DNA of 64,000 nt from Acidobacteriaceae bacterium. GTDB lineage: Bacteria; Acidobacteriota; Terriglobia; Terriglobales; Acidobacteriaceae. Both the position numbers and the translations under genes were made by a program. This document shows positions 1 through 64,000 of the stretch, piece after piece; within the stretch, counting starts at the first letter, position 1; each line of letters starts with the position of its first letter. The stretch is from the NCBI GenBank assembly GCA_003156805.1, contig PMHV01000052.1:131255-195254 (forward strand), in the 5' to 3' direction. The notes under the pieces were generated by a model. It was given only the letters and a program-made list of their open reading frames with translations. It was not told the origin of the DNA and did no database searches.

Positions 1-1831
1 TCCGATAGGAGTCGGCATAGGCGTCGTGCCGGATGCCGGTCACCTGCCACGAGACTTTGACTGACGGCTTATTGGTTTTGATCGTGAATCGATTGTTCTT
101 AATTTCTCGTTTCACGATGGCCTGCGCGAACTGGCCAATGACGGTCAGCTGGTAGCGGAAATCACGATTGAGCGCCTCGAAATAATCCGGCAGAACCACC
201 ACGGCCGTGCCGTGCCCATCGGTAGTGACATTTCCGTTGTATACATTCATCATGTCAGGTGACTCGACGAATGAGTGGGAAAGATATTTGTTCGCGGGAT
301 CAAGCGGATGGTCGATCTTGAACGAGCCGCTGCCTTTGGTCACCTTGCCAGTGACGTTGAGATTGCCGGCAAACGTGCCGTTTCCGCTCGCGTCGACGCT
401 GAACACTTGCTGAAAACTGCTGCCGGACTGGCCCTGTAAAATGAGCCCGGAGCCGGCGTAGTTGACGAATTGACCAGCAGTGCCGCCCGCGGTCACCGTC
501 TTGCCGACCACCCCCACGCCGCCGGAGCTGGCACTCTGGCCAAAGACACCGACGGTAAAGCCGGTGGCCGCGCTAGCGTACCCCCACACGCCCGTGCCGT
601 TGGTGCTGGCCACGGTTCCGCTGACGCCATAAACCGAACCCGTGGTGGCCCCTTCGTAGCCGTTCACTCCCGCGGCTGCCGGTCCCGTGCTGTTGGTGTT
701 TCCATTCACCCCATAGACCTGGCCCGCGGTGGCGCCTTCATACCCGTTAACCCCCGCCGCGTTGGCGGTTGTGCTATTTGTGGTTCCGTAGACGCCGGAA
801 ACCTGGCCCGTGGTCGCCGTGGCCGAACCGCTGACCCCGACGCCGCTCGTGCTCGCGTTCTGGCCAAACACGCCGGCAGTGCTGCCGCTGGTAGCAAGCG
901 CGAAACCCGCCACTCCGTTCCCCAACGGGCTGGAGATCTGGCCATAAACGCCAGTGGCCACTCCTGTAGTGGCAGTAGCGGTGCCGTCCACTCCGCTGCT
1001 GGGGGCCGATCCCGACACGCCGACTCCGCTGGTGCTCACCGCCGTTCCTTGCACGCCGAAGTTCACCCCTGTGGTGGCCGTCGCAGCGCCGAACACTCCT
1101 GTTCCGGTGGCGCCGGAGGACCTACCGCGGATGGTGACCGCGGCTCCGACCGCATCCAGGCTTGCGCTCGGGGTTTGCGTCCCGAGTCCGACCTTGCCAC
1201 CAGTCTGAAACAGAACTGAGTTCCCCAGATTCGAACTGGTCGTCCAGAGGGGAATGAAATCGGTGGTTCCCGAGCCGGTGATAGCCGCGGGCGAAGCCGC
1301 GTTTCCCGAGGTCGGAGTGGCATTCGCCTTTGCGCCAGTGGCAGGCGCCGGAGTTGCGCCGGGATTCGACTGCACAAAAGCCGAAGCGGGCAAACCTCCC
1401 AGGGTTTCGGCGTCGACCGCCTTCAAGGCGTAGGGAACACTGAAAAGCGGCAGACGCGCCTGCTCGGGCTGGCCCGAAATCTGGGCGGTGATCCAATGCA
1501 CCTCGGCGGAACTGAACAGCTCCAGCGGGACGCCGTCTGCGCTGGCAGAACCCAGGAGGGCAGTGTAATGCCCGGTCGCATCGGCTTGGACGTTCTGTGT
1601 CTCCATCCACAACGGACTGCCGCCTTGCTGGTCTCTATAAAGCATGAAGGTGACCCCAAGCGGGCCGCTCAAGGGTCTGCCCGCGTCGTCTTTTGCGATG
1701 CCTGAAAACCTGATCAGCCGAGGCACCTGGCTGGCCTCAGGAGAACGGTCGATGGGCACGGTTTGGGCGGCGATGGTGCAAACCATCGCGCAAAGGAAAC
1801 TCACAATAACGAACGGGGTGCGACGCTTCAT
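1..1831 (-). CDS. Repeat-rich secreted exoprotein (3' end outside the window)
   Basis: The visible 610 codons begin at the ATG at 1831 with a basic stretch (MKRRTPF) and a hydrophobic segment ending near IAAQT, which reads as a signal peptide. A conserved-looking N-terminal domain of about 130 residues follows and ends in the motif AETLGGLPASAF, which I recognise from large acidobacterial exoproteins of unknown function. A linker rich in Ala/Pro/Thr comes next. From about 1180 down to 480 there are roughly ten degenerate repeats of about 24 residues, with units such as TGxVYGVxG and STxGxGVxGY. The remaining C-terminal domain runs off the window edge. The repeats probably form an extended glycine-rich fibre or stalk. 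The true function is unknown. The frame is open without a stop to position 2. Confidence 0.85.
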   Translation of the reverse strand, partial: MKRRTPFVIVSFLCAMVCTIAAQTVPIDRSPEASQVPRLIRFSGIAKDDAGRPLSGPLGVTFMLYRDQQGGSPLWMETQNVQADATGHYTALLGSASADGVPLELFSSAEVHWITAQISGQPEQARLPLFSVPYALKAVDAETLGGLPASAFVQSNPGATPAPATGAKANATPTSGNAASPAAITGSGTTDFIPLWTTSSNLGNSVLFQTGGKVGLGTQTPSASLDAVGAAVTIRGRSSGATGTGVFGAATATTGVNFGVQGTAVSTSGVGVSGSAPSSGVDGTATATTGVATGVYGQISSPLGNGVAGFALATSGSTAGVFGQNASTSGVGVSGSATATTGQVSGVYGTTNSTTANAAGVNGYEGATAGQVYGVNGNTNSTGPAAAGVNGYEGATTGSVYGVSGTVASTNGTGVWGYASAATGFTVGVFGQSASSGGVGVVGKTVTAGGTAGQFVNYAGSGLILQGQSGSSFQQVFSVDASGNGTFAGNLNVTGKVTKGSGSFKIDHPLDPANKYLSHSFVESPDMMNVYNGNVTTDGHGTAVVVLPDYFEALNRDFRYQLTVIGQFAQAIVKREIKNNRFTIKTNKPSVKVSWQVTGIRHDAYADSYR

Positions 1832-2072
1832 GAGATTCTCCTCTTTGCTGAATTCCTTAGGGCACAACGATTAGTCTGCAAGGCGTAAATCTGTCCGCCG
1901 CGGAAGAGTCTTATATCACCGCTAATGCCGCAAATTCAATCACCCGTTTGGAGCACTCCTTGCCGATGGGCGACCAAGGCCGTAGGGCTTCGAGGGATAT
2001 GGCGTCGCGTACCGAATAGGCTGAGCCGCCCGGAGTCAATCACAGAGAAAAGCTTTAAGGTGCTGTGGTTGT

Positions 2073-2078
2073 TATAAT
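2073..2078 (+). promoter_or_regulatory. Possible -10 box upstream of fumC
   Basis: A perfect TATAAT lies 41 bases upstream of the preferred fumC ATG in the only gap before that gene. No convincing -35 hexamer sits at the usual spacing, so this is a weak call. Confidence 0.3.
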
Positions 2079-2118
2079 TCCCCGTTGCCGCCACCCTCGG
2101 CGCCGATCAGGAACCTAT

Positions 2119-3522
2119 ATGGCAGTCTCGATCAACCGCGGCACCCGCATTGAATCCGACAGCATGGGAAAGATCGAAGTCCCGGCCAACGTGTATTGGG
2201 GAGCGCAGACGCAGCGCTCTTTGCTGCACTTCAACATTGGGCGCGACACCATGCCGCCGGAATTGATTCACGCGTTTGGCGTGCTGAAGAAGGCGTGCGC
2301 GCTGGTGAATCAGGACCTGGGTAAGCTTTCGGCCGACAAGGCCAAGCTCATTGTGCAGGCGGCCGATGAGGTGATTGCCGGCAAGCTGAACGAGCAATTT
2401 CCCCTGCGCATCTGGCAGACGGGCAGCGGCACGCAGACCAATATGAACGTGAACGAGGTCATCTCGAACCGCGCTATTGAAATCGCGGGCGGCGAGATGG
2501 GATCGAAGAAGCCGATTCATCCCAATGACGACGTGAACATGTCGCAATCGTCGAACGACACGTTTCCGGCGGCGATGCACATCGCGGCGGCGGAGCGCGT
2601 GAAGCGTGCGCTGATTCCGGCGATTAAGAACGTGCACGATGCGATCGCGGCCAAGGCGAAGGAATTTAACGATGTCGTGAAAATCGGGCGCACGCATTTG
2701 CAGGATGCCGTGCCGCTGACCTTCGGGCAGGAGTTTGGCGGCTGGGCCAGTTTGCTGGAGCGCGACATCAAACGCCTGGAGCAGGTGTTGGACGGGCTTT
2801 ATGATCTGGCGATTGGCGGAACCGCGGTGGGGACGGGGTTGAACGCGCATCCGGAATTTGGCGAGCGCGCGGCGAAGAAGATTGCCGAACTCACGGGACT
2901 TCCCTTCCGCTCGCATGGCAACAAGTTCGCGGCGCTCTCGGCGCACGACGAGATTGTGTTTGCGCAGGGCGCGATGGAAACGCTGGTCGCTTCGCTGATG
3001 AAAATTTCCAATGACATTCGCTGGCTGGCTTCAGGTCCGCGATGCGGGCTGGGCGAATTGTCGATTCCTGAGAATGAGCCTGGCTCGTCGATTATGCCGG
3101 GCAAGGTGAATCCGACGCAGTGCGAAGCGATGACCATGGTCTGCGTGCAAGTTCACGGCGCGACTGCTGCGGTGGGATTTGCCGGTTCGCAAGGGAACTT
3201 CGAGCTGAACGTTTACAAGCCGGTGATTATCTATAACTTCCTGCATTCGGTGACGCTGATCGCGGACGCGTGCCACGGGTATGTCGAGTACATGATCAAG
3301 GGCATCGAGGTTGATCGCGCCAAGGTCGACTGGTACGTAAAGAATTCGCTGATGCTGGTGACGGCGCTGGCGCCGAAAGTGGGATACGACAAAGCGGCGA
3401 AGATCGCCCATACCGCGCACGTGGAACACAGCAGCCTGCGCGAAGCGGCGCTGAAGCTGGGATATCTCACGGGCGAGGAGTTCGACCAGTTGATGAGGCC
3501 GGAGAAGATGACGCGACCATAG
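2119..3522 (+). CDS. fumC: Fumarate hydratase, class II
   Basis: Converts fumarate and water to L-malate in the TCA cycle; a cytoplasmic homotetramer in this family. The protein is 467 residues from the ATG at 2119, the usual length for FumC. It carries the fumarase/aspartase signature [11 protein letters not shown] at about residues 320-330, the [10 protein letters not shown] and [13 protein letters not shown] stretches of the substrate site, and [16 protein letters not shown]. An in-frame GTG at 2065 would add 18 residues with no family resemblance; the ATG at 2119 follows an AGGA ribosome-binding site and starts the conserved R-x-E-x-D-S-x-G-x-x-x-V-P region. It stands alone, with a repeat-filled gap downstream. 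The iron-sulfur class I enzyme is ruled out by sequence. Confidence 0.97.
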
Positions 3523-3558
3523 GTAGTGGCTCAGTTCGAAAAGGGGAGGCTGCGTGCG

Positions 3559-3611
3559 CGCGGGAGATCCCTCGTCCCGCTGGTGAAAACGCGGGACTTC
3601 GGGATGACGCC
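3559..3611 (+). repeat. Hairpin repeat family 1, copy 1
   Basis: Contains a stem GTCCCGC / GCGGGAC around the loop TGGTGAAAAC, followed by the constant tail TTCGGGATGAC. Other copies have GCCCCGC / GCGGGGC in the same place, a paired change that keeps the stem. Confidence 0.85.
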
Positions 3612-3709
3612 GGAGGGGTTCAATCGTTGGAGATTTCAAATTGAGCCACTACCGGTTTTCAGCACAGCGGGCAGAGTCATCTCGTCTCTTTCTGCTGCTA
3701 CCATCGCCC

Positions 3710-3789
3710 CATTCGACTCCTTCGCTTGCGCTCAGTCGCTCAGGGCAGGCTCTCACCCGGCTGAAGTGCGCCGGGTTTCGGGATGACGC
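3710..3789 (+). repeat. Hairpin repeat family 1, copy 2 (diverged)
   Basis: Has the arm TTCGACTCCTTCGCTTGCGCTCAG, then CAGGGCAGGCTCT, then a different stem ACCCGGC / GCCGGGT, and the same tail TTTCGGGATGAC. The stem sequence differs from copy 1 but is still self-complementary. Confidence 0.8.
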
Positions 3790-3825
3790 CTTCGGAGAGG
3801 GAGTCTCTAGAGAAAAGGGTTCAGC

Positions 3826-4215
3826 ATGCGGAAGCCCAAGCTATTTCACGTTTACATCATGACGAACCGGACCCGTTCTCATGTTCTGTATACGGGAGTG
3901 ACGGGCGACTTGAGCCGCCGCGTGTTTCAGCATAAGAACAAACTTGTCCCTGGCTTCACAAGCCGGTACAACTTGACCCGGCTTGCGTACTACGAGTGTT
4001 TCTTTTACCCCGACGCGGCGATTGACCGTGAGAAAGAAATTAAAGGTTGGCGGCGAAGCAAGAAGATACGGCTGGTTGAGTCCATGAACCCTCGCTGGGA
4101 CGACTTGGCCGAGCGATGGAGCGAGATGTATAAACCTGAGACGATCGGTGATCCGCGCGAGATCCCTCGCCCCGCTGGTGAAAGCGCGGGGCTTCGGGAT
4201 GACGCCTCTAAATAG
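3826..4215 (+). CDS. Small GIY-YIG family nuclease, embedded in hairpin repeats
   Basis: 129 residues. The start of the domain reads FHVYIMTNR followed by LYTGVTGDLSRRV and a basic region ending QHKNK, the YhbQ/URI-like version of GIY-YIG. The conserved glutamate region is AAIDREKEIKGWRRSKK. Family members are single-domain endonucleases that cut DNA with one metal ion; the cellular role of this subfamily is not settled. The ATG at 3826 follows AAAGGG. The oddity is the C-terminus: the last ~20 residues (from DPREIPRPAGE) are encoded by a copy of hairpin repeat family 1, and two more copies lie just upstream. The last 8 bases overlap the convergent transporter gene. A truncated relative of this gene is found at 5313-5375, also joined to a repeat copy. 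Confidence 0.88.
   Translation: MRKPKLFHVYIMTNRTRSHVLYTGVTGDLSRRVFQHKNKLVPGFTSRYNLTRLAYYECFFYPDAAIDREKEIKGWRRSKKIRLVESMNPRWDDLAERWSEMYKPETIGDPREIPRPAGESAGLRDDASK
4156..4203 (+). repeat. Hairpin repeat family 1, copy 3, inside a coding end
   Basis: Starts CGCGAGATCCC, has stem GCCCCGC / GCGGGGC and ends TTCGGGATGAC. It forms the 3' end of the GIY-YIG reading frame. Confidence 0.88.
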
Positions 4216-5182
4216 ACTTCTGCAGTGTGTCATTCGCTGGGGCCGTTTCTTTCGCGGGCGACTCTTTTTCAGCTATCTTCTTTTTCGGCGTCGTCGTGAT
4301 GACGACGACACTTACCAGCACGAGGAAAGTTCCCAGAACTGTCCGCGCGCCCAGCGCTTCCCCGCCCAGAAAATATCCAAGCGCCACCGCGATCACCGGG
4401 TTCACATACGCGTAGGTGCCGACTTTGGTTGGCGACTCGTGATGGATGAGCCAGACATAGGCGGTGAAGGCGACGATGGAGCCAGCGACGATCAGATAGA
4501 CCAGCGCGAGCCAGGCGCGAGCCGACACTTCCCGTGCATGAAAGCCGCGGAACTCGCCGAACATGGCTGCGGCAAGCAGGAGCAGGATTCCCCCGACCAG
4601 CATTTGCGCTGCCGAGCTCATGACCTTCGATTGTGGCAAACTCAGCTTGCGGGAGAGAACCGAGGCGAGCGACCAACTGATCGCACCCACCACAAGGGCA
4701 AGCGCGCCCGACCTTTCAATGGGAGCGTCGCCAAAGCCTACCGAGCGGCTGACTAGAACTCCTACTCCTGCGAGACCGACCAGGAGCGCGATTCCCAGGC
4801 GGAAGGTGAGCCGCTGCGTGCGCAAGATGAGAATTTCGGCGAGGGCGGTGAAGACGGGAATGGTCGCCAGCATGACCGCCGTAATTCCGGAGGGGACGCG
4901 CTGTTCGGCCCAGAAGACCAATCCGTAATCCACTAGAAAAATGAGTGCCGCGAGCAAGGTCGCCGATGCCCATTCGCGGCGGGAGGGTGAAGCGGTGCCT
5001 GTGGCGCGCATCCAGGCGTAGAGCACAATGCCGGCGGCGAAGAATCGCATTCCGGCTAGCAGGAGCGGCGGTACCTCGCGCACACCGATGCGAATCGCCA
5101 GAAAGGTCGAGCCCCAGACAAAATAAATGATGGCAAAGGCTAGCAGAATCTTCCAGGTTGAGGGGCGAGTTGTGGCGGCCAT
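4208..5182 (-). CDS. EamA/DMT-family membrane exporter
   Basis: 324 residues with about ten hydrophobic segments arranged as two EamA repeats, starting at the ATG at 5182. The first repeat opens with FVWGSTFLAIR, the typical drug/metabolite transporter start, and the second repeat has AISWSLASVLSRK and YAYVNPVIAVALGYFLGGE, which match the YedA/RhaT side of the family. Members export amino acids, purines or other small metabolites by proton exchange; the substrate cannot be told from the sequence. The C-terminus is a lysine/glutamate-rich cytoplasmic tail. The 3' end overlaps the GIY-YIG gene tail by 8 bases, so the two genes converge. Confidence 0.93.
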   Translation of the reverse strand: MAATTRPSTWKILLAFAIIYFVWGSTFLAIRIGVREVPPLLLAGMRFFAAGIVLYAWMRATGTASPSRREWASATLLAALIFLVDYGLVFWAEQRVPSGITAVMLATIPVFTALAEILILRTQRLTFRLGIALLVGLAGVGVLVSRSVGFGDAPIERSGALALVVGAISWSLASVLSRKLSLPQSKVMSSAAQMLVGGILLLLAAAMFGEFRGFHAREVSARAWLALVYLIVAGSIVAFTAYVWLIHHESPTKVGTYAYVNPVIAVALGYFLGGEALGARTVLGTFLVLVSVVVITTTPKKKIAEKESPAKETAPANDTLQKSI

Positions 5183-5312
5183 GGGAGATTCTCTGTGAGG
5201 GCCCGTACAGACGCAAGACCCCTTTCGCTAGTTAGATAACCGGAGAGGGCGGACGGGAGCAGAATACGCCTACAAAAAGTGTTCGTGCGATTTGCGCTTT
5301 TTGCTTGTGGGA

Positions 5313-5375
5313 GAAACCCCGACGCAGCGATTGATCGCGAAAAGAAGATCGGGGCTGGCGCAGATGTTCGGTACA
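5313..5375 (+). pseudogene. Remnant of a GIY-YIG nuclease gene
   Basis: Translated on the plus strand this reads NPDAAIDREKKIGAGADVRYTRDP, matching YPDAAIDREKEIKGW in the intact gene at 3826-4215. The next bases jump to something like the end of that gene and then into the same hairpin repeat. It looks like an internally deleted copy of the gene-plus-repeat unit. The similarity stretch is short, so the call rests on the shared motif and the shared repeat junction. Confidence 0.6.
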
Positions 5376-5448
5376 CGCGAGATCCCCTTCGGCTTCGCTC
5401 AGGGCAGGCTCTCGCCCCGCTGGTGAAAACGCGGGGCTTCGGGATGAC
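5376..5448 (+). repeat. Hairpin repeat family 1, copy 4 (full form)
   Basis: CGCGAGATCCCC, then the arm TTCGGCTTCGCTCAGGGCAG, then stem GCCCCGC / GCGGGGC and tail TTCGGGATGAC. It is nearly identical to the copy at 31284-31356, 26 kb away. Confidence 0.92.
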
Positions 5449-5535
5449 GGCTTCTGATGCAGGTTCCGGCAGAGCGACCGAAATGGTCTCAGGTCTGAGG
5501 CTGAGGTCCAAGGTCTGAAGTCCGAGGTCTGCTTC

Positions 5536-6534
5536 TTAGAACGCCCAGCGGAGCAGGCAAGCGCCGCTGGTGAATCCGGCGCCAACCGAAGCCAGCAACA
5601 CGAGACTTCCGTTTTTCAGTTTGCCTTGTTCAATCGCCGTGCCCATGGCCAGCGGGATCGTTCCGGCGGTGGTGTTGCCGTAGGTGTCGATGTTGATGAT
5701 GACGCTTTCCGGGCGCAACCCCAAGCGATCGGCGCTGGCGGTGATGATGCGCTGGTTCGCCTGGTGAGGAATGAAAACGTCGATGTCGCTGCCTTTGAGG
5801 CCGTTGCGCTGGAGGAGCTTCTCGCAGAGCTCGGTCTGCTTGCGGACGGCGAACTTGAAGACCTGCTGGCCATCCTGATGAACGTAGTGCATCCTCTGCT
5901 CGACGGTTTCACGAGTGGCGGGATGGAGGCTGCCTCCGGCGGGCATGTAGAGAAAACAGCCGCCGGAGCCGTCAACTTCGTGAATGAAATCGATGAGTCC
6001 GGCGGAATCGTCTTCCGCGGGCTCAAGCAGAACTGCGCCGGCGCCATCGCCGAAAAGGATGCAAGTGGCGCGGTCGGTGTAGTCGATGATGGTGGACATA
6101 GCATCGGCACCGATGACGAGGACGCGTTTGTGCGCGCCGGTGGAGATGAACTGCGCGCCGGCCTGCAGCGCATAGACGAAGGCGGAACAGGCGGCGGAGA
6201 GATCGAATCCCCAGGCACCCGCAGCGCCGAGTTTGTGCTGCACCAGGCAGGCCGTGGAAGGGAACAACATGTCGGGAGTGACGGTGCCGACGATAATGGC
6301 TTCAATGTCGGTAGGCGCGAGGCCGCGCTGGGCAAGAGCCTTCCTGGCGGCTTCGACGGCGAGGTCGCTGGTGGCGACACCTTTATCGACAATGTGCCGT
6401 TGCCGGATGCCGGTGCGATCGAGGATCCATTGATCGTTGGTCTCGACCATCTTTTCGAGATCGGCGTTGGTGAGAAGACGAGGCGGCGCGTAGGTGCCAA
6501 GGGCGCTGATTTTGGCGCGAATGGGTTTGGTCAA
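5536..6534 (-). CDS. fabH: Beta-ketoacyl-ACP synthase III
   Basis: Starts fatty acid synthesis by condensing acetyl-CoA (or a branched acyl-CoA) with malonyl-ACP; cytoplasmic dimer. The protein is 332 residues, a normal length. The catalytic triad is visible: Cys116 in AACSAF, His257 in IPHQANQRI and Asn287 in [10 protein letters not shown]. The N-terminal signature [17 protein letters not shown] is also present. The start is a TTG at 6534 preceded by GGGAG about seven bases away; no better in-frame start keeps the conserved beginning. It is read away from the STAS-like gene upstream on the same strand, with a 177-base gap. A role in housekeeping lipid synthesis is likely, though FabH paralogues also serve special acyl chains. 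Confidence 0.96.
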
Positions 6535-6711
6535 TCGGTTCTCCCAAGGAAATGAAGAAACAATATTCTGAACGATTGACGGCGGAATGTCTACGCGAGG
6601 TGCGCGGAGGCTGTGGTGTCCTAAGTCGATGGATCACAAAGGGCGCCAGGTGGCCACGAAGGTTTGGATCAGCGGTTCCGTTCGTGATCTTTGCGGAGGG
6701 GTGAACGCCTC

Positions 6712-6987
6712 TCAGGCGGCGCAGCGCTCTTTTTCGTGCTGCATCCATTCGCGAATGAAATTAGGGCATGCGACGATACCGAAGTCGCGGCCTTCTCCGC
6801 CGATCAGATAAGTGAGGGCTGCGTGATCCAGTTCCTCCAGAGAGGCCAGGTCGAGCAGCGGCCAAAGACGGCACTCGGCGGCCGAGGCGATGAGTTGGTC
6901 GAGGTAGGAGAGATGCCCCTGATGCAGGCGCCCGGAGACGCGAATGGTGATATGGGGAGAAGCAAAGTGCAAGGGAGCGTTGCGCAT
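6712..6987 (-). CDS. Small STAS-like protein
   Basis: 91 residues from an ATG with a good AGGA site. The sequence has the alternating pattern of a STAS (anti-sigma antagonist) fold: ITIRVSGRLHQGHLSYLDQL, then WPLLDLASLEELDHAALTYL. The position where classic antagonists carry the phosphorylated serine after an aspartate is not clearly conserved (DLASLEELDHAA), so it may be a degenerate member. Similar orphan small STAS proteins are common in Terriglobia. Its partner is unknown; no anti-sigma kinase lies nearby. Confidence 0.75.
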   Translation of the reverse strand: MRNAPLHFASPHITIRVSGRLHQGHLSYLDQLIASAAECRLWPLLDLASLEELDHAALTYLIGGEGRDFGIVACPNFIREWMQHEKERCAA

Positions 6988-7203
6988 GATTGTTTCCTCG
7001 GCGTCTGTAATATGGCTGCGTCAATGTGTCTTCGTCAGAAACCTGACTAGTGTTGGATGCTCCGGGGACAGCTTTCTTGCGCAAAGAGTCGTAAAGGATG
7101 TGTAAAGTTCGTCACGTGCCAGTAAGTATTTAAGGCACAGCCGCAGAAATTTGGCTGGAGGTGAGCGCCGAGGGTCCGTGGCGCAGGGGGGACTTGCAAA
7201 ATA

Positions 7204-7310
7204 AGCCAGGCACCGGCAGCTCACTGCACACGCAAGAGCCCGTTACCGTTGCTTCCTTCCGGATCTGGCGGGGTTGGCGGGAGTACGTCGCGCGAGACCG
7301 ATGCCTGACT
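7204..7310 (-). ncRNA. ffs: Signal recognition particle RNA (small bacterial type)
   Basis: On the minus strand the conserved apical domain reads CCAGATCCGGAAGGAAGCAA, with the GGAAGGAAGCA motif of the Ffh-binding loop. The ends pair over 13 bases: 7297-7309 (GTCAGGCATCGGT) with 7205-7217 (GCCGGTGCCTGGC), allowing G-U pairs. The 3' end is followed by a short U-rich run (TTATTTT). The size of about 107 nucleotides fits the 4.5S class without the Alu domain. It works with Ffh and with FtsY, whose gene is at 23735-24688. The exact ends are uncertain by a few bases. Confidence 0.94.
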
Positions 7311-7679
7311 CGATTCATTCTAACAAACGCCGGAGATTGTCCGGAGGGCGGGTTGTTCCGGTGATTTCTTCGCGCACTCCACGCGGTATTGTTGGCGGTC
7401 TCGCAATTGTAAGACTCTGTGCTTGCCGAGGCCTTAGCGAAACCTTACGCAACGCGGAGACCGCAGAGAACACCCGCGGCGCGCAGATAGCAAATCGCCT
7501 CTTAGAAAGCAGGACTGAAGCAATGTGTCCGAGGCTCAAGAATTCGACCCAAGATGTACTTGCACTTTGGTGCAAGAAATGCCTCGTGAACCCTTTCTTT
7601 CTTATTGCGACTGTCGAACAATTAAGATCGAACGAACAGTTTTGAAACTATGAAGGGTTGATCGCGACCGACAAGACCA
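7311..7679. other. Gap between SRP RNA and tgpA-like gene
   Basis: No gene is evident in these 369 bases. The stretch should hold the promoter of the minus-strand SRP RNA and the promoter of the plus-strand transglutaminase gene. The only structured element noted is an 18-base palindrome at 7559-7576. Confidence 0.5.
7559..7576. promoter_or_regulatory. 18-bp palindrome, possible operator
   Basis: CTTGCACTTTGGTGCAAG has two perfect 7-base arms around TTTG. It lies about 100 bases upstream of the transglutaminase start. It could be an operator; no known binding-site consensus was matched. Confidence 0.35.
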
Positions 7680-9890
7680 ATGTCGACCATTTCCACACAA
7701 CCCGGGATTATTTCTCTTCCCCATGCAATCGACAAGTACTTTCAACTGTCGCTATATCTCCTCGTTTTAACCGGCTTTGCAACAATCGCCAGCACGGGCG
7801 GGCTGGATCTGCCGTCGGTGATACTGGCGGGTGGGGCGCTGGCGTTCCGCGGCTATTTGCTGGCGCGGCGGCGCAGCGTGGTGATTTCCGAGCGCTGGAC
7901 TACGCCCCTGACCATCGCCTACTTGCTCTTCTATGCCTGCGATTACTTCCTGCTTTCACGCAGCTTTCTGACGGCGACGGTGCATCTGGTGCTGTTCGCC
8001 GTGGTGGTGCGGACGTTTTCTCTGCGGCGCGAACGCGATTACACGATGCTGGCGATTCTGGCGTTCCTGATGGTGCTGGCTTCGGCGGTGCTCACGGTCG
8101 ACAGCGTCTTCCTGCTCTGCTTTGCCGGATTCATGTTGATGGCGGTGGCCACGTTCGTTCTGATGGAGATGAGGCGGTCCGGCCGGAGCGCGGAGTTTCA
8201 GGCGGGTCATTCGGGAGATCCGCAGGAACACCGGCATCTGGCGTTCTCTCTGGCGCGGACGGCGCCGGCGTTGATGGCAATGATTCTGGCTGGCGCTGCA
8301 GCGGTGTTCTTCCTGCTGCCGCGCATGTCCGCCGGGTACCTGGGCGGATATTCGTTTGGCAACGATTTTTCGAGCGGGTTCAGCGATCACGTGCAACTGG
8401 GCCAGATCGGACAGATTCAGCTTTCGAACGCGGTGGTGATGCACATCGCGATTGAGGGCGACGAGAAGCAGGGCGGCTACGATCTGCTTTGGCGGGGAGT
8501 GGCGCTGGCATCCTTCGATGGGCGGAGCTGGTCGAACCCGCGCGATCAATACTGGCTGCGGCCGGTGGAGGGAAAGTTTACCGTGCCGGCGTTCACCCAG
8601 GGCGTGATGCCGACTTATACGGCACAGAAAGTTGCGCTAGAGCGGGCCCTGGGCCAACACACCATGATTCATTACCGCGTGTTGATGGAACCGATCGGGA
8701 CGAACGTGTTCTTCGTGGCGCCCTGGGCGCGCAGCGTGCAGGGCGCGTATCGAGCGTTGTCGGTAGATGCGGGCGGGGCGATCTACGACGAGGACAATCA
8801 GCGCGCCGTCAGTCTGTATTCGGCGGACTCAGACATTGCCCGGCCATCGCCGGCGGAGTTGCGAAATGCGGCGCCGGAGCTTCCCCGGCTGGCCGCGGGC
8901 TACTTGCAACTGCCGACCCTCGACGCGCGTATTCCGCGGCTGGCGGCGCAGACTGCGGGTTCGGCCTCAAACAATTACGACAAGGCGGTTGCGCTGGAAG
9001 TCTATTTGAAGACGCACTACGGTTACACCCTGCAATTGCCACGCTCCGCGCCTGCGGATCCGCTGGCCAATTTTTTGTTCGAGCGCCGGCAAGGACACTG
9101 CGAGTATTTTGCCTCGGCTATGGCGGTGATGCTGCGCACTCTGAGCATTCCTTCACGCGTGGTGACGGGCTTCCACGGCGGCGAATTCAACGATCTCACC
9201 GGGAACTACGTGGTGCGCGCCAAGGATGCGCACGCCTGGGTGGAAGCATACTTTCCCGGTTACGGGTGGGTCACTTTCGATCCGACGCCTGGAGCAGCCG
9301 GTGGAGCGGCGGAAGGCTGGGGACGGCTGCGGCTCTATCTGGACGCGGCAGCATCGTTCTGGCGGGAGTGGGTGATCAGTTACGACTCGTCGCACCAGTA
9401 TGTGCTGGGCGCGGCGGCTCTGAGCGGGACGCGCAACCTGTGGGAGCGGGCGCGCAGGTGGGGGCACATGCACTATGCCGGAATGCTGAATTGGGCGCGG
9501 CGGAGCCGGAGGCGAATGCAACAATCTCCCGGAGAGTGGCTCGGCGCGGGCTGTGCTGGCTTGGTGGCGGTGATGCTGCTGGGCAATGCGAGCCGGATTC
9601 TGCGCATGATGCGCAGAAGAGGACTGCGGGCGCACCCCGAGCGGTCGCCGGAGCAGGCAGCGGCGATGTGGTATGAGCGCATGTCGCGAACACTGGCGCG
9701 GCATGGAATGCAAAAACCGGCGGCGCAGACAGCGCAGGAGTTTGCCCGCGTGATCGAGGATGAACCGCTGCGGTCGCGAGTTGGAAGATTTACCGAGGCG
9801 TATGAGTCGGCAAGGTTCGGCAATTGTGCCGAGGATGCACAGCGGTTGCCGGAGTTGTACGAGGAAGTGGAATTGGCCGCGAAGAAGTAG
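7680..9890 (+). CDS. TgpA-like membrane transglutaminase (DUF3488/transglutaminase core/DUF4129)
   Basis: 736 residues. About six hydrophobic helices in residues 20-230 form the DUF3488 membrane part; a long periplasmic region follows with a papain-like transglutaminase core. The triad is complete: Cys474 in GHCEYFA, His518 in KDAHAWVEAYFPGYGWV and Asp534 in TFDPTPG. A further helix lies near residues 620-640, then a cytoplasmic DUF4129-type tail. The domain order equals that of Pseudomonas TgpA, whose precise substrate is still debated. In many bacteria the gene follows a MoxR ATPase and a DUF58 gene; neither is present here within the window. The ATG at 7680 has only a weak ribosome site. 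Confidence 0.92.
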   Translation: MSTISTQPGIISLPHAIDKYFQLSLYLLVLTGFATIASTGGLDLPSVILAGGALAFRGYLLARRRSVVISERWTTPLTIAYLLFYACDYFLLSRSFLTATVHLVLFAVVVRTFSLRRERDYTMLAILAFLMVLASAVLTVDSVFLLCFAGFMLMAVATFVLMEMRRSGRSAEFQAGHSGDPQEHRHLAFSLARTAPALMAMILAGAAAVFFLLPRMSAGYLGGYSFGNDFSSGFSDHVQLGQIGQIQLSNAVVMHIAIEGDEKQGGYDLLWRGVALASFDGRSWSNPRDQYWLRPVEGKFTVPAFTQGVMPTYTAQKVALERALGQHTMIHYRVLMEPIGTNVFFVAPWARSVQGAYRALSVDAGGAIYDEDNQRAVSLYSADSDIARPSPAELRNAAPELPRLAAGYLQLPTLDARIPRLAAQTAGSASNNYDKAVALEVYLKTHYGYTLQLPRSAPADPLANFLFERRQGHCEYFASAMAVMLRTLSIPSRVVTGFHGGEFNDLTGNYVVRAKDAHAWVEAYFPGYGWVTFDPTPGAAGGAAEGWGRLRLYLDAAASFWREWVISYDSSHQYVLGAAALSGTRNLWERARRWGHMHYAGMLNWARRSRRRMQQSPGEWLGAGCAGLVAVMLLGNASRILRMMRRRGLRAHPERSPEQAAAMWYERMSRTLARHGMQKPAAQTAQEFARVIEDEPLRSRVGRFTEAYESARFGNCAEDAQRLPELYEEVELAAKK

Positions 9891-9961
9891 ATTTCGGGGA
9901 AGCGGATCAAGAAGCTTCGCCGGGAACCTCGGGAACAGCCGCAGACCTTCGGCAGCCCGGA

Positions 9962-10774
9962 TCACTCTTTCGGCAACAGTTCGGCGAAAAGCCTTTTCAG
10001 AAGCTGACGGTATGCGCTTTCGCCGTGCGCCTGCAAATAACGATAGGCGGCAAGGCGAACCGGATTCTCGGTTGTGAGAGCCCGCCATTGTGCCTGGCTC
10101 TTGACGGGCGTGGCCTGCGAGAGCGAGCCTTGCTCTCGCCGCTGGGCGGCCAATTCTGAGGGCAGAATTCCCTTTTGGGCCCGTTCCCGGGCGCTGAGCA
10201 GGCTCAGGAAGGATTCGTGCATTTGGTAAACAACCTTGAGGGCTTCTACGGCACGGCATCCGCTGGCGACTTTACCGTCTGCGTCAACAGCATGCACGTT
10301 TGGCATTGTCCAGAGGGTCTGCATCGGTCGCTGCCACATTCTTTGGCTTGAGTAGTACACGGCATCTCGCAGGTTATGCACCTGGGCGACGGTGACAAGC
10401 GTTTCCGCGGGCGCATCGATTTCGCGGACATATTCGTTCCACACGTCGACGATGCGCTGTTCTGGGATGAGGCCGGAGGGATCGGAGACCGCCGCGTATT
10501 CGGCGTGAGCCACGCGACGGCGAATGCTGAAGGTTGTCCAGAATTGGTAGCGATGCTCGGTGAACTGCTCGGCGATTGCATCGACGAAGGCCCGCGCGTC
10601 AGCTTCGGAGTGGATGTTACCCGCCAGTTCGTCGATGTGAATCGCAGCCTGACGGTGAGCTTCATACCTTGCCCTGCCCTGCTCCAGGCTTTGCGGTGAA
10701 GTGAGATCGGGTGGCTTACCGGACTGCTGCGGAGCGCCAAACAGAAGCAACATGGCCAGCGGGATCGCGACCAT
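9962..10774 (-). CDS. Exported protein of unknown function
   Basis: 270 residues from an ATG at 10774 preceded by GAGGAGGAATCG, an excellent ribosome site. The open frame extends upstream to 10975, but that extension lacks any signal. The N-terminus MVAIPLAMLLLFGAPQQSG looks like a short signal peptide. The rest is helical and polar, rich in Arg, Gln and Glu, with no recognised motif. It converges with the transglutaminase gene, leaving 71 bases between the two stops. No function is proposed. Confidence 0.78.
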   Translation of the reverse strand: MVAIPLAMLLLFGAPQQSGKPPDLTSPQSLEQGRARYEAHRQAAIHIDELAGNIHSEADARAFVDAIAEQFTEHRYQFWTTFSIRRRVAHAEYAAVSDPSGLIPEQRIVDVWNEYVREIDAPAETLVTVAQVHNLRDAVYYSSQRMWQRPMQTLWTMPNVHAVDADGKVASGCRAVEALKVVYQMHESFLSLLSARERAQKGILPSELAAQRREQGSLSQATPVKSQAQWRALTTENPVRLAAYRYLQAHGESAYRQLLKRLFAELLPKE

Positions 10775-10881
10775 CGATTCCTCCTCGGGCTTGGGCGGTT
10801 GCGCATCCGTAGGTAAGGGTTCCTGCGGACAGGAAAATATTAGCCCATCGGGGCCGCTGTGGCCAATGGTTTTGGGGAGAA

Positions 10882-11523
10882 CTAGAAATGCCAGATGACG
10901 CCGCCGCCCACGAAGAAATTGTGCTGGCGGGACTTGCCTGTATCCGCCAGAGGCAAATTGGGCGTGCCTGACCAAAAATCGCGGACCTGGCCGCGAATGC
11001 TGAAGCGGCGCCAGAGCCGAACATCCAGACCGAATCCGCCCTGGATTACTCCCGTGGTTGAGGAAGTGCCGGGGTTCGCGCCACCGTAGATGAGGGTGTT
11101 GTTCTCGCTGAAATGACCGAATCCCGCGCCGAAGCTGACCCAGGGCGAAACCGCGGTCGAGGGAAACAGATTGAAGCGAGCCGAGGGAGTAACGAAAATC
11201 TGTTTGTAATTGGTGGGAACCACGTCGCCCCCGGAGCCGAGCTTTTCATCAAGATTGAAAACTACAGGCACTTCTCCCGAAACTGAGAAGATGGGAGTGA
11301 AAAGCAAGGGGCGGGCATAATTGACTTCGAAGGTGAGACCTTTGCCGGAGCGAACGAAGGGGTTGATGGAGGGCGCGTTTGGACCCTGAATCCCCTGATC
11401 GCTGATGAAGATGCGGCCGATAATGCCGGTCAGTTCGTTTTTTTCGTCCTGAGCCGCCGCGGAGGCGCCCAGAATAGACATCATCACTGCCAGGACTGCA
11501 ATTACGGCCTGTTTCCCAGACAT
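10882..11523 (-). CDS. Small outer-membrane beta-barrel protein
   Basis: 213 residues with a clear signal peptide cut after ASAAAQ. The mature part has repeated amphipathic strands such as FEVNYARPLL, PWVSFGAGFGHFSENN and FFVGGGVIWHF, and it ends in phenylalanine, the hallmark of BAM-inserted barrels. It resembles the eight-strand OmpA/OmpX-like 'outer membrane beta-barrel' families frequent in Acidobacteria. There is no OmpA peptidoglycan-binding domain. It is a single gene, divergent from rimO. Confidence 0.85.
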   Translation of the reverse strand: MSGKQAVIAVLAVMMSILGASAAAQDEKNELTGIIGRIFISDQGIQGPNAPSINPFVRSGKGLTFEVNYARPLLFTPIFSVSGEVPVVFNLDEKLGSGGDVVPTNYKQIFVTPSARFNLFPSTAVSPWVSFGAGFGHFSENNTLIYGGANPGTSSTTGVIQGGFGLDVRLWRRFSIRGQVRDFWSGTPNLPLADTGKSRQHNFFVGGGVIWHF

Positions 11524-11698
11524 TTCCCCTCCAGGATGCGGGTTCGATGCTTTTCAAGCGGTAACGATTAGCCTAGCACGAAGCGCGTATTTTTCATCCA
11601 CAGGCGCTTGCCTTTCGTGGTGCCGACCCTGACACGGTTGTGCAGGCGAGGCGAGCCGGACGGATGGTCCTCCGCGGATGTTAAAATAGAGAGATTGC

Positions 11699-13204
11699 AT
11701 GGCGTTGAAGGACCTCACTATCCGCCGTTCCGGCACCAACACTAACCAAACCCCGCTGGCTGAGGGCCCGCTGAAGGTGGGCTTCGTAAGCTTGGGCTGC
11801 CCGAAGAACCTCGTCGACAGCGAGGTGATGATGGGCCTGGTAGCACGGGGCGGAGCCGAACTCACCGCACGCGCCGAGGATGCGGACGTGATTGTGGTGA
11901 ACACCTGCTCGTTCATCGAGAGCGCGCAGCAGGAATCGGTGAACACAATCCTGGAAATGGCGGCGCACAAGACGAAGACCGGCGGGCGGGCGAAGAGACT
12001 GGTCGTGGCGGGATGCTTGGTGGAACGATTTCGCGATGAGATTCGCAAGAATATTCCGGAGGTGGATGCGGTAGTTGGGACTGGGGAGCTGCAGAATATT
12101 CTGGCGGCGGCGGGAATTGCGCCCACGCCGGTTGCTGCGCAGGCCAATTCTCCGTTTGTGGTGTTGCCTTCGCGGCCTGAAGGAAACGCGCGGGCCGCGC
12201 AAGGGCGCTTCTCGCGCGAATCGTGGGACGGCGCAATTGCGGATTTGCCGAATTATCTCTACGACGAAAATACGCCGAGGATTCTAGCTACGCCGCGGCA
12301 CATGGCGTATATCAAGATTGCCGAGGGTTGCGACCATCCTTGCAGCTTTTGCATTATTCCGCAGTTGCGCGGACAGTTCCGCTCGCGGCGCTTCGAATCG
12401 GTAGTGGCCGAGGCGGAGCGGCTGGCACACGCCGGCGTGCGGGAGATCACGCTGATTGGCCAGGACACGACCTGCTACGGCGAGGATTTTGGATTGAAAG
12501 ATGGACTGGCGCTGCTGCTCGAGAAACTCGCTGGCATTGAAGAGTTGCGCTGGATCCGGTTTCTTTACGCTTATCCCAACAAAATCACCGGCAAGCTGCT
12601 GGACACGATCGCGACGCACGAGAAGATTTGTTCCTACATGGACGTGCCGCTGCAGCATGCTTCGGCGCCGGTGTTGAAGCGGATGAAACGCGGCGGCGGA
12701 GCGGACGTCTTTTTGCGGTCGATTGCCAAGATGCGGCGCGTGATTCCGGAACTGACGCTGCGAACCTCGTTCATTGTTGGTTTTCCTGGAGAGACCGAAA
12801 AAGAGTTTGAAGAACTCTGCGAATTTGTGCGCGAAGCCCAGTTCGATTGGATGGGAACCTTCGCTTATTCCGACCAGGACGGCGCAACCGCGTACGGATT
12901 GGACAAGAAGCTTTCTCCGCGCGAGATCGAACGGCGCCGCAAGCATTTGATGGGCATTCAGCGGCAGATCAGCAAGAAGAAAAAGAAAGCGCTGCTGGGG
13001 CGCGAGTTCGATCTGCTGCTGGAGGGAACGTCGGAAGAAAGCGATCTGTTGCTGGAGGGCCGCACAGCCATGCATGCGCCCGAAATCGACGGGAAGGTCT
13101 TTGTGACCGAATTTCCTGACGGCGCGGACCCACGGCCGGGCCAATTCTATCGCTGCGAGATCACCGACGCGCACGATTACGATATAGTGGCGCGGATTAT
13201 GTGA
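11699..13204 (+). CDS. rimO: Ribosomal protein S12 methylthiotransferase
   Basis: A radical-SAM enzyme that adds a methylthio group to the conserved aspartate of ribosomal protein S12. The 501-residue protein has the N-terminal cluster cysteines at 34 (SLGCPKN), 70 (NTCSF) and 106 (AGCLVE), and the radical SAM triad Cys211, Cys215 and Cys218 in the CxxxCxxC of EGCDHPCSFC. A TRAM domain forms the last 70 residues. SLGCPKNLVDSE near the start, rather than the MiaB form, supports RimO. It is about 50 residues longer than the E. coli enzyme because of an N-terminal extension and a loop around residues 140-190. The ATG at 11699 has only a weak purine-rich ribosome site. Confidence 0.95.
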   Translation: MALKDLTIRRSGTNTNQTPLAEGPLKVGFVSLGCPKNLVDSEVMMGLVARGGAELTARAEDADVIVVNTCSFIESAQQESVNTILEMAAHKTKTGGRAKRLVVAGCLVERFRDEIRKNIPEVDAVVGTGELQNILAAAGIAPTPVAAQANSPFVVLPSRPEGNARAAQGRFSRESWDGAIADLPNYLYDENTPRILATPRHMAYIKIAEGCDHPCSFCIIPQLRGQFRSRRFESVVAEAERLAHAGVREITLIGQDTTCYGEDFGLKDGLALLLEKLAGIEELRWIRFLYAYPNKITGKLLDTIATHEKICSYMDVPLQHASAPVLKRMKRGGGADVFLRSIAKMRRVIPELTLRTSFIVGFPGETEKEFEELCEFVREAQFDWMGTFAYSDQDGATAYGLDKKLSPREIERRRKHLMGIQRQISKKKKKALLGREFDLLLEGTSEESDLLLEGRTAMHAPEIDGKVFVTEFPDGADPRPGQFYRCEITDAHDYDIVARIM

Positions 13205-13265
13205 TGGCTTTGGCCTAGCCAGATTTCGTGTTTGGCTTGTTGCTTGACCAATCCGTACTTTGCCT

Positions 13266-13478
13266 ATGCCACGCAAGCGAACTCTCAAGCTCCGCTGCCC
13301 CATCTGCAAGAAACTGGTGAAGAACGGCGACGTGGAGTTTCCTTTCTGTAGTGATCGCTGCCGTACGATCGATCTGGGCAAGTGGGCCAGCGGGGCGTAC
13401 GTGATTCCATCCCCGACCGCGGATGCAGACGAGCCGATCCGAGAGAGCACGCCCGAGGATCTGGACGAAGATTCGTGA
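13266..13478 (+). CDS. yacG: YacG-type zinc-ribbon protein (DNA gyrase inhibitor family)
   Basis: 70 residues from the ATG at 13266; a TTG two codons upstream is also in frame. The zinc site is visible as Cys11-x2-Cys14 and Cys28-x3-Cys32 (CPIC and CSDRC), followed by the family motif RCRTIDLGKWASGAY. In E. coli YacG binds GyrB and inhibits gyrase. The C-terminus is acidic. Its TGA overlaps the GTG start of the next gene by four bases, so the two are probably translated together. Confidence 0.93.
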   Translation: MPRKRTLKLRCPICKKLVKNGDVEFPFCSDRCRTIDLGKWASGAYVIPSPTADADEPIRESTPEDLDEDS

Positions 13479-14026
13479 AAGACATTTCCGAGATCGTGCG
13501 CACGGAGGCGGACCGCGGCGCCGCGACGGCTGTCGCAGCCCCGTTCCGCCCACGGACACCGACTTGGGCCACGGTAATCGCGACGTTTTTCGGCGTCGGC
13601 AGAATGCGTCCCGGCCCGGGCACGTGGGCGTCGGCGGCAACCGTGCTGTTGTGGATGGCGTTAGCTCACGCGGTTGTTCCCGCGTCGCGGACATCCACCG
13701 CGATCGCCGCCGCCGTTCTGGTCGCGCTGATCGGCATTCCTGCCGCCACGCAGGTCGCGCGCGGCTCTGGAATAAGAGATCCGCAGTTTGTGGTGATCGA
13801 CGAAGTAGCCGGACAACTGGTGGCCCTGATTGCCGTCCCATTGACGTGGAAATCTTTGCTGGTGGGTTTTATACTTTTTCGAGCCTTCGATATCGTCAAG
13901 CCGCCTCCGGTGCGGCAACTGGAAGCGATTCCAGAGGGTGCAGGAATTGTGCTCGACGATGTGGCGGCTGGGCTTTACGCGCTGGGGGCGATGCATCTCC
14001 TGCTACACTTTGGTCTTCTAACCTGA
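13475..14026 (+). CDS. pgpA: Phosphatidylglycerophosphatase A
   Basis: Removes phosphate from phosphatidylglycerol phosphate to give phosphatidylglycerol in the inner membrane. 183 residues from the GTG at 13475, which overlaps yacG as GTGA. Family motifs are ATFFGVGRMRPGPGTWAS at about residue 31, DPQFVVIDEVAGQL at about 107 and FRAFDIVKPPPVRQLE near 137. Three or four hydrophobic segments are present. The first 30 residues are a variable extension. Together with plsY and gpsA 3 kb downstream it makes this region rich in phospholipid genes. Confidence 0.94.
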   Translation: MKDISEIVRTEADRGAATAVAAPFRPRTPTWATVIATFFGVGRMRPGPGTWASAATVLLWMALAHAVVPASRTSTAIAAAVLVALIGIPAATQVARGSGIRDPQFVVIDEVAGQLVALIAVPLTWKSLLVGFILFRAFDIVKPPPVRQLEAIPEGAGIVLDDVAAGLYALGAMHLLLHFGLLT

Positions 14027-14071
14027 TATTGAGTCAGGAACGCCGGGGAGAGAGTTCACTCCGGGTGCAGT

Positions 14072-15154
14072 ATGTGGACGTTGGCAGGCGGTACTGTCTT
14101 TATGGCACTTTCCGATCGAATCCTGGGCAGAAAAAACGGCGGACCGCACATTGAGTCTGTGTCGCCAGCGCTGGCGTTGGCGGGCGGAGAGATTCGCATT
14201 GCCGGCTCGGGATTGCGGCCGCAGGAATTGCGCCGTCCGCGGGTGCAGTTTGGCGACGTGGAAGGCGGAGTGGTGGTCAGTTCGGACTCATTCTTAGTGG
14301 CGCGCGTTCCCGAAGGCGCGACTTCGGGGCCAGTCGTGGTCGCGACCAACGGCCATCTCAGCAACGGGCATCCGGTGAAAGTGGCGGTGCCGATCGCGGA
14401 GAATCTGCATCCGGTGACCAGTCCGGCGCTCGATGCCGAGGGAAATCTCTATGTGACTTTCTCCGGCGCGCGCGGGCAGAAGGTTCCGGTGGCAATCTTC
14501 AAGATCGATACGAACTATGCGGTGAAGCCGTTCGTCGCCGAGATGATGAACGCCACGGCGATCGCTTTCGATCGCGAGGGACAGATGTACGTTTCGTCGC
14601 GTTATGACGGCGCGGTGTATCGCGTGGCGCCGAACGGCTCCATGACCACGTATATCGAAGGCATGGGCGTGGCCACCGGAATTGCATTTGACCGCGAGCA
14701 AAATCTATACGTCGGCGACCGCAGCGGCACGATTTTCAAGATTGCACGCGACCAGCAGATGTTCGTCTTCGCCACCCTGGAGCCCAGCGTTTCCGCCTAT
14801 CACCTGGCCTTTGGCCCACGAGGCGACTTGTTCGTGACCGGGCCGACCACGTCGAGCTTTGACGCGATCTACAAAATCGATCCGCAGGGCAACGTGCATA
14901 CGTTCTATCGCGGACTGGGACGTCCGCAGGGGCTGGCATTTGACGTGGCGGGCAACCTGTATGTGGCGGCGTCGCTGGCGGGCAAGCGCGGCGTGGTGAA
15001 AATTACGCCCGAGGGCAAAGCCAGTCTGGAGGTTTCAGGGCACGGCTTGGTAGGACTGGCATTCGCCCCGGGACGAAGCGTGATTCTTGCCACCACGAAC
15101 GCGGTACACCATCTTTCGTGGAACATGCAAGGTCTGCCGCTTCCGCCCGAGTAG
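14072..15154 (+). CDS. TIG (IPT) domain plus NHL/SMP-30-like beta-propeller protein
   Basis: 360 residues from 14072; an ATG at 14102 (MALSDRILGRK) is an equally good start, since neither has a strong ribosome site. Residues 25-110 form an immunoglobulin-like TIG domain (IESVSPALALAGGEIRIAGSGL). The rest has six or so propeller blades with the pattern A-x-D-x-x-G-N-L-Y-V (LDAEGNLYVTFSG, FDREGQMYVSS, FDREQNLYVGD, FDVAGNLYVAA). No signal peptide is obvious, so it may be cytoplasmic. It lies between pgpA and cinA on the same strand. The function is unknown; a lactonase-type enzyme or a binding propeller are both possible. Confidence 0.87.
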   Translation: MWTLAGGTVFMALSDRILGRKNGGPHIESVSPALALAGGEIRIAGSGLRPQELRRPRVQFGDVEGGVVVSSDSFLVARVPEGATSGPVVVATNGHLSNGHPVKVAVPIAENLHPVTSPALDAEGNLYVTFSGARGQKVPVAIFKIDTNYAVKPFVAEMMNATAIAFDREGQMYVSSRYDGAVYRVAPNGSMTTYIEGMGVATGIAFDREQNLYVGDRSGTIFKIARDQQMFVFATLEPSVSAYHLAFGPRGDLFVTGPTTSSFDAIYKIDPQGNVHTFYRGLGRPQGLAFDVAGNLYVAASLAGKRGVVKITPEGKASLEVSGHGLVGLAFAPGRSVILATTNAVHHLSWNMQGLPLPPE

Positions 15155-15245
15155 GCTCAGGCTTGGTTTCCGGTTGCGCCTGAGCGATCCGCGTCTTATT
15201 TCTCGTCGTCTTATTTCTTCGCCGTTTTCCGTTACACTTCTACTC

Positions 15246-16490
15246 GTGAACGCCGAGATCATTGCGGTCGGTTCGGAGCTGCTGACTCCCTTCCGCATGG
15301 ATACGAACTCGCTCTACCTCACGGAGCAACTCAATCAGCTTGGTGTCGAAGTCGTTTTTAAGAGCGTGGTGGGCGACGATCTGCGCAACCTTGTCGCGGC
15401 GGCGCAGCACGCGCTGTTTCGTTCGGAGGTTGTCATCTTCAGCGGCGGACTCGGACCCACGGAAGACGATCTCACTCGCGAGGCAGTGGCGGAGGCGCTG
15501 GGAGTTTCACTGCGGCGCGATGCGGAGATGCTCACGCACATCGAGCAGCGCTTCGCGGCCCGGGGATGGAAGATGTCGCCCAACAACGCCAAGCAGGCGG
15601 ATGTGCTCGAAGGCGCGACTGCGCTCGCCAACGCCAATGGCACCGCACCGGGACAGTGGATCAGCGGCAAGTTCGACGGGCGCGAAAGAATTCTCATCCT
15701 GTTGCCCGGACCGCCGCACGAGCTAAAGGCGCTATTCGAGGCCGAGTGCCGCGAACGGCTGCGCGCAAAGTTGCCGCCCGCGTTCATTGCGACGCGCGTG
15801 TTGAAAGTGGCCATGCTCGGCGAGTCGCATGTGGATGCGCGCGTAGCTCCTATCTATAAGAGCTTCGCCGACGTGCAAACCACCATTCTGGCGGGTGCGG
15901 GAGAAATTCAACTGCATTTCAAGTCTCGCGCGCAGACGGGGGAGGCTGCACAGGCGCGCGTGGATGCGGCGGCAGATGCGGTTGAAGAAGAACTCGATGA
16001 CGCCGTCTTCTCGCGCAATGGCGAGTCGCTGGAACAGATCCTCGGCTACTGGCTGCAGATGCGCAATACAACTGTGGCGGTTGCGGAATCGTGCACAGGA
16101 GGCCTTCTTGGTGAACGCATCACCTCGGTGAGTGGCAGTTCGCGTTACTTCAAGGGCGGTGCAATCGTCTATTCCAACGAATTGAAAACTGAGTTGGCGG
16201 GAGTGCCCGCCGACATGATTGAGCGCCATGGCGCGGTGAGCCGCGAAGTGGCGGCAGCACTGGCAGAAGGAATCCGCTACCGCTGCGAGGCAACGCTGGG
16301 AGTGGGCGTGACCGGCGTCGCGGGTCCAACGGGAGGAACGCCGGAAAAGCCGGTGGGCCTGGTGTTCCATGCGTTGGCCAGTGACAGCGGAACGGAAGTG
16401 ATCGAGCGGAAATTTCCCGGCGACCGCAAGCGGATTCGATTGTTCGCCAGCACCATGGCGATGGATATGGTGAGGAAAAAATTGATGTAG
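15246..16490 (+). CDS. cinA: CinA: competence/damage-inducible protein, NMN deamidase
   Basis: 414 residues from the GTG at 15246, which begins the conserved VNAEIIAVGSELL; the open frame upstream to 15087 overlaps the previous gene and is not conserved. Residues 1-170 form the MoCF-like (COG1058) domain with FSGGLGPTEDDLTREAVAEAL; in CinA this part has ADP-ribose pyrophosphatase activity. Residues 255-414 form the CinA_C nicotinamide-nucleotide amidohydrolase domain with AESCTGGLLGERIT, GSSRYFKGGAIVYSN and GVTGVAGPTGGTPEKPVG. The length equals the usual CinA. Confidence 0.95.
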   Translation: MNAEIIAVGSELLTPFRMDTNSLYLTEQLNQLGVEVVFKSVVGDDLRNLVAAAQHALFRSEVVIFSGGLGPTEDDLTREAVAEALGVSLRRDAEMLTHIEQRFAARGWKMSPNNAKQADVLEGATALANANGTAPGQWISGKFDGRERILILLPGPPHELKALFEAECRERLRAKLPPAFIATRVLKVAMLGESHVDARVAPIYKSFADVQTTILAGAGEIQLHFKSRAQTGEAAQARVDAAADAVEEELDDAVFSRNGESLEQILGYWLQMRNTTVAVAESCTGGLLGERITSVSGSSRYFKGGAIVYSNELKTELAGVPADMIERHGAVSREVAAALAEGIRYRCEATLGVGVTGVAGPTGGTPEKPVGLVFHALASDSGTEVIERKFPGDRKRIRLFASTMAMDMVRKKLM

Positions 16491-16555
16491 TACCGGGTAG
16501 CGAGTACCGAGCGGCAGGCGGCTACCCGGTACTCGGTACTGGGCACTCGGCACTG
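16490..16555. repeat. Inverted repeat of GTACCGGGTAGC type
   Basis: Perfect 12-base arms GTACCGGGTAGC (16490-16501) and GCTACCCGGTAC (16521-16532), followed by more copies of the motif (ACTCGGTACTGGGCACTCGGCAC). It fills the whole gap between cinA and thpR and starts at the last base of the cinA stop codon. It may act as a transcript-end hairpin. Confidence 0.8.
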
Positions 16556-16559
16556 ACCC

Positions 16560-17147
16560 ATGCGCATTTTCGTTGCCCTCGACATTGACGACGCCATTCG
16601 CGAGCGGCTTTCGCGCTTTGTGGAGCGCGTGCATGAGTTTGCGCCCGAGGCGCGCTGGGTACGGCCGGAGTCGTTGCACGTTACGCTGAAGTTCATCGGC
16701 GAGAAAGCCGATTCGGCAGTCGAAGGGATCAAGCAGGCATTGGAAACCGTCGGTAGCTGCGCGATTGAAATGCGCCTTCGCGACTACGGATTCTTTCCCA
16801 GCGCCAAAGCTCCGCGCGTATTCTGGATCGGAATTGAGGCCGGGCCGCAACTAGCAGCATTGGCGGCGGCGGTGGATACGAGGATGGCAGCGCTGGGCGT
16901 ACCGAAAGAAGAGCACGCGTTCAGCCCGCATCTGACCTTGGCGCGAGCTGCGGGCGGCTCCGGATCGCCGCACGGGCGCAAGAGGAATGTCCCCACCGGC
17001 GCGTTTCAACGCTTGCAGGAAAAACTGGCTGCCCTGCCGGCGCCGGAGTTTGGCGCCATGACCGCCCACGCGTTTCATTTGTACCGAAGCCAGCTTTCGC
17101 CGGGCGGTTCAAAGTACTCGAAGCTGGCTGGATTTGATTTGCTATAG
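16560..17147 (+). CDS. thpR: RNA 2',3'-cyclic phosphodiesterase (2H/LigT family)
   Basis: 195 residues. Two HxTx catalytic motifs are visible: His40-Val-Thr-Leu and His124-Leu-Thr-Leu, separated by about 84 residues as usual in the 2H phosphoesterases. The start MRIFVALDI is typical of ThpR. Members hydrolyse 2',3'-cyclic phosphates at RNA ends and can also ligate tRNA halves in vitro. It lies only 69 bases after cinA; cinA-thpR neighbourhoods are common in bacteria. Confidence 0.94.
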   Translation: MRIFVALDIDDAIRERLSRFVERVHEFAPEARWVRPESLHVTLKFIGEKADSAVEGIKQALETVGSCAIEMRLRDYGFFPSAKAPRVFWIGIEAGPQLAALAAAVDTRMAALGVPKEEHAFSPHLTLARAAGGSGSPHGRKRNVPTGAFQRLQEKLAALPAPEFGAMTAHAFHLYRSQLSPGGSKYSKLAGFDLL

Positions 17148-17199
17148 CGCCACCATTCCGGCGCTCTCGATAGAGAATCAAGCAGGAACTTCAAATACA

Positions 17200-17802
17200 T
17201 TGCGCACCGTCCTCCTCATCGCCGCCGTCAGCTACCTGCTGGGCTCGATCCCCTTCGGCTATCTGCTGCTGCTCATCTTTCGCGGCGAGGATGTGCGTGA
17301 AATCGGCAGCGGAAATATTGGCGCCACGAACGTTTCCCGTCGCTCACCCGCGCTCGGAGCGGTAACGCTGCTGCTGGATGCCCTCAAAGGGACCGGAGCG
17401 GTCTGGCTCACATACTTCATGGCTCCGACCTGCCCACTGATGTCAATGGCGGCGTTGTTCGCGGTTCTCGGCCACATGTTTCCGGTGTGGCTGAGGTTTC
17501 GCGGCGGTAAAGGAGTCGCCACCGGGCTGGGATCGTTCGTGGTGATCGCTCCCCAGGTTGTGCTGCTGGCGGCGGGAATCTTTATCGCAGTCGTGCTCAT
17601 CTTTCGCTACGTTTCTCTGGGATCCATTCTCGCGGCCGCTGCCTTTCCACTTCTCGTTTATGAGATGCGCGCATATGGCGACTCGCCGATCGCGCTGGCG
17701 TTCATGGCCGTCACTTCCCTTCTCATCGTCGCCCGGCACCGCGAGAACATTCGCCGCCTGCTCACCGGGACGGAGAATCGACTCGGGGCAACGCCGCGAT
17801 GA
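17200..17802 (+). CDS. plsY: Glycerol-3-phosphate acyltransferase PlsY
   Basis: Transfers the acyl group from acyl-phosphate to glycerol-3-phosphate in the inner membrane, the first acylation of phospholipid synthesis. 200 residues with five hydrophobic segments. The three PlsY motifs are present: SYLLGSIPFGYLLL, GSGNIGATNVSR and LRFRGGKGVATGLG. The start is probably the TTG at 17200 with CAGGAA upstream; an in-frame TTG at 17134 would overlap thpR and add 22 polar residues. Its TGA overlaps the ATG of gpsA, so plsY and gpsA form an operon supplying and using glycerol-3-phosphate. Confidence 0.94.
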   Translation: MRTVLLIAAVSYLLGSIPFGYLLLLIFRGEDVREIGSGNIGATNVSRRSPALGAVTLLLDALKGTGAVWLTYFMAPTCPLMSMAALFAVLGHMFPVWLRFRGGKGVATGLGSFVVIAPQVVLLAAGIFIAVVLIFRYVSLGSILAAAAFPLLVYEMRAYGDSPIALAFMAVTSLLIVARHRENIRRLLTGTENRLGATPR

Positions 17803-18818
17803 GCGAGATCGCAATCATCGGCGCGGGCGCCTGGGGAACGGGGCTGTCGATTGTTCTCGGGCGCAAGGGAACACATCGCATCCGCTTGTGGGCGCATGAA
17901 AAAACAATTTGCGCGACCATCGCGCAACAGCGCGTCAACCAGAAATTCCTCCCCGGCCAGCGCATCCCCGATTGCGTCACTCCTGTCCACGGCCTGGCGG
18001 AGGCGCTTGACGGCGCGACCATCGTCATCAGTGCGATGCCCTCGCAACACTGTCGCCAACTCTTCGAACAGATGCGTCCGCACCTGAAGCCTGAGACCAT
18101 GATCGTCAGCGCTACCAAGGGACTCGAGGAGAGTACATTGCTGCGCATGAGCGAAGTGATTGCGCACGTGCTCGGCGATGGAAGAAACGCACCGCGTGTG
18201 GGAGCTCTCAGCGGGCCGTCGTTTGCGCAAGAGGCGGCACGTGGCGATCCGACGGCAATCACGATCGCTTCTCCGGATGCCGAACTGGCGAGTTCCGTGC
18301 AGACGGAATTCAGCGATCCCAACTTCCGCGTCTATACCAACGCAGACGTGGTTGGCGTGGAACTGGGCGGGGCGTTGAAGAACATCGTCGCGATCGCCGC
18401 CGGAATCTGCTCGGGCCTCGGTCTGGGGCACAATTCCGTGGCGGCGCTGATCACTCGCGGCTTGGCGGAGATGCCCCGGCTGGTTGTGGCCTGCCGAGGG
18501 CAGGCCGAGACCATGGCCGGGCTTGCCGGGTTGGGCGATCTGGTGCTGACTTGCACCGGCGGTCTTTCGCGCAACCGCAGTGTCGGCGTCGAACTGGGAC
18601 GAGGACGCGCGCTCCCGGAGATTCTCGATGGAATGCACGGCCGCGTCGCCGAAGGAATCTTCACCACTCGCGCGGCGGCCGGATTGGCGAAGGCCCGTGC
18701 GGTTGAGATGCCAATCACGGAACAGATCAGTGCCATTCTGCATGAGGGCAAGGCGCCGCGCGAAGCGATTCGCGAACTCATGACGCGCAGCGGCAAAAGT
18801 GAGACGCACCGGCACTAA
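17799..18818 (+). CDS. gpsA: Glycerol-3-phosphate dehydrogenase [NAD(P)+]
   Basis: Reduces dihydroxyacetone phosphate to glycerol-3-phosphate, the PlsY substrate; cytoplasmic. 339 residues, normal length. The Rossmann loop is IIGAGAWGTGLS at residues 6-17. Other family blocks are LSGPSFAQEAARGDPTA, the catalytic lysine region GGALKNIVAIAAGI and the C-terminal GLAGLGDLVLTCTGGLSRNRSVG. The ATG overlaps the plsY stop as ATGA, which points to translational coupling. Confidence 0.97.
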   Translation: MSEIAIIGAGAWGTGLSIVLGRKGTHRIRLWAHEKTICATIAQQRVNQKFLPGQRIPDCVTPVHGLAEALDGATIVISAMPSQHCRQLFEQMRPHLKPETMIVSATKGLEESTLLRMSEVIAHVLGDGRNAPRVGALSGPSFAQEAARGDPTAITIASPDAELASSVQTEFSDPNFRVYTNADVVGVELGGALKNIVAIAAGICSGLGLGHNSVAALITRGLAEMPRLVVACRGQAETMAGLAGLGDLVLTCTGGLSRNRSVGVELGRGRALPEILDGMHGRVAEGIFTTRAAAGLAKARAVEMPITEQISAILHEGKAPREAIRELMTRSGKSETHRH

Positions 18819-19003
18819 AGTCTTCGCATCTTGCGTCTTCGCATCATGCAGTTCCCGTCCAGGCGTGCCTTGGGACTGGTACTTCGGTAACCGGACCCGT
18901 GCCGGTTTTAGCCACTAGCAATACCTTCCTCGGTAGAATTCTAGATACCCGCAATTTCGCCGGCCGCTGCGACGAGGCGTCCGCGAATTGAGCCAAGGCT
19001 ACT

Positions 19004-20851
19004 TTGTCTTCCACAACGCCCAATCCCGCGCGCATTCCGATTCTGTACGTCATCCTCGGTGTGCTCATCGTCATCAGCGTAGTTCCCATGTATTTTTACT
19101 CGGAGCAAGTGGAGGCGATTAACCGGGACCGGCTGAAAACCAACGAGATGCTGCTGCAAAACACGGTGACGCGATCGCTGGCCGACGATCTTTCTCAGCA
19201 CGAGCAGTCGCTGCGCATGATGCTCGCCAACCTTTCGTCGGCGATCCAGGTAGCCAGCGGCGGGGACATCGGCAGCAAGAACATTGAGGCCCCGGAGCTG
19301 CGTGCGTTACTCGAGAATTTTGTTTCTTCTTCCGATGAGATCGCCTATGCCACCCTGCTGAACTCCGAAGCAAAGGGTATTTCCGCCGGCCGGGTTGCAC
19401 CCGACGCTTTTCTGCAGCGGGAGCTGCAACATGCCTACGATGCGGCGCGAGATGGCCGGGCGTACAACGGTCAGGCGCTGGTGCTGGGTGGCGGAAATTC
19501 GGCTCACACAGTCCTGCTGGTCAGCCGCCCGGTCAACTATGGTGGGCGCTTTCTGGGGATGGTGGGAGCCGTCGTCGATCTGGAATTCCTGATTCGGCGG
19601 TTGCGCGAGGTTAGCGGGGGGGGACTAATCCCCTATGTGGTCGACGCTCAAGGGCGGCTGGTGGCGGCGGGTACGGCACAGTATGCGACCGGGCAAGACA
19701 TGAAGAGCCTGGAAATCGTTCGCAATTTTGTGGACGAAGGCAACAAGGTCCAAGTGGATGCCACCAAAGAGTTCAAAGTCAACGAAGGAAACCACAGCGT
19801 CGATATGCTGGGAACCTATTGCCCGGTGGTGGCGCTGGACTGGGCGGTGGTGGTGCAAAAGCCGCGTTCCGAGGCTTATCGAGGAGTCTATGAAATGCAG
19901 CGTACGGCCCGCCTGCTGGCGATCCTGGCCGTCCTGCTGAGCATTGCCGTCAGTATTTTCGCGGCGCGCCGCATCACCAATCCGCTGCACGTGTTGACCC
20001 AGTACAGCCGCGCCATCGCGCGCGGAGATTTCTCACAGCGCGTTCACCTGTGGAGCCGCACCGAGATTGGCGAACTGGCGGACACCTTCAACACCATGTC
20101 GCAGGAGCTCGAGCATTTCGTGGAAGATTTGAAACGGGCGGCGGAAGAGAATCGTGCCTTGTTCATGGGCTCGATCCAGATGCTCGCCGGAGCGGTCGAC
20201 GAAAAGGACCCCTACACGCGCGGCCATTCCGACCGGGTTACGCGCTATTCGCTGATGATCGCGAAGGAAATGGGCTTGTCGCCAGATTTTCTTGAGACCT
20301 TGCGGATTTCCGCGCAGCTTCACGACGTGGGCAAGATCGGCATTGAAGACCGCATCCTGAAAAAACCGGGAGCGCTGACCGCCGAAGAATTTGAAGTGAT
20401 GAAGACGCACACCACCAAAGGCGCCAACATTCTGCGTCCGGTGCAACAACTCGAGGAAATGCTGCCCGGAATCGAACTGCATCACGAAGCGCTCGACGGC
20501 CGCGGCTACCCTTACGGGCTGAAGGGCGAACAGATCCCGCTGTTGGCGCGCGTGATAGCGGTGGCCGACACCTTCGACGCTCTGACCACGAATCGGCCCT
20601 ACCAGCAGGCTCACAGTTCCGAAGACGCGTTGCGCATCATTCAGAATCTTGCCGGCAAGCGCCTCGATCCGGCAGCGGTGGCTGCGCTGATGGCAGTCTA
20701 CGAACGAGGCGAGATTCGCGTGCAACGCGTCGTGGTGGTCCGGCCACCCAGTTCCGAGGCAGCCGCAAAAGCTGTCGGCGCGGGCGCTGCCGATCCAGCC
20801 CCTCTATCCGTTACGCAGGAAATCACCGCTCTCGAACGAACCCGCGCTTAA
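19004..20851 (+). CDS. Membrane sensor HD-GYP phosphodiesterase
   Basis: 615 residues. A helix at about 12-30, a periplasmic Cache-like sensor of about 260 residues, a second helix near 303-325, a HAMP linker (RRITNPLHVLTQYSRAIARGDF), then an HD-GYP domain. The HD pair is at about residue 440 (LHDVGKIGI), and the GYP signature is in HHEALDGRGYPYGLKG near residue 500. Members break c-di-GMP to GMP, so this is a signal-gated regulator of surface life or motility. The TTG at 19004 is the longest start with a modest AAGG upstream. The C-terminal tail is Ala/Pro-rich. It is a single gene after gpsA with a 185-base gap. Confidence 0.94.
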   Translation: MSSTTPNPARIPILYVILGVLIVISVVPMYFYSEQVEAINRDRLKTNEMLLQNTVTRSLADDLSQHEQSLRMMLANLSSAIQVASGGDIGSKNIEAPELRALLENFVSSSDEIAYATLLNSEAKGISAGRVAPDAFLQRELQHAYDAARDGRAYNGQALVLGGGNSAHTVLLVSRPVNYGGRFLGMVGAVVDLEFLIRRLREVSGGGLIPYVVDAQGRLVAAGTAQYATGQDMKSLEIVRNFVDEGNKVQVDATKEFKVNEGNHSVDMLGTYCPVVALDWAVVVQKPRSEAYRGVYEMQRTARLLAILAVLLSIAVSIFAARRITNPLHVLTQYSRAIARGDFSQRVHLWSRTEIGELADTFNTMSQELEHFVEDLKRAAEENRALFMGSIQMLAGAVDEKDPYTRGHSDRVTRYSLMIAKEMGLSPDFLETLRISAQLHDVGKIGIEDRILKKPGALTAEEFEVMKTHTTKGANILRPVQQLEEMLPGIELHHEALDGRGYPYGLKGEQIPLLARVIAVADTFDALTTNRPYQQAHSSEDALRIIQNLAGKRLDPAAVAALMAVYERGEIRVQRVVVVRPPSSEAAAKAVGAGAADPAPLSVTQEITALERTRA

Positions 20852-21175
20852 CCAGCCTTCCTGGGCAAACGTGTGGCCCAGCTTAGTTCCGCACGAACGA
20901 ATGAGGTATGCTGCTCTGCGCTTCTCTCTAGGTTGCGATGCAAACTAGTTACTGGGAACGTTCCGTCTGTCCCCGAATTTCTCTTGTCCAGCCCTGAACT
21001 GCCCCACTCAAGCCAAAACCAGCCTTGAGCGGGCCACCCGCCCGTGTTATACTCGCCGCCCGAGATGCGGGCCACCCGCCAGGCGCTCAGAAGTACGCCC
21101 CGGAGGGCGCTGGCGCGGAGGGGTCGAATGGCCCGAGTGTCGGGCGGCCGCCATCCGCTGAAAAAGGAGATCCGT
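20852..21175. other. Gap upstream of the PQQ dehydrogenase
   Basis: Holds one arm of the inverted repeat (20954-20975) and a direct repeat GGGCCACCCGCC (near 21028 and 21070). No gene was found. Confidence 0.55.
20954..20975 (-). repeat. Left arm of inverted repeat flanking the PQQ gene
   Basis: Read on the minus strand as CGGGGACAGACGGAACGTTC plus CC. It matches the right arm at 23070-23091 at 21 of 22 positions in opposite orientation. Confidence 0.85.
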
Positions 21176-23038
21176 ATGAAGCGCCGCATGGTTCTGTTGC
21201 TGCTGGCTTGGAGCTTGCCCGCAGCCGCGCTGGCGCAGGAGGGCACCGGTCCCGACTGGCCGATGTACAACGGCACCCACGACAGCCAGCGCTACTCGAG
21301 CCTCGACCAGATCAACATCGGCAACGTCAACGAGATCCACGCGGTATGGGCCTTCCAGACCGGCATCGCCAACCCGAACATCTCGTTCGAGAACACCCCA
21401 ATCGTCGTAGACGGCGTGATGTACGTGTCGACGGGGAACAACATCATCTATGCCATGGACGCCGCAACCGGCGCGCTGAAGTGGTCCTACGATCCGAAAG
21501 TCAAGGTCTATACCGGCGCCATCGGTAAGATCGCCCCCGGTATAGACCAGCAGCTCAAGCTGTGCTGCGGCCAGAACAGCCGCGGTTTGGCCTTCTATAA
21601 GGGCCGGATCTACATGGGCACGCTCGACGGCCGGCTGATCGCGCTCAACGCCGAGGACGGCTCGGGCGTGACGACGTTCACCGACTCGATCTTGAAGACG
21701 CCGGGGCAGGTGCAGGTGCTCGACCTCAAGCAAGGCTACAGTTGGACGGCCGCGCCGATCGTCTGGGACGACAAGATCTTTTTTGGCGCCGCCGGCAGCG
21801 AGTACCGTACTCGCGGCGAGTTCAGCGCCCACGACGCCAACACCGGCAAGCTGCTCTGGAACTGGTACACCATCCCAGCACCGAACGAGCCGGGCGGCGA
21901 CACCTGGCCGAACAAAAAGGTCAAGGACAAGTTTCCTTACGAGATCGGCGGCGTGGGGGTGTGGATGAACCCGACGATCGACGTCGCCAACCGACAGGTG
22001 ATCTTCGGCACCGGCAATCCGAACCCCGACTGGCATGGCGAGAACCGCGCCGGCGACAACCTCTATAGCTGCGCGGTCGTTTCGCTCGACGCCGACAAGG
22101 GAACGCTGAACTGGCACTTCCAGGAGGTCCGCCACGATCTGTGGGACTACGATCAGGCGGCGGCCCCGATCCTGTTCACGTCCACCATCAGCGGCCAGCC
22201 AGTGGAAGCCGTGGGCGCGGCGGGCAAGACCGGCTGGTTCTACATCCTCGACCGCAAGACCGGCAAGCCGCTGATCGAGATGAAAGAGATCGACGTGCCG
22301 CAAGCCCCGGGACAGGCCACGGCGAACAAGCAGCTCGTGCCGGCGACCGTGGAGCCTTTCGTGCCCCACAAGAACATGTGGGCGCCACCAACGCTCGACG
22401 GCGTCTTGGCTTCTCCCGGCTTGAGCGGCGGCTCGGAGTGGAGCCCGATCTCATTCAACCCGAAGCTCAACTACGCTTTCGTGTCGGCCATCGAGAAGGA
22501 AGTGGTCTTCTGCCGGGTACCGACGCTTGCGGAGTGGGGACACAAGCCGCCGACGGAGGCAGGCCAGGAGTGCAACCGTGTTGCGAAACTTAGCGCAGTT
22601 GCTTCCAAGATCTCGCCGTTCGATACCGGCGGCGCGGCCATCATCCCGCCGCCCCCGGCGGTGCAGCCGCACGGCGCGTTCATCGCCATCGACGTCAACA
22701 CCTACGCAGCTTCCGCCGGCTTCATTCAACGTCACCCATTGTTTCTCATTTGGATGGGCCGAGGGCGCGACTACTACTTATGGGGAAGCGATGGCTATCT
22801 CATTATCTGCGCAATCCTGGCCGAGATGCTACTGCTGTATTTCGGATGGAAGCTTGCACAGGCGCTGTCCTTTTCGATACTTTGGCTGTTTATCGCCTTT
22901 GCGGGTCTCATCAGACGAATGTTCCGTATTGAGAAGCGTAGCTTGATTCCGTTGGGCGGATTTGCTCTCACGGCTTTGGGTGAATGCCTGGAATTTGGAG
23001 TCAGGACAATCAGGCTGTTCGCCGAAACCAGTCATTGA
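21176..23038 (+). CDS. PQQ-dependent alcohol dehydrogenase, truncated and joined to a foreign membrane tail
   Basis: 620 residues from the ATG at 21176 (AAAGGAGA upstream), with a signal peptide ending near ALAQE. Residues 22-510 are a quinoprotein alcohol-dehydrogenase propeller: PMYNGTHDSQRYSSLDQIN at the start, the vicinal Cys pair in LKLCCGQNSRG, GRLIALNAEDG, the active-site region RAGDNLYS, and HFQEVRHDLWDYD. Such enzymes oxidise alcohols in the periplasm with PQQ. At about 22702 the similarity stops inside a blade (AIDVNT), and 110 residues follow with two or three hydrophobic helices (ICAILAEMLLLYFGWKL) unlike any PQQ enzyme. The tail DNA is visibly poorer in GC. The last blades are missing, so activity is doubtful. 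The locus sits between inverted repeats and may be acquired. Confidence 0.85.
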   Translation: MKRRMVLLLLAWSLPAAALAQEGTGPDWPMYNGTHDSQRYSSLDQINIGNVNEIHAVWAFQTGIANPNISFENTPIVVDGVMYVSTGNNIIYAMDAATGALKWSYDPKVKVYTGAIGKIAPGIDQQLKLCCGQNSRGLAFYKGRIYMGTLDGRLIALNAEDGSGVTTFTDSILKTPGQVQVLDLKQGYSWTAAPIVWDDKIFFGAAGSEYRTRGEFSAHDANTGKLLWNWYTIPAPNEPGGDTWPNKKVKDKFPYEIGGVGVWMNPTIDVANRQVIFGTGNPNPDWHGENRAGDNLYSCAVVSLDADKGTLNWHFQEVRHDLWDYDQAAAPILFTSTISGQPVEAVGAAGKTGWFYILDRKTGKPLIEMKEIDVPQAPGQATANKQLVPATVEPFVPHKNMWAPPTLDGVLASPGLSGGSEWSPISFNPKLNYAFVSAIEKEVVFCRVPTLAEWGHKPPTEAGQECNRVAKLSAVASKISPFDTGGAAIIPPPPAVQPHGAFIAIDVNTYAASAGFIQRHPLFLIWMGRGRDYYLWGSDGYLIICAILAEMLLLYFGWKLAQALSFSILWLFIAFAGLIRRMFRIEKRSLIPLGGFALTALGECLEFGVRTIRLFAETSH

Positions 23039-23069
23039 AACCCCGACAGGAAAAACCGGGGGGGAAAAC

Positions 23070-23091
23070 CGGGGACAGACGGGACGTTCCC
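23070..23091 (+). repeat. Right arm of inverted repeat flanking the PQQ gene
   Basis: CGGGGACAGACGGGACGTTC plus CC. With its flanks (GGAAAACCGGGGA and TCCCCAGTTTTC) it can fold into a hairpin of its own, like the ends of REP-type elements. Confidence 0.85.
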
Positions 23092-23106
23092 CAGTTTTCA
23101 ACGACT

Positions 23107-23350
23107 AGCCCCCTTGTGACATCTGACCTTGCGCACAGCCCCCAATTCGTTCCATCATTGTCTCAGCAGCGGAAGTACACGCAGCCATACCGGCAAGGAC
23201 GCTCCCTAAGAATCGGCCCGTAAGTCCCATGCTTTCAAGATTTTGCGATAAGACCTTTGTTATGAATATTTTGCGAGGAATTCCGCCGGCCAATAGCCGG
23301 TAAGTTGCTGATTCTAGATATTTTGCAAAATCGAGGGGGGAGGGGGTAGG
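23107..23350 (-). repeat. Dispersed 240-bp repeat, copy A
   Basis: On the minus strand it starts with ACCCTACCCCCTCCCCCC and ends with GGCTGTGCGCAAGGTCAGAT then GTCACAAG. The same order of blocks occurs at 27134-27365 and 57993-58232. It lies directly behind the PQQ inverted repeat. Confidence 0.8.
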
Positions 23351-23710
23351 GTAACCAAAATATAAACTTACAGCCCAAAACGGGACGCTCAGGCGCTCGT
23401 GCCCATGTTTGCCAAGGTATGTGTGCCAAGGTATGCCATGCCAAGGTATGCCAAGTCAGAGCGTTTCCGGTCTTCGTGTCCATCTTGCCGGCATGAACTT
23501 GTGCCATTGCATCACCGTCATGCAAGCGCCGACCAAAGCCTGTTGCGCCTGCCGTTTCGGGCAGTAGGCCGCACAGTTCCTCGATGGTCCAGACATGAAC
23601 GATCCAGACATGATATGAGATTCCCACTTCCATCGCCGGAGTGATCGGCGCATGCGATGCAGTGAAGAAAGACGAAATCAGACTGACCCACCACCGCTGC
23701 CTCCGACCGC

Positions 23711-23716
23711 TATAAT
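23711..23716 (+). promoter_or_regulatory. Possible -10 box upstream of ftsY
   Basis: A perfect TATAAT lies 18 bases before the ftsY ATG. No clear -35 is seen at normal spacing. If used, the transcript would have a very short leader. Confidence 0.3.
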
Positions 23717-23734
23717 GAATTCTCGGCGCCCCGC

Positions 23735-24688
23735 ATGATTCAAACCCTGTTCGGCAGCACGGAAGAGACCAAGCCCGGCTTATTTGACCGCATGAAACAG
23801 GCGGTCACGCGTACGCGTGAGAATTTAGCCCAGCGCATCGACGACGTGGTTTCGCTGGGCAAAGAAATCGACCGGGCCACGCTCGACGATCTTGAAGGCA
23901 CTTTGATAAGCGCCGACCTGGGAACGACCACCACGCACGAAGTATTGGCCAAGCTTCGCGAGAAAGCCGATCGCAAGCAGATTAAAGACGTGAACGAACT
24001 CAAGCGGCTCTTGAAAGAAGAACTGCTGGCCATTTTGAATATGGCGAACCAGCGGCCGGTCGAGAGAGTCGAGGGAACTCCGGAAGTGATTCTGGTGGTT
24101 GGCGTGAACGGCACGGGCAAGACGACGACCATCGGCAAGCTGGCTCAGGTTTTTCGTTCGCAGGGCAAGAGCGTGCTGCTGTGCGCCGCCGACACGTTTC
24201 GCGCTGCCGCGATCGATCAACTGGAAATCTGGGGCCAGCGTACGGGGACCGAAGTCATCCGGACCAAGCCCGGCGGCGATCCCGCAGCCGTTCTGTTCGA
24301 CGCGCTGCAATCCGCGGCGGCGCGCAAGAGCGACTATGTCATTGTCGATACCGCCGGTCGCCTCCACACCAAGACCAGCTTGATGTCGGAGCTGGAAAAA
24401 ATGCGGCGCACGGCGCAACGCATCATCCCCGGTGCGCCTCACGAAACTTTGCTGGTGATGGACGCGACCACCGGCCAAAACGGTTTGCAGCAGGCGCGGC
24501 TGTTCACGCAGTCGGCGGGAGTTACCGGCATTGTTCTGACCAAGCTGGACGGCACCGCCAAGGGCGGCGTGGTGGTTGCCATTTCGCGGGAGCTTGGCTT
24601 GCCGGTTCGCTATGTTGGCGTCGGCGAAAAAGCCGGCGACTTGCTGCCGTTCGATGCAAGAGCATTTGTAGACTCTCTGTTCGAGTAG
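23735..24688 (+). CDS. ftsY: Signal recognition particle receptor FtsY
   Basis: A GTPase at the inner membrane that receives ribosome-nascent chain complexes from the SRP (Ffh plus the RNA at 7204-7310). 317 residues: a helical N domain (residues 1-110) without the long acidic A domain of E. coli, then the G domain. Visible motifs are the P-loop [15 protein letters not shown] at about 123-137, [31 protein letters not shown] and the closing [13 protein letters not shown]. The ATG at 23735 gives the normal short-form length. A small gene follows 8 bases downstream. Confidence 0.97.
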
Positions 24689-24696
24689 GAGCGACT

Positions 24697-24906
24697 ATGC
24701 CGCAAGCTAAGAAACGCTCGCGATGGAAGACGCTGTTGGAATTGTTGCGACGTCGGTTCGGTAAAAAGCAGCCGCCGCCTCCCGCCGATCCTTATGCATA
24801 TCGGATGGCGCCGGTGCGCCGCGGACCACAAGGCCGCAGCGGCGCGGCGGTCGCTGAAGTGGAAGACGACGATTCCTATCGCGCGTTCCCGCCGCGCAAA
24901 TCATAG
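24697..24906 (+). CDS. Small basic protein downstream of ftsY
   Basis: 69 residues starting from the ATG at 24697, with GTAGGAG as ribosome site, eight bases after the ftsY stop. The first 25 residues are strongly basic (MPQAKKRSRWKTLLELLRRR), then a proline run PPPPADPYAYR, and an acidic patch EVEDDD. No domain is recognised. Position and ribosome site support it being real and co-transcribed with ftsY. It is too short for a firmer assignment. Confidence 0.72.
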   Translation: MPQAKKRSRWKTLLELLRRRFGKKQPPPPADPYAYRMAPVRRGPQGRSGAAVAEVEDDDSYRAFPPRKS

Positions 24907-24943
24907 TCTGTGTTTCGCAGATCCGCAGTAACTTCTTGACGTC

Positions 24944-26143
24944 ATGCCCGACCGCTCCACTGACGAACAGTTTCTGCACCGCGCACTCGACCTCGCCCGC
25001 CAGGGCCTCGCGCTGGCTTCGCCCAATCCCCTGGTCGGCGCGGTCCTCCTGGACCCAAGCGGAAACATTGTAGGCACTGGCTCTTATACATATGACGGCG
25101 TCAAGCACGCGGAGGTTCAAGCCATCGAACACGCCGGCGGCAAGGCGCGCGGCGCCACGCTCTACATCAATATGGAACCTTGCTCTCATCAGGGCCGCAC
25201 TCCGCCATGCGCCGATGCGGTGATTGCCGCCGGAATCCGCCGCGTGGTCGCGTCCATGCCCGATCCAAATCCGAAGGTGAGCGGCCGCGGTTTCGAAAAG
25301 CTGCGCGCAGCGGGAGTGCTCGTGGAAGTTGGAGCGCTGGAAGCGCAGGCTCGCCAATTGAACGAAGCTTTCGCCCGCTACATCCGTCACGGCGTTCCGC
25401 TGGTCACACTTAAGAGCGCGATGACTCTTGATGGCAAGATTGCACCGCCACCTAAAGCACAAGGTCATACGGAGAAAACTCCTGACGATAACGAGTTTCG
25501 CGGGAACTGGATCACGGGCGAAGCGGCTCGCGCTCACGCGCATGAACTGCGGCACGCGCACGATGCCATTCTGGTGGGAATTGGCACAATCCTCGCCGAC
25601 AACCCCTTGCTTACCGACCGCAGCACAGGTCCGCGGCGGCGACGGTTGTTGCGTGTGATTCTCGATTCCCATCTGCGGCTGCCGCTCGATTCGCGACTTG
25701 TGCGCAGCGTGGCCAAACAAGGTCCGGACGCGAACGATGTGCTGGTGTTCTACTCCGTCGATGATAAAGATAAGAATACCGAAAAGAAAAAAGAAGAGCT
25801 GGAAGCGCGTGGAGTTCGAGTCGAGCAGATTTCTTCCGACAAATCGGACGGACGTCTTGATCTCCGTGAAGTTTTGCGATGCCTCGGACAACTCGAAATT
25901 ACCAGCCTGCTGATCGAAGGCGGAGCTGCCGTAAACTGGACAGCGCTCGCCTCGCGCGTCGTGGATAAAGTATTCCTGTATTACGCGCCCGTCATTCTCG
26001 GCGGGACGGATTCGATTCCATTCGCTGCCGGACAGGGGTTCCGAGATATGAATGAAGCGGCGCAAATAAAGCGTGTAAGTCTGCACCGCTTCGGCGAGGA
26101 CTTCGCAGTCGAAGGCTATTTGCGCGATCCCTACGGAGAATGA
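24944..26143 (+). CDS. ribD: Riboflavin biosynthesis deaminase/reductase
   Basis: Catalyses two successive steps of riboflavin synthesis: deamination of the GTP-derived pyrimidine, then NADPH reduction of the ribose. 399 residues. The deaminase zinc site is His55-Ala-Glu57 and Cys80/Cys89 in PCSHQGRTPPC. The reductase begins near 150 (VTLKSAMTLDGKIA) with GEAARAHAHELRHAHDAILVGIGT, and ends with IEGGAAVNW. It is about 30 residues longer than most RibD because of two hydrophilic inserts (around residues 168-180 and 268-285, the second Lys/Glu-rich). The ATG is at 24944. RibE follows after a repeat-filled gap. No FMN riboswitch was seen upstream. Confidence 0.96.
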   Translation: MPDRSTDEQFLHRALDLARQGLALASPNPLVGAVLLDPSGNIVGTGSYTYDGVKHAEVQAIEHAGGKARGATLYINMEPCSHQGRTPPCADAVIAAGIRRVVASMPDPNPKVSGRGFEKLRAAGVLVEVGALEAQARQLNEAFARYIRHGVPLVTLKSAMTLDGKIAPPPKAQGHTEKTPDDNEFRGNWITGEAARAHAHELRHAHDAILVGIGTILADNPLLTDRSTGPRRRRLLRVILDSHLRLPLDSRLVRSVAKQGPDANDVLVFYSVDDKDKNTEKKKEELEARGVRVEQISSDKSDGRLDLREVLRCLGQLEITSLLIEGGAAVNWTALASRVVDKVFLYYAPVILGGTDSIPFAAGQGFRDMNEAAQIKRVSLHRFGEDFAVEGYLRDPYGE

Positions 26144-26149
26144 ATTTTC

Positions 26150-26225
26150 TTTCACCACGGAGACACGGAGACACGGAGAAAAACCGTTCCACGATTTTCT
26201 CAGTGCCTCAGTGCCTCCGTGGTGG
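26150..26225. repeat. Palindromic CACCACGGAGACACGG repeat
   Basis: TTCACCACGGAGACACGGAG, then ... TCTCAGTGCCTCAGTGCCTC and CGTGGTGGA form a long imperfect hairpin. Related sequence is found at 40793-40936. It fills the gap between ribD and ribE. Confidence 0.85.
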
Positions 26226-26283
26226 ATTAGTATTCTGAGTTCATCGTTCAGAACTTTTGTCTTCACGCTCATCAGGAGATCCA

Positions 26284-26928
26284 ATGTTTACTGGCATCAT
26301 CGAAGAAGTTGGGCGCATCGCCCGCATCGAGCAATGCGGCGAAAACCGCCGCATCACTATCATGGCCGAACGCGCGCCGGGAGCGCTGAAAACCGGCGAC
26401 AGCGTTTCCGTCAGCGGCGTGTGCCTGACCGCGCTCCACATCAAACCGGGTTCGTTCTGCGCCGACCTTGCGCCGGAGACGTGGGCACGCACTTCTTTTT
26501 CCCGCATTCGCGAGGGCGCGTCGGTGAACCTTGAATTGCCCATGAAAGCCGATGGCCGTTTCGGCGGCCATATCGTGCAAGGCCACGTGGATGGCGTGGG
26601 CAAGCTGATCGCGCTCGATCGCATCGCCGATTCGGAGAACTGGTGGCTGCGTGTGGAGCTGCCGCGCGAGGTGGAAAAATATACCGTGTACAAGGGTTCC
26701 ATCTGCATTGAAGGCATCAGCCTGACCGTGGCGCAATCGGAAGACGCACTCTGCACTGTTGCGCTCATCCCGCACACGCTGGAGATGACCAATCTCGGTT
26801 CGCTCCAACCTGGCGATCCGGTGAATCTGGAAGCTGACCTGATCGCCAAGTACGTCGAGAAAATGATGAAGCGCGATTCGGCCCAGAGTTCGCTGACCAT
26901 CGAGGAGTTGGTGCGGAAGGGATTCTGA
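26284..26928 (+). CDS. ribE: Riboflavin synthase alpha chain
   Basis: Dismutates two 6,7-dimethyl-8-ribityllumazine molecules to riboflavin. 214 residues from the ATG at 26284 (TCAGGAGATCC before it), starting with the invariant MFTGIIEEVG. Two lumazine-binding repeats are seen: residues 1-95 and 96-195, with GDSVSVSGVCLTA and the partner YKGSICIEGISLTV. GGHIVQGHVDGVG is the inter-repeat signature. An open frame extends 27 bases further upstream but lacks similarity. Length is normal. Confidence 0.96.
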   Translation: MFTGIIEEVGRIARIEQCGENRRITIMAERAPGALKTGDSVSVSGVCLTALHIKPGSFCADLAPETWARTSFSRIREGASVNLELPMKADGRFGGHIVQGHVDGVGKLIALDRIADSENWWLRVELPREVEKYTVYKGSICIEGISLTVAQSEDALCTVALIPHTLEMTNLGSLQPGDPVNLEADLIAKYVEKMMKRDSAQSSLTIEELVRKGF

Positions 26929-26979
26929 GCAAGTCGAGTCCCAGGAGGTTGCGGAAAAACACATTTCGCGCGGGAAGAA

Positions 26980-27065
26980 CGACCACTGGGGCTAAAGCCC
27001 GCACTCATTACAGACGCCTTACGCGGCGCTGAAGCGCCGCTCTTCCACGGGCCGCAGTGGATTTC
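26980..27065. repeat. GGGGCTAAAGCCCGC-type intergenic repeat
   Basis: ACTGGGGCTAAAGCCCGCAC followed by TTACGCGGCGCTGAAGCGCC, each half a small hairpin (GGGCTAAAGCCC and GGCGCTGAAGCGCC). This type of paired hairpin is frequent between genes in soil acidobacteria. Confidence 0.75.
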
Positions 27066-27133
27066 TCCACGGAATAAATTCTTTGGCGGGGCGAGTGGGT
27101 TCGGGAACCAGTCATGCCTGCGATCGAAAAACA

Positions 27134-27365
27134 ACGGGTAGACCCTCCCCCCCTTTTTGCATAGTCTCTGGAATCATCGAGTTGGCGCGAAATTCCTCGC
27201 AAGGTACGGTTGTCAAAGAACTTAAATACTAAAGTCTTTCGAACAAAGGACTATAGGACGGGACGATCCCCGCGGTGCGCGGCAGTCACGGCCTCGGTCA
27301 TCATCGCGCAAGTTCGATGCTGTGGACAAGGTTAGATGTCACACGCTGCTGTGGAAAATCTGTGG
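27134..27365 (+). repeat. Dispersed 240-bp repeat, copy B
   Basis: Begins ACAACGGGTAGACCCTCCCC, then TTTTTGCATAGTCTCTGGAA with TCATCGAGTTGGCGCGAAAT, and ends with AAGGTTAGATGTCACACG. It is clearly related to copy C at 57993-58232 but more diverged in its last third. Confidence 0.82.
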
Positions 27366-27387
27366 GCTGCGGATTGAGGTAGCTTTT

Positions 27388-28803
27388 CTAGTCGCCGGTG
27401 CCGGAGAGCTCGATGACTTCCGGCTTGGAGGAGGCGTTGTCTGTTATGGAAACGAGGCCTGACTTCGCGCCTTGCGACTGGGGCGAGAAAGTTACGCTGA
27501 TGGAGCAGCTCGCTGCGGGCGCGACCTGCGAATGGCAGGTGGTGGAACTCATTTTGAACTGGCCTGTGACGGTGATGCCAGAAATTTTCAGCGTGGCGGA
27601 GCCGGTGTTGGTGAGGGTGACACTCTTCGGAGCGCTGGTGGCGCCCACGGTTTGCTTGCCGAAGGCCATTGCCGTAGTGGGCGAGAATGCGACGACGCCA
27701 GTGTTGAGCATGGTGATGACGGAGTTATTGACATAGCCCGCTACGGCGATGTCGGGCCTCCCGTCTCCGTTGAAGTCGGCGAGCGCCGCGAACCACGGGA
27801 ACTTGCCGGCGGGATACGAGGTTGCGAGTCCGAACGTACCGTTGCCTTTGCCTAAGAGCACGCTGACCGTGCCGGACTCCGGGCCGTAGTCGGTAGTGAT
27901 AAGGTCCGGATTGCCGTCGCCATTCACGTCGGCGGCGGCCACAGAATGGGGCTGCGTGACGGGGTACTGTACGCCCTTCTGAAACGTGCCGCCGCCGTTC
28001 CCCAGGAAAACGGCCACGCCTCGCCCTTCAAACTCCGCCACCGCGAGATCGGCCTTGTGATCGCCATTGAAGTCCGCCGTTATGATCGACCCCGGCGAGG
28101 GCCCGACGGGATAAGTTTCGCCGACGCGGAAGGTTCCGTCGCCGTTGCCGAGCAGGATCTGGATCTGCGAGGTGCTGCCCCAGTCCTGGGTCACGGCCAA
28201 ATCCAACTGCTTGCCGGGGCCGAAGTAGCCGGCCGCCAGGGCCATCACGGGGAATTCGAGGCTGGTGACGATGGGCGACTCTTGGAACGTTCCGTCGCCG
28301 TTGCCCAGCATTACGTCCACGCAGGCGCAATTTGACGCGATCGCGACATCGATCTTGCCATCGCCGTTGAAATCTCCCAGTACGAGGGCGCTCGGGTACT
28401 GAACCGTCTGGGAATTGATCGCGGCTTGGAAGGTCCCGTCTCCATTGCCGAAAAGCACGCTCACTCCGTTGCCGTCGAGCGCGACGAGATCGAGATTCCC
28501 GTCGTGGTTGAGGTCCAGCGCCAGGATGGACTCGGGGCTCGCGCCCACTTCGTAGGCGGTGGGCGGGCCGAAGGTTCCGTCGCCGTTCCCCAGAAAGACC
28601 TGGATCTGGGTCGTCTGCAAGATGGAGGCGGTGGCCAGGTCCATCTTGCCGTCGCGGTTGAAGTCTCCCACTGCGATGGAAACGGGGCTTGGGAGGGTGG
28701 CGAAGTTGCTGCGCGTTTCGAACTGGGCGCCAGCAAGGGCGCAGCTGGCCGCGAGGAAAACGGCGGCTAGGACAGCCCAGCGGGTTTTGCGGGCTTGCTC
28801 CAC
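27388..28803 (-). CDS. Secreted FG-GAP/VCBS repeat protein with C-terminal HYDIN-like domain (paralogue 1)
   Basis: 471 residues from the GTG at 28803, which has AGGAGG three bases before it, the same arrangement as its paralogue downstream in sequence coordinates. A TTG at 28824 extends the frame but overlaps the ribosome site. Signal peptide ends at ALAGAQ. Residues 30-370 hold about seven FG-GAP repeats, seen as GDFNRDGKMDLA, LDLNHDGNLDLVA, GDFNGDGKIDVA and LLGNGDGTF; these are calcium-binding propeller blades. The last 100 residues are an ASPM-SPD-2-HYDIN-like domain (FGKQTVGATSAPKSVTLTNTG). Likely a cell-surface or secreted binding protein. Confidence 0.93.
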   Translation of the reverse strand: MEQARKTRWAVLAAVFLAASCALAGAQFETRSNFATLPSPVSIAVGDFNRDGKMDLATASILQTTQIQVFLGNGDGTFGPPTAYEVGASPESILALDLNHDGNLDLVALDGNGVSVLFGNGDGTFQAAINSQTVQYPSALVLGDFNGDGKIDVAIASNCACVDVMLGNGDGTFQESPIVTSLEFPVMALAAGYFGPGKQLDLAVTQDWGSTSQIQILLGNGDGTFRVGETYPVGPSPGSIITADFNGDHKADLAVAEFEGRGVAVFLGNGGGTFQKGVQYPVTQPHSVAAADVNGDGNPDLITTDYGPESGTVSVLLGKGNGTFGLATSYPAGKFPWFAALADFNGDGRPDIAVAGYVNNSVITMLNTGVVAFSPTTAMAFGKQTVGATSAPKSVTLTNTGSATLKISGITVTGQFKMSSTTCHSQVAPAASCSISVTFSPQSQGAKSGLVSITDNASSKPEVIELSGTGD

Positions 28804-28928
28804 AGGCCTCCTGAGGCGTCGCAAAAAACAGGGTGTCGCGCACCTGGACGGGGGGGCTTGTCCAGCGCCAAGAAATCATATCATCAGGCAACCTTGGGCG
28901 CGGCTGGCTGGTGGTCTGCCCCAAGGCG

Positions 28929-30356
28929 CTAGCCGCCCGTGCCGGAGAGTTCGATGACTTGCGGCTTCGACGAGGCGTTGTCGGTGATGGAGATGAGGCC
29001 TGACTTCGCGCCTTGCGACTGGGGCGAGAAGGTTACGCTGATGGAGCAGCTTGCGGCGGGCGCGACCTGCGAATGGCAGGTGGTGGAACTCATTTTGAAC
29101 TGGCCTGTGACGGTGATGCCAGAGATTTTCAGCGTGGCGGAGCCGGTGTTGGTGAGCGTGACAGTTTGCGGAGCGCTGGTGGCGCCCACGGCTTGTTTGC
29201 CGAAAGCCATCGGCGTGGTGGGCGAGAATGCGACGACGCCAGTGTTGAGCAGGGTGATGACAGAGTCGCCGATATTATTTGGCACTACTACGTCGATCTT
29301 ATGGTCGCCGTTGAAATCGCCGGTGGCGGGGAATACGCATTCATTGCCCAGGGGAAAACTCACACCCGGCTGGAATGTGCCGTCGCCGTTGCCGAGATAT
29401 GTGACCACCTGATTTAAATCGAGGCCTGCGACGGTAACGAGATCGGGCTTGCCATCGCCGTTGAAGTCGGCGGTGGAGATACCGGCGGGAAAGGATCCCG
29501 GGATCACCTGGCCCTGCCGGAAGCTTCCCTCGCCATTGCCCAGCAGAATCGCGATCTCACCGACCTCGGGCTCGGCGAGTGCCAAGTCCAGGTTTTTGCT
29601 GCCGGTGACGAATTGGCCAACTGCAATGGTGGCGTAGTCGTCGATATGGTAGGTCTCGCCGCGCCGGAAGGTTCCATCGCCGTTGCCCAGCATGACCTCA
29701 AGTTGGGAGTCGCCAAAGGTTTCGCTGGCCACGATGTCGAGCTTGCCATCGCCGTTGAAGTCGCCGCTGGCGGCGGCGAAGGCGGAAGTTGCCAGAAGCG
29801 TCAAAATGGGCGCGCCGAAGGTGCCATCGCCGTTGCCGAGCAGGACTTCGATACAGCCGCAGCTTCGGTATTCGTTGGTCAGCGCCCAAATGTCGGGCTT
29901 GCCGTCGTTGTTGAAGTCTCCGACTCCGGCGAGGAAAGGTCGCCCGAGCGTGGCGTAGGGAACGGCCTGCTGAAAGGTCCCGTCGCCGTTTCCGAGCAGG
30001 ACATAAACGCTGTCGGTGAGAGACTCCCCTATCACGAGGTCCAGCTTGCCGTTATTCCGCAGGTCAGCCACGGCGACGGAGTTTGGGGGCTCGCTCCCGA
30101 CCGTGTAATAGGTAGGTTTCCCGAACGTTCCGTCCCCATTTCCGATCATGATCGCGAGGTGGTTGGTGGAGTACACGGTGATGGCGGCGACGTCCAGCGC
30201 GCCGTCTCCATTAAAATCCCCAACGCCGAGGGCCCAAGCCTCCGCCGTGACGGGCATACTCGCCCGCGTCTCCAATTGGGCAAAGCCCAGCCCGCAGCTG
30301 GCCGCGAGGAAAACCGTGCCTAAGGCGCCGAACCGGGATTTCCGGGCTTGCCCCAC
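28929..30356 (-). CDS. Secreted FG-GAP/VCBS repeat protein with C-terminal HYDIN-like domain (paralogue 2)
   Basis: 475 residues from the GTG at 30356 preceded by AGGAGG. Same architecture as the neighbour at 27388-28803: signal peptide ending GLGFAQ, about seven FG-GAP repeats (GDFNGDGALDVAA, ADLRNNGKLDLVIG, GDFNNDGKPDIWA), and the same HYDIN-like C-terminal domain. The last ~300 bases of both genes are nearly identical, while the propeller halves have drifted apart. The two form a tandem duplication, with this copy upstream in transcription and a 125-base gap between the genes. Confidence 0.93.
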   Translation of the reverse strand: MGQARKSRFGALGTVFLAASCGLGFAQLETRASMPVTAEAWALGVGDFNGDGALDVAAITVYSTNHLAIMIGNGDGTFGKPTYYTVGSEPPNSVAVADLRNNGKLDLVIGESLTDSVYVLLGNGDGTFQQAVPYATLGRPFLAGVGDFNNDGKPDIWALTNEYRSCGCIEVLLGNGDGTFGAPILTLLATSAFAAASGDFNGDGKLDIVASETFGDSQLEVMLGNGDGTFRRGETYHIDDYATIAVGQFVTGSKNLDLALAEPEVGEIAILLGNGEGSFRQGQVIPGSFPAGISTADFNGDGKPDLVTVAGLDLNQVVTYLGNGDGTFQPGVSFPLGNECVFPATGDFNGDHKIDVVVPNNIGDSVITLLNTGVVAFSPTTPMAFGKQAVGATSAPQTVTLTNTGSATLKISGITVTGQFKMSSTTCHSQVAPAASCSISVTFSPQSQGAKSGLISITDNASSKPQVIELSGTGG

Positions 30357-30438
30357 GTGCCTCCTGCCGCTGAACTCATAGATTGCTGGCGGGGCGCCAG
30401 TTCGGAGATGTTACCACCGTTTCGCGGGGAATTGGCCC

Positions 30439-31206
30439 TTACGCTTCGATCTTCAATTCATCCAGTTGCAGGAATTCCTGCACGATGGGTTCGGGAGATT
30501 TTTCCATTTCGGCGTAGGTTCCGAAGAAGATGGCGCGGCCTTCATGCAGGAAGACGACGCGCTCGGCTAATTTTTGCGCCAGCCGCATGTCGTGGGTGAC
30601 GACGATGCTGGTCAGCTTGAGTTGAATCTTTAGCCGCTTGATCAGGTCGCCGAGAAGTTGCGCCATCAGCGGATCGACCATGGTGGTGGGCTCGTCGTAG
30701 AGAACGCATTCGGGCCGCGCGGCGAGCGCGCGGGCGATGGCCACGGAGCGCTTCATGCCGGTGGAAAGATCGGAGGGAAGCAGGTCGCGCATCTCCTGCA
30801 CTCCGACCATCTCCAGCAGGCCGTCGACAATCTGATAGATTTCCTGTTCCGTCAAACCGCGAGTTTCGCGCAAAGGGAAAGCCACGTTTTCGCCCACGGT
30901 CAGCGAATCAAAGAGCGCGCCGTTCTGAAATACGATGGTGACTTTCTTGCGAATGGGCTCCATCTGCTCTTCGGCGTAGCCGGTGATGTCCTGGCCGGCG
31001 ACGATCACGCGGCCGGAATCGGCTTTGAGGAAACCCATGATGATTTGCAAAGAGACGGACTTGCCGACGCCGCTGCGACCGAGAATGCAGACGGTTTCGC
31101 CGGGAACAACGTTAAAGCTGACGCGGTCGAGGACGTGGTTATCGCCGAAGCTCTTGGAAACTTCGCGAAACTCGATGTAGTGTTCAAGCGGTGCGTTGTC
31201 GGGCAT
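30439..31206 (-). CDS. ABC transporter ATPase, MlaF/Mkl type, without a permease neighbour
   Basis: 255 residues. Walker A is GRSGVGKS at 43-50, the Q-loop glutamine is Q94, the signature is the variant LSTGM at 147-151, Walker B is CVLYDEPTT with the catalytic Glu172, and the switch histidine is His205. The variant signature LSTGMKRSVAIARAL and the region FQNGALFDSLTVGENVAFPL are typical of MlaF, the ATPase of phospholipid-trafficking Mla/Mce systems at the inner membrane. No MlaE permease or MCE protein is encoded on either side, so the partner must be elsewhere. It stands alone on the minus strand. Confidence 0.92.
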   Translation of the reverse strand: MPDNAPLEHYIEFREVSKSFGDNHVLDRVSFNVVPGETVCILGRSGVGKSVSLQIIMGFLKADSGRVIVAGQDITGYAEEQMEPIRKKVTIVFQNGALFDSLTVGENVAFPLRETRGLTEQEIYQIVDGLLEMVGVQEMRDLLPSDLSTGMKRSVAIARALAARPECVLYDEPTTMVDPLMAQLLGDLIKRLKIQLKLTSIVVTHDMRLAQKLAERVVFLHEGRAIFFGTYAEMEKSPEPIVQEFLQLDELKIEA

Positions 31207-31283
31207 GGTTCAATTCACTCTACGCGATCCTGGTTTGCAGTTTCTCGATTTGATGGTGGTGGTGCAGTTTGAAAATACTCCAG

Positions 31284-31356
31284 CGCGAGATCCCCTTCGG
31301 CTTCGCTCAGGGCAGGCTCTCGCCCCGCTGGAGAAAACGCGGGGCTTCGGGATGAC
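31284..31356 (+). repeat. Hairpin repeat family 1, copy 5 (full form)
   Basis: Almost identical to the copy at 5376-5448: CGCGAGATCCCCTTCGGCTT, CGCTCAGGGCAGGCT, stem GCCCCGC / GCGGGGC, tail TTCGGGATGAC. The loop has one change (TGGAGAAAAC). It lies between mobA and the MlaF-like gene. Confidence 0.92.
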
Positions 31357-31398
31357 GCCGTGCCGTTGAGGTCCAAACTACACCACTACCGATTTGAT

Positions 31399-32031
31399 TC
31401 AACTCGCCGCTTTTTCTTGCGCCGATTTCAAGTCTTTCTCGGTGTTGAGATTGCGGAAGATTTCCGGCGAGAAACCTGCCGCTTCAAGTTCTTCTTGTTC
31501 GACCGCCGTGGTTACGACCATGGCAAACAGAGGGTCGATCTTATAGCGCGCCGCGCGCAAAGCACTCTCGGCGGCTTCGCCGAATGGGCGGCGATAGACC
31601 GCACACAGGGGTTCCCATCGGCCTGCCACGCGCGGCACGGTTGCTGCCGCATTTGACACGCTCTGCGCCCGCCGGATCAAAAACTGCAGAAATGACGGCG
31701 GCACAAAGGGCGTATCCACGGCCAACACCAGGTTCAACTCCACCGACGAAGCCTGAAGAGCGGCGTGGATTCCGCCCAGCGGACCACAGTCGCGGAAAAC
31801 ATCTTCCACCACCGGCGCGAATGCGGCGAACTTCCCGCTGAACTTCTCGCTGAACTTCTCGGCTGCGCCCACGATGCGCACGTCCGGGGTAACCGACCGC
31901 GTCACGTCCAGCGCACGCGCCAGCAGGGTGCGGCCCTCAAACTCCACGAAGGCCTTGTCTCTTCCCATACGCGTGCTCTTGCCGCCGGCAAGAACGAACG
32001 CGGCGACCTCAGGGGCAAAACTCTCTGCCAT
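31399..32031 (-). CDS. mobA: Molybdenum cofactor guanylyltransferase
   Basis: Attaches GMP to molybdopterin to make the bis-MGD cofactor; cytoplasmic. 210 residues from the ATG at 32031, which starts eight residues before the nucleotide-binding signature LAGGKSTRMGRDKA (14-27). Further motifs are DCGPLGGIHAAL and AVDTPFVPPSFL, the metal-binding aspartate region. The open frame upstream to 32517 lacks similarity. A short near-repeat EKFSEKFSGKFAAF lies at the middle. No other Mo-cofactor gene is nearby. A related nucleotidyltransferase of the MobA-like NTP family is the main alternative. Confidence 0.92.
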   Translation of the reverse strand: MAESFAPEVAAFVLAGGKSTRMGRDKAFVEFEGRTLLARALDVTRSVTPDVRIVGAAEKFSEKFSGKFAAFAPVVEDVFRDCGPLGGIHAALQASSVELNLVLAVDTPFVPPSFLQFLIRRAQSVSNAAATVPRVAGRWEPLCAVYRRPFGEAAESALRAARYKIDPLFAMVVTTAVEQEELEAAGFSPEIFRNLNTEKDLKSAQEKAAS

Positions 32032-32220
32032 GCCGAGATGATACACGCGAGCCCGCCGCGGCCAGCGCGTGGAAGACTTTGCACAGGCTAAATCCCTGCA
32101 ACTACAAGAGTTGCCTTCGGGGCCACATCCTCGCCTGACCCCAAGGTAACTACCCAAAGGCTCGGCTCCGGGAGATGATGAGAGTGTCTCTGGCCGCTCC
32201 CCGGTCCGGACGCAATCATC

Positions 32221-32784
32221 ATGCCGCAGAAGAAGATTATGGATGTTCTCATGCTGGGGCGCTGCTCGCACGAGTTTTCCTGGCCGCGGCGCGGCGATGA
32301 TGGAGACTATTACCAAATTTGCCTGCTGTGCGCGGCCGAATACAAGTACGACTGGACCACCATGCGCCGCACCCAGCGCGTGGAGCACGGGAAGCCGGAA
32401 ACCGGCATCCGGCGCAGCCACCCGCACGAGAAGAAGCCATCCTGGGTGCCGCGCGCCCGGCGACTCAAACTCGAATTGCCCCTGCGCTACCGGGTCAACA
32501 GCACCAGCATATGGCACGAAGGCATCATCGAAAACCTGAGCCAGACCGGTGTTTTATTTCAGGGGCCGCAGCAGCTGCCCGTCAATGCGCTGATTGAAAT
32601 GGTGTTCGAAATGCCGGAAGAAATCTCCGGACAAAAAAACCGCAGCGTGTTGTGCCAGGGCCGGATCATGCGCGCGAAAGCCACTGCGGACGCGGAAGCC
32701 AACGAGGATCAAGAAAACGACAACGAAGCCGGCGCGGGCCTGGCCGCTTCCATTGTCGACTACAGATTCCTCCGCCAGAGCTGA
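32221..32784 (+). CDS. PilZ domain protein (c-di-GMP receptor)
   Basis: 187 residues. Residues 1-60 are a short region with CSHEFSWP and CLLCAAEYKYDW, which may form a small zinc-binding or redox-active unit. Residues 78-180 read as PilZ: the RARRLKLELPLRYRV stretch supplies the arginines of the RxxxR motif and ENLSQTGVLFQG corresponds to the (D/N)xSxxG motif. PilZ proteins bind c-di-GMP and pass the signal to partners. The HD-GYP protein at 19004-20851 could act on the same second messenger. The ATG is at 32221. The last 40 residues include an acidic insert. Confidence 0.87.
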   Translation: MPQKKIMDVLMLGRCSHEFSWPRRGDDGDYYQICLLCAAEYKYDWTTMRRTQRVEHGKPETGIRRSHPHEKKPSWVPRARRLKLELPLRYRVNSTSIWHEGIIENLSQTGVLFQGPQQLPVNALIEMVFEMPEEISGQKNRSVLCQGRIMRAKATADAEANEDQENDNEAGAGLAASIVDYRFLRQS

Positions 32785-32959
32785 CGCTCTCTGGCGGATC
32801 ACTGCCGCCGATTGCCGGATGTCCAGTGCGGACCAGGCCGCAAAGGCTGCGGGCCTGCCACGATTCCGGCACGAATTCCTCCACAAAAACTGCTTGTGCA
32901 TCTAAACTGTAACGATGTTTTGGAGCAAGTCGTGCCTGCACCGTTTCCGGAGTCGAGTC

Positions 32960-34123
32960 ATGAGGAAATCTTCGCCACTGCTCACAGTTCTTATGTCGGC
33001 GGCCGCTCTGGTTGTGGGTGTGAGTTGCGGACACAAGCCAGACGACGCCAAGATTTCCGGCGACATTCAGACGAAGTTCAGCCAGGATTCCGGCCTTTCC
33101 AGCAAGCACCTCAGTGTGCGGTCGAACGACGGCGTAGTAACAGTCGCCGGCAATGTAGACAGCGACGCGCAACGCGACGCTGCCGCGCGGCAGGCGGCGT
33201 CGGTGGCCGGAGTGAAGGTAGTGGTGAACAATCTGCAGGTGCGGAATGCGGTTGCAGCTACGGCCTCGCCAGCGCCGGCGTCACCAGCCAGGCAGGAGTT
33301 CAGCAGGGCTCAAGCTCAGAATTCCAAACCTGCCCCAGGCAAGAAGTCGCGCAGGTCCGGCGAGGCCGACGATGCTGCGTCGACAAGCGACGCGCCTCCA
33401 TCACAGGCGGCCACAACGGCCGACAACTCGCAACCGCAGCCGCCGTCCCCGGATGCGCCGCAAGCTCCGCCGTCCGTTGCGGTTGCCGCAAGTGCTCCGC
33501 CGCCGCCGCCCGTTTCACCTGCTTCACCCGCTTCAGCTGTTTCACCCCAGCAGCCGCCGCCGCCGAAGAAGTTGAACATTGACCAGGGCACGCCGATTTC
33601 GGTTCGCCTCATCGACAGTATCGACAGCGAAACCAGCCAGGTCGGAGATCCGTTTCACGCCACGCTGAACGCTCCTCTTTCCGCCAATGGAGTGGAAGCC
33701 ATTCCAGCGGGCACCGACATCACCGGACACATCGTTGACGTGAAGAGCGCGGGCAAGTTCGCCGGACAGTCGGTGGTGGTGTTGCAACTCGATAGCATCA
33801 CGGCGGATGGCAACAGTTACAGCCTGCAGACCGACCAGTACCGGAAGGAAGGCAGTTCGCGGGGAAAAAGTACAGGCGAAAAGGTGGGCGCCGGGGCGGT
33901 CGTCGGAGCAGTGCTTGGCGGCATCCTGGGTGGTGGAAAAGGCGCGGGAATCGGAGCTGCGGCCGGCGCCGGCGCAGGAGGCGGCGCGCAAGCTGCCAGC
34001 AAAAATCAGAAGATCAAACTGCCTGCGGAAACCGTCCTGAACTTCACCTTGCAGGCTCCGCTCGCCGTAACCAAAGCGCCGAACCCGAATGCCGACCGGC
34101 CGAAGTTGGGCAATTCGCAATAG
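32960..34123 (+). CDS. Exported BON-domain protein with Pro-rich linker and glycine zipper
   Basis: 387 residues from the ATG at 32960 (GGAG upstream); a further in-frame start at 32915 adds 15 residues. Signal peptide ends near VVGVSCGHKP; the cysteine suggests lipidation, though the lipobox is not perfect. Residues 30-95 form a BON domain (ISGDIQTKFSQDSGLSSKHLSVRSNDGVVTVAG is its pattern in parts), known to bind phospholipid membranes. A Pro/Ala/Ser linker spans residues 100-205. The C-terminal part has a conserved domain (PISVRLIDSIDSE) followed by a glycine zipper (GAVLGGILGGGKGAGIGAAAG). Likely periplasmic or outer-membrane; function unknown. Confidence 0.87.
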   Translation: MRKSSPLLTVLMSAAALVVGVSCGHKPDDAKISGDIQTKFSQDSGLSSKHLSVRSNDGVVTVAGNVDSDAQRDAAARQAASVAGVKVVVNNLQVRNAVAATASPAPASPARQEFSRAQAQNSKPAPGKKSRRSGEADDAASTSDAPPSQAATTADNSQPQPPSPDAPQAPPSVAVAASAPPPPPVSPASPASAVSPQQPPPPKKLNIDQGTPISVRLIDSIDSETSQVGDPFHATLNAPLSANGVEAIPAGTDITGHIVDVKSAGKFAGQSVVVLQLDSITADGNSYSLQTDQYRKEGSSRGKSTGEKVGAGAVVGAVLGGILGGGKGAGIGAAAGAGAGGGAQAASKNQKIKLPAETVLNFTLQAPLAVTKAPNPNADRPKLGNSQ

Positions 34124-34232
34124 GAGCGCCGAAACCAACCCAGGCTTTCGTGCGCGACGGTGGAAGTAAAATGGTGGAACGGCAATAGCGGAATTCGCGC
34201 TGCGGGCTTGCGTCCGGCACCTCGTTAGAATT

Positions 34233-36170
34233 CTACGCGGGCCCAGGTGCAGTCTTCCTGGGTTCGCCGCGTTTTTCTTCAGAATCGACGGAAAACAGCA
34301 TGTAGTGGTCGAAGCTGTGCCGCCGGTAGTAGCGGTGACGGCGGAAATCGAAATAAATCTCCGCGCTCTTCGGCAGCCAGAGCTGAAGATTTTTCTTCGG
34401 GAACCGGACGGCCATGTACTCCACGATCTGGTGTTCGCTGAGAAGCTGGATCTCAGGCATCGGACTCACCAACTCGGATTCGATACGCACGATCTGGAAA
34501 CCCTCGGCCGAAATCCAGGCGCGGCCCTTCAGCCTCACCGCATAGACCTGATTGCCTACCTTGTAACTGTGGATCCGGCTGGGCCGATTATCGCGCTGGC
34601 GGAAGTGGACCAGCCACGTGGCCTGCCCATGCCAGCCTCCCAGTCCCTCGCACGTCATTTCAAAGTTGTCCCGCATGAGTGGATGGAAGACCAGTGCCAA
34701 TGCGGCGAAGCCTGTGCTGGCGATCTGGTCGGGATAACCGGCCAGGTTCAGTTTGTCCGCGCGATACTCGTTGACGGTCACCAGACCCGGTTCAGACTCC
34801 GACATCGAAGCCACGTAGTTGAACTTTCGCGTCTCCGTTCTTATCGGGTTGCCCATTTGGTCGAGAGTCTGGTGCAGCAGATCTTCCACCGCAGCCATGC
34901 GAGAAACATCTTCCACCAACTGCTTCACGCGATCCCCGGCTCCATCGATTACTTTTTCCGAAGGGCAGGCCACACCCGCCGCCAGCACCGGCTGGAGATC
35001 GTCAACGCCGGGCGGCTGCCACGTCTTCAGGGAAAGTCCGGGACCAGGCAAAGCTAGCAGCGGGTCCATTCCCGAGAGAGAAGCCTCCGTTCTCGTTGCG
35101 GACTCCACGGACCTCGGACTGGAGTCGTATTGCCGAATCTCCGCAATCAGATTGCGCACTTGCCCAGCCATGGGATGACGCGGCGAATCTTGCAAGAAAG
35201 CATTCAGCGCCTCAACGCCCTCCTCATCGCGTCCCATCCCCACCAGGGCCTGGCCAAGAACCAGTTGGGCGGCACGGGCCTTGCTCTTGCCTTTATCGAT
35301 CGAAACCTGAGCCTCGTCTCGCGCTTTGTCGAAGTTCTTCTGTCGCAGATAAGCATCGGCCAGCAGGTTGTGGGGAAGCCAGTTTTCAGAATCAGCCACT
35401 ACCGCTTGTTCCAGCGCCGAACGCGCGGCAGCGTAGTCCTGCCGTTCCAGCCCCACCCTGCCGAGCAAAGTGAGCGCCTGCACATTATGCGGATTGAGGT
35501 TCGTGGCCGTGCGAAGATAATTCCCCGCTCGCGCGTAGTCTTTCTTCTGAAAATACAAGTATCCCAGCAGAAAATTCAGGTCGGGGTTGGTTGGAACCAG
35601 TTGGTAGGCGTCGCTGAGCTGTTTCTGAGCTTCCTTGAAATTGCCCGACTTCAGTGCCGCGACGCCATGCTTGGTTTCCTTGCGTGCTTTCGCCGGCATG
35701 GCGGCGCCTGCCACATCAAGATTCGCCGCCGCAGGGTCGCGCTGCAACACAACGCTGAGCTCAAGCGGGTGCGGCTGGTTCATCAACTGCATCTCTTTAT
35801 GCGCGCTGAGATAGCCGACCGCGCTCACCTCAACGTCGTAACTCCCGAACGCTACGTTGGTAAACACCGCTTGCGAAGTGTCTTCCGTGGTCTGCCAGGT
35901 AGCGGCTTGGCTACGCAGGTCCACCAACTTGGCCAGCGCCTGCCGGTCGAGATGAGTCCGGCTGTTCTCGGAGTATACGGTGAGAACGAGCACGCCGGTG
36001 CCAGGAGCAGTGCTGTACGCCGTAGAAAAATCCTTGAGTGAACCAGGATCGTTCAGCGCGCCTGATCGCTGCTGGGCCGGCAGGGTTGCGGTAAGCAGGA
36101 GACTCAGGGCAGCCGACGCGAGAGCCCGTTGGATGGAACCGTTCCGCGCGACTCCGCTGCTGCACCTCAT
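34233..36170 (-). CDS. Exported TPR protein with regulatory-like N-terminal domain
   Basis: 645 residues from the ATG at 36170; the frame is open to 36317 but the signal peptide (ending LLLTATLPAQQ) fits this start. Residues 60-150 resemble a carboxypeptidase-regulatory/PEGA-type beta sandwich (VFTNVAFGSYDVEVSAVGYLSAHKE is its end in pieces). Residues 165-350 carry five or six TPR repeats (ALKSGNFKEAQKQLSDAYQL, NPHNVQALTLLGRVGLERQ). The C-terminal 250 residues form a lipoprotein-sorting-like beta-rich domain ending RRHSFDHYMLFSVDSEEK. This architecture is common in Terriglobia, with no assigned function. It converges with the BON gene. Confidence 0.88.
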   Translation of the reverse strand: MRCSSGVARNGSIQRALASAALSLLLTATLPAQQRSGALNDPGSLKDFSTAYSTAPGTGVLVLTVYSENSRTHLDRQALAKLVDLRSQAATWQTTEDTSQAVFTNVAFGSYDVEVSAVGYLSAHKEMQLMNQPHPLELSVVLQRDPAAANLDVAGAAMPAKARKETKHGVAALKSGNFKEAQKQLSDAYQLVPTNPDLNFLLGYLYFQKKDYARAGNYLRTATNLNPHNVQALTLLGRVGLERQDYAAARSALEQAVVADSENWLPHNLLADAYLRQKNFDKARDEAQVSIDKGKSKARAAQLVLGQALVGMGRDEEGVEALNAFLQDSPRHPMAGQVRNLIAEIRQYDSSPRSVESATRTEASLSGMDPLLALPGPGLSLKTWQPPGVDDLQPVLAAGVACPSEKVIDGAGDRVKQLVEDVSRMAAVEDLLHQTLDQMGNPIRTETRKFNYVASMSESEPGLVTVNEYRADKLNLAGYPDQIASTGFAALALVFHPLMRDNFEMTCEGLGGWHGQATWLVHFRQRDNRPSRIHSYKVGNQVYAVRLKGRAWISAEGFQIVRIESELVSPMPEIQLLSEHQIVEYMAVRFPKKNLQLWLPKSAEIYFDFRRHRYYRRHSFDHYMLFSVDSEEKRGEPRKTAPGPA

Positions 36171-36307
36171 GAATTCCCACGAAAGTCTCCCACAGGAATA
36201 TCGGCAGGTCAAACATTTACGCTGCTTGCTGCCGCCTTGCTTCCCAGTTCGAACCCACCCGGCCTCAGCTTCGGGTACACTCCCTCGTGCAGTACAAATT
36301 CCTGGCC

Positions 36308-36790
36308 ATGCCCCCAATCACCGCATTGCTGCACACGGCGAACGATGCGCTCCGCCTGGGCCGAGCTCTGGAAATGCTTCTTCCCTGTAACGAAATTCTG
36401 ATTGTGGATCACGCTTCCCAGGATTCAACCCTCCGCATCGCCCGCGAATACGGCGCTCGCATCGTGGCCGCCGAGCGCGAGATCCCGGGTTATTATCTTG
36501 GCCTGGCCCGCCACGAATGGATTCTCTGCCTTGAACCGGTGGAATCGATTACGGAAAACCTGCAGGCCAGTTTGTATGAGTGGGCGCTGATGGCTGCAGG
36601 TCAAATTGCCGCCGCGCCCGCCTTTTCATTCTCTCTGCGCGAAGAGACCGCCGAAGGCTGGAGTGCACTCCCGATGCCTCAGACTCGCCTCGTTCCCCGC
36701 GGCTGGAAACAATGGCGCGGACGCCTTCCCGCCGACATCGCCTCCGCACCAAAGCTTGAAGGCGAATTGTTGCGGTTCACTCTTCCCTGA
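36308..36790 (+). CDS. Short glycosyltransferase family 2-like protein
   Basis: 160 residues from the ATG at 36308; a GTG at 36287 is an alternative. It begins like a GT-A fold (ITALLHTANDALRLGRALEML, CNEILIVDHASQDST, ARIVAAER) in the style of the WaaE/KdtX group. Only the nucleotide-binding half is present: the DxD is not obvious, and the chain is about half of a normal GT2 enzyme. The later part (YYLGLARHEWILCLEPVESI) still follows the WaaE-like pattern. It may be a shortened, possibly inactive, member. It diverges from the TPR gene and precedes prepilin peptidase. Confidence 0.75.
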   Translation: MPPITALLHTANDALRLGRALEMLLPCNEILIVDHASQDSTLRIAREYGARIVAAEREIPGYYLGLARHEWILCLEPVESITENLQASLYEWALMAAGQIAAAPAFSFSLREETAEGWSALPMPQTRLVPRGWKQWRGRLPADIASAPKLEGELLRFTLP

Positions 36791-36911
36791 GGTCCGTGCG
36801 GCAGAAGTTCCGTTGCCCGCTCGGACAGTGACTTTGGTACCTTATCCTCCCTCCTCGAGCGCCTTATAATCGACTCAAGAACCGGCAATACCCGCGTTCT
36901 TCCAGGGAGGC

Positions 36912-37886
36912 GTGCGCTCGAACAAAGCGCACACTGCCCGGCTGAAACACCAAAACAAATCGGTGGATCCATTCTTCGCATCGGCGATTTTTCTCTTCGG
37001 GCTGGCTCTCGGCAGCTTTCTGAACGTGTGTATCTATCGCCTGCCCCTGGGGTTGTCGGTGGTGACGCCGCGCTCGGCGTGTCCCGGCTGCAAACGGCTG
37101 ATCGCGTTCTACGACAACATTCCCGTCTTAAGTTGGCTGATTCTCGGTGGCCGCTGCCGCCGCTGCAAGACCAGGATTTCTCCGCGTTATCTATTCATCG
37201 AATTGCTCACCGGCGCGCTGTTTGTGGCCTGCTACGCCTATTTCGGGCTGACCCTGGCCACGCTGAAATACTGCATCTTCGGATTTCTCTTGCTGGGCCT
37301 CATCTTCACGGACGCGGAAACCAAGCTGCTGCCCGACAAGTTGACGCTGCCCGGACTGGCTTTGGGCCTGCTTTTTAGCCTGGCGGTTCCGGTTCACGAT
37401 CTGGCTTCGCAGTTTTTGCCTGGTTTCGTGAATCTGCCCTTCAGCGCCGATCTCGCTGGCCGTGTGTTATCCCTCGTCGATTCCCTGCTGGGAGCGGCGC
37501 TGGGCGCTTCGTTCATCTACGGCACGGGAGCCGCCTACCTGCGCTGGCGCGGCATGGAAGGCATGGGCTTCGGCGACGTCAAGCTGATGGCTATGGTGGG
37601 CGCGTTTCTGGGCATGAAGCTGACGGTGTTTACCATCTTTACGGGGTCGCTGGCCGGCTCGGTGTTTGGCTTGGCCGCAGTGCTGCTGGTCTGGGTCAAA
37701 CGCACGCAGCGCTTCGCCCGCCGGTTGGCCAATGCGCAAGCGGCGCGCCGCCGCGGATGGCAATCCGCGCAAATGGTCTATCGCTATTACCAGATGCCGT
37801 TCGGCGTTTTCCTGGGCAGCATGGCGCTGCTGGCTTTCTTTTTCGGCAACCAGTTCTTGAATTGGTACGGGAGGCTCTGGTGGTAA
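36912..37886 (+). CDS. pilD: Prepilin peptidase / N-methyltransferase
   Basis: Cuts and methylates type IV prepilins and type II pseudopilins at the inner membrane. 324 residues from the GTG at 36912; a GTG at 36963 (VDPFFASAIFLFG) is a plausible later start, and the ribosome site GGGAGG is too close to the first one to decide. The cytoplasmic zinc loop has two CxxC pairs (CPGCKRL and CRRCKTR), and the catalytic aspartates are in TDAETKLLPDKL and GFGDVKLM. Eight hydrophobic helices fit the family. The last 7 bases overlap the next gene. Confidence 0.95.
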   Translation: MRSNKAHTARLKHQNKSVDPFFASAIFLFGLALGSFLNVCIYRLPLGLSVVTPRSACPGCKRLIAFYDNIPVLSWLILGGRCRRCKTRISPRYLFIELLTGALFVACYAYFGLTLATLKYCIFGFLLLGLIFTDAETKLLPDKLTLPGLALGLLFSLAVPVHDLASQFLPGFVNLPFSADLAGRVLSLVDSLLGAALGASFIYGTGAAYLRWRGMEGMGFGDVKLMAMVGAFLGMKLTVFTIFTGSLAGSVFGLAAVLLVWVKRTQRFARRLANAQAARRRGWQSAQMVYRYYQMPFGVFLGSMALLAFFFGNQFLNWYGRLWW

Positions 37887-38788
37887 GGTTGCTGGCCAAT
37901 CCCCTGGTGCTGCGCGCCGGCCTCGTGCTGTTTCTCGCCGCCTGCGCCTTCGTCTTCGCGGTCGTGCTGATTCGCCACCTGCGCCGCAGCATTACGGAAG
38001 AAGGCAATCTCGTTTCGGAATCCGCGCCTTCTTCCGCTGCCCTGCCGCTGCACATCTACAACACCGTCATCCAGCAGCTCAAGCAGCAAAAACACGAGTT
38101 GCAGGTGCAGACCCAGGCCGAACAGCGCCGCGCCCGCACCACGGAAAACTTCAGCCAGGCCGTGCTTTCCAATCTTTCTTCGGGTGTTCTCGTCTTCGGC
38201 GTGAATGGACTGGTCAAGCAGGCCAATCCCGCGGCCAAAGATCTGCTGGGCTTCGCGTCGCCCGCGGGCATGAGCGCCGAAGATGTGTTCCGCGACACTC
38301 TGGGGTCCGCACCCGACGCCGATCCTGCGGGGGCGGCGGGTCGGCCGGTGTCACTCGCCGAAGAAGTCCGCCAGGTGCTGCGGCAGGGCGGTCCGGGCCG
38401 TCAAGTTCAGGCCAGCTACGCCACGCCGGCCGGTCACAAGCGCCACATTGCGGTCATGATCTCGCCGGTCCCGGCTGTCGATGGCGGCCTGCTGGGAGCC
38501 GCGTGCCTGATCACCGACCTCAGCGAGTTCGAACGCATTCGCCATCAGCAGGAACTGCACGACGAAATCTCGGCGGAGATGGCGCTGGAGCTGCGCACCT
38601 CTCTGGCCACCATCGCGGGATACGCACAGCAGTTGGCGGACAGTCGCGACCCTCAGGCAGCCCGCCAACTTGCCTCTGACATCGCCGGCGAGGCTGCCCG
38701 GCTCGACCACCACATCGGAGGATTCTTGGCGGAGAAGCGTTTGACGGCAAACACCGGTGCCCGTGTCGGCATTGCCAGCCGGGCCTGA
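37880..38788 (+). CDS. Membrane PAS protein with degenerate histidine-kinase dimerisation domain
   Basis: 302 residues from a GTG at 37880 with GGGAGG at good spacing; the open frame to 37757 is only an overlap with pilD. A helix at residues 8-28 anchors it, a coiled-coil stretch (QQLKQQKHELQVQTQAEQRR) follows, then a PAS domain (LSNLSSGVLVFGVNGLVKQANPAAKDLLGF). The C-terminal 65 residues align with a HisKA domain, but the phospho-accepting His of the SHELRTPL motif is replaced: the sequence is MALELRTSLATIAGYAQQL. No ATPase domain follows. The protein is therefore unlikely to be a kinase, and may be a sensor-scaffold working with the pilus gene it overlaps. Confidence 0.85.
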   Translation: MVRLLANPLVLRAGLVLFLAACAFVFAVVLIRHLRRSITEEGNLVSESAPSSAALPLHIYNTVIQQLKQQKHELQVQTQAEQRRARTTENFSQAVLSNLSSGVLVFGVNGLVKQANPAAKDLLGFASPAGMSAEDVFRDTLGSAPDADPAGAAGRPVSLAEEVRQVLRQGGPGRQVQASYATPAGHKRHIAVMISPVPAVDGGLLGAACLITDLSEFERIRHQQELHDEISAEMALELRTSLATIAGYAQQLADSRDPQAARQLASDIAGEAARLDHHIGGFLAEKRLTANTGARVGIASRA

Positions 38789-38867
38789 TGAACACAAAGT
38801 TAGGGCTGGAGACCGCAAGCCGCGGCCCGGTCAAGGGCAAAGGCAAGGAAAAGCAAAGGATAAAGCT

Positions 38868-39536
38868 ATGAAGCGCATCGCATACTTGAGTTTCGCAGCC
38901 GCGTTTTCTACCGCTCTGCTGGCTTCCACGGCCGGGGCGCAAAGCCAATCGCAGTCCCAGCCTTCGTCGCCAGCCCAGTCGCAGTCCCAGCCTCAGGATC
39001 AAACATCGCTGGGCGACCTCGCGCGCAAGGCGCGCAAGGACTCGCCGGATAAATCCAAACCTAAGGTCTACGACAACGACAATCTTCCGAAAGACGACAA
39101 ACTCTCCATCGTCGGCGAACCCGCGCCCGCCGCCGAAGAGGCTGGCGCCGACAAAGCCGCCGAATCCACCGACAAAGCCGCCGCCGATAAAACCGGTGCC
39201 GCAACCAAGCCCGCCGCCTCGCCGGAAGAAGACCAGGCAAAGAAAGAAGCGATGTGGAAGGAGTGGCAAAAGAAGATTGCCTCCCAAAAAGATCAGATTG
39301 ATCTTCTCGCCCGCGAACTCGATGTTCTGCAGCGCGAATACCAGATCCGCGCCGCCGCCATGTATGCCGATGTTGGCAATCGCCTGCGCAACTCTGCCCA
39401 GTGGGATAAGCAGGACGCGCAATACAAGCAGCAGATTGCCGATAAGCAGAAGAGCATCGACGACGCCAAACAAAAACTCGATGACACGCAGGAGGAGGCG
39501 CGCAAGGCCGGCGTTCCCTCAGGCATGCTGGATTAA
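38868..39536 (+). CDS. Exported coiled-coil protein of unknown function
   Basis: 222 residues from the ATG at 38868 (AAAGGA before it). Signal peptide ends at TAGAQSQ, followed by a Gln/Ser/Pro-rich linker (PAQSQSQPQDQ) and LGDLARKARKDSPDK, a segment I have seen in several acidobacterial exported proteins. Residues 110-215 are a long coiled coil (KEWQKKIASQKDQIDLLARELDVLQREYQ in pieces). Ends four bases inside the convergent DinB-like gene. No enzyme motif. Confidence 0.82.
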   Translation: MKRIAYLSFAAAFSTALLASTAGAQSQSQSQPSSPAQSQSQPQDQTSLGDLARKARKDSPDKSKPKVYDNDNLPKDDKLSIVGEPAPAAEEAGADKAAESTDKAAADKTGAATKPAASPEEDQAKKEAMWKEWQKKIASQKDQIDLLARELDVLQREYQIRAAAMYADVGNRLRNSAQWDKQDAQYKQQIADKQKSIDDAKQKLDDTQEEARKAGVPSGMLD

Positions 39537-40042
39537 TCCGGCGCATCCCGCCGCAGCCGTTGTATTTGTTTCTCATGGTGCAGCCCATGCACCAGGTGAA
39601 ATGTGCGCCACTGGGCGGCGGTTAGCGGACCCAGGATGGGATGATCCAGCAGTTTAGTTCTGCGCCCGAAGCGCGTCTCGCATTGCTCGATGATTTCATC
39701 CATGGCCGCAATTTTAGCCCCCACCTCAGCTTGTACTTTCTCCCGGAGCAAACCTCGGGGTTCGGCCACGGGCGGCGCTTTTCGCCCATTCGGCAAGTAG
39801 CGCAAGCCCACCACCACCAGAACTCGCCAGCGTTGCGCCAATGTCGTCCGCGCGGCCAGCGGCTTGCCCGCTTCCAGAAGCCGCTGAAATCCTTTGATGG
39901 TTCCGGTATAGGTCAGGTACAGATGTTCCAGCACCTCCGCCGCGCACCACTTGCCCGGCGGATGCCAGCCCAGTTGCTGGTTCGACATTCCGGCCACAGC
40001 CCCGGCCAGAGCCTGCCGCAAACGTTCCAGGCGGGAATCCAT
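39533..40042 (-). CDS. DinB-like (DUF1569-type) four-helix protein
   Basis: 169 residues. The fold is helical, with three possible metal ligands: His in AAEVLEHLYLTYTGT, and two in FHLVHGLHHEKQI. This pattern belongs to the DinB/YfiT-like superfamily, whose members are metal-dependent thiol-transferases or hydrolases, often with bacillithiol or mycothiol. The specific substrate is unknown. It starts with the ATG at 40042 and overlaps the coiled-coil gene end by four bases. Confidence 0.87.
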   Translation of the reverse strand: MDSRLERLRQALAGAVAGMSNQQLGWHPPGKWCAAEVLEHLYLTYTGTIKGFQRLLEAGKPLAARTTLAQRWRVLVVVGLRYLPNGRKAPPVAEPRGLLREKVQAEVGAKIAAMDEIIEQCETRFGRRTKLLDHPILGPLTAAQWRTFHLVHGLHHEKQIQRLRRDAPD

Positions 40043-40126
40043 ATCGGCTTTTCTCGCGTTTCTCCGCGTTTCGGGTAAAATGTTTCGCGGTCATCAAACC
40101 CAAACATTTATAACAGGAAGGTCGCC

Positions 40127-40762
40127 ATGCCCACGGGGAACGTCGGGAAGTTCGCGCTAGCCATATTCATGATCCTGGCGCTGCTGGCCGCCTGCGACTC
40201 GAACACCGGCAAGCCGCCTGAAGCCAAACCCCAGCCCAAGGGCCCGGAACTTCTCACCGGCCGTTCCGCTTTCCAGAAGGTTTACATCGCCGCCCGGGGC
40301 TGGGCGCGAGACGCCGAACCTTTCCGCATCGAATCTACCGCCACCAGCGATGGCAACGGACAGGACGGCAAGTGGGCGGTGTGGCGCGCCAGCTTCGGCT
40401 CTCCCGCGCTGCGCTCCGTGAAACCTTATATCTGGTCCGGCAGCGCCACCGCCGACGCTCCCTCGCGCGGCGTCTCGCCCGGCACCGAAGACACTTACAA
40501 CCCCAACAACGCTTCCACGCAGGTTTTCGACGTCGCGTTCCTCAAGGTCGATTCCGACCAGGCCCTCGCCACCGCGCAAAAGCACGGCGGCGACAAGATC
40601 CTGGAAAAAGATCCCACCACGATCGTCAACTACGTTTGCGATTGGAATCACAACACGAACGAGCTCGTCTGGTACGTGATTTATGGCGCCAATCGCGAAT
40701 CGGCCAAGCTCACGGTTGCGGTCAACGCCTCCACCGGCGAATTTATTCGCGTGGAGAAATAA
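40127..40762 (+). CDS. Lipoprotein of unknown function
   Basis: 211 residues from the ATG at 40127 (ACAGGAAGG before it). A clear lipobox LLAAC gives Cys24 as the lipidation site. Then a Pro/Lys linker (KPPEAKPQPKGPELL) and a globular region with RSAFQKVYIAARGWARDAEP. The final residues AVNASTGEFIRVEK resemble the end of PepSY-like domains. Beta-rich, likely periplasmic. Divergent from the DinB-like gene. Confidence 0.84.
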   Translation: MPTGNVGKFALAIFMILALLAACDSNTGKPPEAKPQPKGPELLTGRSAFQKVYIAARGWARDAEPFRIESTATSDGNGQDGKWAVWRASFGSPALRSVKPYIWSGSATADAPSRGVSPGTEDTYNPNNASTQVFDVAFLKVDSDQALATAQKHGGDKILEKDPTTIVNYVCDWNHNTNELVWYVIYGANRESAKLTVAVNASTGEFIRVEK

Positions 40763-40792
40763 GAAATAACCGGCCTCTCGAAAAGAGATACT

Positions 40793-40936
40793 TCACCACG
40801 GAGGCACGGAGACACTGAGAAAACCTAACCCATATTGCCAAAGGCCAACGCGTCTTGGGTTTTACCGGCTCAAAGGTTTTCCACGTGTCGGAGCCTGCCC
40901 CTGAGCGGAGTCGAAGGGTGCCTCTGTGGTGAAGAA
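40793..40936. repeat. CACCACGGAGGCACGG palindrome with inserted family-1 fragment
   Basis: The arms TTCACCACGGAGGCACGGAG (40793 on) and GGTGCCTCTGTGGTGAAG (near 40918) match the repeat at 26150-26225. Between them lies CTGCCCCTGAGCGGAGTCGA then AGGG, which on the minus strand is the CTTCGACTCCGCTCAGGGGC arm of hairpin family 1. One repeat appears nested in the other. Confidence 0.75.
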
Positions 40937-40950
40937 GATTTCAGGCACCC

Positions 40951-41814
40951 TTATTTCGCCGGAGCCTTCAACCGCTCGATCGCCTTCTGCGCCTCTTCGG
41001 CCTGCTGACCGTGCGGCAGAATCCTCAAATAGCTCTCATATTCGGCGCGCGCGTCGTCGAGCAAACCCAGCTTCTCCAGGCACACAGCCAGGCGGATGGT
41101 TGCGATGGCGTCGTTGTCTTTATAGTGCAGCGCTTCCCGGTAACGATCCTCGGCCGCGCGGTAGTTTTGGCGCTTGAAATAGAAATCTCCTATCTCAACA
41201 TCCTTCGCCGACTTGTGTGGATCCCAGGGATGAAATTCGCTCACGCCGCCGTTCGACTCCAACTCGGCTTCGTTCAGCGAGTCCACGCTGTGGGGATGCG
41301 TCTTGGCATCATCCTCGGGAGCGCTCAAATCGGTTTGCGTCTCTTTGCTCGAGCTTTCTCCAACGTCCGGCGGCAGATCGCCGGCCTGCACACGGTCCGA
41401 GCGCGGCGGCGTCAAGTCGGGCGCCTTCGGCGATGAAGATTTCGACGCGGACGGCGTAGACCCGGGCGGCGCAGAAGAAGATGGCGGCGGCGCCGTTTCG
41501 TCCTCCGGAAACGTGAGGTCATCCGACATCGAGTTGACAGGCGGCTGGCTCGATGATTTCGGCGCCGTATTCGGAGAGTTCGCCGCGGAAGAACTGCTTC
41601 CATTTGGACGAGCAGCAGAAGCAGGTGACGGGGATTGAGCGGAACCGGAATTCGGTTGGCCCGCATTGGCCGGCGATGAATTCTTTTGTGAGGAGTCTGT
41701 CTGAGCTGAATTCGCCGGAGACGAACTTCCGCCGTTACTGGCCGGCGAATCCTGCTGCGCCCATGCCACTACCGCCAAACCCAATACCACAAATCCGAAC
41801 AACCGCGAGGCCAT
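40951..41814 (-). CDS. Exported low-complexity protein with C-terminal TPR
   Basis: 287 residues. Signal peptide ends at VVAWAQQ. Residues 20-180 are a long Ser/Pro/Asn/Gln-rich segment (PASNGGSSSPANSAQTDSSQ and similar), probably disordered. Residues 185-283 carry two to three TPR motifs (VEIGDFYFKRQNYRAAEDRY, AVCLEKLGLLDDARAEYESYL). The design suggests a periplasmic or surface protein-binding role. The ATG is at 41814, and no partner gene is adjacent. Confidence 0.86.
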   Translation of the reverse strand: MASRLFGFVVLGLAVVAWAQQDSPASNGGSSSPANSAQTDSSQKNSSPANAGQPNSGSAQSPSPASAARPNGSSSSAANSPNTAPKSSSQPPVNSMSDDLTFPEDETAPPPSSSAPPGSTPSASKSSSPKAPDLTPPRSDRVQAGDLPPDVGESSSKETQTDLSAPEDDAKTHPHSVDSLNEAELESNGGVSEFHPWDPHKSAKDVEIGDFYFKRQNYRAAEDRYREALHYKDNDAIATIRLAVCLEKLGLLDDARAEYESYLRILPHGQQAEEAQKAIERLKAPAK

Positions 41815-42086
41815 ACCTGCTATTTTACCCTCCGCAACCCTCTGATTGTGCAGGGCTCGTCCTAATTTCGTAACAAAAGAACTTCTGTGTCCTCAATCCC
41901 CGAACGTGCGGTCTAGACTCGCAGCCCTTGGGGTTGCAGGCTGTCTTCCAACCGCAACGCAATATCCGCCACACGTCTAAGAAACTTTGCCCAGCCCACC
42001 GGGTCGAAGTGTCAACCGTAGTCGCAGCAACTTTTCCGTTCGAAGTATTTCACTACTGAAGTATTCACTACTACAAGGAGGAACCT

Positions 42087-43607
42087 ATGAGCATCGACAG
42101 AACAATCGCTACCAGGACTTTCCTCGCAGCGATGGCTGTTTTTCTGGTTGTGTTTTCCGTTTCACCCGGCCGTCTGCAGGCGCAAACCGCGGCTTGGGGG
42201 AACAACGCGGTGTATACCGGCACCCCAACCGCATCCGTGACATTCTCAACCGCCTACATCGACGCCAGCGTCTTTGCCTTCAAATACACAGGCGGCGCCA
42301 GCAAGAACGACATTTGCACAATCCTAAACTATGTCTATTCCACAAGCGGGATCATTCCGCCCGCTGGGGCGGTGATTGACGCCCGGGGAATTCCCGTCGG
42401 CAGCAGCAATCCCTGTGCCGCCAGCACCAGCCCCTGGCCCACCTCAAGCACTTTGCCCCCAACCACTGTTTTGCTTCCACCGGGTGCGATCTTCATGTCC
42501 ACCGCCTGGGTGCTGCCCAACCAAACGCGAATCATTGGCGCGGGCCGCACCAACACCGCGATTGTTGTTCCCGCGGCTCTTGCTACTGGCACTCCCATGA
42601 TTCAGATGGGAAGCTCTTCGACCTGTCCCAGCGGGGGTTATTGCACCGGCGTCGGGATTTCGGACCTGGAAATAAATGGCCAGCCGACTGCCACCTCGAA
42701 TGCGCTGGACGTAATCGGCATTCAGAACGAATACTCCCAGGACGGCAGCTACGTGAGTCATGTCACCTTCCACTGGGTCGAGGGGATCGCCCTCGATATC
42801 GAAACTAGCGGTGCCAATAACTCCGGTCCTTACACAGATCTCACCCCTTCAGCCGGGGGTACCAGTTGCACCGTGACTTCGCCAACTTATTGCAGCGCCC
42901 AGTCCACCTCCACGGCGTGCATAAAGATCGTCAACGCGCAGACCAAGGGGATTCATGGCTTCACCTGCACTGCGAGCGGCGTACCGTATGCCGGCGTCTA
43001 TCTGGACGCCAACAGCAACACCATCGAAGATGGCCACTTCGAAGGGGTGGTCGATGGCATCGCCGTCGGAGCTCACGACTCCGCCGCCGGCAATGTCATT
43101 CTCAACATCACCGGCGCGATTGGCGGCGGGGGTTCCGACAGCAGTTCCGGCCCAATCGTCAATACCGTTCACATCTGCAATCCTGCGAAAACCTACGGCA
43201 CTACCAATGCCTGCACTACGTTCGCGGGGGGATCGGTCACGGACTTGACTCTTTCCGAGATTCAAAGCTATACCGGGGCGGAGTACGCAATTCTGGACGA
43301 CGAAACCGTCACCTCGCTGCAGAGTATCTCTGCCTACAGCGTTGGGATTGGCGCTGGAATCTACGTTCTCGGCGAGCCCACCGCCGGCGGGTATTCTCGG
43401 CTCAGCACTTTCAATCAACCCAGCACCTCGAGTTCCACCACGTGGCCCGTTGCTACCTGGGGCTATGCGTCTACCACGCCACCCACGTCCGGAGGCTGCG
43501 CGGTAGGTTCCATTTTCTCGAATTCGAGCGGCACCGCCTCAGGCACTGACACTCTCTACATTTGTGTCGGCGGCGGCACCAGCCCGACATGGAAGGCCTA
43601 TAAGTAG
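42087..43607 (+). CDS. Secreted beta-helix-type protein (paralogue 1 of 3)
   Basis: 506 residues from the ATG at 42087 with AAGGAGG at ideal spacing. Signal peptide ends at GRLQAQ. Shared blocks with its two neighbours: FSTAYIDAS near the mature start, AVIDARGI, TAWVLPNQTRIIGAG, SGPYTD, KGIHGFTCTASG and GSIFSNSSGTASG near the end. Middle regions have the short, Asn/Gly/Thr-rich coils of a right-handed parallel beta-helix (GVYLDANSNTIEDGHFEGVV), as in pectate-lyase-like surface proteins. No catalytic residues can be assigned. It could be a carbohydrate-active enzyme or a structural exoprotein. Confidence 0.87.
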   Translation: MSIDRTIATRTFLAAMAVFLVVFSVSPGRLQAQTAAWGNNAVYTGTPTASVTFSTAYIDASVFAFKYTGGASKNDICTILNYVYSTSGIIPPAGAVIDARGIPVGSSNPCAASTSPWPTSSTLPPTTVLLPPGAIFMSTAWVLPNQTRIIGAGRTNTAIVVPAALATGTPMIQMGSSSTCPSGGYCTGVGISDLEINGQPTATSNALDVIGIQNEYSQDGSYVSHVTFHWVEGIALDIETSGANNSGPYTDLTPSAGGTSCTVTSPTYCSAQSTSTACIKIVNAQTKGIHGFTCTASGVPYAGVYLDANSNTIEDGHFEGVVDGIAVGAHDSAAGNVILNITGAIGGGGSDSSSGPIVNTVHICNPAKTYGTTNACTTFAGGSVTDLTLSEIQSYTGAEYAILDDETVTSLQSISAYSVGIGAGIYVLGEPTAGGYSRLSTFNQPSTSSSTTWPVATWGYASTTPPTSGGCAVGSIFSNSSGTASGTDTLYICVGGGTSPTWKAYK

Positions 43608-43663
43608 GCCGGAACTGTCACTTGGCTTTGGACAAAAAGAATTGATACTCAAGGAGACTTCTT

Positions 43664-45109
43664 ATGACGGCAAAAGCAGTTCTACTTCGTTTTCTGTTCT
43701 TCGCAACCGCGATGATTCTATTGGGTTGGATTTCAACTTCTCCAACCCGTGCGCTGGCTCAAGGATGTTCGCCTGTGGCAGGCAACAATCTAGTGTATGG
43801 AAATTGCTCGACACAGTCCAGCTTCGGCTCGCAAAGTTATATCGACGTCAGCTCCGCGACAACCTCCGCCACCGGCGACCTTTGTGCCAGGATCGCCTCG
43901 GTTTTGGCGACCAGCGGACTTAAAGCCGGAACGGTTGTCGACGCTCGGGGAATTGTTCCGCCGACGCCGCTGTCATGCTCGTCGGACCCTTTTATCATTG
44001 GCGTCAACGGCTCGGGCCAACCAATCTTCGCACCACCTTCCGTGGTGCTCCTCCCGTCTGGGACGATTACCACTTCCAGTTCATGGGTTGTGCCTGACGA
44101 GACGCAATTGATCGGCGAAGGCCCTGGCATAACCACCCTTCAAGCTGCTTCCGGGTTTGCGGATCCATTCGTCTATGCGGGGACAAACGGGACCGCCAAC
44201 CCAGCCGTCATTCACATGGGTGCACCAAACACCTCGGCCACCGTAACGCAGGGCATCGTTTTTGCCGTCCGGATCCTGCATCTCACGGTTGACGGAAACC
44301 GGCAGACGGTGAGCAGCACCTACATCGATGGCATCGACAACAACAACGCGGAAGAGCAGAGCTATGTGGATGATGTCACGATTCAAAACGTCCTGGCCAA
44401 CGGACTTTACCTCAGCGCCGACCCAGACAGCACCGGGGACGGCGCTGCCGACCACTCCGGACCTTACACCAACATCGTGTTCCAGCAGACATCGGGCCTG
44501 CCGAAATCCGCCACCAACTGCGTCAACATTACCGCCAATGTGGAACCGCGAGGCATCCACGGAATCAGCTGCCTGGGGGACTCAACCTCCGCCGCCACCT
44601 ACGCCATCCTGCTCAACGGAAACAGCACCACCATTGAAGATGCGCGCATCGACGGCTTTAACACCGGAATCTACGTTGGCTCCACAGGCGACCCCACCCA
44701 GGCCAACCTTCTCTTCAACATCACGGGAACCGATACGGTCGGCAGCGTGACCAACCTCATTAACATCGACAATACCGGGACCGGAAGTTCGCCAATTAAT
44801 CTGGCAATCTCGGCCGTGAGCCTGACCACTTCGGCAGGCACTCCTTGCACGATCGACGACCACACGACCTCCACGTGCGTGACAAACTCGTCCGTCGGGA
44901 TGTATCTGCTGGGCCAGCCTGTCAGTACCAGCAATATTACCTACGGGTATTCCCGCTTCACGACGAGTCCGAATTTCGCGACTTGGATCGTGGGCAGCAC
45001 GTCGGCCTCGATCACCGGCAAATCGTGCACTGCAAATGGAAGCATCTTTTCCAGCACGACCGGCACGGGAGGAAGCATGTGGGCCTGCGTGGCCGGGGCA
45101 TGGAAGTAA
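43664..45109 (+). CDS. Secreted beta-helix-type protein (paralogue 2 of 3)
   Basis: 481 residues from the ATG at 43664 (CAAGGAG upstream), 56 bases after paralogue 1. Signal peptide ends at ALAQG. It keeps VVDARGI, SSWVVPDETQLIGEGPG, HSGPYTNI, RGIHGISCLGDST and NGSIFSSTTGTGG. One coil reads ILLNGNSTTIEDARIDGFNTG, close to the same coil in the other two. Similarity to the neighbours looks like old tandem duplication. Predicted to be secreted and folded as a beta-helix. Confidence 0.86.
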   Translation: MTAKAVLLRFLFFATAMILLGWISTSPTRALAQGCSPVAGNNLVYGNCSTQSSFGSQSYIDVSSATTSATGDLCARIASVLATSGLKAGTVVDARGIVPPTPLSCSSDPFIIGVNGSGQPIFAPPSVVLLPSGTITTSSSWVVPDETQLIGEGPGITTLQAASGFADPFVYAGTNGTANPAVIHMGAPNTSATVTQGIVFAVRILHLTVDGNRQTVSSTYIDGIDNNNAEEQSYVDDVTIQNVLANGLYLSADPDSTGDGAADHSGPYTNIVFQQTSGLPKSATNCVNITANVEPRGIHGISCLGDSTSAATYAILLNGNSTTIEDARIDGFNTGIYVGSTGDPTQANLLFNITGTDTVGSVTNLINIDNTGTGSSPINLAISAVSLTTSAGTPCTIDDHTTSTCVTNSSVGMYLLGQPVSTSNITYGYSRFTTSPNFATWIVGSTSASITGKSCTANGSIFSSTTGTGGSMWACVAGAWK

Positions 45110-45241
45110 GCCGAGGCGGTCCGTGAGAGACGCGCGGCCGCGCCGTTGTGGCTCAGCCGCTGACAGCACCTCCCGCTTGGAACAGGATTGGGAGATGCGG
45201 AACTTCCAAACGAATGAACATATCGATTCAGGAGACATCTT

Positions 45242-46573
45242 ATGAAAAGAATTTTCGGACTTAACTTCGCTTTCTGCTTAGCGACCGCCCTCATGGCCGT
45301 GTGGTTTGCGGCCATCCCCAGCCAATTGACCGCTCAAACCCAGGGCAACAACTCCGTTTACGGCACGGGAGTTACGTTCTCCACCGCCTACATCGACGCC
45401 AGCGCCGTCGCCGGAACCAGTTCTGCCACCAACATTTGTGCCAAAATCAACGCCGCCTTGGGCCTGATTCATTCGACTCCCAATACGGCAGTCATTGATG
45501 CGCGCGGAATCTCCAGCTTGACCTGCCCCTCCGGCGATACGCCATGGACGTATGGAGGCACCACCTATACTTCTCCGGCTACGATTCTCCTGCCGGCCGG
45601 GACTATCACCATCAGCAATACGTGGGTTTTGCCCAACCAAACCAGGATCGTTGGTGAGGGATCGGGTTCCGTAGTAAGCGGAACGGCAGTCACCACCATC
45701 AAAACCAGCTCCGCGTTGAACCCCATGATTCAGATGGGAATCTCCACCGGCGCCCTTGCTTGCCCAACCGCCGGTTGCACCGGGATTTCTGTCGAAGATC
45801 TGGTGCTCAATGGAGAAGGAGCCGTGACCGTCGGCATCATCAACACGAATGCTCAGGAGCAGAGTTACATTCGACGCGTAGCTTTTTACCAGATTCCCGG
45901 CACTGGCTTCAGAGTTGGCAGCGGCGCACAGAACTCCGGACCCTATACCGATATCACCTTCGACGCTGGAACATCGACAACCTCCTCGACCATCTGCGGC
46001 GGAATCAGCGGCGTCAGCACCCGCGGGATCCACGGTTTGACTTGCACCAACACGGGAACGGTTCCGGGCAGCGGCGCCGCCGTGCTCTTGGCCGGATCCA
46101 ACAACTCCCTCGAAAACGTTACGGTTCAAGGATTCTACGATGGCGTCAAGATTGGGTCGAACGGCACTGCACAGGGCAACATCGTATTGAATGTTGCCAA
46201 CGGCACTCCCAGCGTGAGCAATGCCGTGATCCACATCGTGACCACCAATCCGGTCAGCGATTTAACCATCATGGGGGTCAACAAGGGGAGCGCATCCTAC
46301 AGCATCGAGGACGACATCACCGCCGGCACTCCCCTGTTGGCCGACAAAACGGTGGGAATGTACGCCATCGGCGAATCCGTAACCGTGACCAACGCGACCA
46401 AGGCCTATTCGCGGTTCACCACCAGCCCCAGCGTCCCTACCTGGATTCGAGGCAACACCACTCCCTCGACCCCCTGCGTCATCGGGAGCCTCTATTCCAA
46501 CAGCGCTGGAACCGGACCGAATACTGATTTTTACGTCTGCACTGCAACCACCACATGGACTGGGATCGACTAG
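45242..46573 (+). CDS. Secreted beta-helix-type protein (paralogue 3 of 3)
   Basis: 443 residues from the ATG at 45242 (CAGGAGA upstream). Signal peptide ends at LTAQTQ. It is the shortest of the three and shares AVIDARGI, NTWVLPNQTRIVGEGSG, NSGPYTDITF, RGIHGLTCTNTG and IGSLYSNSAGTG. Cysteines are few and mostly occur at matching positions, possibly forming disulfides. The gene is closed by the terminator at 46612-46638, so the three genes probably form one transcription unit starting near 42060. Confidence 0.86.
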   Translation: MKRIFGLNFAFCLATALMAVWFAAIPSQLTAQTQGNNSVYGTGVTFSTAYIDASAVAGTSSATNICAKINAALGLIHSTPNTAVIDARGISSLTCPSGDTPWTYGGTTYTSPATILLPAGTITISNTWVLPNQTRIVGEGSGSVVSGTAVTTIKTSSALNPMIQMGISTGALACPTAGCTGISVEDLVLNGEGAVTVGIINTNAQEQSYIRRVAFYQIPGTGFRVGSGAQNSGPYTDITFDAGTSTTSSTICGGISGVSTRGIHGLTCTNTGTVPGSGAAVLLAGSNNSLENVTVQGFYDGVKIGSNGTAQGNIVLNVANGTPSVSNAVIHIVTTNPVSDLTIMGVNKGSASYSIEDDITAGTPLLADKTVGMYAIGESVTVTNATKAYSRFTTSPSVPTWIRGNTTPSTPCVIGSLYSNSAGTGPNTDFYVCTATTTWTGID

Positions 46574-46611
46574 CCATTCCGCTCCAGGCTCACCCGTTGA
46601 AAAAACGAACA

Positions 46612-46638
46612 GGCCCCGCCTTCAACGGGGCCTTTCTT
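46612..46638 (+). terminator. Rho-independent terminator after the beta-helix cluster
   Basis: Stem GGCCCCG / CGGGGCC with a seven-base loop (CCTTCAA), followed by TTTCTTCTT. It lies 39 bases after the stop of paralogue 3. Confidence 0.88.
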
Positions 46639-46700
46639 CTTGCATATAGCTTCTGCCGATAACTTCTCGCCGGTCGCGCGCTTGCACTCCCTTCCCCACG

Positions 46701-46910
46701 ATGAACGCACGTTCGCGCACTGCCGAAGCACTGCGTGAAGTATTCGAGGTGCCGGTGACAAGTTCCACTGGTCTGACGGGCGGCAACTATAGCGGTGCTC
46801 CGGTGGGCTCCATGGCTTACTGCGGTAACTGTGCAGTCGGAAATTGTTCTTCTACCAGTGGCTCAGGAGCGCTGGCAGTCCATACCTCAACCGCCTGGGT
46901 GTGCAAGTAA
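46701..46910 (+). pseudogene. Probable 3' remnant of another secreted protein
   Basis: The last 40 codons read GSMAYCGNCAVGNCSSTSGS, then GALAVHTSTAWVCK before the stop. This matches the way acidobacterial secreted beta-helix proteins end (short Gly/Ser stretch, then W-V-C-K/N). The 5' part lacks a ribosome site, a signal peptide and the earlier domains. It may be the surviving tail of a fourth gene. A short real gene cannot be excluded. Confidence 0.4.
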
Positions 46911-46986
46911 GGGCCTAGCTCTTGAGTGCGCTCAGTCCGCGAAGAGCAATCTGAGAACCGGGTGGGCGCTTCTCTTTTCGAATTTC

Positions 46987-47028
46987 AAGAAAAACCAGGC
47001 CGCTCAAGGGGAGGCTTTGAGCGGCCTG
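46987..47028 (-). terminator. Rho-independent terminator of the ompA-like gene
   Basis: Perfect 12-base arms CAGGCCGCTCAA and TTGAGCGGCCTG. On the minus strand the stem is followed by GTTTTTCTT. It lies about 60 bases after the OmpA-like stop. Confidence 0.87.
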
Positions 47029-47086
47029 CTTGGCGAAGTCCTCCGGGGGAGGAGGAGAAAATCGCTCGTCTTTACATCGACAAACC

Positions 47087-47827
47087 TTACATCGATGACG
47101 GATTGCTTTGGCCTGTGGTAGGCGCCGCTGCCGGCGCATTCGTGTCGCCCACCGTGTTGGTCATCAGGCGAACATCCACGCGGCGGTTGCCGGCGCGGCC
47201 CGACGATGTCTTATTCGACTCCACCGGCTTGTCCTTGCCCAGTCCAATCACATAAATCTTGTGCGCGGGCACGCTGTATTTCGACGCCAGATATTGGATT
47301 ACCGAATTCGCCCGGCGCTGGCTCAGATCGTAGTTGTAGTCCGCCGATCCCACCGAATCCGTGCTGCCTTCGAGCGCAATGATGTAGCCCTTGGTGCTGG
47401 CCAGGCTCGCCGCCAGTTGGTCGAGGGCTTCTTTCGCCGTCGGCGTCAGATTGTCTTTGTTGAAACCAAACTTCACCGAGGTTTCGGCCACCGCGTGATA
47501 GTTGTCCAGGTTGGCCACTGTATCGGTCAGCATACCCACGCGACTGTTGGCCGCGTCGGCCATCTGCTGCGCCGAAGCCGCGTTCTGGCCGGCGGTCTGT
47601 GCTTTCTGGTCCACTTCCGCCGTTTTGGCGTTCACCGCCAGGATGCCAGCCTGCGCCCGCGCGTCGACATCCTTGATGTCCTTGGTGTTCTTCGCGGTCA
47701 TGTCATCCAGTTCGTTGGTCTTGTTGATCAGAGGCGTGGTCTCTTGCTTTACGTAGTTCTTGCTGGTGCAGCCGACCGTCGCCGTCATGCTCACCGCCAG
47801 CAAAATCACGAACGAAGTGCGCGTCAT
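47087..47827 (-). CDS. OmpA-family lipoprotein
   Basis: 246 residues from the ATG at 47827 with AAGGAG; the frame is open to 47977 but that part lacks a signal. Lipobox MTATVGC gives Cys20. A helical/coiled region follows (residues 30-115, Ala/Gln/Asp-rich, with a heptad pattern), then an OmpA-like peptidoglycan-binding domain (residues 125-235: VKFGFNKDNLTPTAKEALDQ, YNYDLSQRRANSVIQYL, GRAGNRRVDVRL). It ties the outer membrane to peptidoglycan, as Pal does. No Tol genes are adjacent, so it may be a Pal paralogue. Confidence 0.93.
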   Translation of the reverse strand: MTRTSFVILLAVSMTATVGCTSKNYVKQETTPLINKTNELDDMTAKNTKDIKDVDARAQAGILAVNAKTAEVDQKAQTAGQNAASAQQMADAANSRVGMLTDTVANLDNYHAVAETSVKFGFNKDNLTPTAKEALDQLAASLASTKGYIIALEGSTDSVGSADYNYDLSQRRANSVIQYLASKYSVPAHKIYVIGLGKDKPVESNKTSSGRAGNRRVDVRLMTNTVGDTNAPAAAPTTGQSNPSSM

Positions 47828-48264
47828 GGGGAAGCTCCTTAAAGTTATTGGAATCGCCGCTTGGGAGTTCATAAGGAGTGCAAAACCTCCGAAATCGTCG
47901 ATTCTCGAATCGTCTCTTGGCGCGCCTGGGTTGCCCAACCTGGGTTGCCCAACTTGGGTTACCCCGACGCGCCCCACTGCCAGACCCTTTGGGAATAATT
48001 AATGCCTACAAGTCCCGCTCTTACTTTTGCACGAGACGTGCCAGTTCTCACAGCCCCATGCCTCTACCAGTAAGTATATACGTTTTCAATGGGTTGCAAA
48101 ATACGCCCGAACCAGCCCGCACACGACGACGCCGCAAAAATAACGAAAACCCCACCTCGCAATGGAAATTTTATACGGTGAGGCGAATCCCGCTTCATCG
48201 TAAAGTGCGCGAAGAACTGCCGCGACAGGACACGAAGATCTACTTCGACCATCCCAACGAACCG
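47828..48264. other. Gap upstream of the OmpA-like gene
   Basis: 437 bases without a gene on either strand. Apart from a 14-base tandem repeat (47925-47965) nothing structured was seen. It should hold the OmpA promoter and the end of the phosphoesterase transcript. Confidence 0.5.
47925..47965. repeat. Short tandem repeat CCTGGGTTGCCCAA x3
   Basis: Two perfect and one imperfect 14-base copies in a row, about 100 bases upstream of the OmpA-like start. Each unit contains the small inverted motif TTGGGCAACC, so the array may fold. Confidence 0.8.
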
Positions 48265-49242
48265 CTATTTCCATATATCCGTGATCGGCGCGGCATCGCG
48301 ATCGTTCTTGGTCAACGGTTCCAGGCCAAAGTTGTCTTCAATCGTGCGCAGCACGCTGTAGTGGGTGTAGTAACGACCCAGGGACTTAGCATCCTGCCCG
48401 CTCGCCGGTTTTACCATGTCGCCCAGAAACAGGGTCATGATCCGGTTGTCCGCGTTCTTGTCCGATTCGTCGAAGGTCACAATCACCAGCGTTCCCTGGC
48501 GCAGGTTCTCTGGAAAATCCTTCTCCAGAAACTTCTTCAACCACTCCGCCGCGAATTTCACGCCGGTATCGTGGCCATCGTTATTCCGGTTCGGACTGTA
48601 AAACGAATACGCCACCAGCCCCTGCTTGGCGTCGCGGACAAAATAATTGTCGTCGCTGCCCGACTCCACTCGCACCACGCGATCGCACCACTTCTTCTGC
48701 ACTTCCACAAAGCTCAGGAACGGAACGTGCCGCCGCACATAGCCGCCCTGTTTGCCTTCTTGCTTCTGGCTGACAAACTTGTAAGGACAGTTCCCTTCCG
48801 GCAGTTCCTCCGCATAGTTCTTGAAGTTGAGGCCATGCGCGATCAGGCGGTCGGCAATGGTTTTGTGCCCGGCGTCGTCCGGAAAATCCACTTGCAGATC
48901 GGCCAGCAACCGCCGCTTGCTGCCGATGCGAAAATCCGTTCCCGCCACCATGGCCAGGTAATTCGGATACGAAGGATGAAACAGGGCATGAAAATTGGTG
49001 AAGCTCGCACCCTGCGCGGCCAGCGCCGCCAGGTTCGCGTCCTTCACCGCAGCTTCATAGTCGCCATTCTCCAGCACGACGATCAGAACGCGGTCGAAGT
49101 GATGAGCGCTATTTTCTGCGGCGGGCTTCGCCGCCTGCTCGGACTCGCACTTCACGGAGGCGACGGACAATGCGCTCAGAACGACACCTGTGGCCAGCAA
49201 CAAACTGCCGACACATCGGAAACTGCGGGATCGCAACTTCAA
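48265..49242 (-). CDS. Exported alkaline-phosphatase-superfamily phosphoesterase (AcpA-like)
   Basis: 325 residues from a TTG at 49242 with AGGAG six bases before it; a TTG at 49269 is the longest alternative. The N-terminus is a signal peptide (GSLLLATGVVLSALSVASV). The family pattern is clear: VLIVVLENGDYEAAV at the metal site, FHALFHPSYPNYLAMVAGT, KNYAEELP and VIVTFDESDKNADNR, as in phosphoesterases related to acid phosphatase AcpA and phosphatidylinositol-3-phosphatase SapM. The NHS-type motif is SYPNYL, with Ser rather than Thr as the likely nucleophile neighbourhood. The substrate is unknown; release of phosphate outside the cell is a reasonable guess. Confidence 0.87.
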   Translation of the reverse strand: MKLRSRSFRCVGSLLLATGVVLSALSVASVKCESEQAAKPAAENSAHHFDRVLIVVLENGDYEAAVKDANLAALAAQGASFTNFHALFHPSYPNYLAMVAGTDFRIGSKRRLLADLQVDFPDDAGHKTIADRLIAHGLNFKNYAEELPEGNCPYKFVSQKQEGKQGGYVRRHVPFLSFVEVQKKWCDRVVRVESGSDDNYFVRDAKQGLVAYSFYSPNRNNDGHDTGVKFAAEWLKKFLEKDFPENLRQGTLVIVTFDESDKNADNRIMTLFLGDMVKPASGQDAKSLGRYYTHYSVLRTIEDNFGLEPLTKNDRDAAPITDIWK

Positions 49243-49339
49243 GCGGGCTCCTGACACACGATATCGCAAGCATACCGGGAGACTGATCGCCAGCTCAAAC
49301 TAGCAGAGTGAAGGCGAAATCGATGCGGCGACAGACCCT

Positions 49340-49570
49340 TCATCGCTTGGAGAAACCTTTACGCGACGAAAGATCGGGAGGCCCGCTGAGCGCCCCCACA
49401 TGGCGCAAGAATCGCTGTTTGCCGGCGTTGGACATAGCACTCTCAAGATGTTCGCGGACGAGCCGCCCCACGGGCAGACCCGTACTGCGCGAAGTCTCCT
49501 TAAGCCACGCAAGAAGCTCATCGGTAAGGCGAATCGTAAGTGTATGGCTCATCGGTATATTTTGTACCAT
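49340..49570 (-). CDS. Ribbon-helix-helix DNA-binding protein, orphan antitoxin-like
   Basis: 76 residues from the ATG at 49570; the ATG at 49552 (MSHTLTIRLTDELLAWLKET) is an equally likely start. The pattern LTIRLTDELLAWL, then TGLPVGRLVREHLESAM is that of a CopG/Arc ribbon-helix-helix domain, as found in VapB-type antitoxins paired with PIN toxins. No PIN toxin or other partner is encoded next to it, so it is either an orphan antitoxin or a stand-alone regulator. It lies between the phosphoesterase (same strand) and uvrC (opposite strand). Confidence 0.75.
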   Translation of the reverse strand: MVQNIPMSHTLTIRLTDELLAWLKETSRSTGLPVGRLVREHLESAMSNAGKQRFLRHVGALSGPPDLSSRKGFSKR

Positions 49571-49696
49571 AGGGCAAGCGGCAAGCCACTCGCGAATCGC
49601 CCTTCTTCGCGTCCTCCGCGGCGAAGAGCCTTGTTTGACTGCTTCTCAAAAACCAAAGGCTTCAACCGCAACGTAAAATAGAAATCTGACCCTCAG

Positions 49697-51751
49697 ATGG
49701 ACCTTCTCCAGAAAATCCGCACCATTCCCACCGAGCCCGGCGTGTATCTCTACAAGAATGCCGAAGGCGACGTGATCTATGTGGGCAAGGCCAAGAACCT
49801 GCGCAGCCGCGTGGCCAGCTACTTCCACGAAGGCCGCTGGGAAGACGCTAAAACTGGAGCCTTGGTCCGCGAGGCCGTCGATGTCGATTACGTCGTCGTC
49901 GCCAACAACAAAGAAGCGCTCGCCCTCGAAAATAATCTGATCAAGCAGCGCAAGCCGCGCTTCAACATCCTGCTGCGCGACGACAAGACTTACCCATATG
50001 TGAAGCTCACCCTCGGCGAGCGTTGGCCGCGCGTCTACGTCACTCGCCGCCTGCGCAAAGACGGCAGCGCCTACTACGGCCCGTACTTCCCCGCCAATCT
50101 CGCCTACCGCATCGTCGATCTCATTCACCGCAACTTTCTGATTCCCTCGTGCAAAGTCGATCTCACGCGTTTTCATCCGCGCCCTTGTTTACAGTTTTAC
50201 ATCAAGCGCTGCCTCGGCCCCTGCGTGAAAGATTTGACCACGCCTGAGATTTACCAGGAAGCGGTTCGCGACGTGAAATTGTTTCTCGAAGGCCGGCCCA
50301 CCGACCTGAGCAAATCGCTGCACGCGCGCATGGAGCAGGCTGCCGAAGCGCAGGAGTACGAACGCGCCGCAAGATATCGCGATTTGATTTCGACGGTCGA
50401 GCAGTTGCAGGAACGCCAGCGCATCGCCTCCGCCGAAGGCGACGACGCCGACGTCTTCGGCTATCACTACGAAAACGGAATGCTGGCGGTAAATCTTTTT
50501 CACATGCGCGGAGGCCGCGTCGTCGACCGCCGCGAATTCTTCTGGGAAGATCTGCCCGAATCGCCGGATGTGACTGCCGACGCCAGCTTCGTACACGACT
50601 CCTCCTCCACCTGTCATCCTTCAACTGTTTGTCATCCTGAGCGAAGCGAAGGACCTATGCAGTTTGCTGACAGCACTGAAGCTGCCGACGAGTCCATAGA
50701 TCCTTCGGCCGGCAAATCCCGCCGGCCTCAGGATCACAAGGCAAACTCTGGGTCTGATTTTCATCCCGGCGAATTCTTTTCCGCGCTGCTCAAGCAGCTC
50801 TACATCGGCCAGCCCTATGTGCCGCGCAATCTGTATGTTCCCGTCGATTTCGAAGACCGCGAAACTTTGGAAGATTTGCTCTCCGATCAAGTTGCAAGCG
50901 GCAATGCCCGCGCCGCGCGCGTTCACATTCTCGTTCCGCAGCGCGGCGACAAGCGCGCCCTTATCGATCTAGCCGGCACCAACGCCAAACAGTCGTACGA
51001 TCAGCGTTTTCGCGTGCTTAAGCCCAACGCGCGCAAGATTCAGGAAGAGCTGCGCGACTCGCTCAGCCTGCCCGATCTGCCCAAGCGCATCGAGTGTTTC
51101 GACATTTCGCACATTCAGGGCGCGGAGACCGTGGCCTCGATGGTGGTGTGGGAAGACGGGCGCATGAAGAAATCCGATTACCGCAAATTCATCATTCGCA
51201 CCGTTGAGGGTGTGGACGATTTCGCTTCGATGCGCGAAGTGGTCACGCGCAGATACAAACGCGTGCTGCAAGAACAAGAAAAAACGGAGCAGGAAAAAAC
51301 GGAACAAGAAAAAACCAAGGCTTCCATGCCCAGCCTCGTCCTGATCGATGGCGGCCTCGGCCAGTTGCACGCCGCGGCCGAGGCGCTAGAATCACTCGAG
51401 ATCATCAACCAGCCGCTCGCGGCCATCGCCAAGCGCGAAGAGATTCTCCACGTCTATGGGCAGGAGAAAGATCCCATCGCGCTCGATCATCACTCGCCGG
51501 TGCTGCATCTGATTCAGATGATCCGCGATGAGGCCCATCGCTTCGCCGTCACGTTTCATCGTAAGCGACGGCAGATGCGAGACCGCTCGACCGAGTTGCT
51601 GGAGATCCCAGGCGTAGGCGAGAGCACGACACGACGTCTGCTCGAACATTTCGGCAGCCTGCAGGCGGTAAAGCAAGCCGACGCGGCGGCGTTGTCGGCG
51701 GTCGTGACCCGTGTGCAGGCCGATGCGATTCGCAATCACTTTCAGAAATAG
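49697..51751 (+). CDS. uvrC: Excinuclease ABC subunit C with an in-frame repeat insertion
   Basis: Makes both incisions in nucleotide excision repair with UvrA and UvrB; cytoplasmic. 684 residues, compared with about 610 in typical UvrC. The N-terminal GIY-YIG domain reads PGVYLYKNAEGDVIYVGKAKNLRSRV; a UVR motif is near residue 210 (AEAQEYERAARYRDLI); the RNase H-like endonuclease has ECFDISHIQG with VLIDGGLGQLHAA; the C-terminal HhH reads IPGVGESTTRRLLEHFGS. Two insertions explain the length: about 50 residues near 305-355 encoded by a mobile-type repeat (HPERSEGP is its translation), and a 15-base tandem (EQEKT x3) near residue 526. Both lie in linkers, so activity is probably kept. Confidence 0.96.
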   Translation: MDLLQKIRTIPTEPGVYLYKNAEGDVIYVGKAKNLRSRVASYFHEGRWEDAKTGALVREAVDVDYVVVANNKEALALENNLIKQRKPRFNILLRDDKTYPYVKLTLGERWPRVYVTRRLRKDGSAYYGPYFPANLAYRIVDLIHRNFLIPSCKVDLTRFHPRPCLQFYIKRCLGPCVKDLTTPEIYQEAVRDVKLFLEGRPTDLSKSLHARMEQAAEAQEYERAARYRDLISTVEQLQERQRIASAEGDDADVFGYHYENGMLAVNLFHMRGGRVVDRREFFWEDLPESPDVTADASFVHDSSSTCHPSTVCHPERSEGPMQFADSTEAADESIDPSAGKSRRPQDHKANSGSDFHPGEFFSALLKQLYIGQPYVPRNLYVPVDFEDRETLEDLLSDQVASGNARAARVHILVPQRGDKRALIDLAGTNAKQSYDQRFRVLKPNARKIQEELRDSLSLPDLPKRIECFDISHIQGAETVASMVVWEDGRMKKSDYRKFIIRTVEGVDDFASMREVVTRRYKRVLQEQEKTEQEKTEQEKTKASMPSLVLIDGGLGQLHAAAEALESLEIINQPLAAIAKREEILHVYGQEKDPIALDHHSPVLHLIQMIRDEAHRFAVTFHRKRRQMRDRSTELLEIPGVGESTTRRLLEHFGSLQAVKQADAAALSAVVTRVQADAIRNHFQK
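50630..50739. repeat. Inverted repeat element inside uvrC
   Basis: Arms TGTCATCCTGAG (50630-50641) and CTCAGGATCACA (50728-50739). The left part reads GTCATCCTGAGCGAAGCGAA then GGACCT, which on the other strand is CCTTCGCTTCGCTCAGGATG then AC, a relative of hairpin family 1. The element is read through in frame in uvrC. Confidence 0.88.
51272..51316 (+). repeat. 15-bp tandem repeat x3 inside uvrC
   Basis: Three copies of GAACAAGAAAAAACG-type units encode EQEKT repeats. The unit length keeps the frame, so copy number could vary between strains without breaking the gene. Confidence 0.9.
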
Positions 51752-52250
51752 TTGATTCTAAAGGGAGTGATTTTTCGCTGGATTGATTCCAAAGAACTTA
51801 GTGGCAGCAGGGAGATGCAAGAGCGACTCCGGCAGAGAATTTGCCGCCGGGCAGGCCGCGTAGAACCGTCGCTAAGGGGCCTAGAACGCACCAGGAACGA
51901 CGATCCTGCGTCGGGACCTCCCAATGGTCATCCGGACGCGAAAACGCGCCAGCGGGGCGGAAGAATGGGCTAGCGTCGGTTTATATCATATAGTTATACA
52001 TTGAGCTATAAGACGTTTTCGCAACTCTCTGATTCGATGGGATCTGCTGTAACACCTCCGATTTGCTCGTAAGTGATTGATCCTGCGTGAAACTCTAAAG
52101 CCGCAAGCAATGGATTGCCAAGTTTGCGGGAACTTAGCCCCGAAAAAACCGGCTTCCGGCTTCCGGCGCGGGCTTCCGCGCGAGTGGTTGCCTAAACGAT
52201 TGGCGCAAAAGAGTTTGTGCACCACCTGTGCGATCGAAAAGAGATCAGCG
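51752..52250. other. Gap after uvrC
   Basis: 499 bases. It may contain the start of a small zinc-ribbon gene (52110 onward). No other gene or named element was recognised; an AT-rich patch (52000-52030) and a run of GGCTTCC repeats (52150-52180) stand out. Confidence 0.45.
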
Positions 52251-52286
52251 CTATTTCGTTTCCGCGCTGGCGTTACCCATGTCTAA
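52110..52286 (+). CDS. Possible small two-CxxC (zinc-ribbon-like) protein
   Basis: 58 residues from an ATG at 52110. It has CQVC at residues 3-6 and CTTC near residue 39, spaced like a zinc ribbon, with a basic linker (LPREWLPKRLAQKS). No good ribosome site is visible, and the 3' end overlaps the convergent gene by 36 bases. Part of the linker is encoded by the local GGCTTCC repeats. The cysteine pattern is the only support, so this is tentative. Confidence 0.35.
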   Translation: MDCQVCGNLAPKKPASGFRRGLPREWLPKRLAQKSLCTTCAIEKRSALFRFRAGVTHV

Positions 52287-52730
52287 GACAACCTTCCAGC
52301 TTCCGTCTTTCTGTTTCTTCCAGATGCTGGTGTACTTACCGTGATCGAGCACGAGCTTGCCGTCTTTGTCCTTCGAACGGAACTCGTAGGCGCCATAGGT
52401 GTAGCCGAGATCACCAGACGAGGAGATGTCAGCGCCCGTGGGCGTCCAGGTGAGATGGTTGTTCTTGTCGTCGAGAAAGGCCATGCCTTTCGCGATATTT
52501 TCCTTGCCTTGAATGACCGGCCCACCGTTGGGCAGTTCGACGGCATCGTCGGCGTAGTAAGACATATATCCTGCGGAGCCGCGCTGGGCCGCAGCTTTCA
52601 TGAAGTCGGCCTCGAGCTGCTTCAGCGTGTCAGCCGTGGACTTCGCGGATGCCGAAGCGATGGGACGAGTATTGGGCACTGCGACGATCAAGACCAGCAG
52701 CGCGACAGCGGCGAGCAGAAACGATTTCAT
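52251..52730 (-). CDS. Exported SnoaL-like/DUF4440 protein
   Basis: 159 residues from the ATG at 52730 with ACGGAGG seven bases upstream. Signal peptide MKSFLLAAVALLVLIVAVP, probably cut near SASAKS. The rest is one cone-shaped SnoaL/NTF2-like domain: LEADFMKAAAQRGSAGYMSYYA, VIQGKENIAKGMAFLDD, GYTYGAYEFRSKDKDG and SIWKKQKDGSWKVVLDMG. This fold serves as a hydrolase, isomerase or simple binding domain; the reaction cannot be named. Confidence 0.91.
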   Translation of the reverse strand: MKSFLLAAVALLVLIVAVPNTRPIASASAKSTADTLKQLEADFMKAAAQRGSAGYMSYYADDAVELPNGGPVIQGKENIAKGMAFLDDKNNHLTWTPTGADISSSGDLGYTYGAYEFRSKDKDGKLVLDHGKYTSIWKKQKDGSWKVVLDMGNASAETK

Positions 52731-52869
52731 GCATCCTCCGTGAATGGCAGCGGGTATTTTACTCCCTGCTCCGCGAAACCTGCCGTACACTCAGAGCTGC
52801 TGTGCGCTTTAACTTTTCACTTTTCGTTTTTTCCGATTCGTTTTTTCTGGTTTTCGTGTTCTCAGTTCT

Positions 52870-53637
52870 ATGCCAAACCGTGACGAAAAAGAATGCGGCA
52901 CGCTGATCGTTACCGGTGCGAGCCGCGGAATCGGCGCGGCGGTGGCGAAGCTGGCGGGCGGACGTGGATTTGCGGTCGCGGTCAATTTTTCGCGGAGTGA
53001 GGCCGGCGCGCGGGCGGTCGCGAATGAGATAGTCTCGGCGGAAGGGCGAGCGGTCGCGATTCAGGCGGATGTGGCTCGCGAAGAAGATGTGATGCGATTG
53101 TTCGAGACAGCCGAGCGTGAACTGGGGCCGATCAAAGGACTGGTGAACAACGCGGCGATCACCGGCGGATTCGCGCGCGTCGATGAGGTGAGTGCGAAGG
53201 CTCTGGCCGAGGTAATGACGGTGAATGTGTGCGGCGCGATTTTGTGCGCGCGCGAGGCGGTGCGGCGGATGTCGACGCGGCACGGCGGCACCGGCGGCGC
53301 GATTGTGAACATTTCTTCGCGCGCGGCGCAGACGGGCTCGGCGGGAGAGTGGGTGCACTACGCGGCGTCGAAGGGCGCGATCGATAGCTTCACGATTGGA
53401 TTGGCGCGCGAAGTTGCGACCGAGGGAATACGCGTGAACGCGGTAGCTCCGGGACTGATTGAGACCGGGCTACATGCCGCCAACGGCGCGCCGGACCGGC
53501 TACAGCGGCTCGTGGCGACCATTCCGATGGGAAGAGCGGGCACTCCGCAAGAGGTAGCGGAGGGCGTGCTGTGGCTGCTTTCTCCGGCGGCGTCTTACAC
53601 GACGGGAGCGATTCTGGAGGTTGGCGGCGGGCGGTAG
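52870..53637 (+). CDS. Short-chain dehydrogenase/reductase (FabG-like)
   Basis: 255 residues. The classical SDR pattern is complete: TGASRGIG cofactor loop at residues 15-22, NNAA at about 94-97, the catalytic Ser in NISSRAA, and the YAASK pair (Tyr/Lys) at about 161-165. The N-F-S-R after the second strand suggests NADP(H). It resembles the glucose 1-dehydrogenase/FabG-like group; the substrate cannot be given. The ATG is at 52870 after a T-rich leader (52802-52860). Converges with the kinase gene. Confidence 0.93.
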   Translation: MPNRDEKECGTLIVTGASRGIGAAVAKLAGGRGFAVAVNFSRSEAGARAVANEIVSAEGRAVAIQADVAREEDVMRLFETAERELGPIKGLVNNAAITGGFARVDEVSAKALAEVMTVNVCGAILCAREAVRRMSTRHGGTGGAIVNISSRAAQTGSAGEWVHYAASKGAIDSFTIGLAREVATEGIRVNAVAPGLIETGLHAANGAPDRLQRLVATIPMGRAGTPQEVAEGVLWLLSPAASYTTGAILEVGGGR

Positions 53638-53744
53638 TGGGTTTGCGCGGAGCGTTAACGCAATTGCACCGCGCAGAAGGCTCCGTGGCATCTTCAGGCT
53701 CTGGCTTCTCTTCAGTCAGGCGCTTCTTCGGTCTTGCTCTGCGC

Positions 53745-54782
53745 TTAAGCGCGTTCCCGCGACGTCTGCCGCGCCAGTCGCAACGCTCCGCGAACCGGTT
53801 CCACGACTTCGGGATGCAGCACGGCGCGCGGGTGCGCGCGGCGAACTTCACTGTAGAAAAGATCGCGCACGCGCGGCGCGTGACGAAAGACTCCGCCAAT
53901 GACGGCCAACTGAACAGAGGGAGAGCGCTCCTCCGGGAACAATCGGCGTATGACGGTATCCGCAATTCGGGCAAGCTCCACGGCGGCCTGGGCGAGAACG
54001 CCTTGCGCCAGCACATCGCCGGAGTCGGCTGCGGCGGCGACGGCGGGAAAGAGCGCAGCGAAATCTGGGCTGGAGTTGACCACGCGCACGAAGTCTTCCA
54101 GAGAATGCGACTTTGAAACATTCATGAGTTCGCGGAGGAGCGGCGGGACGGGAGCGGCATCGGAAGATTGGGCTAGCTCCGTATCGTTCTTCACATCTTG
54201 CTTCGTATTTTGGCCTGAGTCTCCCGTCGTGCCTTCGATTACGTATTGCATTTCATCTTGCGCGCGCAGAGCGGCGGTGACTGCGGCGCGTCCGATCCAG
54301 TGGGCGGAGCCTTCGTCGGAGACGGCGAAGCCCCAGCCGCCGGCGCGGGCGGCGTTGCCCTGAGAGTCGCGACCGTAGGCGATGGAGCCGGTGCCGGCGA
54401 TTACGATCACGCCGGGACCCGCGCCAAACGCGGCTGCGAGCGCGATCTGCTCATCGCCGATGACACTGATGTATCGGGAACCGATTTGTCCGGGGATTGT
54501 TCCAGGGAGGATCTCGGCGAGAATATTACGGATGAGGCCGGAAACCTCCGCGCGGCCTGCGCCCGCGGCGCCGATGCAGACGCGAGCAATTTGTTGTGGA
54601 GCGATTCCCGCGGCCGAGCAGGCCTGGCGAACGGCCTGGTGCAGCGACTCGCGAGCGCGGGCTTCGCCGACGCGAACGATATTGCTGGGGCCGGAAGTGG
54701 CTGTGGCGAGGAGCGAAGCAGCGTCGCCCACCGCGCAGGTGGTCTTGGTGCCTCCGCCGTCGATGCCAAGGTAGTAGGGCAC
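53745..54782 (-). CDS. BadF/BadG-family ATPase, N-acetylglucosamine-kinase-like
   Basis: 345 residues from a GTG at 54782. ASKHA fold: phosphate-1 loop GIDGGGTKT at residues 6-14, GAAGAGR near 70, the adenosine region GVIVIAGTGSIAYGRD and GWGFAVSDEGSAHWIGRAA. These match the GlcNAc/glucosamine kinase branch of the BcrAD/BadFG family. An unusual hydrophilic loop sits at about residues 183-215 (GDSGQNTKQDVKNDTE). The divergent neighbour is a sodium:solute symporter, so the pair may take up and phosphorylate an amino sugar released from peptidoglycan or chitin. That link is inference. Confidence 0.88.
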   Translation of the reverse strand: MPYYLGIDGGGTKTTCAVGDAASLLATATSGPSNIVRVGEARARESLHQAVRQACSAAGIAPQQIARVCIGAAGAGRAEVSGLIRNILAEILPGTIPGQIGSRYISVIGDEQIALAAAFGAGPGVIVIAGTGSIAYGRDSQGNAARAGGWGFAVSDEGSAHWIGRAAVTAALRAQDEMQYVIEGTTGDSGQNTKQDVKNDTELAQSSDAAPVPPLLRELMNVSKSHSLEDFVRVVNSSPDFAALFPAVAAAADSGDVLAQGVLAQAAVELARIADTVIRRLFPEERSPSVQLAVIGGVFRHAPRVRDLFYSEVRRAHPRAVLHPEVVEPVRGALRLARQTSRERA

Positions 54783-54915
54783 GGGTTAGTTCTATCACAG
54801 GCAGTTCTCGGTTCTCAGTTCTCCGTGGCGGGCTTAGAGACGTAGCAAGCAGTTTCTCTACGTCTACAGAGTCTCACTCGCGGGAAAGTACGACTCCGGC
54901 CATAATGGCTGACGG

Positions 54916-56355
54916 ATGGGCTTGAACAATCTTGATCTCGCGATCATTGCGCTGTATCTAGTCGGGATCACCCTGTTTGGGCTGCGATTTCGCAAGCGGC
55001 AGCGATCGCTGCGCGATTATTTTCTGGCCGGGCGCGATATTCCGTGGTGGGCGATCTCGCTTTCGATTGTTGCGGCCGAGACCAGCACGCTCACTATCAT
55101 CAGCATCCCGGGACTGGCTTACGACACCAACCTGACTTTCTTGCAGGTAGTGATGGGCTACGTTGTGGGGCGGGTGGTGATCAGTTTTGTTCTGCTGCCG
55201 CATTATTTTCGCGGCGACCTCTACACCGCCTACGAACTGATTGAACGGCGCTTTGGGCGCGGGTTGCGCTCGCTTACTGCGGGGCTTTTCCTGCTGACGC
55301 GCGCGGCGGCTGAAGGCGTGCGCGTGTATGCCGTTTCGATCGTAGTTTCGATTGCGCTGGGCACGGGCGAGGTCGCGTCGATTGCGATGATCACGGTACT
55401 GACGCTGCTCTATACCTTTGAAGGCGGATTGGCCGCGGTGATTTGGACCGACGTGGTGCAGACGGCGATTTATGTTGGTGGAACGCTGGTTGGATTAGTG
55501 ACGATTCTGCATCTTGTGCCGGGAGGATGGACCGCGATTCACGCCGCGGCGGCGAGCGCGGGCAAACTGCAGGTGTTCGACTTCCGGCCTGGCTTCTGGC
55601 TGCCTTATACGTTTTGGGCGGGCGTGATCGGCGGAGCTTTTCTGACCACGGCGAGCCACGGCACCGATCAACTGATTGTGCAGCGCTTGCTGGCGGCGCG
55701 CAGCCAGAAGCAGTCGGTGACGGCGCTGCTTTCGAGCGGCGTGGCGATTCTGTTTCAGTTTGCGCTGTTTCTGATGGTGGGAGTGATGCTGTGGGCGTAC
55801 TATCGCACGCCGTCGGCAAGTTTTGGAAAGCCGGACAGGATTTATCCGACGTTTATTGTCAGCCGGATGCCGCATGGAATTTCCGGCTTGCTGATTGCCG
55901 CGATACTTGCCGCGGCGATGTCGAACTTGAGCGCGGCGCTAAATGCGCTGTCGTCGAGTTCCATCATGGATTTTTATGTGCGCTTCCGTCCTCAGGCGGA
56001 CGAGCGGACGAAGATGCGGTTCTCGCGGTTTGCCACGTTTGTGTGGGGGCTATTGCTATTTGCTATTGCCGTGCTTTCGTTGCGCAGGGCGGGACGGGTG
56101 ATCGAAGTGGGCTTGCAGATTGCGTCGGTAGCCTACGGCGCTTTGCTGGGAGTTTTTCTGCTGGGCGTGCTGACGCGGCGGGCCAATGCGCGCGGCGCAA
56201 TGGCGGGGATGGCCGTTGGCTTGGGCGTCGAGCTGTATCTGTGGCGATGGACGCAGGTGCCATGGACCTGGTGGGTGATGATTGGGACGGTGGCGACGTT
56301 TGGGGTGGGATACGCGGGGAGCATGGCGCTCCGGAACGAGAGAACAAGATATTGA
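54916..56355 (+). CDS. Sodium:solute symporter (SSS family)
   Basis: 479 residues with about thirteen hydrophobic helices. The N-terminus reads LDLAIIALYLVGITLFGL and RSLRDYFLAGRDIPWWAISLS, the standard SSS start. The sodium-binding region AAETSTLTIISIPG and ALYTFEGGLAAVIWTDVVQ-like stretch (TLLYTFEGGLAAVIWTD) follow; the family signature is near SNLSAALNALSSS. Substrates in this group include sugars, amino acids and organic acids. It is divergent from the GlcNAc-kinase-like gene with a 133-base gap. Confidence 0.94.
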   Translation: MGLNNLDLAIIALYLVGITLFGLRFRKRQRSLRDYFLAGRDIPWWAISLSIVAAETSTLTIISIPGLAYDTNLTFLQVVMGYVVGRVVISFVLLPHYFRGDLYTAYELIERRFGRGLRSLTAGLFLLTRAAAEGVRVYAVSIVVSIALGTGEVASIAMITVLTLLYTFEGGLAAVIWTDVVQTAIYVGGTLVGLVTILHLVPGGWTAIHAAAASAGKLQVFDFRPGFWLPYTFWAGVIGGAFLTTASHGTDQLIVQRLLAARSQKQSVTALLSSGVAILFQFALFLMVGVMLWAYYRTPSASFGKPDRIYPTFIVSRMPHGISGLLIAAILAAAMSNLSAALNALSSSSIMDFYVRFRPQADERTKMRFSRFATFVWGLLLFAIAVLSLRRAGRVIEVGLQIASVAYGALLGVFLLGVLTRRANARGAMAGMAVGLGVELYLWRWTQVPWTWWVMIGTVATFGVGYAGSMALRNERTRY

Positions 56356-56467
56356 AGCGCAGAGAACGCTGAAAACTGCCGCAGAGGGCGCGAAGGAACC
56401 GGAACGGCGGCGCTTTCGCTCTGTGGCGTTTCGAGTTTTGTCTCAGTCGGATATACTCCGTTTTCCC

Positions 56468-57871
56468 ATGAGCGACTCTCTACATCGATCAGACATTGGC
56501 CGTCCCGAGCTTTCCCGCGACCTGGGCGTAAGTCACGCCTCGGCTGTGGTCGTGGGAACAATTATCGGCAGCGGAATCTTTCTGGTTCCTGCCGAGATGA
56601 TGCAGGCCGTGGGCTCGGCCAGGCTGGTGTATCTGGCATGGCTGGTGGGCGGGCTGCTCTCGTTCTTTGGCGCGCTGACCTACGCCGAACTGGGCGCGAT
56701 GAAACCGCAGGCTGGCGGTGAGTATGTTTACGTGCGCGATGGCTATGGGCCGCTGGCCGGGTTTCTCTATGGCTGGACCTGGTTTGTGATCGCCAAGCCG
56801 GCGTCGGTGGCAACCATCGCCACCGGTCTGGTGCGCATCCTGGGCACGTTTTCGATTTTTTCGTTTTTCAAGACGAATGCAATCACGACTCCCTTCGCCG
56901 TCACGTGGGGACAACTCGTAGCCATCGTGGCCGCAGTGCTTATTTCTTTTCTGAATTACCTCGGAGTCAAAAGAGCGGGAGAGTTTCAACTGGTCTTCAC
57001 GGTGCTGAAAGTAGTCATCATCCTGGGAATCGTGGTGGTTTGCTTCGGCGCAGCGAGCGATTCTGGCGGAAGCTGGAGCCACTTTTCCCAAAGCTATACC
57101 GGAGCCAAGGGCGGCATCGTAGGGTTCATGGCCGCGCTGGTGGCGGCGTTGTGGGCGTACGACGGATGGAACGACCTCAACATGGTGGCCGGCGAAGTGA
57201 AACAGCCGGGGCGCAACATTCCGATTGCGCTGATCGCCGGCGTGGCTACCGTTGGAGTGCTGTATGTGCTGGTGAATGCGGGCGTGCAGTATGTGCTGCC
57301 GCCGCAGGCGATGGCGGCTTCGCCGAGTCCCGCGTCGGACGCGGTCGCCGCGGCGCTGGGAAGCTGGGGCGGCGGTTTTCTCGCGGCCAAGCTGGTGGCT
57401 GTGGGCATGGCAATCTCGATGCTGGTGACGTTGAATGGCACAATCATGAGCGGGGCGCGCGTGCCGTATGCCGTGGCTCGCGATGGATATTTTTTTCGCG
57501 CGCTGGCCGATATAAGTCCGCGGTTTCACACGCCCTCGGTGGCGCTGGCGGCGCAGGCGGTTTTGTCGATCGCGCTGCTGCTGCTGGGCGGCAGCTTCCG
57601 GCAGTTGTTTTCGCTGGCCATTTTCGCGGAGTGGCTGTTTTACATGATTGCCGGAAGCACGGTGTTCGTCTTCCGCAGGCGCGAACCGGGCGCGGAGCGG
57701 CCTTATCGCATGTGGGGATATCCGGTGGTCCCGGCGATTTTCGTGGCGGTTGCGGCCGCGCTTCTTTATTACACGTTCCAGGACAACTGGCCGAACTCCG
57801 GGTATGGGCTGCTGGTGATACTGGCGGGCGTGCCGGTGTTTGGGTGGTTTCGGCGCCAGCGTAGCCGGTAG
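56468..57871 (+). CDS. APC-family amino acid permease
   Basis: 467 residues from the ATG at 56468; the longer open frame from 56282 overlaps the symporter gene. Twelve hydrophobic helices. The helix-1 motif is VVVGTIIGSGIFLVP, which binds the amino-acid backbone, followed by GALTYAELGAMKPQAGGEYVY. These are features of the LAT-like/exchanger branch (YcfA-like, SteT-like). The substrate is unknown. It follows the SSS gene at 112 bases on the same strand, so both could share a transcript. Confidence 0.93.
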   Translation: MSDSLHRSDIGRPELSRDLGVSHASAVVVGTIIGSGIFLVPAEMMQAVGSARLVYLAWLVGGLLSFFGALTYAELGAMKPQAGGEYVYVRDGYGPLAGFLYGWTWFVIAKPASVATIATGLVRILGTFSIFSFFKTNAITTPFAVTWGQLVAIVAAVLISFLNYLGVKRAGEFQLVFTVLKVVIILGIVVVCFGAASDSGGSWSHFSQSYTGAKGGIVGFMAALVAALWAYDGWNDLNMVAGEVKQPGRNIPIALIAGVATVGVLYVLVNAGVQYVLPPQAMAASPSPASDAVAAALGSWGGGFLAAKLVAVGMAISMLVTLNGTIMSGARVPYAVARDGYFFRALADISPRFHTPSVALAAQAVLSIALLLLGGSFRQLFSLAIFAEWLFYMIAGSTVFVFRRREPGAERPYRMWGYPVVPAIFVAVAAALLYYTFQDNWPNSGYGLLVILAGVPVFGWFRRQRSR

Positions 57872-57992
57872 ATCTCAGCCAGCCTGCCTCCGATCTCTTC
57901 TCACGCAAAATTGGGTTTCTCACTCACAATAAAGTTCGGCGCGGTTTCCGTTTTGGAGGGTGGGCGCCTTAAGTTTGCTACTTGCCAGCCAA

Positions 57993-58232
57993 CGGGTACC
58001 CCCTCCCCCCTTTTGCATAATCTCTGGAATCATCGGGTTAGCGGGAAATTCTTCGCAAAGTATGGATGACAAAGAGCTTAGGTCTCAAAGTCTAGACAAC
58101 AAAGGAGTTCGGGACTGATTTTCTGGCCGGCGCCTCCGTTTCGCTGGCGCTGCGCGTACTGCCCTTGCTGGGACAATTCTGAAACGAAGTTGGGGCTGTG
58201 CGCAAGGTCAGATGTCACAAGGAGGCTGTGGA
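57993..58232 (+). repeat. Dispersed 240-bp repeat, copy C
   Basis: Starts ACGGGTACCCCCTCCCCCCT, continues TTTGCATAATCTCTGGAATC, and ends GGGGCTGTGCGCAAGGTCAG then ATGTCACAAGG. The last 60 bases match copy A closely; the first half matches copy B. Confidence 0.83.
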
Positions 58233-58300
58233 TTTCTTTGGATCGGTCGCGGGCGTGGCTCCTTTAAGGTCGCCGGCCGTGGCGGGAAGTCAAAACCCCC

Positions 58301-58372
58301 GCCCCTTTCGGCTTCGCTCAGGGCAGGCTCTGTCCCTGCAAAGAGCGCAGGGACAAGGACGGGGCAGCCTCG
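58301..58372 (+). repeat. Hairpin repeat family 1, copy 6
   Basis: GCCCCTTTCGGCTTCGCTCA then GGGCAGGCTCT, with an inner stem GTCCCTGC / GCAGGGAC and an outer pair GCCCC / GGGGC. The stem sequence is again different from other copies but self-complementary. Confidence 0.82.
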
Positions 58373-58472
58373 AGAATTTTCTTCCGGTGAAAGCATGGGC
58401 CAGCCCCCGGTGGAAATCTTTTGGGAGCGGTCAAGTTCTGAACGGACTGTTCCCGTCGCGTAAGAGTCAAAA

Positions 58473-58509
58473 GCCCCGCCCAAGCGAAGCTTGGACGGGG
58501 CACCCTCGA
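58473..58509 (+). repeat. Hairpin repeat family 2, copy 1
   Basis: CCCCGCCCAAGC GAA GCTTGGACGGGG followed by CACCCTCGA. The inner stem CCAAGC / GCTTGG differs from the other copies. Confidence 0.82.
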
Positions 58510-58586
58510 GCGTATTGATGAAGTTTAAGGTGGGCCCACCCGCCATCGAAAGGATATAACAGGAACGCGACGATTTCGCTGTGACC

Positions 58587-58628
58587 GATGAACATGCCAG
58601 GATGAACATACCACGATGAACATGCCAG
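58587..58628 (+). repeat. 14-bp tandem repeat x3 (GATGAACATGCCAG)
   Basis: Three consecutive units with two or three differences in the middle one. A comparable short array of CCAAGGTATG units is near 23407-23455. Confidence 0.88.
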
Positions 58629-58643
58629 GGAGAGTTCGCAGCA

Positions 58644-58678
58644 GCCCACCCGTGAAACTGCCACGGGTGGGGCATCCT
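58644..58678 (+). repeat. Hairpin repeat family 2, copy 2
   Basis: GCCCACCCGTG AAACTGC CACGGGTGGGGC followed by ATCCTGC. Stem CCGTG / CACGG. Confidence 0.82.
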
Positions 58679-58725
58679 GCGCCGTGTTAGAGTACGGCTG
58701 GGCCAGCCCCCCGGTGCTTGCGCGT

Positions 58726-59869
58726 TTACCTTGCCTCAATCTCCAGCCGCTCAACCTTCGGATTGAGCTTTGGACTTTGCGGGTCTAACTGGCCCGCTTC
58801 TGTAAACCACAGGTTTCCGTCCGGGCCGGTGGTGATCGCGATTGGGTGACCGCCAGGAGAATTCGGTATGGGAATCTCGGAGATGCTGCCGTCGGGCGCG
58901 ATTCTTCCAATTCTGTTCGCACATGGTTCCGTGAACCAGACAGCGCCATCGGGGCCGCCCGCAATCCCCTGAGGACAGGTGTTGCTGCTCAGGCCGAACT
59001 CCCTGATGACGCCAGCGGTGGTGATGGTGCCGATCTTGTTGGCCTGGACTTCGGTAAACCACAAAGCGCCATCGGGGCCGACGGCGATCGAGCCAATGCC
59101 TGCCGTGGATGTTGGAACCGGAAACTCCTGAATGGTTCCTTTCGCGCCCCCGCAGCAGTCGCTCCATGTGGACTCCGGCGTTGCAATCCGTCCTATCTTC
59201 GCGTAGCCATCGACGAACCACATGGCGTTGTCGGGGCCTCGAACGATGCCCATCGGCTCACCGCCGTTGGGTACCTTGTATTCCTTGTCGGGGTAGGCCC
59301 AAATCTTCAGACTGCGCGTCTCGCTGATCCAGATGTTGCCGTCTGGGCCGGCCGCCATTCCACCGATTGCTTCTCCGCCGAGGGCTACGGAGGCTAGCAT
59401 GAAGGGGTTTGCAGGCCCCACCGTAGCCCCGTCGATCTTCATATTGGCCATTCTGTCGGCACCCCAGAGCGAGATGAACAGGACCGTATCCCCATAGCCC
59501 TGCTGGATGTCCTTGGCGAAGGCGACCAAGTCGGGAGCTTTGCCGGGATAGACATTTGAAACGGGGAATTCAGTGAATCCCCCGTTCATGGCGATACGTC
59601 CGACGTTGCCGTTTTTTTCCGCGAACCAGACCGCTTTGTCAGGGCCAGCGGTTATTCCACCTATCGCTCCGAACCAATCCTGCGAGGCAGCCGCGGGCCA
59701 AGAGGTAAACCGGTATTTATCGTTCCAGTGGGTACCGCCAACCATGAACTCCGGGTCGCGCTCACGCGACAGCCCCGGCCCATCGTTCAACTGGTAGAGT
59801 TCGCCGACAGGGATGTGGGCTAGACGGCAAGCCGCATCCGGCAGCCCGACGTAATCGCAGGGGTCTTTT
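58726..59869 (-). CDS. Vgb-like (streptogramin lyase-type) propeller, probably the 3' half of a frameshifted gene
   Basis: About 380 residues. Repeated blades read ITAGPDKAVWFAEKNGNVGRI, IAVGPDGALWFTEVQANKIG, IAGGPDGAVWFTEPCANRIGRI and ITTGPDGNLWFTEAG, the pattern of virginiamycin B lyase-type propellers. Real Vgb is about 300 residues with an active-site His and Glu; here the family role is only inferred. The frame has no start with a ribosome site and no signal peptide. It is open upstream to 60219, but sense protein begins at DPCDYVGLPDAAC, exactly where the VPS62 frame loses sense (four A on the coding strand, 59866-59869). A separate gene starting at the ATG at 59745 is the alternative. 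Confidence 0.7.
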
Positions 59870-61144
59870 CCCTGGTGGAAGGCCCCAGTCACCGCGGAAT
59901 TGATTGAGCAGGAATCGATACTTCGGCTCCACGTAGGGCCCAAACAGCACGATGGAGCGCCAGGTTTCCCAGGGCTTCTGTTTGTCGGGGGTGCCTTTTT
60001 CGGTGTGATCGTTGAGCTGGTCGCCGGTGGGCAGCGTTTTATAGTTATGAGTGCCCTCGGTGGCCCAGATGCCGTGGGAGCCGGCCGCGGAATACTCGAT
60101 AGGATGAGTGCCCTGCCACTTGAGGTCGCCCCAGTCAGGTGCAAAGTAAGTGGAGGCCATACCGGGTTCTTCGTTTCCGTGCGCGCCAACGTGCACCGCG
60201 ATTGGCTTTCCATCGGCAAACTGAATGGTGGTCATCTCCCAGTCGCCCACATGATCGTCCACCATGTAGCGGGTACCGATGCAGTGGTCGAGTGGTGCCA
60301 GTCCGGGGCAGGATGACTTGCCTTCGTTCCATGGATAGAACGTGGTGTACTGCGCGGTAAAAGTCGTGGCGCTCTTGATGTCGTAGGCGTCCACGTAAAC
60401 GGGCACGGGCCGGTTCGACGCCGGAGTGCGGCCGCCGAAGAAAGGCTGCTTGTCGTAGGGCCCGTTCATGGGGACGTTGGTGGTGAAACGGCAGCGCGCA
60501 TCCCGATAGTGCTCCGAGTCGGCCCCCATGTGCTCGTCCGGCATATCGGCGGCGGTGATCTGCCAGACCGTCTTCAATCCGAATGTGTGTCCGTCGCACT
60601 CCAGATGGACGTGAGCGAAAAACTCGTCTATTGAGGATGGCAGGTACTCCTCATCCGGATGCAGGTAAATCAGCGGCGCGTATGTCTTGATGACATCAAG
60701 GCTCACCATGGGCGCGGGAAGAATGTGCAGCGCGAAGGTGGCCCTCGCGTTCGAGTTTGGAACGGTGAAATCGACGCGGCCATCGGTTCCAAACGGGTCG
60801 CGGAGCGAGAAGGACGGCCGCGCGACGCGGGCGTAGCCCGTCCAATCGACAAGTACGGTGACATGGTCATGCGCGCCGTCCAGAGTGCATGAAACCATGG
60901 TGGGCGCGGAACAGCGGACATCTACCTTGGTCAGTGCCGAGGTCGCGCCCGACAGCCGCACCACCACCTCCCCAAAGGTGGCTTGAAAGCCGTTTGGATC
61001 CGATCGCACGCTCTGGCCGTCGCCCGAAACCCGTTCAAGGCGCATTGCGTCCGAGGGGGCGCACACCGATTGCAGTGGAAATGCTGCGCAGAGAACAGGG
61101 ATCAGTAGACGCGAGGAATGGAATCTCGACGCGAGTCGCGGCAT
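59762..61144 (-). CDS. Secreted VPS62-domain protein, probably cut short by a frameshift
   Basis: 460 residues from the ATG at 61144 with GGAGG upstream and a signal peptide (MPRLASRFHSSRLLIPVLCA, then AFPLQSVCA). A beta-sandwich of about 110 residues follows, then a VPS62-like domain: YAPLIYLHPDEEYLPSSIDEFF, DDHVGDWEMTTIQF, VHVGAHGNEEPGM and HPIEYSAAGSHGIWATEGTH, found in fungal Vps62 and many bacterial exoproteins. The last ~35 codons (PLRLRRAAGC onward) look like out-of-frame reading: a one-base shift at 59866-59869 would join KDPCDYVGLPDAAC of the Vgb-like frame and make a single protein of about 810 residues. Its function is unknown. Confidence 0.75.
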   Translation of the reverse strand: MPRLASRFHSSRLLIPVLCAAFPLQSVCAPSDAMRLERVSGDGQSVRSDPNGFQATFGEVVVRLSGATSALTKVDVRCSAPTMVSCTLDGAHDHVTVLVDWTGYARVARPSFSLRDPFGTDGRVDFTVPNSNARATFALHILPAPMVSLDVIKTYAPLIYLHPDEEYLPSSIDEFFAHVHLECDGHTFGLKTVWQITAADMPDEHMGADSEHYRDARCRFTTNVPMNGPYDKQPFFGGRTPASNRPVPVYVDAYDIKSATTFTAQYTTFYPWNEGKSSCPGLAPLDHCIGTRYMVDDHVGDWEMTTIQFADGKPIAVHVGAHGNEEPGMASTYFAPDWGDLKWQGTHPIEYSAAGSHGIWATEGTHNYKTLPTGDQLNDHTEKGTPDKQKPWETWRSIVLFGPYVEPKYRFLLNQFRGDWGLPPGKRPLRLRRAAGCGLPSSPHPCRRTLPVERWAGAVA

Positions 61145-61264
61145 ATTGTGGCCTCCGGGTTGGGCCCAGTTTAGACCACGGATCGCTGCTGGACAATTTA
61201 TTGTTTCACAAGGGGGCGGGTGGCCCAGACTTTTGATCTCGCTGGCATCACCAAGACAGCGGGT

Positions 61265-61299
61265 GCCCCGTCCTTCGCGTTCTTGGCGAAGGGCGGGAG
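61265..61299 (-). repeat. Hairpin repeat family 2, copy 3 (inverted)
   Basis: Read on the minus strand: CCCGCCCTTCGC CAAGAAC GCGAAGGACGGGGC and ACCC. Stem CTTCGC / GCGAAG. Same outer sequence as copies 1, 2 and 4. Confidence 0.8.
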
Positions 61300-61320
61300 T
61301 CGGAAATGCCGGCGCAAAGC
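61291..61320 (+). repeat. Left arm of 30-bp inverted repeat around the VOC gene
   Basis: GGGCGGGAGTCGGAAATGCC and GGCGCAAAGC. It is identical at 29 of 30 positions to the reverse complement of 62046-62075. Confidence 0.9.
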
Positions 61321-61370
61321 TAGTTTGATCACGTGTCGGCGACAAAATCAAATCGCACACGCAGCAACGC

Positions 61371-61410
61371 CGCCCACCCTTGCAAAAAACGCAAGGATGG
61401 GGCACCCTCG
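61371..61410 (+). repeat. Hairpin repeat family 2, copy 4
   Basis: CGCCCACCCTTGC AAAAAAC GCAAGGATGGGGC followed by ACCCTCG. Stem CCTTGC / GCAAGG. Confidence 0.82.
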
Positions 61411-61566
61411 GTGGGAGTGTTGCATGCCAAAGATCGCCAAAGGTGGGCACCCGCCGATACCTTGGTCCAATTGTTTTGCTTTTCCTCGTCAGGTTTAATC
61501 GTCAGCAGGTATGAATACGAAAGAACCAGAATCAGTGGATGAGCACTGTATTGAGAGGAGTCGTCA

Positions 61567-62013
61567 ATGAGCAGCGTACAAATCGAGCAGAAGAGCTATG
61601 AGATGCCCCCGCGAGAGGGGATCAGCATCGCGCAGTTTCTCACCGTCGCCGACATCGAGCGATCGGCTCGCTACTACGAAAAGGTCTTCGGCGCTCGCAT
61701 TCTGAGCCTGGGTGACGGCAACGCGCCTGGGTACCTTCAGCTTGCGAATATCTGGATGATTCTGAACGTTGGGGGCGGGCCGACCCCGGATAAGCCGACG
61801 GTAACGCTCAGCGTCCCCGACCCGAATCACATCAACAGCTTTATGAATTTCCGCGTTGCGGATATTCAAGCGTGCTATGAATCATGGAAAAGTCGAGGAG
61901 CGGAGTTCATCACGGAGCCGATACCCAAGTACGGCGAGATACGCTGCTATGTCCGCGATCCTGACGGCTATATTATCGAAGTCGGACAGAGCACCGACGT
62001 CACGTACGGTTAA
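61567..62013 (+). CDS. VOC-family (glyoxalase/bleomycin-resistance fold) protein
   Basis: 148 residues from the ATG at 61567 with GAGAGGAG upstream. One vicinal-oxygen-chelate domain: AQFLTVADIERSARYYEKVFGA at the start, then LANIWMILNVGGG, and VRDPDGYIIEVGQ at the end, where the Glu is the usual metal ligand. The first metal ligand position (normally His or Gln near the start of the first repeat) is not a clear His (Gln23 may serve). Such proteins include lactoylglutathione lyases and dioxygenases; the reaction cannot be named. The gene is enclosed by 30-base inverted repeats. Confidence 0.88.
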   Translation: MSSVQIEQKSYEMPPREGISIAQFLTVADIERSARYYEKVFGARILSLGDGNAPGYLQLANIWMILNVGGGPTPDKPTVTLSVPDPNHINSFMNFRVADIQACYESWKSRGAEFITEPIPKYGEIRCYVRDPDGYIIEVGQSTDVTYG

Positions 62014-62045
62014 CGCGCGGCCCCGGACGGGATGCGGATTTAAAC

Positions 62046-62075
62046 GCTTGGCGCCGGCATTTCCGACTCCCGCCC
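62046..62075 (-). repeat. Right arm of 30-bp inverted repeat around the VOC gene
   Basis: Reverse complement matches 61291-61320 with one difference. It lies 33 bases after the VOC stop. Confidence 0.9.
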
Positions 62076-62088
62076 CTGACGGCGAGGG

Positions 62089-62130
62089 TCAAAGCCAAAG
62101 TCAAAATCAACGTCAAAATCAAAGTCAAAA
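62089..62130 (+). repeat. Hexamer array CAAAGT/CAAAAT
   Basis: Seven or so consecutive six-base units (CAAAGC CAAAGT CAAAAT CAACGT CAAAAT CAAAGT). It is followed at once by the hairpin CGGACA GGAG TGTCCG (62135-62150). Confidence 0.85.
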
Positions 62131-62344
62131 GCGACGGACAGGAGTGTCCGTCCCACACGAGCAGAATCAAAGGCAGCTTCAACGGCGTCCCGCGCCTGTT
62201 TTGGTCCTCCTCCCGTAGCCGCACTTCGTTGGTTACTTTCGGTCAAGAGCCGTGGACACATTTACCCTCTGTCCTGGCTCCCGTAATGTGAAGGCTCCAA
62301 TCCCGGTCCACTCCCTCGGCCTGGGGTCCCCTTGGAATAAATGC

Positions 62345-63370
62345 ATGGTTACGTCTGAACGCGGGTTTCAGCTCGGAATTTTGCCGGAGCGCAAGATCGA
62401 CCGGCGCGCGCTGGCGACGAGCTACGCGCTGCTGGTGCTGGCCATCATTGCGGTGATCAACATTGGACTCCTGCTGCCCGACCAGTTGCAGTTAAAGCAG
62501 TATCACGTGACGGAGTTGATCCCGCTGCCGGCGATGAAGCCGGAGCCGGCTCCGGTGAAGGTAAAGCGGCAGATCAAAGCCAAACTGCTGCCGCCGGCGG
62601 CGGTGTTTGAGCGGCCGCGGCTGATCGTGCCGCATGAACTGCGGCGACAGCCCGCGCCCGAGCCGGTGGAAGCGCCCAAGGTGGTGGTAAATCAGTTTGC
62701 CCCGCCCCAGTTGAAGCTGGTCGTGGGCGGGGCTCGGCCACAACTTGTGCATACGGGAGACTTCGCGGGAAGTTCAGCCACGCCGACGGTGAACGCTCCG
62801 GTGGAAAAAGTGCAAACCGGCGGATTCGGCGACCCCAATGGATTGAAGGGAACGGGCAAGCAGGCGGCGAAACTATACGCGGCCCCAGCGGGCGGGTTTG
62901 ACATGCCGGTGGGCGAAGGACAAGGCAACGGATCGGGCGGCGCCAAAGGAATCAAAGGAGTCGTAGCCAGCGCCGACTTCGGCAACGGAATCGCAACCGC
63001 CGGCAAGGGCGACGGCCACGGTGGCATACAAACCGGGGGTTTCGGAGCGGAGCAGGTAGTGCACGGCGGACCGAAGGTGCAGGCGGATCAGGGTCCGGCA
63101 ACCACCCCGGTGGAAATTACCTTCAAGCCCAATCCGGTGTACTCGGAGGACGCGCGCCATATGAAGCTGGAAGGCGAAGTGCTGCTGGAAGTGATGTTCG
63201 GAGCCAACGGAACGCTGCACGTGAATCGCGTGGTGCGCGGCCTGGGACACGGATTGGACGAAGCCGCGATCGCAGCCGCGAACAAGATGCGGTTCAAGCC
63301 GGCGCTGCGTAGCGGCCAGCCTATGGATTCGACCGCGGTGGTGCACGTGGTCTTTGAGATGGCGTACTAG
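62345..63370 (+). CDS. TonB-family protein (energy transducer-like)
   Basis: 341 residues from the ATG at 62345; the open frame to 62252 has no similarity. A single helix at about residues 24-45 (YALLVLAIIAVINIGLLL) anchors it in the inner membrane, followed by a Pro/Lys-rich segment (MKPEPAPVKVKRQIKAK) as in TonB and a Gly-rich spacer (residues 130-245). The last 85 residues are a TonB C-terminal domain: PVYSEDARHMKLEGEVLLEV, FGANGTLHVNRVVRGLGHGLDEAAIAAANKMRFKPAL. It may power outer-membrane receptors, or transmit force in another envelope machine. No ExbB/ExbD lies inside the window. Confidence 0.92.
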   Translation: MVTSERGFQLGILPERKIDRRALATSYALLVLAIIAVINIGLLLPDQLQLKQYHVTELIPLPAMKPEPAPVKVKRQIKAKLLPPAAVFERPRLIVPHELRRQPAPEPVEAPKVVVNQFAPPQLKLVVGGARPQLVHTGDFAGSSATPTVNAPVEKVQTGGFGDPNGLKGTGKQAAKLYAAPAGGFDMPVGEGQGNGSGGAKGIKGVVASADFGNGIATAGKGDGHGGIQTGGFGAEQVVHGGPKVQADQGPATTPVEITFKPNPVYSEDARHMKLEGEVLLEVMFGANGTLHVNRVVRGLGHGLDEAAIAAANKMRFKPALRSGQPMDSTAVVHVVFEMAY

Positions 63371-63403
63371 CGGATAGCGTACTAGCAGATGGCGTACTAG
63401 AAG
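63359..63403 (+). repeat. 15-bp tandem repeat x3 across the TonB stop codon
   Basis: Units ATGGCGTACTAGCGG, ATAGCGTACTAGCAG and ATGGCGTACTAGAAG. Each copy has the TAG in the same frame, so the gene end is tandemly repeated. Confidence 0.9.
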
Positions 63404-63548
63404 CTGGCGCGGAGCAAACTTTGGGGCATCGATCGGCTTCGCGGACATGAGCTTGCAGGGCGGATCGAAGGAACTTGTTAGGGCAAGGGTTGAGTTTTGA
63501 AAACAGGGTCGACTGACACTGTCGACTGACACTTTGGAGAAGATCGTT

Positions 63549-64000
63549 ATGCGCACTTGGAAATGGATGTTCACCGCCGGGCTGCTGGTTTCGCTGAGCG
63601 CGGTCGCGCAGCAACCGGCGCAGCCGGATGCCGCGGCAGACACGGCGGCACAATCGCCCGCCGCTCCCGCCTCGCCGTCGCAACCCGCCCCAACGGATGC
63701 CGGGCAGGCCACTTCAACCCAACTGGCGAGCATACCTACGCCTGCGGCGCTCCCTCAGCCCACGACCATGGATCAGGTGGTGGACCGCTTTATTGAGCGG
63801 GAACACGGGCTGATGACGGCGCTGTCTAGTCGCACGCCGGTGGTGGAGACTTATCTGCAGAATCTTGCCGCCGACCCGCAACTGGGCCCGGTCCCGAGCG
63901 AGGATCATTATTTCCTTGGGCGCATGGATATGGGCGAGACGGTGGACCGCAAGGACTATCTGAAAGAACAGGACAAGGGCATGGAGACGCGCCTGATGGG
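63549..64000 (+). CDS. Exported protein, start only (cut by window edge)
   Basis: 150 codons are visible from the ATG at 63549 with GGAGAAG upstream. Signal peptide MRTWKWMFTAGLLVSLSAVA, then a disordered Gln/Pro/Ala segment (residues 21-70), and a region that looks folded and helical (MDQVVDRFIEREHGLMTAL, VETYLQNLAADPQLG, DHYFLGRMDMGET). This matches a group of acidobacterial exported proteins without known function, often found near TonB-domain genes. No stop occurs before 64000. Confidence 0.8.
   Translation, partial: MRTWKWMFTAGLLVSLSAVAQQPAQPDAAADTAAQSPAAPASPSQPAPTDAGQATSTQLASIPTPAALPQPTTMDQVVDRFIEREHGLMTALSSRTPVVETYLQNLAADPQLGPVPSEDHYFLGRMDMGETVDRKDYLKEQDKGMETRLM

Follow-up and report, generated by a model that had tools for sequence, protein, structure and literature searches.

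A single-domain GIY-YIG nuclease as candidate partner of GTC- and CGTC-tagged palindromes in bacteria

Does a small nuclease gene lying among copies of a tagged hairpin act on that hairpin, and could it be the agent of its spread? The question arises from a 1.9-kb region of the window, that is, of the whole 64,000-nucleotide stretch of an Acidobacteriaceae contig analysed here, where an earlier note had proposed that a GIY-YIG nuclease is tied to its hairpins as RAYT transposases are to REP elements, and may move or maintain them. According to the matched passages of Di Nocera, De Gregorio & Rocco (2013, PMC3733652), REPs tagged with CGTC "apparently lack a dedicated transposase", and their spread was left open there, with the suggestions that their enzyme has been lost or that they rely on other transposases. 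The window, together with the recurrence of its arrangement in very different bacteria, suggests that the nuclease is the missing partner that spreads this common, unexplained repeat class.

Four hairpin copies lie where the earlier note had placed them, two upstream of the gene, one at its 3' end and one distal (Table 1; the distal hairpin proper spans 5399-5451), and the three stem versions that it had described (GTCCCGC/GCGGGAC, ACCCGGC/GCCGGGT and GCCCCGC/GCGGGGC) were likewise confirmed. An outer stem, ATCCC/GGGAT, is common to copies 1, 3 and 4, the outer left arm being degenerate in copy 2; the copies end in GGGATGACGCC (copies 1-3) or GGGATGACGGC (copy 4), which correspond to a CGTC tag on the opposite strand. 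The nuclease ORF stops just past copy 3. Single-strand folding was unimpressive (z values of -1.60, 0.02, -2.20 and 0.45 for the four copies) and is uninformative alone, so that the case for the hairpins rests on the comparison between copies. The TTCGGGATGAC core had 36 matches in the 5.03-Mb genome versus 1 for a reversed control; four of the 36 fall inside this 1.9 kb, and two (L026 and L031) look like chance.

Table 1. Positions of the MITE-like element, the hairpin copies, the nuclease gene and the gene remnant within the window.
Feature	Position	Strand	Remarks
MITE-like element, 132 bp	3522..3653	.	terminal inverted repeats 3522-3541 / 3634-3653, GGTAGTGGCTCA...TGAGCCACTACC; carries hairpin 1
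Hairpin copy 1	3559..3611	-	GTC tag at right end; passenger in MITE
Hairpin copy 2	about 3710..3789	-	upstream hairpin of nuclease unit; composite, including an additional CTCAGGGCAGGCT-type segment; outer arm degenerate
Single-domain GIY-YIG nuclease gene	3826..4215	+	129 aa; catalytic domain at about residues 8-80
Hairpin copy 3	4154..4206	-	3' coding end of nuclease gene; tag directed away from gene
Remnant of second GIY-YIG gene (PDAAIDREK)	5316..5346	+	nucleotide and tblastn matches
Hairpin copy 4	5374..5451	-	joined to GIY-YIG remnant

The distal remnant matches nucleotides 182-213 of the gene at 87.5% (E 6e-7) and is followed by the hairpin at 95% (E 3e-16); its PDAAIDREK motif was also recovered by tblastn (E 4e-7). 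The remnant with DAAIDREK joined to a fourth hairpin therefore stands, but 5313-5448 is better described as a decayed second copy of the unit than as the non-autonomous derivative previously suggested. The window would then hold one copy of the unit (3710-4215) and one remnant (5316-5451). In two relatives, G004 (L049) and G024 (L041), a hairpin occupies the position of copy 2 in the same orientation, and a 3' hairpin spaced 49-52 bp past the query end is also found in L041, L044, L045, L049, L070 and L071. In the usual unit the GTC tags of the two flanking hairpins point outward; the window is without the outward left hairpin of G004 and G024, whose place is occupied by the MITE. The terminal inverted repeats of this MITE copy are 90% complementary, and a similar inverted repeat recurs across the genome. 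Of the 36 hairpin contexts in the genome, 35 were examined; when up to 5 edits were allowed, 13 of these had both arms and 8 had one. Flanking duplications of 8 bp were read by eye at the MITE copies L010, L022 and L028, and none was seen at the window copy. As copy 1 sits inside this recurring element, it cannot be assigned to the nuclease unit with confidence, and its earlier inclusion in the hairpin set of the nuclease gives way to the status of a MITE passenger.

PF01541 (Pfam) was the sole profile match of the window protein (9e-13), and NCBIfam gave no match and hence no family name. In the fetched records the gene family is annotated as "GIY-YIG nuclease family protein". Residues Y10, Y22, R32, E69 and N88 (window nuclease numbering), which we take to have catalytic roles in GIY-YIG nucleases, are invariant among 24 aligned nuclease proteins, and the low dN/dS of 0.07 between the window gene and its L041 relative indicates purifying selection. 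Sequence-level matches were weak (only 1zg2, E 0.0098, and Slx1, 0.017); a structure model gave UPF0213 and Slx1 as best fold matches, with 1zg2 (E 6.5e-4, TM 0.52) and 6seh (E 2.4e-3, TM 0.47) among solved structures. As modelled, the protein appears to have the GIY-YIG fold in common with Slx1 and the UPF0213/YhbQ single-domain nucleases. It is not E. coli YhbQ proper, a point on which the earlier note needs amending: YhbQ is without the C-terminal motif KGW..KK..NP.W.DL, and the yhbQ gene differs in its neighbourhood, being closely packed between yhbP and yhbS. I-TevI and other GIY-YIG homing endonucleases link this type of nuclease with DNA mobility; unlike in these, no intron, intein or extra DNA-binding domain was seen in the window protein, and palindromes bracket the gene.

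The association with hairpins was followed in 115 related nuclease loci of the window's class (class set) and in 80 loci from 26 named phyla (phyla set), with one locus common to both. Tagged palindromes within 350 bp of the nuclease reached 2.68/kb in the class set and 5.07/kb in the phyla set, versus 0.24/kb and 0.42/kb, respectively, beyond 750 bp; when only ORF-free DNA was counted, the values were 3.52/kb within 300 bp and 0.26/kb beyond 600 bp. The GTC tag is enriched over its permutations: 178 (class) and 208 (phyla) GTC-tagged palindromes lie within 200 bp, as against 2-7 and 1-6 for the permuted tags CTG, TCG, GCT, TGC and CGT. Two further control tags, run in the class set only, gave 8 (GAC) and 59 (CAG), and we take the CAG enrichment to stem, putatively, from tails reading GATCTG. 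Whether such nuclease genes normally lack hairpins, which would have spoken against the earlier proposal, is answered in the negative: a tagged palindrome in any orientation lies within 400 bp in 82 of the 115 class loci (none in 33), and an outward-tagged one within 450 bp in 65 of the 80 phyla-set loci (none in 15). By the latter measure 74 class loci have a hairpin, on both sides in 42; with Acidobacteriota removed from the phyla set the figure is 56/69, and loci of this kind come from 25 of the 26 named phyla. Matched tagged hairpins were also present near the gene in 9 of 15 plasmid-collection loci scanned, only farther downstream in L287, and absent from five (L260, L263, L264, L283 and L289). 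With a phage origin in mind, IMG/VR was scanned once with a peptide pattern, which yielded 10 confirmed relatives; tagged hairpins lie near some of these.

The arrangement and sequence of these hairpins follow the gene. Pairs that span it have both tags outward in 28/46 cases (class) and 38/57 (phyla), and left and right hairpins resemble each other, with distances of 0.069 versus 0.259 shuffled (class, n=42) and 0.138 versus 0.348 (phyla, n=49). In the phyla set the two stem arms covary: at the three positions after AT, where pairing was not presupposed (AT served as anchor and hence was), 0.77-0.78 were complementary versus 0.41-0.44 after shuffling. On the nuclease tree of one genus, stem type changes 4 times, the shuffled minimum being 7 (0/500; n=45), and a GCAT-type 15-mer occurs in 10/10 genomes with the matching nuclease clade versus 23 of 111 others.

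The hairpins resemble the published CGTC palindromes, which, in the matched passages of PMC3733652, have at one end a CGTC tag (or TGTC/CCTC) that stays unpaired, a self-complementary stem of 8-9 bp starting AT, a 4-5-nt loop and a tail near CCA. Those passages define them from five phyla, Acidobacteria not being among those, and equate Neisseria dRS3 with CGTC-1 (PMC3733652). The window hairpins are like them in the CGTC/TGTC tag, the AT stem start and the many dispersed copies, nuclease-associated hairpins more widely in the short tail (often CCA) and in inverted dimers, and several loci from other phyla resemble the published form (e.g. L187, L199 and L221). With a 5-bp outer and a 7-bp inner stem, a 10-nt loop and the tail CTCGCG, the window type departs from the published dimensions and is therefore related to the listed CGTC families without being one of them. 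Both A. lipoferum and N. aromaticivorans appear as CGTC-bearing species in the same passages (PMC3733652); the A. lipoferum 4B locus has CGTC-type hairpins on both sides of its GIY-YIG gene, whereas the plasmid gene of N. aromaticivorans (L283) has no such hairpin. The arrangement also recalls REPtrons, in which, as matched passages of PMC3733652 describe, a RAYT or TnpA-REP, an HUH Y1 tyrosine transposase, goes with GTAG-tagged REPs (see also PMC3116915): in both, a small single-enzyme gene sits between copies of its own dispersed palindrome, solo copies and dimers occur in the same genomes, and repeat type is tied to enzyme type. The resemblance is architectural and not one of membership: here the tag is GTC/CGTC, and the enzyme is a GIY-YIG nuclease (PF01541 only) without an HUH Y1 domain. 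No report linking GIY-YIG to CGTC/GTC palindromes was found among the matches listed in the open-licence PMC literature, nor did the matched passages of PMC12306157, PMC6006769 and PMC8266576 make that link.

If the unit is mobile, relatives should include sites without it, and such sites were found, between species, at fumC-eamA in the window's genus and at sufB-sufC in Azospirillum; it is from these that mobility is inferred. The fumC-eamA gap holds a gene-free solo hairpin in G023, G034 and G025 and a hairpin pair without gene in G037. At both sites the junctions have diverged, and neither target duplication nor a base-exact junction was seen. On plasmids, 50-kb stretches of R. etli pA and of S. 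meliloti 1021 pSymB, two from each, had no convincing hairpins of the nuclease-associated kind, so that no base-exact insertion could be read there; the R. tumorigenes, CIAT894 and Neorhizobium loci gave no clean empty site, and G091 matched G106 and G113 on one flank only, resolving no junction. Equal abundance of hairpins in relatives without the gene had been named as evidence against the proposal. Hairpins are fewer in the nine genus genomes without detected nuclease (median 15, versus 33 in the 13 genomes that carry the window clade; p 0.015, one-sided), but they are present, and three of the nine hold 37-48 copies; window-type copies number 40 in G005 and 48 in G009, and G045, also without detected nuclease, has 6 GCAT-type copies.

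Taken together, we put at roughly 0.7 the probability that the nuclease is the dedicated enzyme of a GTCAT.../CGTC-tagged superfamily, in a REPtron-like mobile unit of hairpin, gene and hairpin. The tie between nuclease and hairpin claimed in the earlier note is strongly supported as an association, through matching, covariation and clade pairing, while movement is a matter of inference. Each nuclease clade would recognise its own hairpin type, by tag and stem, on a hairpin extruded as a cruciform or in single-stranded DNA at replication; the enzyme may introduce a nick at the tag, in the way that GIY-YIG enzymes of the Slx1 type act on branched DNA. Host repair could then copy the released or exposed end into a new site, or join it there, which would yield solo hairpins, inverted dimers or the complete unit. 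To our knowledge, GIY-YIG enzymes form no covalent DNA intermediate; we count this difficulty for the insertion step against a mover, together with the hairpin-free loci, the nuclease-free genomes with hairpins, the MITE-borne copies and the lack of target duplication.

The same nuclease could instead resolve or limit the hairpins (as cruciforms that stall replication), selection keeping both adjacent while another enzyme spreads the repeats. Its modelled fold, nearest UPF0213 and the structure-specific Slx1, would suit this role, as would the strong purifying selection and the hairpins in genomes without detected nuclease. We nevertheless regard it as unlikely: an enzyme that repairs in trans would have no need to lie between matched copies of its own hairpin type in inverted orientation, gene and hairpins are jointly absent from relatives' sites, and nuclease lineages cross phyla, with 40 phylum changes on the tree for 26 phyla (n=75) against a shuffled mean of 57.6. 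Other transposases, whether RAYT/TIRYT or the MITE's DDE-type enzyme, might move the hairpins, with hairpins and nuclease genes alike simply accumulating in permissive intergenic DNA or through nested insertion; this reading is already disfavoured and seems improbable. Y1 transposase genes are indeed common (105/121 genomes), MITE arms accompany window-genome hairpins, and the fumC-eamA gap of other species contains unrelated inserts; yet tagged hairpins near Y1_Tnp genes of the same genomes amount to 0.05/kb (30 loci), with one hairpin within 350 bp and two loci within 550 bp, as measured from the Y1 domain and not from gene ends, which disfavours RAYT/TIRYT as mover. Nor does the ORF-free DNA control explain the density, and left/right matching and clade-specific stem types would not be expected.

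If the hairpins served the nuclease gene as terminators or mRNA-stability elements, perhaps under autoregulation by its product, this would account for the many loci where a hairpin directly follows or overlaps its 3' end, but very probably not for the matched inverted hairpin that often lies upstream too, or for the same types elsewhere in the genome, including the gene-free solo copies at fumC-eamA. We give next to no credence to hairpins as recombination points like integron attC, with the nuclease as one of many possible cargo genes: tag-outward pairs without a gene do occur within 200 bp (25 in the class set and 54 in the phyla set), besides that of G037, but hairpin types follow the nuclease clade.

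Returning to the dedicated enzyme, we lean towards an unrecognised class of mobile element, spread over 25 or more phyla, whose only enzyme, a single-domain GIY-YIG nuclease, would move itself and GTCAT/CGTC palindromes, possibly including Neisseria dRS3, each clade reading its own hairpin type. The CGTC palindromes would gain a concrete candidate enzyme, whose specificity can be tested on cognate versus non-cognate hairpins. A further transposition chemistry would, if this is true, stand beside those of DDE, HUH and recombinase enzymes. If right, the finding would define a class of mobile elements built on a structure-specific nuclease instead of a known transposase, and would explain repeat families in many genomes.

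Hairpins carrying a GTC tag and a stem that starts with AT accompany single-domain GIY-YIG nuclease genes, an architecture that we regard as established. The window genome has seven GIY-YIG matches, six in single-domain genes and one in a 689-codon frame that is probably UvrC; an outward-tagged palindrome, with its tag pointing away from the gene, lies near five of the six, L001 being the one without. GIY-YIG matches were found in 72 of the 121 genomes searched, and the 115 loci of the class set, which include these six, are the listed matches taken by score down to about E 3e-23, with some split pieces skipped. These loci were scanned for GTC followed by a stem starting AT, with symmetric palindromes counted on both strands, which gave 178 tagged palindromes less than 200 bp from the gene and 0-12 per strand in each farther bin; near the gene, the permuted tags CTG, TCG, GCT, TGC, CGT and GAC gave 2-8 and the control tag CAG gave 59. 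In ORF-free DNA, palindrome density was 3.52/kb near the gene versus 0.26/kb far from it. An outward-tagged palindrome was present within 450 bp at 74 class loci, and on both sides at 42.

The association extends to other phyla. A protein-based scan of GTDB genomes provided a phyla set, the best 80 of 573 confirmed stretches, which covers 26 named phyla, with five loci lacking a phylum name and 11 from Acidobacteriota (L150 of this set is L041 of the class set, a relative of the window nuclease). Among the matches listed, the best-scoring named relative comes from an Acidobacteriaceae MAG. In these best 80 of 573, 208 palindromes lay less than 200 bp from the gene (permuted tags, 1-6), and 49 loci had outward-tagged hairpins within 450 bp on both sides. 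When Acidobacteriota were removed, the counts were 56/69 for at least one outward-tagged hairpin and 44/69 for both sides, and at least one such locus was found in 25 of the 26 named phyla. The earlier note had held that its proposal would fail if nuclease genes normally lacked hairpins; instead, a tagged palindrome in any orientation lies within 400 bp of the gene at 82 of 115 class loci, and an outward-tagged one within 450 bp at 65 of the best 80 of 573. As a control we used Y1 transposases, which matched in 105 of the 121 genomes; at 30 fetched loci from the same genomes, there was one palindrome less than 350 bp from the domain, and two loci had one within 550 bp.

Gene and hairpins also vary together. 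Left and right hairpins of the same gene differ by 0.069 versus 0.259 for other loci in the class set (n = 42), and by 0.138 versus 0.348 in the phyla set (best 80 of 573; n = 49). Stem letters covary when pairing is not presupposed, with values of 0.64/0.59/0.67 versus 0.37/0.51/0.39 (class set, 301 pairs) and 0.78/0.77/0.77 versus 0.41/0.44/0.44 (best 80 of 573, 332 pairs), and where two neighbouring hairpins lie on either side of the gene, their tags point outward in 28/46 and 38/57 cases, respectively. Hairpin and protein distances correlate (Mantel r 0.34, 0/1000 permutations, N = 74). A FastTree tree of the nuclease shows 24 changes of stem type versus a shuffled mean of 47 (116 of 195 rows, excluding loci that have no hairpin or two hairpins of disagreeing type). 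With the same exclusions, there are 4 changes within the window's genus versus a shuffled minimum of 7 (n = 45, 0/500), and thus stem type tracks the nuclease more closely than it tracks the host.

The enzyme itself appears conserved. Residues Y10, Y22, R32, E69 and N88, which we take to be the catalytic residues of a GIY-YIG nuclease, are invariant in 24 aligned proteins. Of the eight pairs for which dN/dS could be computed, seven gave 0.05-0.13 and one gave 0.36; these values are rough, as dS is above 1 for five of them, and three pairs were saturated. The structure model (mean pLDDT 87) best matches UPF0213 (1zg2), the sole match with E < 0.001, followed by the branched-DNA nuclease Slx1. 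On the nuclease tree, the 26 phyla account for 40 label changes (n = 75), compared with a shuffled mean of 57.6; judging from these sequences, the tree is structured, with much horizontal transfer. One scan of viral contigs confirmed ten nuclease relatives. To our knowledge, GIY-YIG nucleases work without a covalent intermediate, a point that weighs against their driving insertion.

Coordinates of the features at the nuclease locus (window positions)
Feature	Position	Strand	Remark
fumC	ends 3522
MITE	3522-3653		132-bp inverted-repeat element; holds hairpin copy 1
Hairpin copy 1	3559-3611
Hairpin copy 2	3710-3789
GIY-YIG domain ORF	3826-4215		129 aa; between fumC and eamA-type gene
Hairpin copy 3	4154-4206
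eamA-type transporter gene	4208-5182	minus
Hairpin copy 4	5374-5451		behind 31-bp gene remnant

At the window locus, the four hairpin copies, the nuclease gene and the remnant joined to the fourth copy are all present as first described; copy 1, which had been assigned to the nuclease gene, sits instead in the MITE. The core TTCGGGATGAC has 36 matches in the window genome (5.03 Mb in 75 contigs) versus one for the reversed control. Four fall in the 1.9 kb around the nuclease, and two (L026, L031) have no stem and look like chance matches. Among 35 of the 36 genomic contexts inspected, MITE arms lie on both sides in 13, on one side in 8 and on neither in 14; thus the MITE carries many of this genome's hairpin copies. 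Members of this family, at window 3522-3653 and about 31346, have arms GGTAGTGGCTCA/TGAGCCACTACC and a GTC-tagged hairpin in the centre. By eye, 8-bp duplications are seen at three other copies (L010, L022, L028). At window 3522, the MITE arm begins on the base that closes the fumC stop codon. Some hairpins are composite (window 3710-3789, 5374-5451 and about 31346; also L009, L016, L020, L021, L024 and L032): their outer arm is followed by an additional CTTCGGCTTCGCTCAGGGCAGGCT-type segment, as though a second palindrome had gone into the first. A Y1 transposase-like gene at L038 (G000:C13:341414-344737), apparently with different inverted repeats of its own, adjoins a truncated MITE end (both by eye).

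Sites with and without the unit were then compared. An EamA search gave matches in 38 genomes out of 45. Of 30 fetched loci, 20 were compared side by side together with L041, with distances measured between the ends of the fumC and EamA matches and excluding about the last 20 eamA codons. The two lie 56-94 bp apart in G044, G033, G040, G012, G027, G038 and G008, and 698 (G004), 757 (window) and 1585 bp (G024) apart where the unit is present; an outward hairpin stands at about the position of the window's MITE in G004 and G024. A single hairpin occupies the site in G023, G034 and G025, a seemingly decayed one in G003 (136 bp; by eye), and an inverted pair without the gene in G037 (340 bp; second member imperfect by eye). 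Gaps of 238-1349 bp without a nuclease match occur in G035, G017, G016, G019 and G021, so other DNA also lands there. Other small inserts in this gap in other species (L236, L252) are AbrB-like or toxin-antitoxin-like by eye, and the gap is perhaps a hot spot. In Azospirillum lipoferum 4B, a unit with hairpins on both sides (second member of the upstream pair imperfect by eye) separates sufB and sufC by 617 bp; without the gene, they are 91 (A. ramasamyi), 87 (A. oryzae), 129 (sp. B510) and 55 bp (A. thermophilum) apart. A Shinella GIY-YIG gene lies between amidohydrolase and carbon-nitrogen hydrolase genes; in S. zoogloeoides XJ20 it is missing and its two neighbours overlap. This is not a clean test, since some 0.8 kb of the Shinella interval is other DNA. 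At the compared sites, whose junctions have diverged, target duplications are not seen.

Whether the nuclease mobilises the hairpins can be weighed against exceptions in both directions. Against it stand loci that have the gene and no hairpin, in the class and phyla sets as counted above and on plasmids. Among 15 scanned plasmid-collection loci, matched tagged hairpins lie close to the gene in nine, only farther downstream in one, and are absent at five; one of these five is the gene on pNL2 of N. aromaticivorans, a species listed as a CGTC host in the consulted parts of Di Nocera et al. 2013 (PMC3733652). On a Planktothrix agardhii plasmid (L261), a GIY-YIG unit with stacked partial hairpin copies has an MmeI restriction gene on one side and DISARM drmA on the other. 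At L260, DNA downstream of a gene without GTC hairpins (about 3460-3860) carries a different repeat and is common to many of the plasmid matches listed (347 records matched in all, mostly from Rhizobium and Sinorhizobium).

The GCAT-type 15-mer occurs in 10/10 genomes with the L002 nuclease clade (membership at E <= 1e-36; G033 has a fragment only) versus 23/111 others, a link that is weaker inside the genus alone (9/9 versus 21/36, p 0.016). All four copies flank the gene in G026. The six copies in G045, where no GIY-YIG match was detected, count against the model. The earlier note had taken equal abundance of hairpins without a nuclease as damaging; such genomes do have hairpins, though on the whole fewer. 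Window-type copies (pattern TTCRGGATGAC) have a median of 33 in the 13 genus genomes with a nuclease match of at least 64% identity versus 23.5 in the other 32 (one-sided p 0.012). Nine genomes have no match at E 1e-3, and yet three of them contain 37-48 copies. These co-occurrence tests ignore phylogeny, and the exceptions could reflect lost nucleases, incomplete assemblies or the MITE.

In the literature searched, we found no link between GIY-YIG nucleases and these palindromes. CGTC palindromes, of which the window hairpin is a relative with a longer, two-part stem, were defined by Di Nocera et al. 2013 (PMC3733652) and stated to "apparently lack a dedicated transposase"; the consulted parts of that paper hold no GIY-YIG link. 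The nuclease unit would work like a REPtron, the pairing of a RAYT transposase with GTAG REPs, but is not one because enzyme and tag differ. With a probability that we put at about 0.7 from the sequence comparisons, the nuclease would be the mobilising enzyme of its hairpins.
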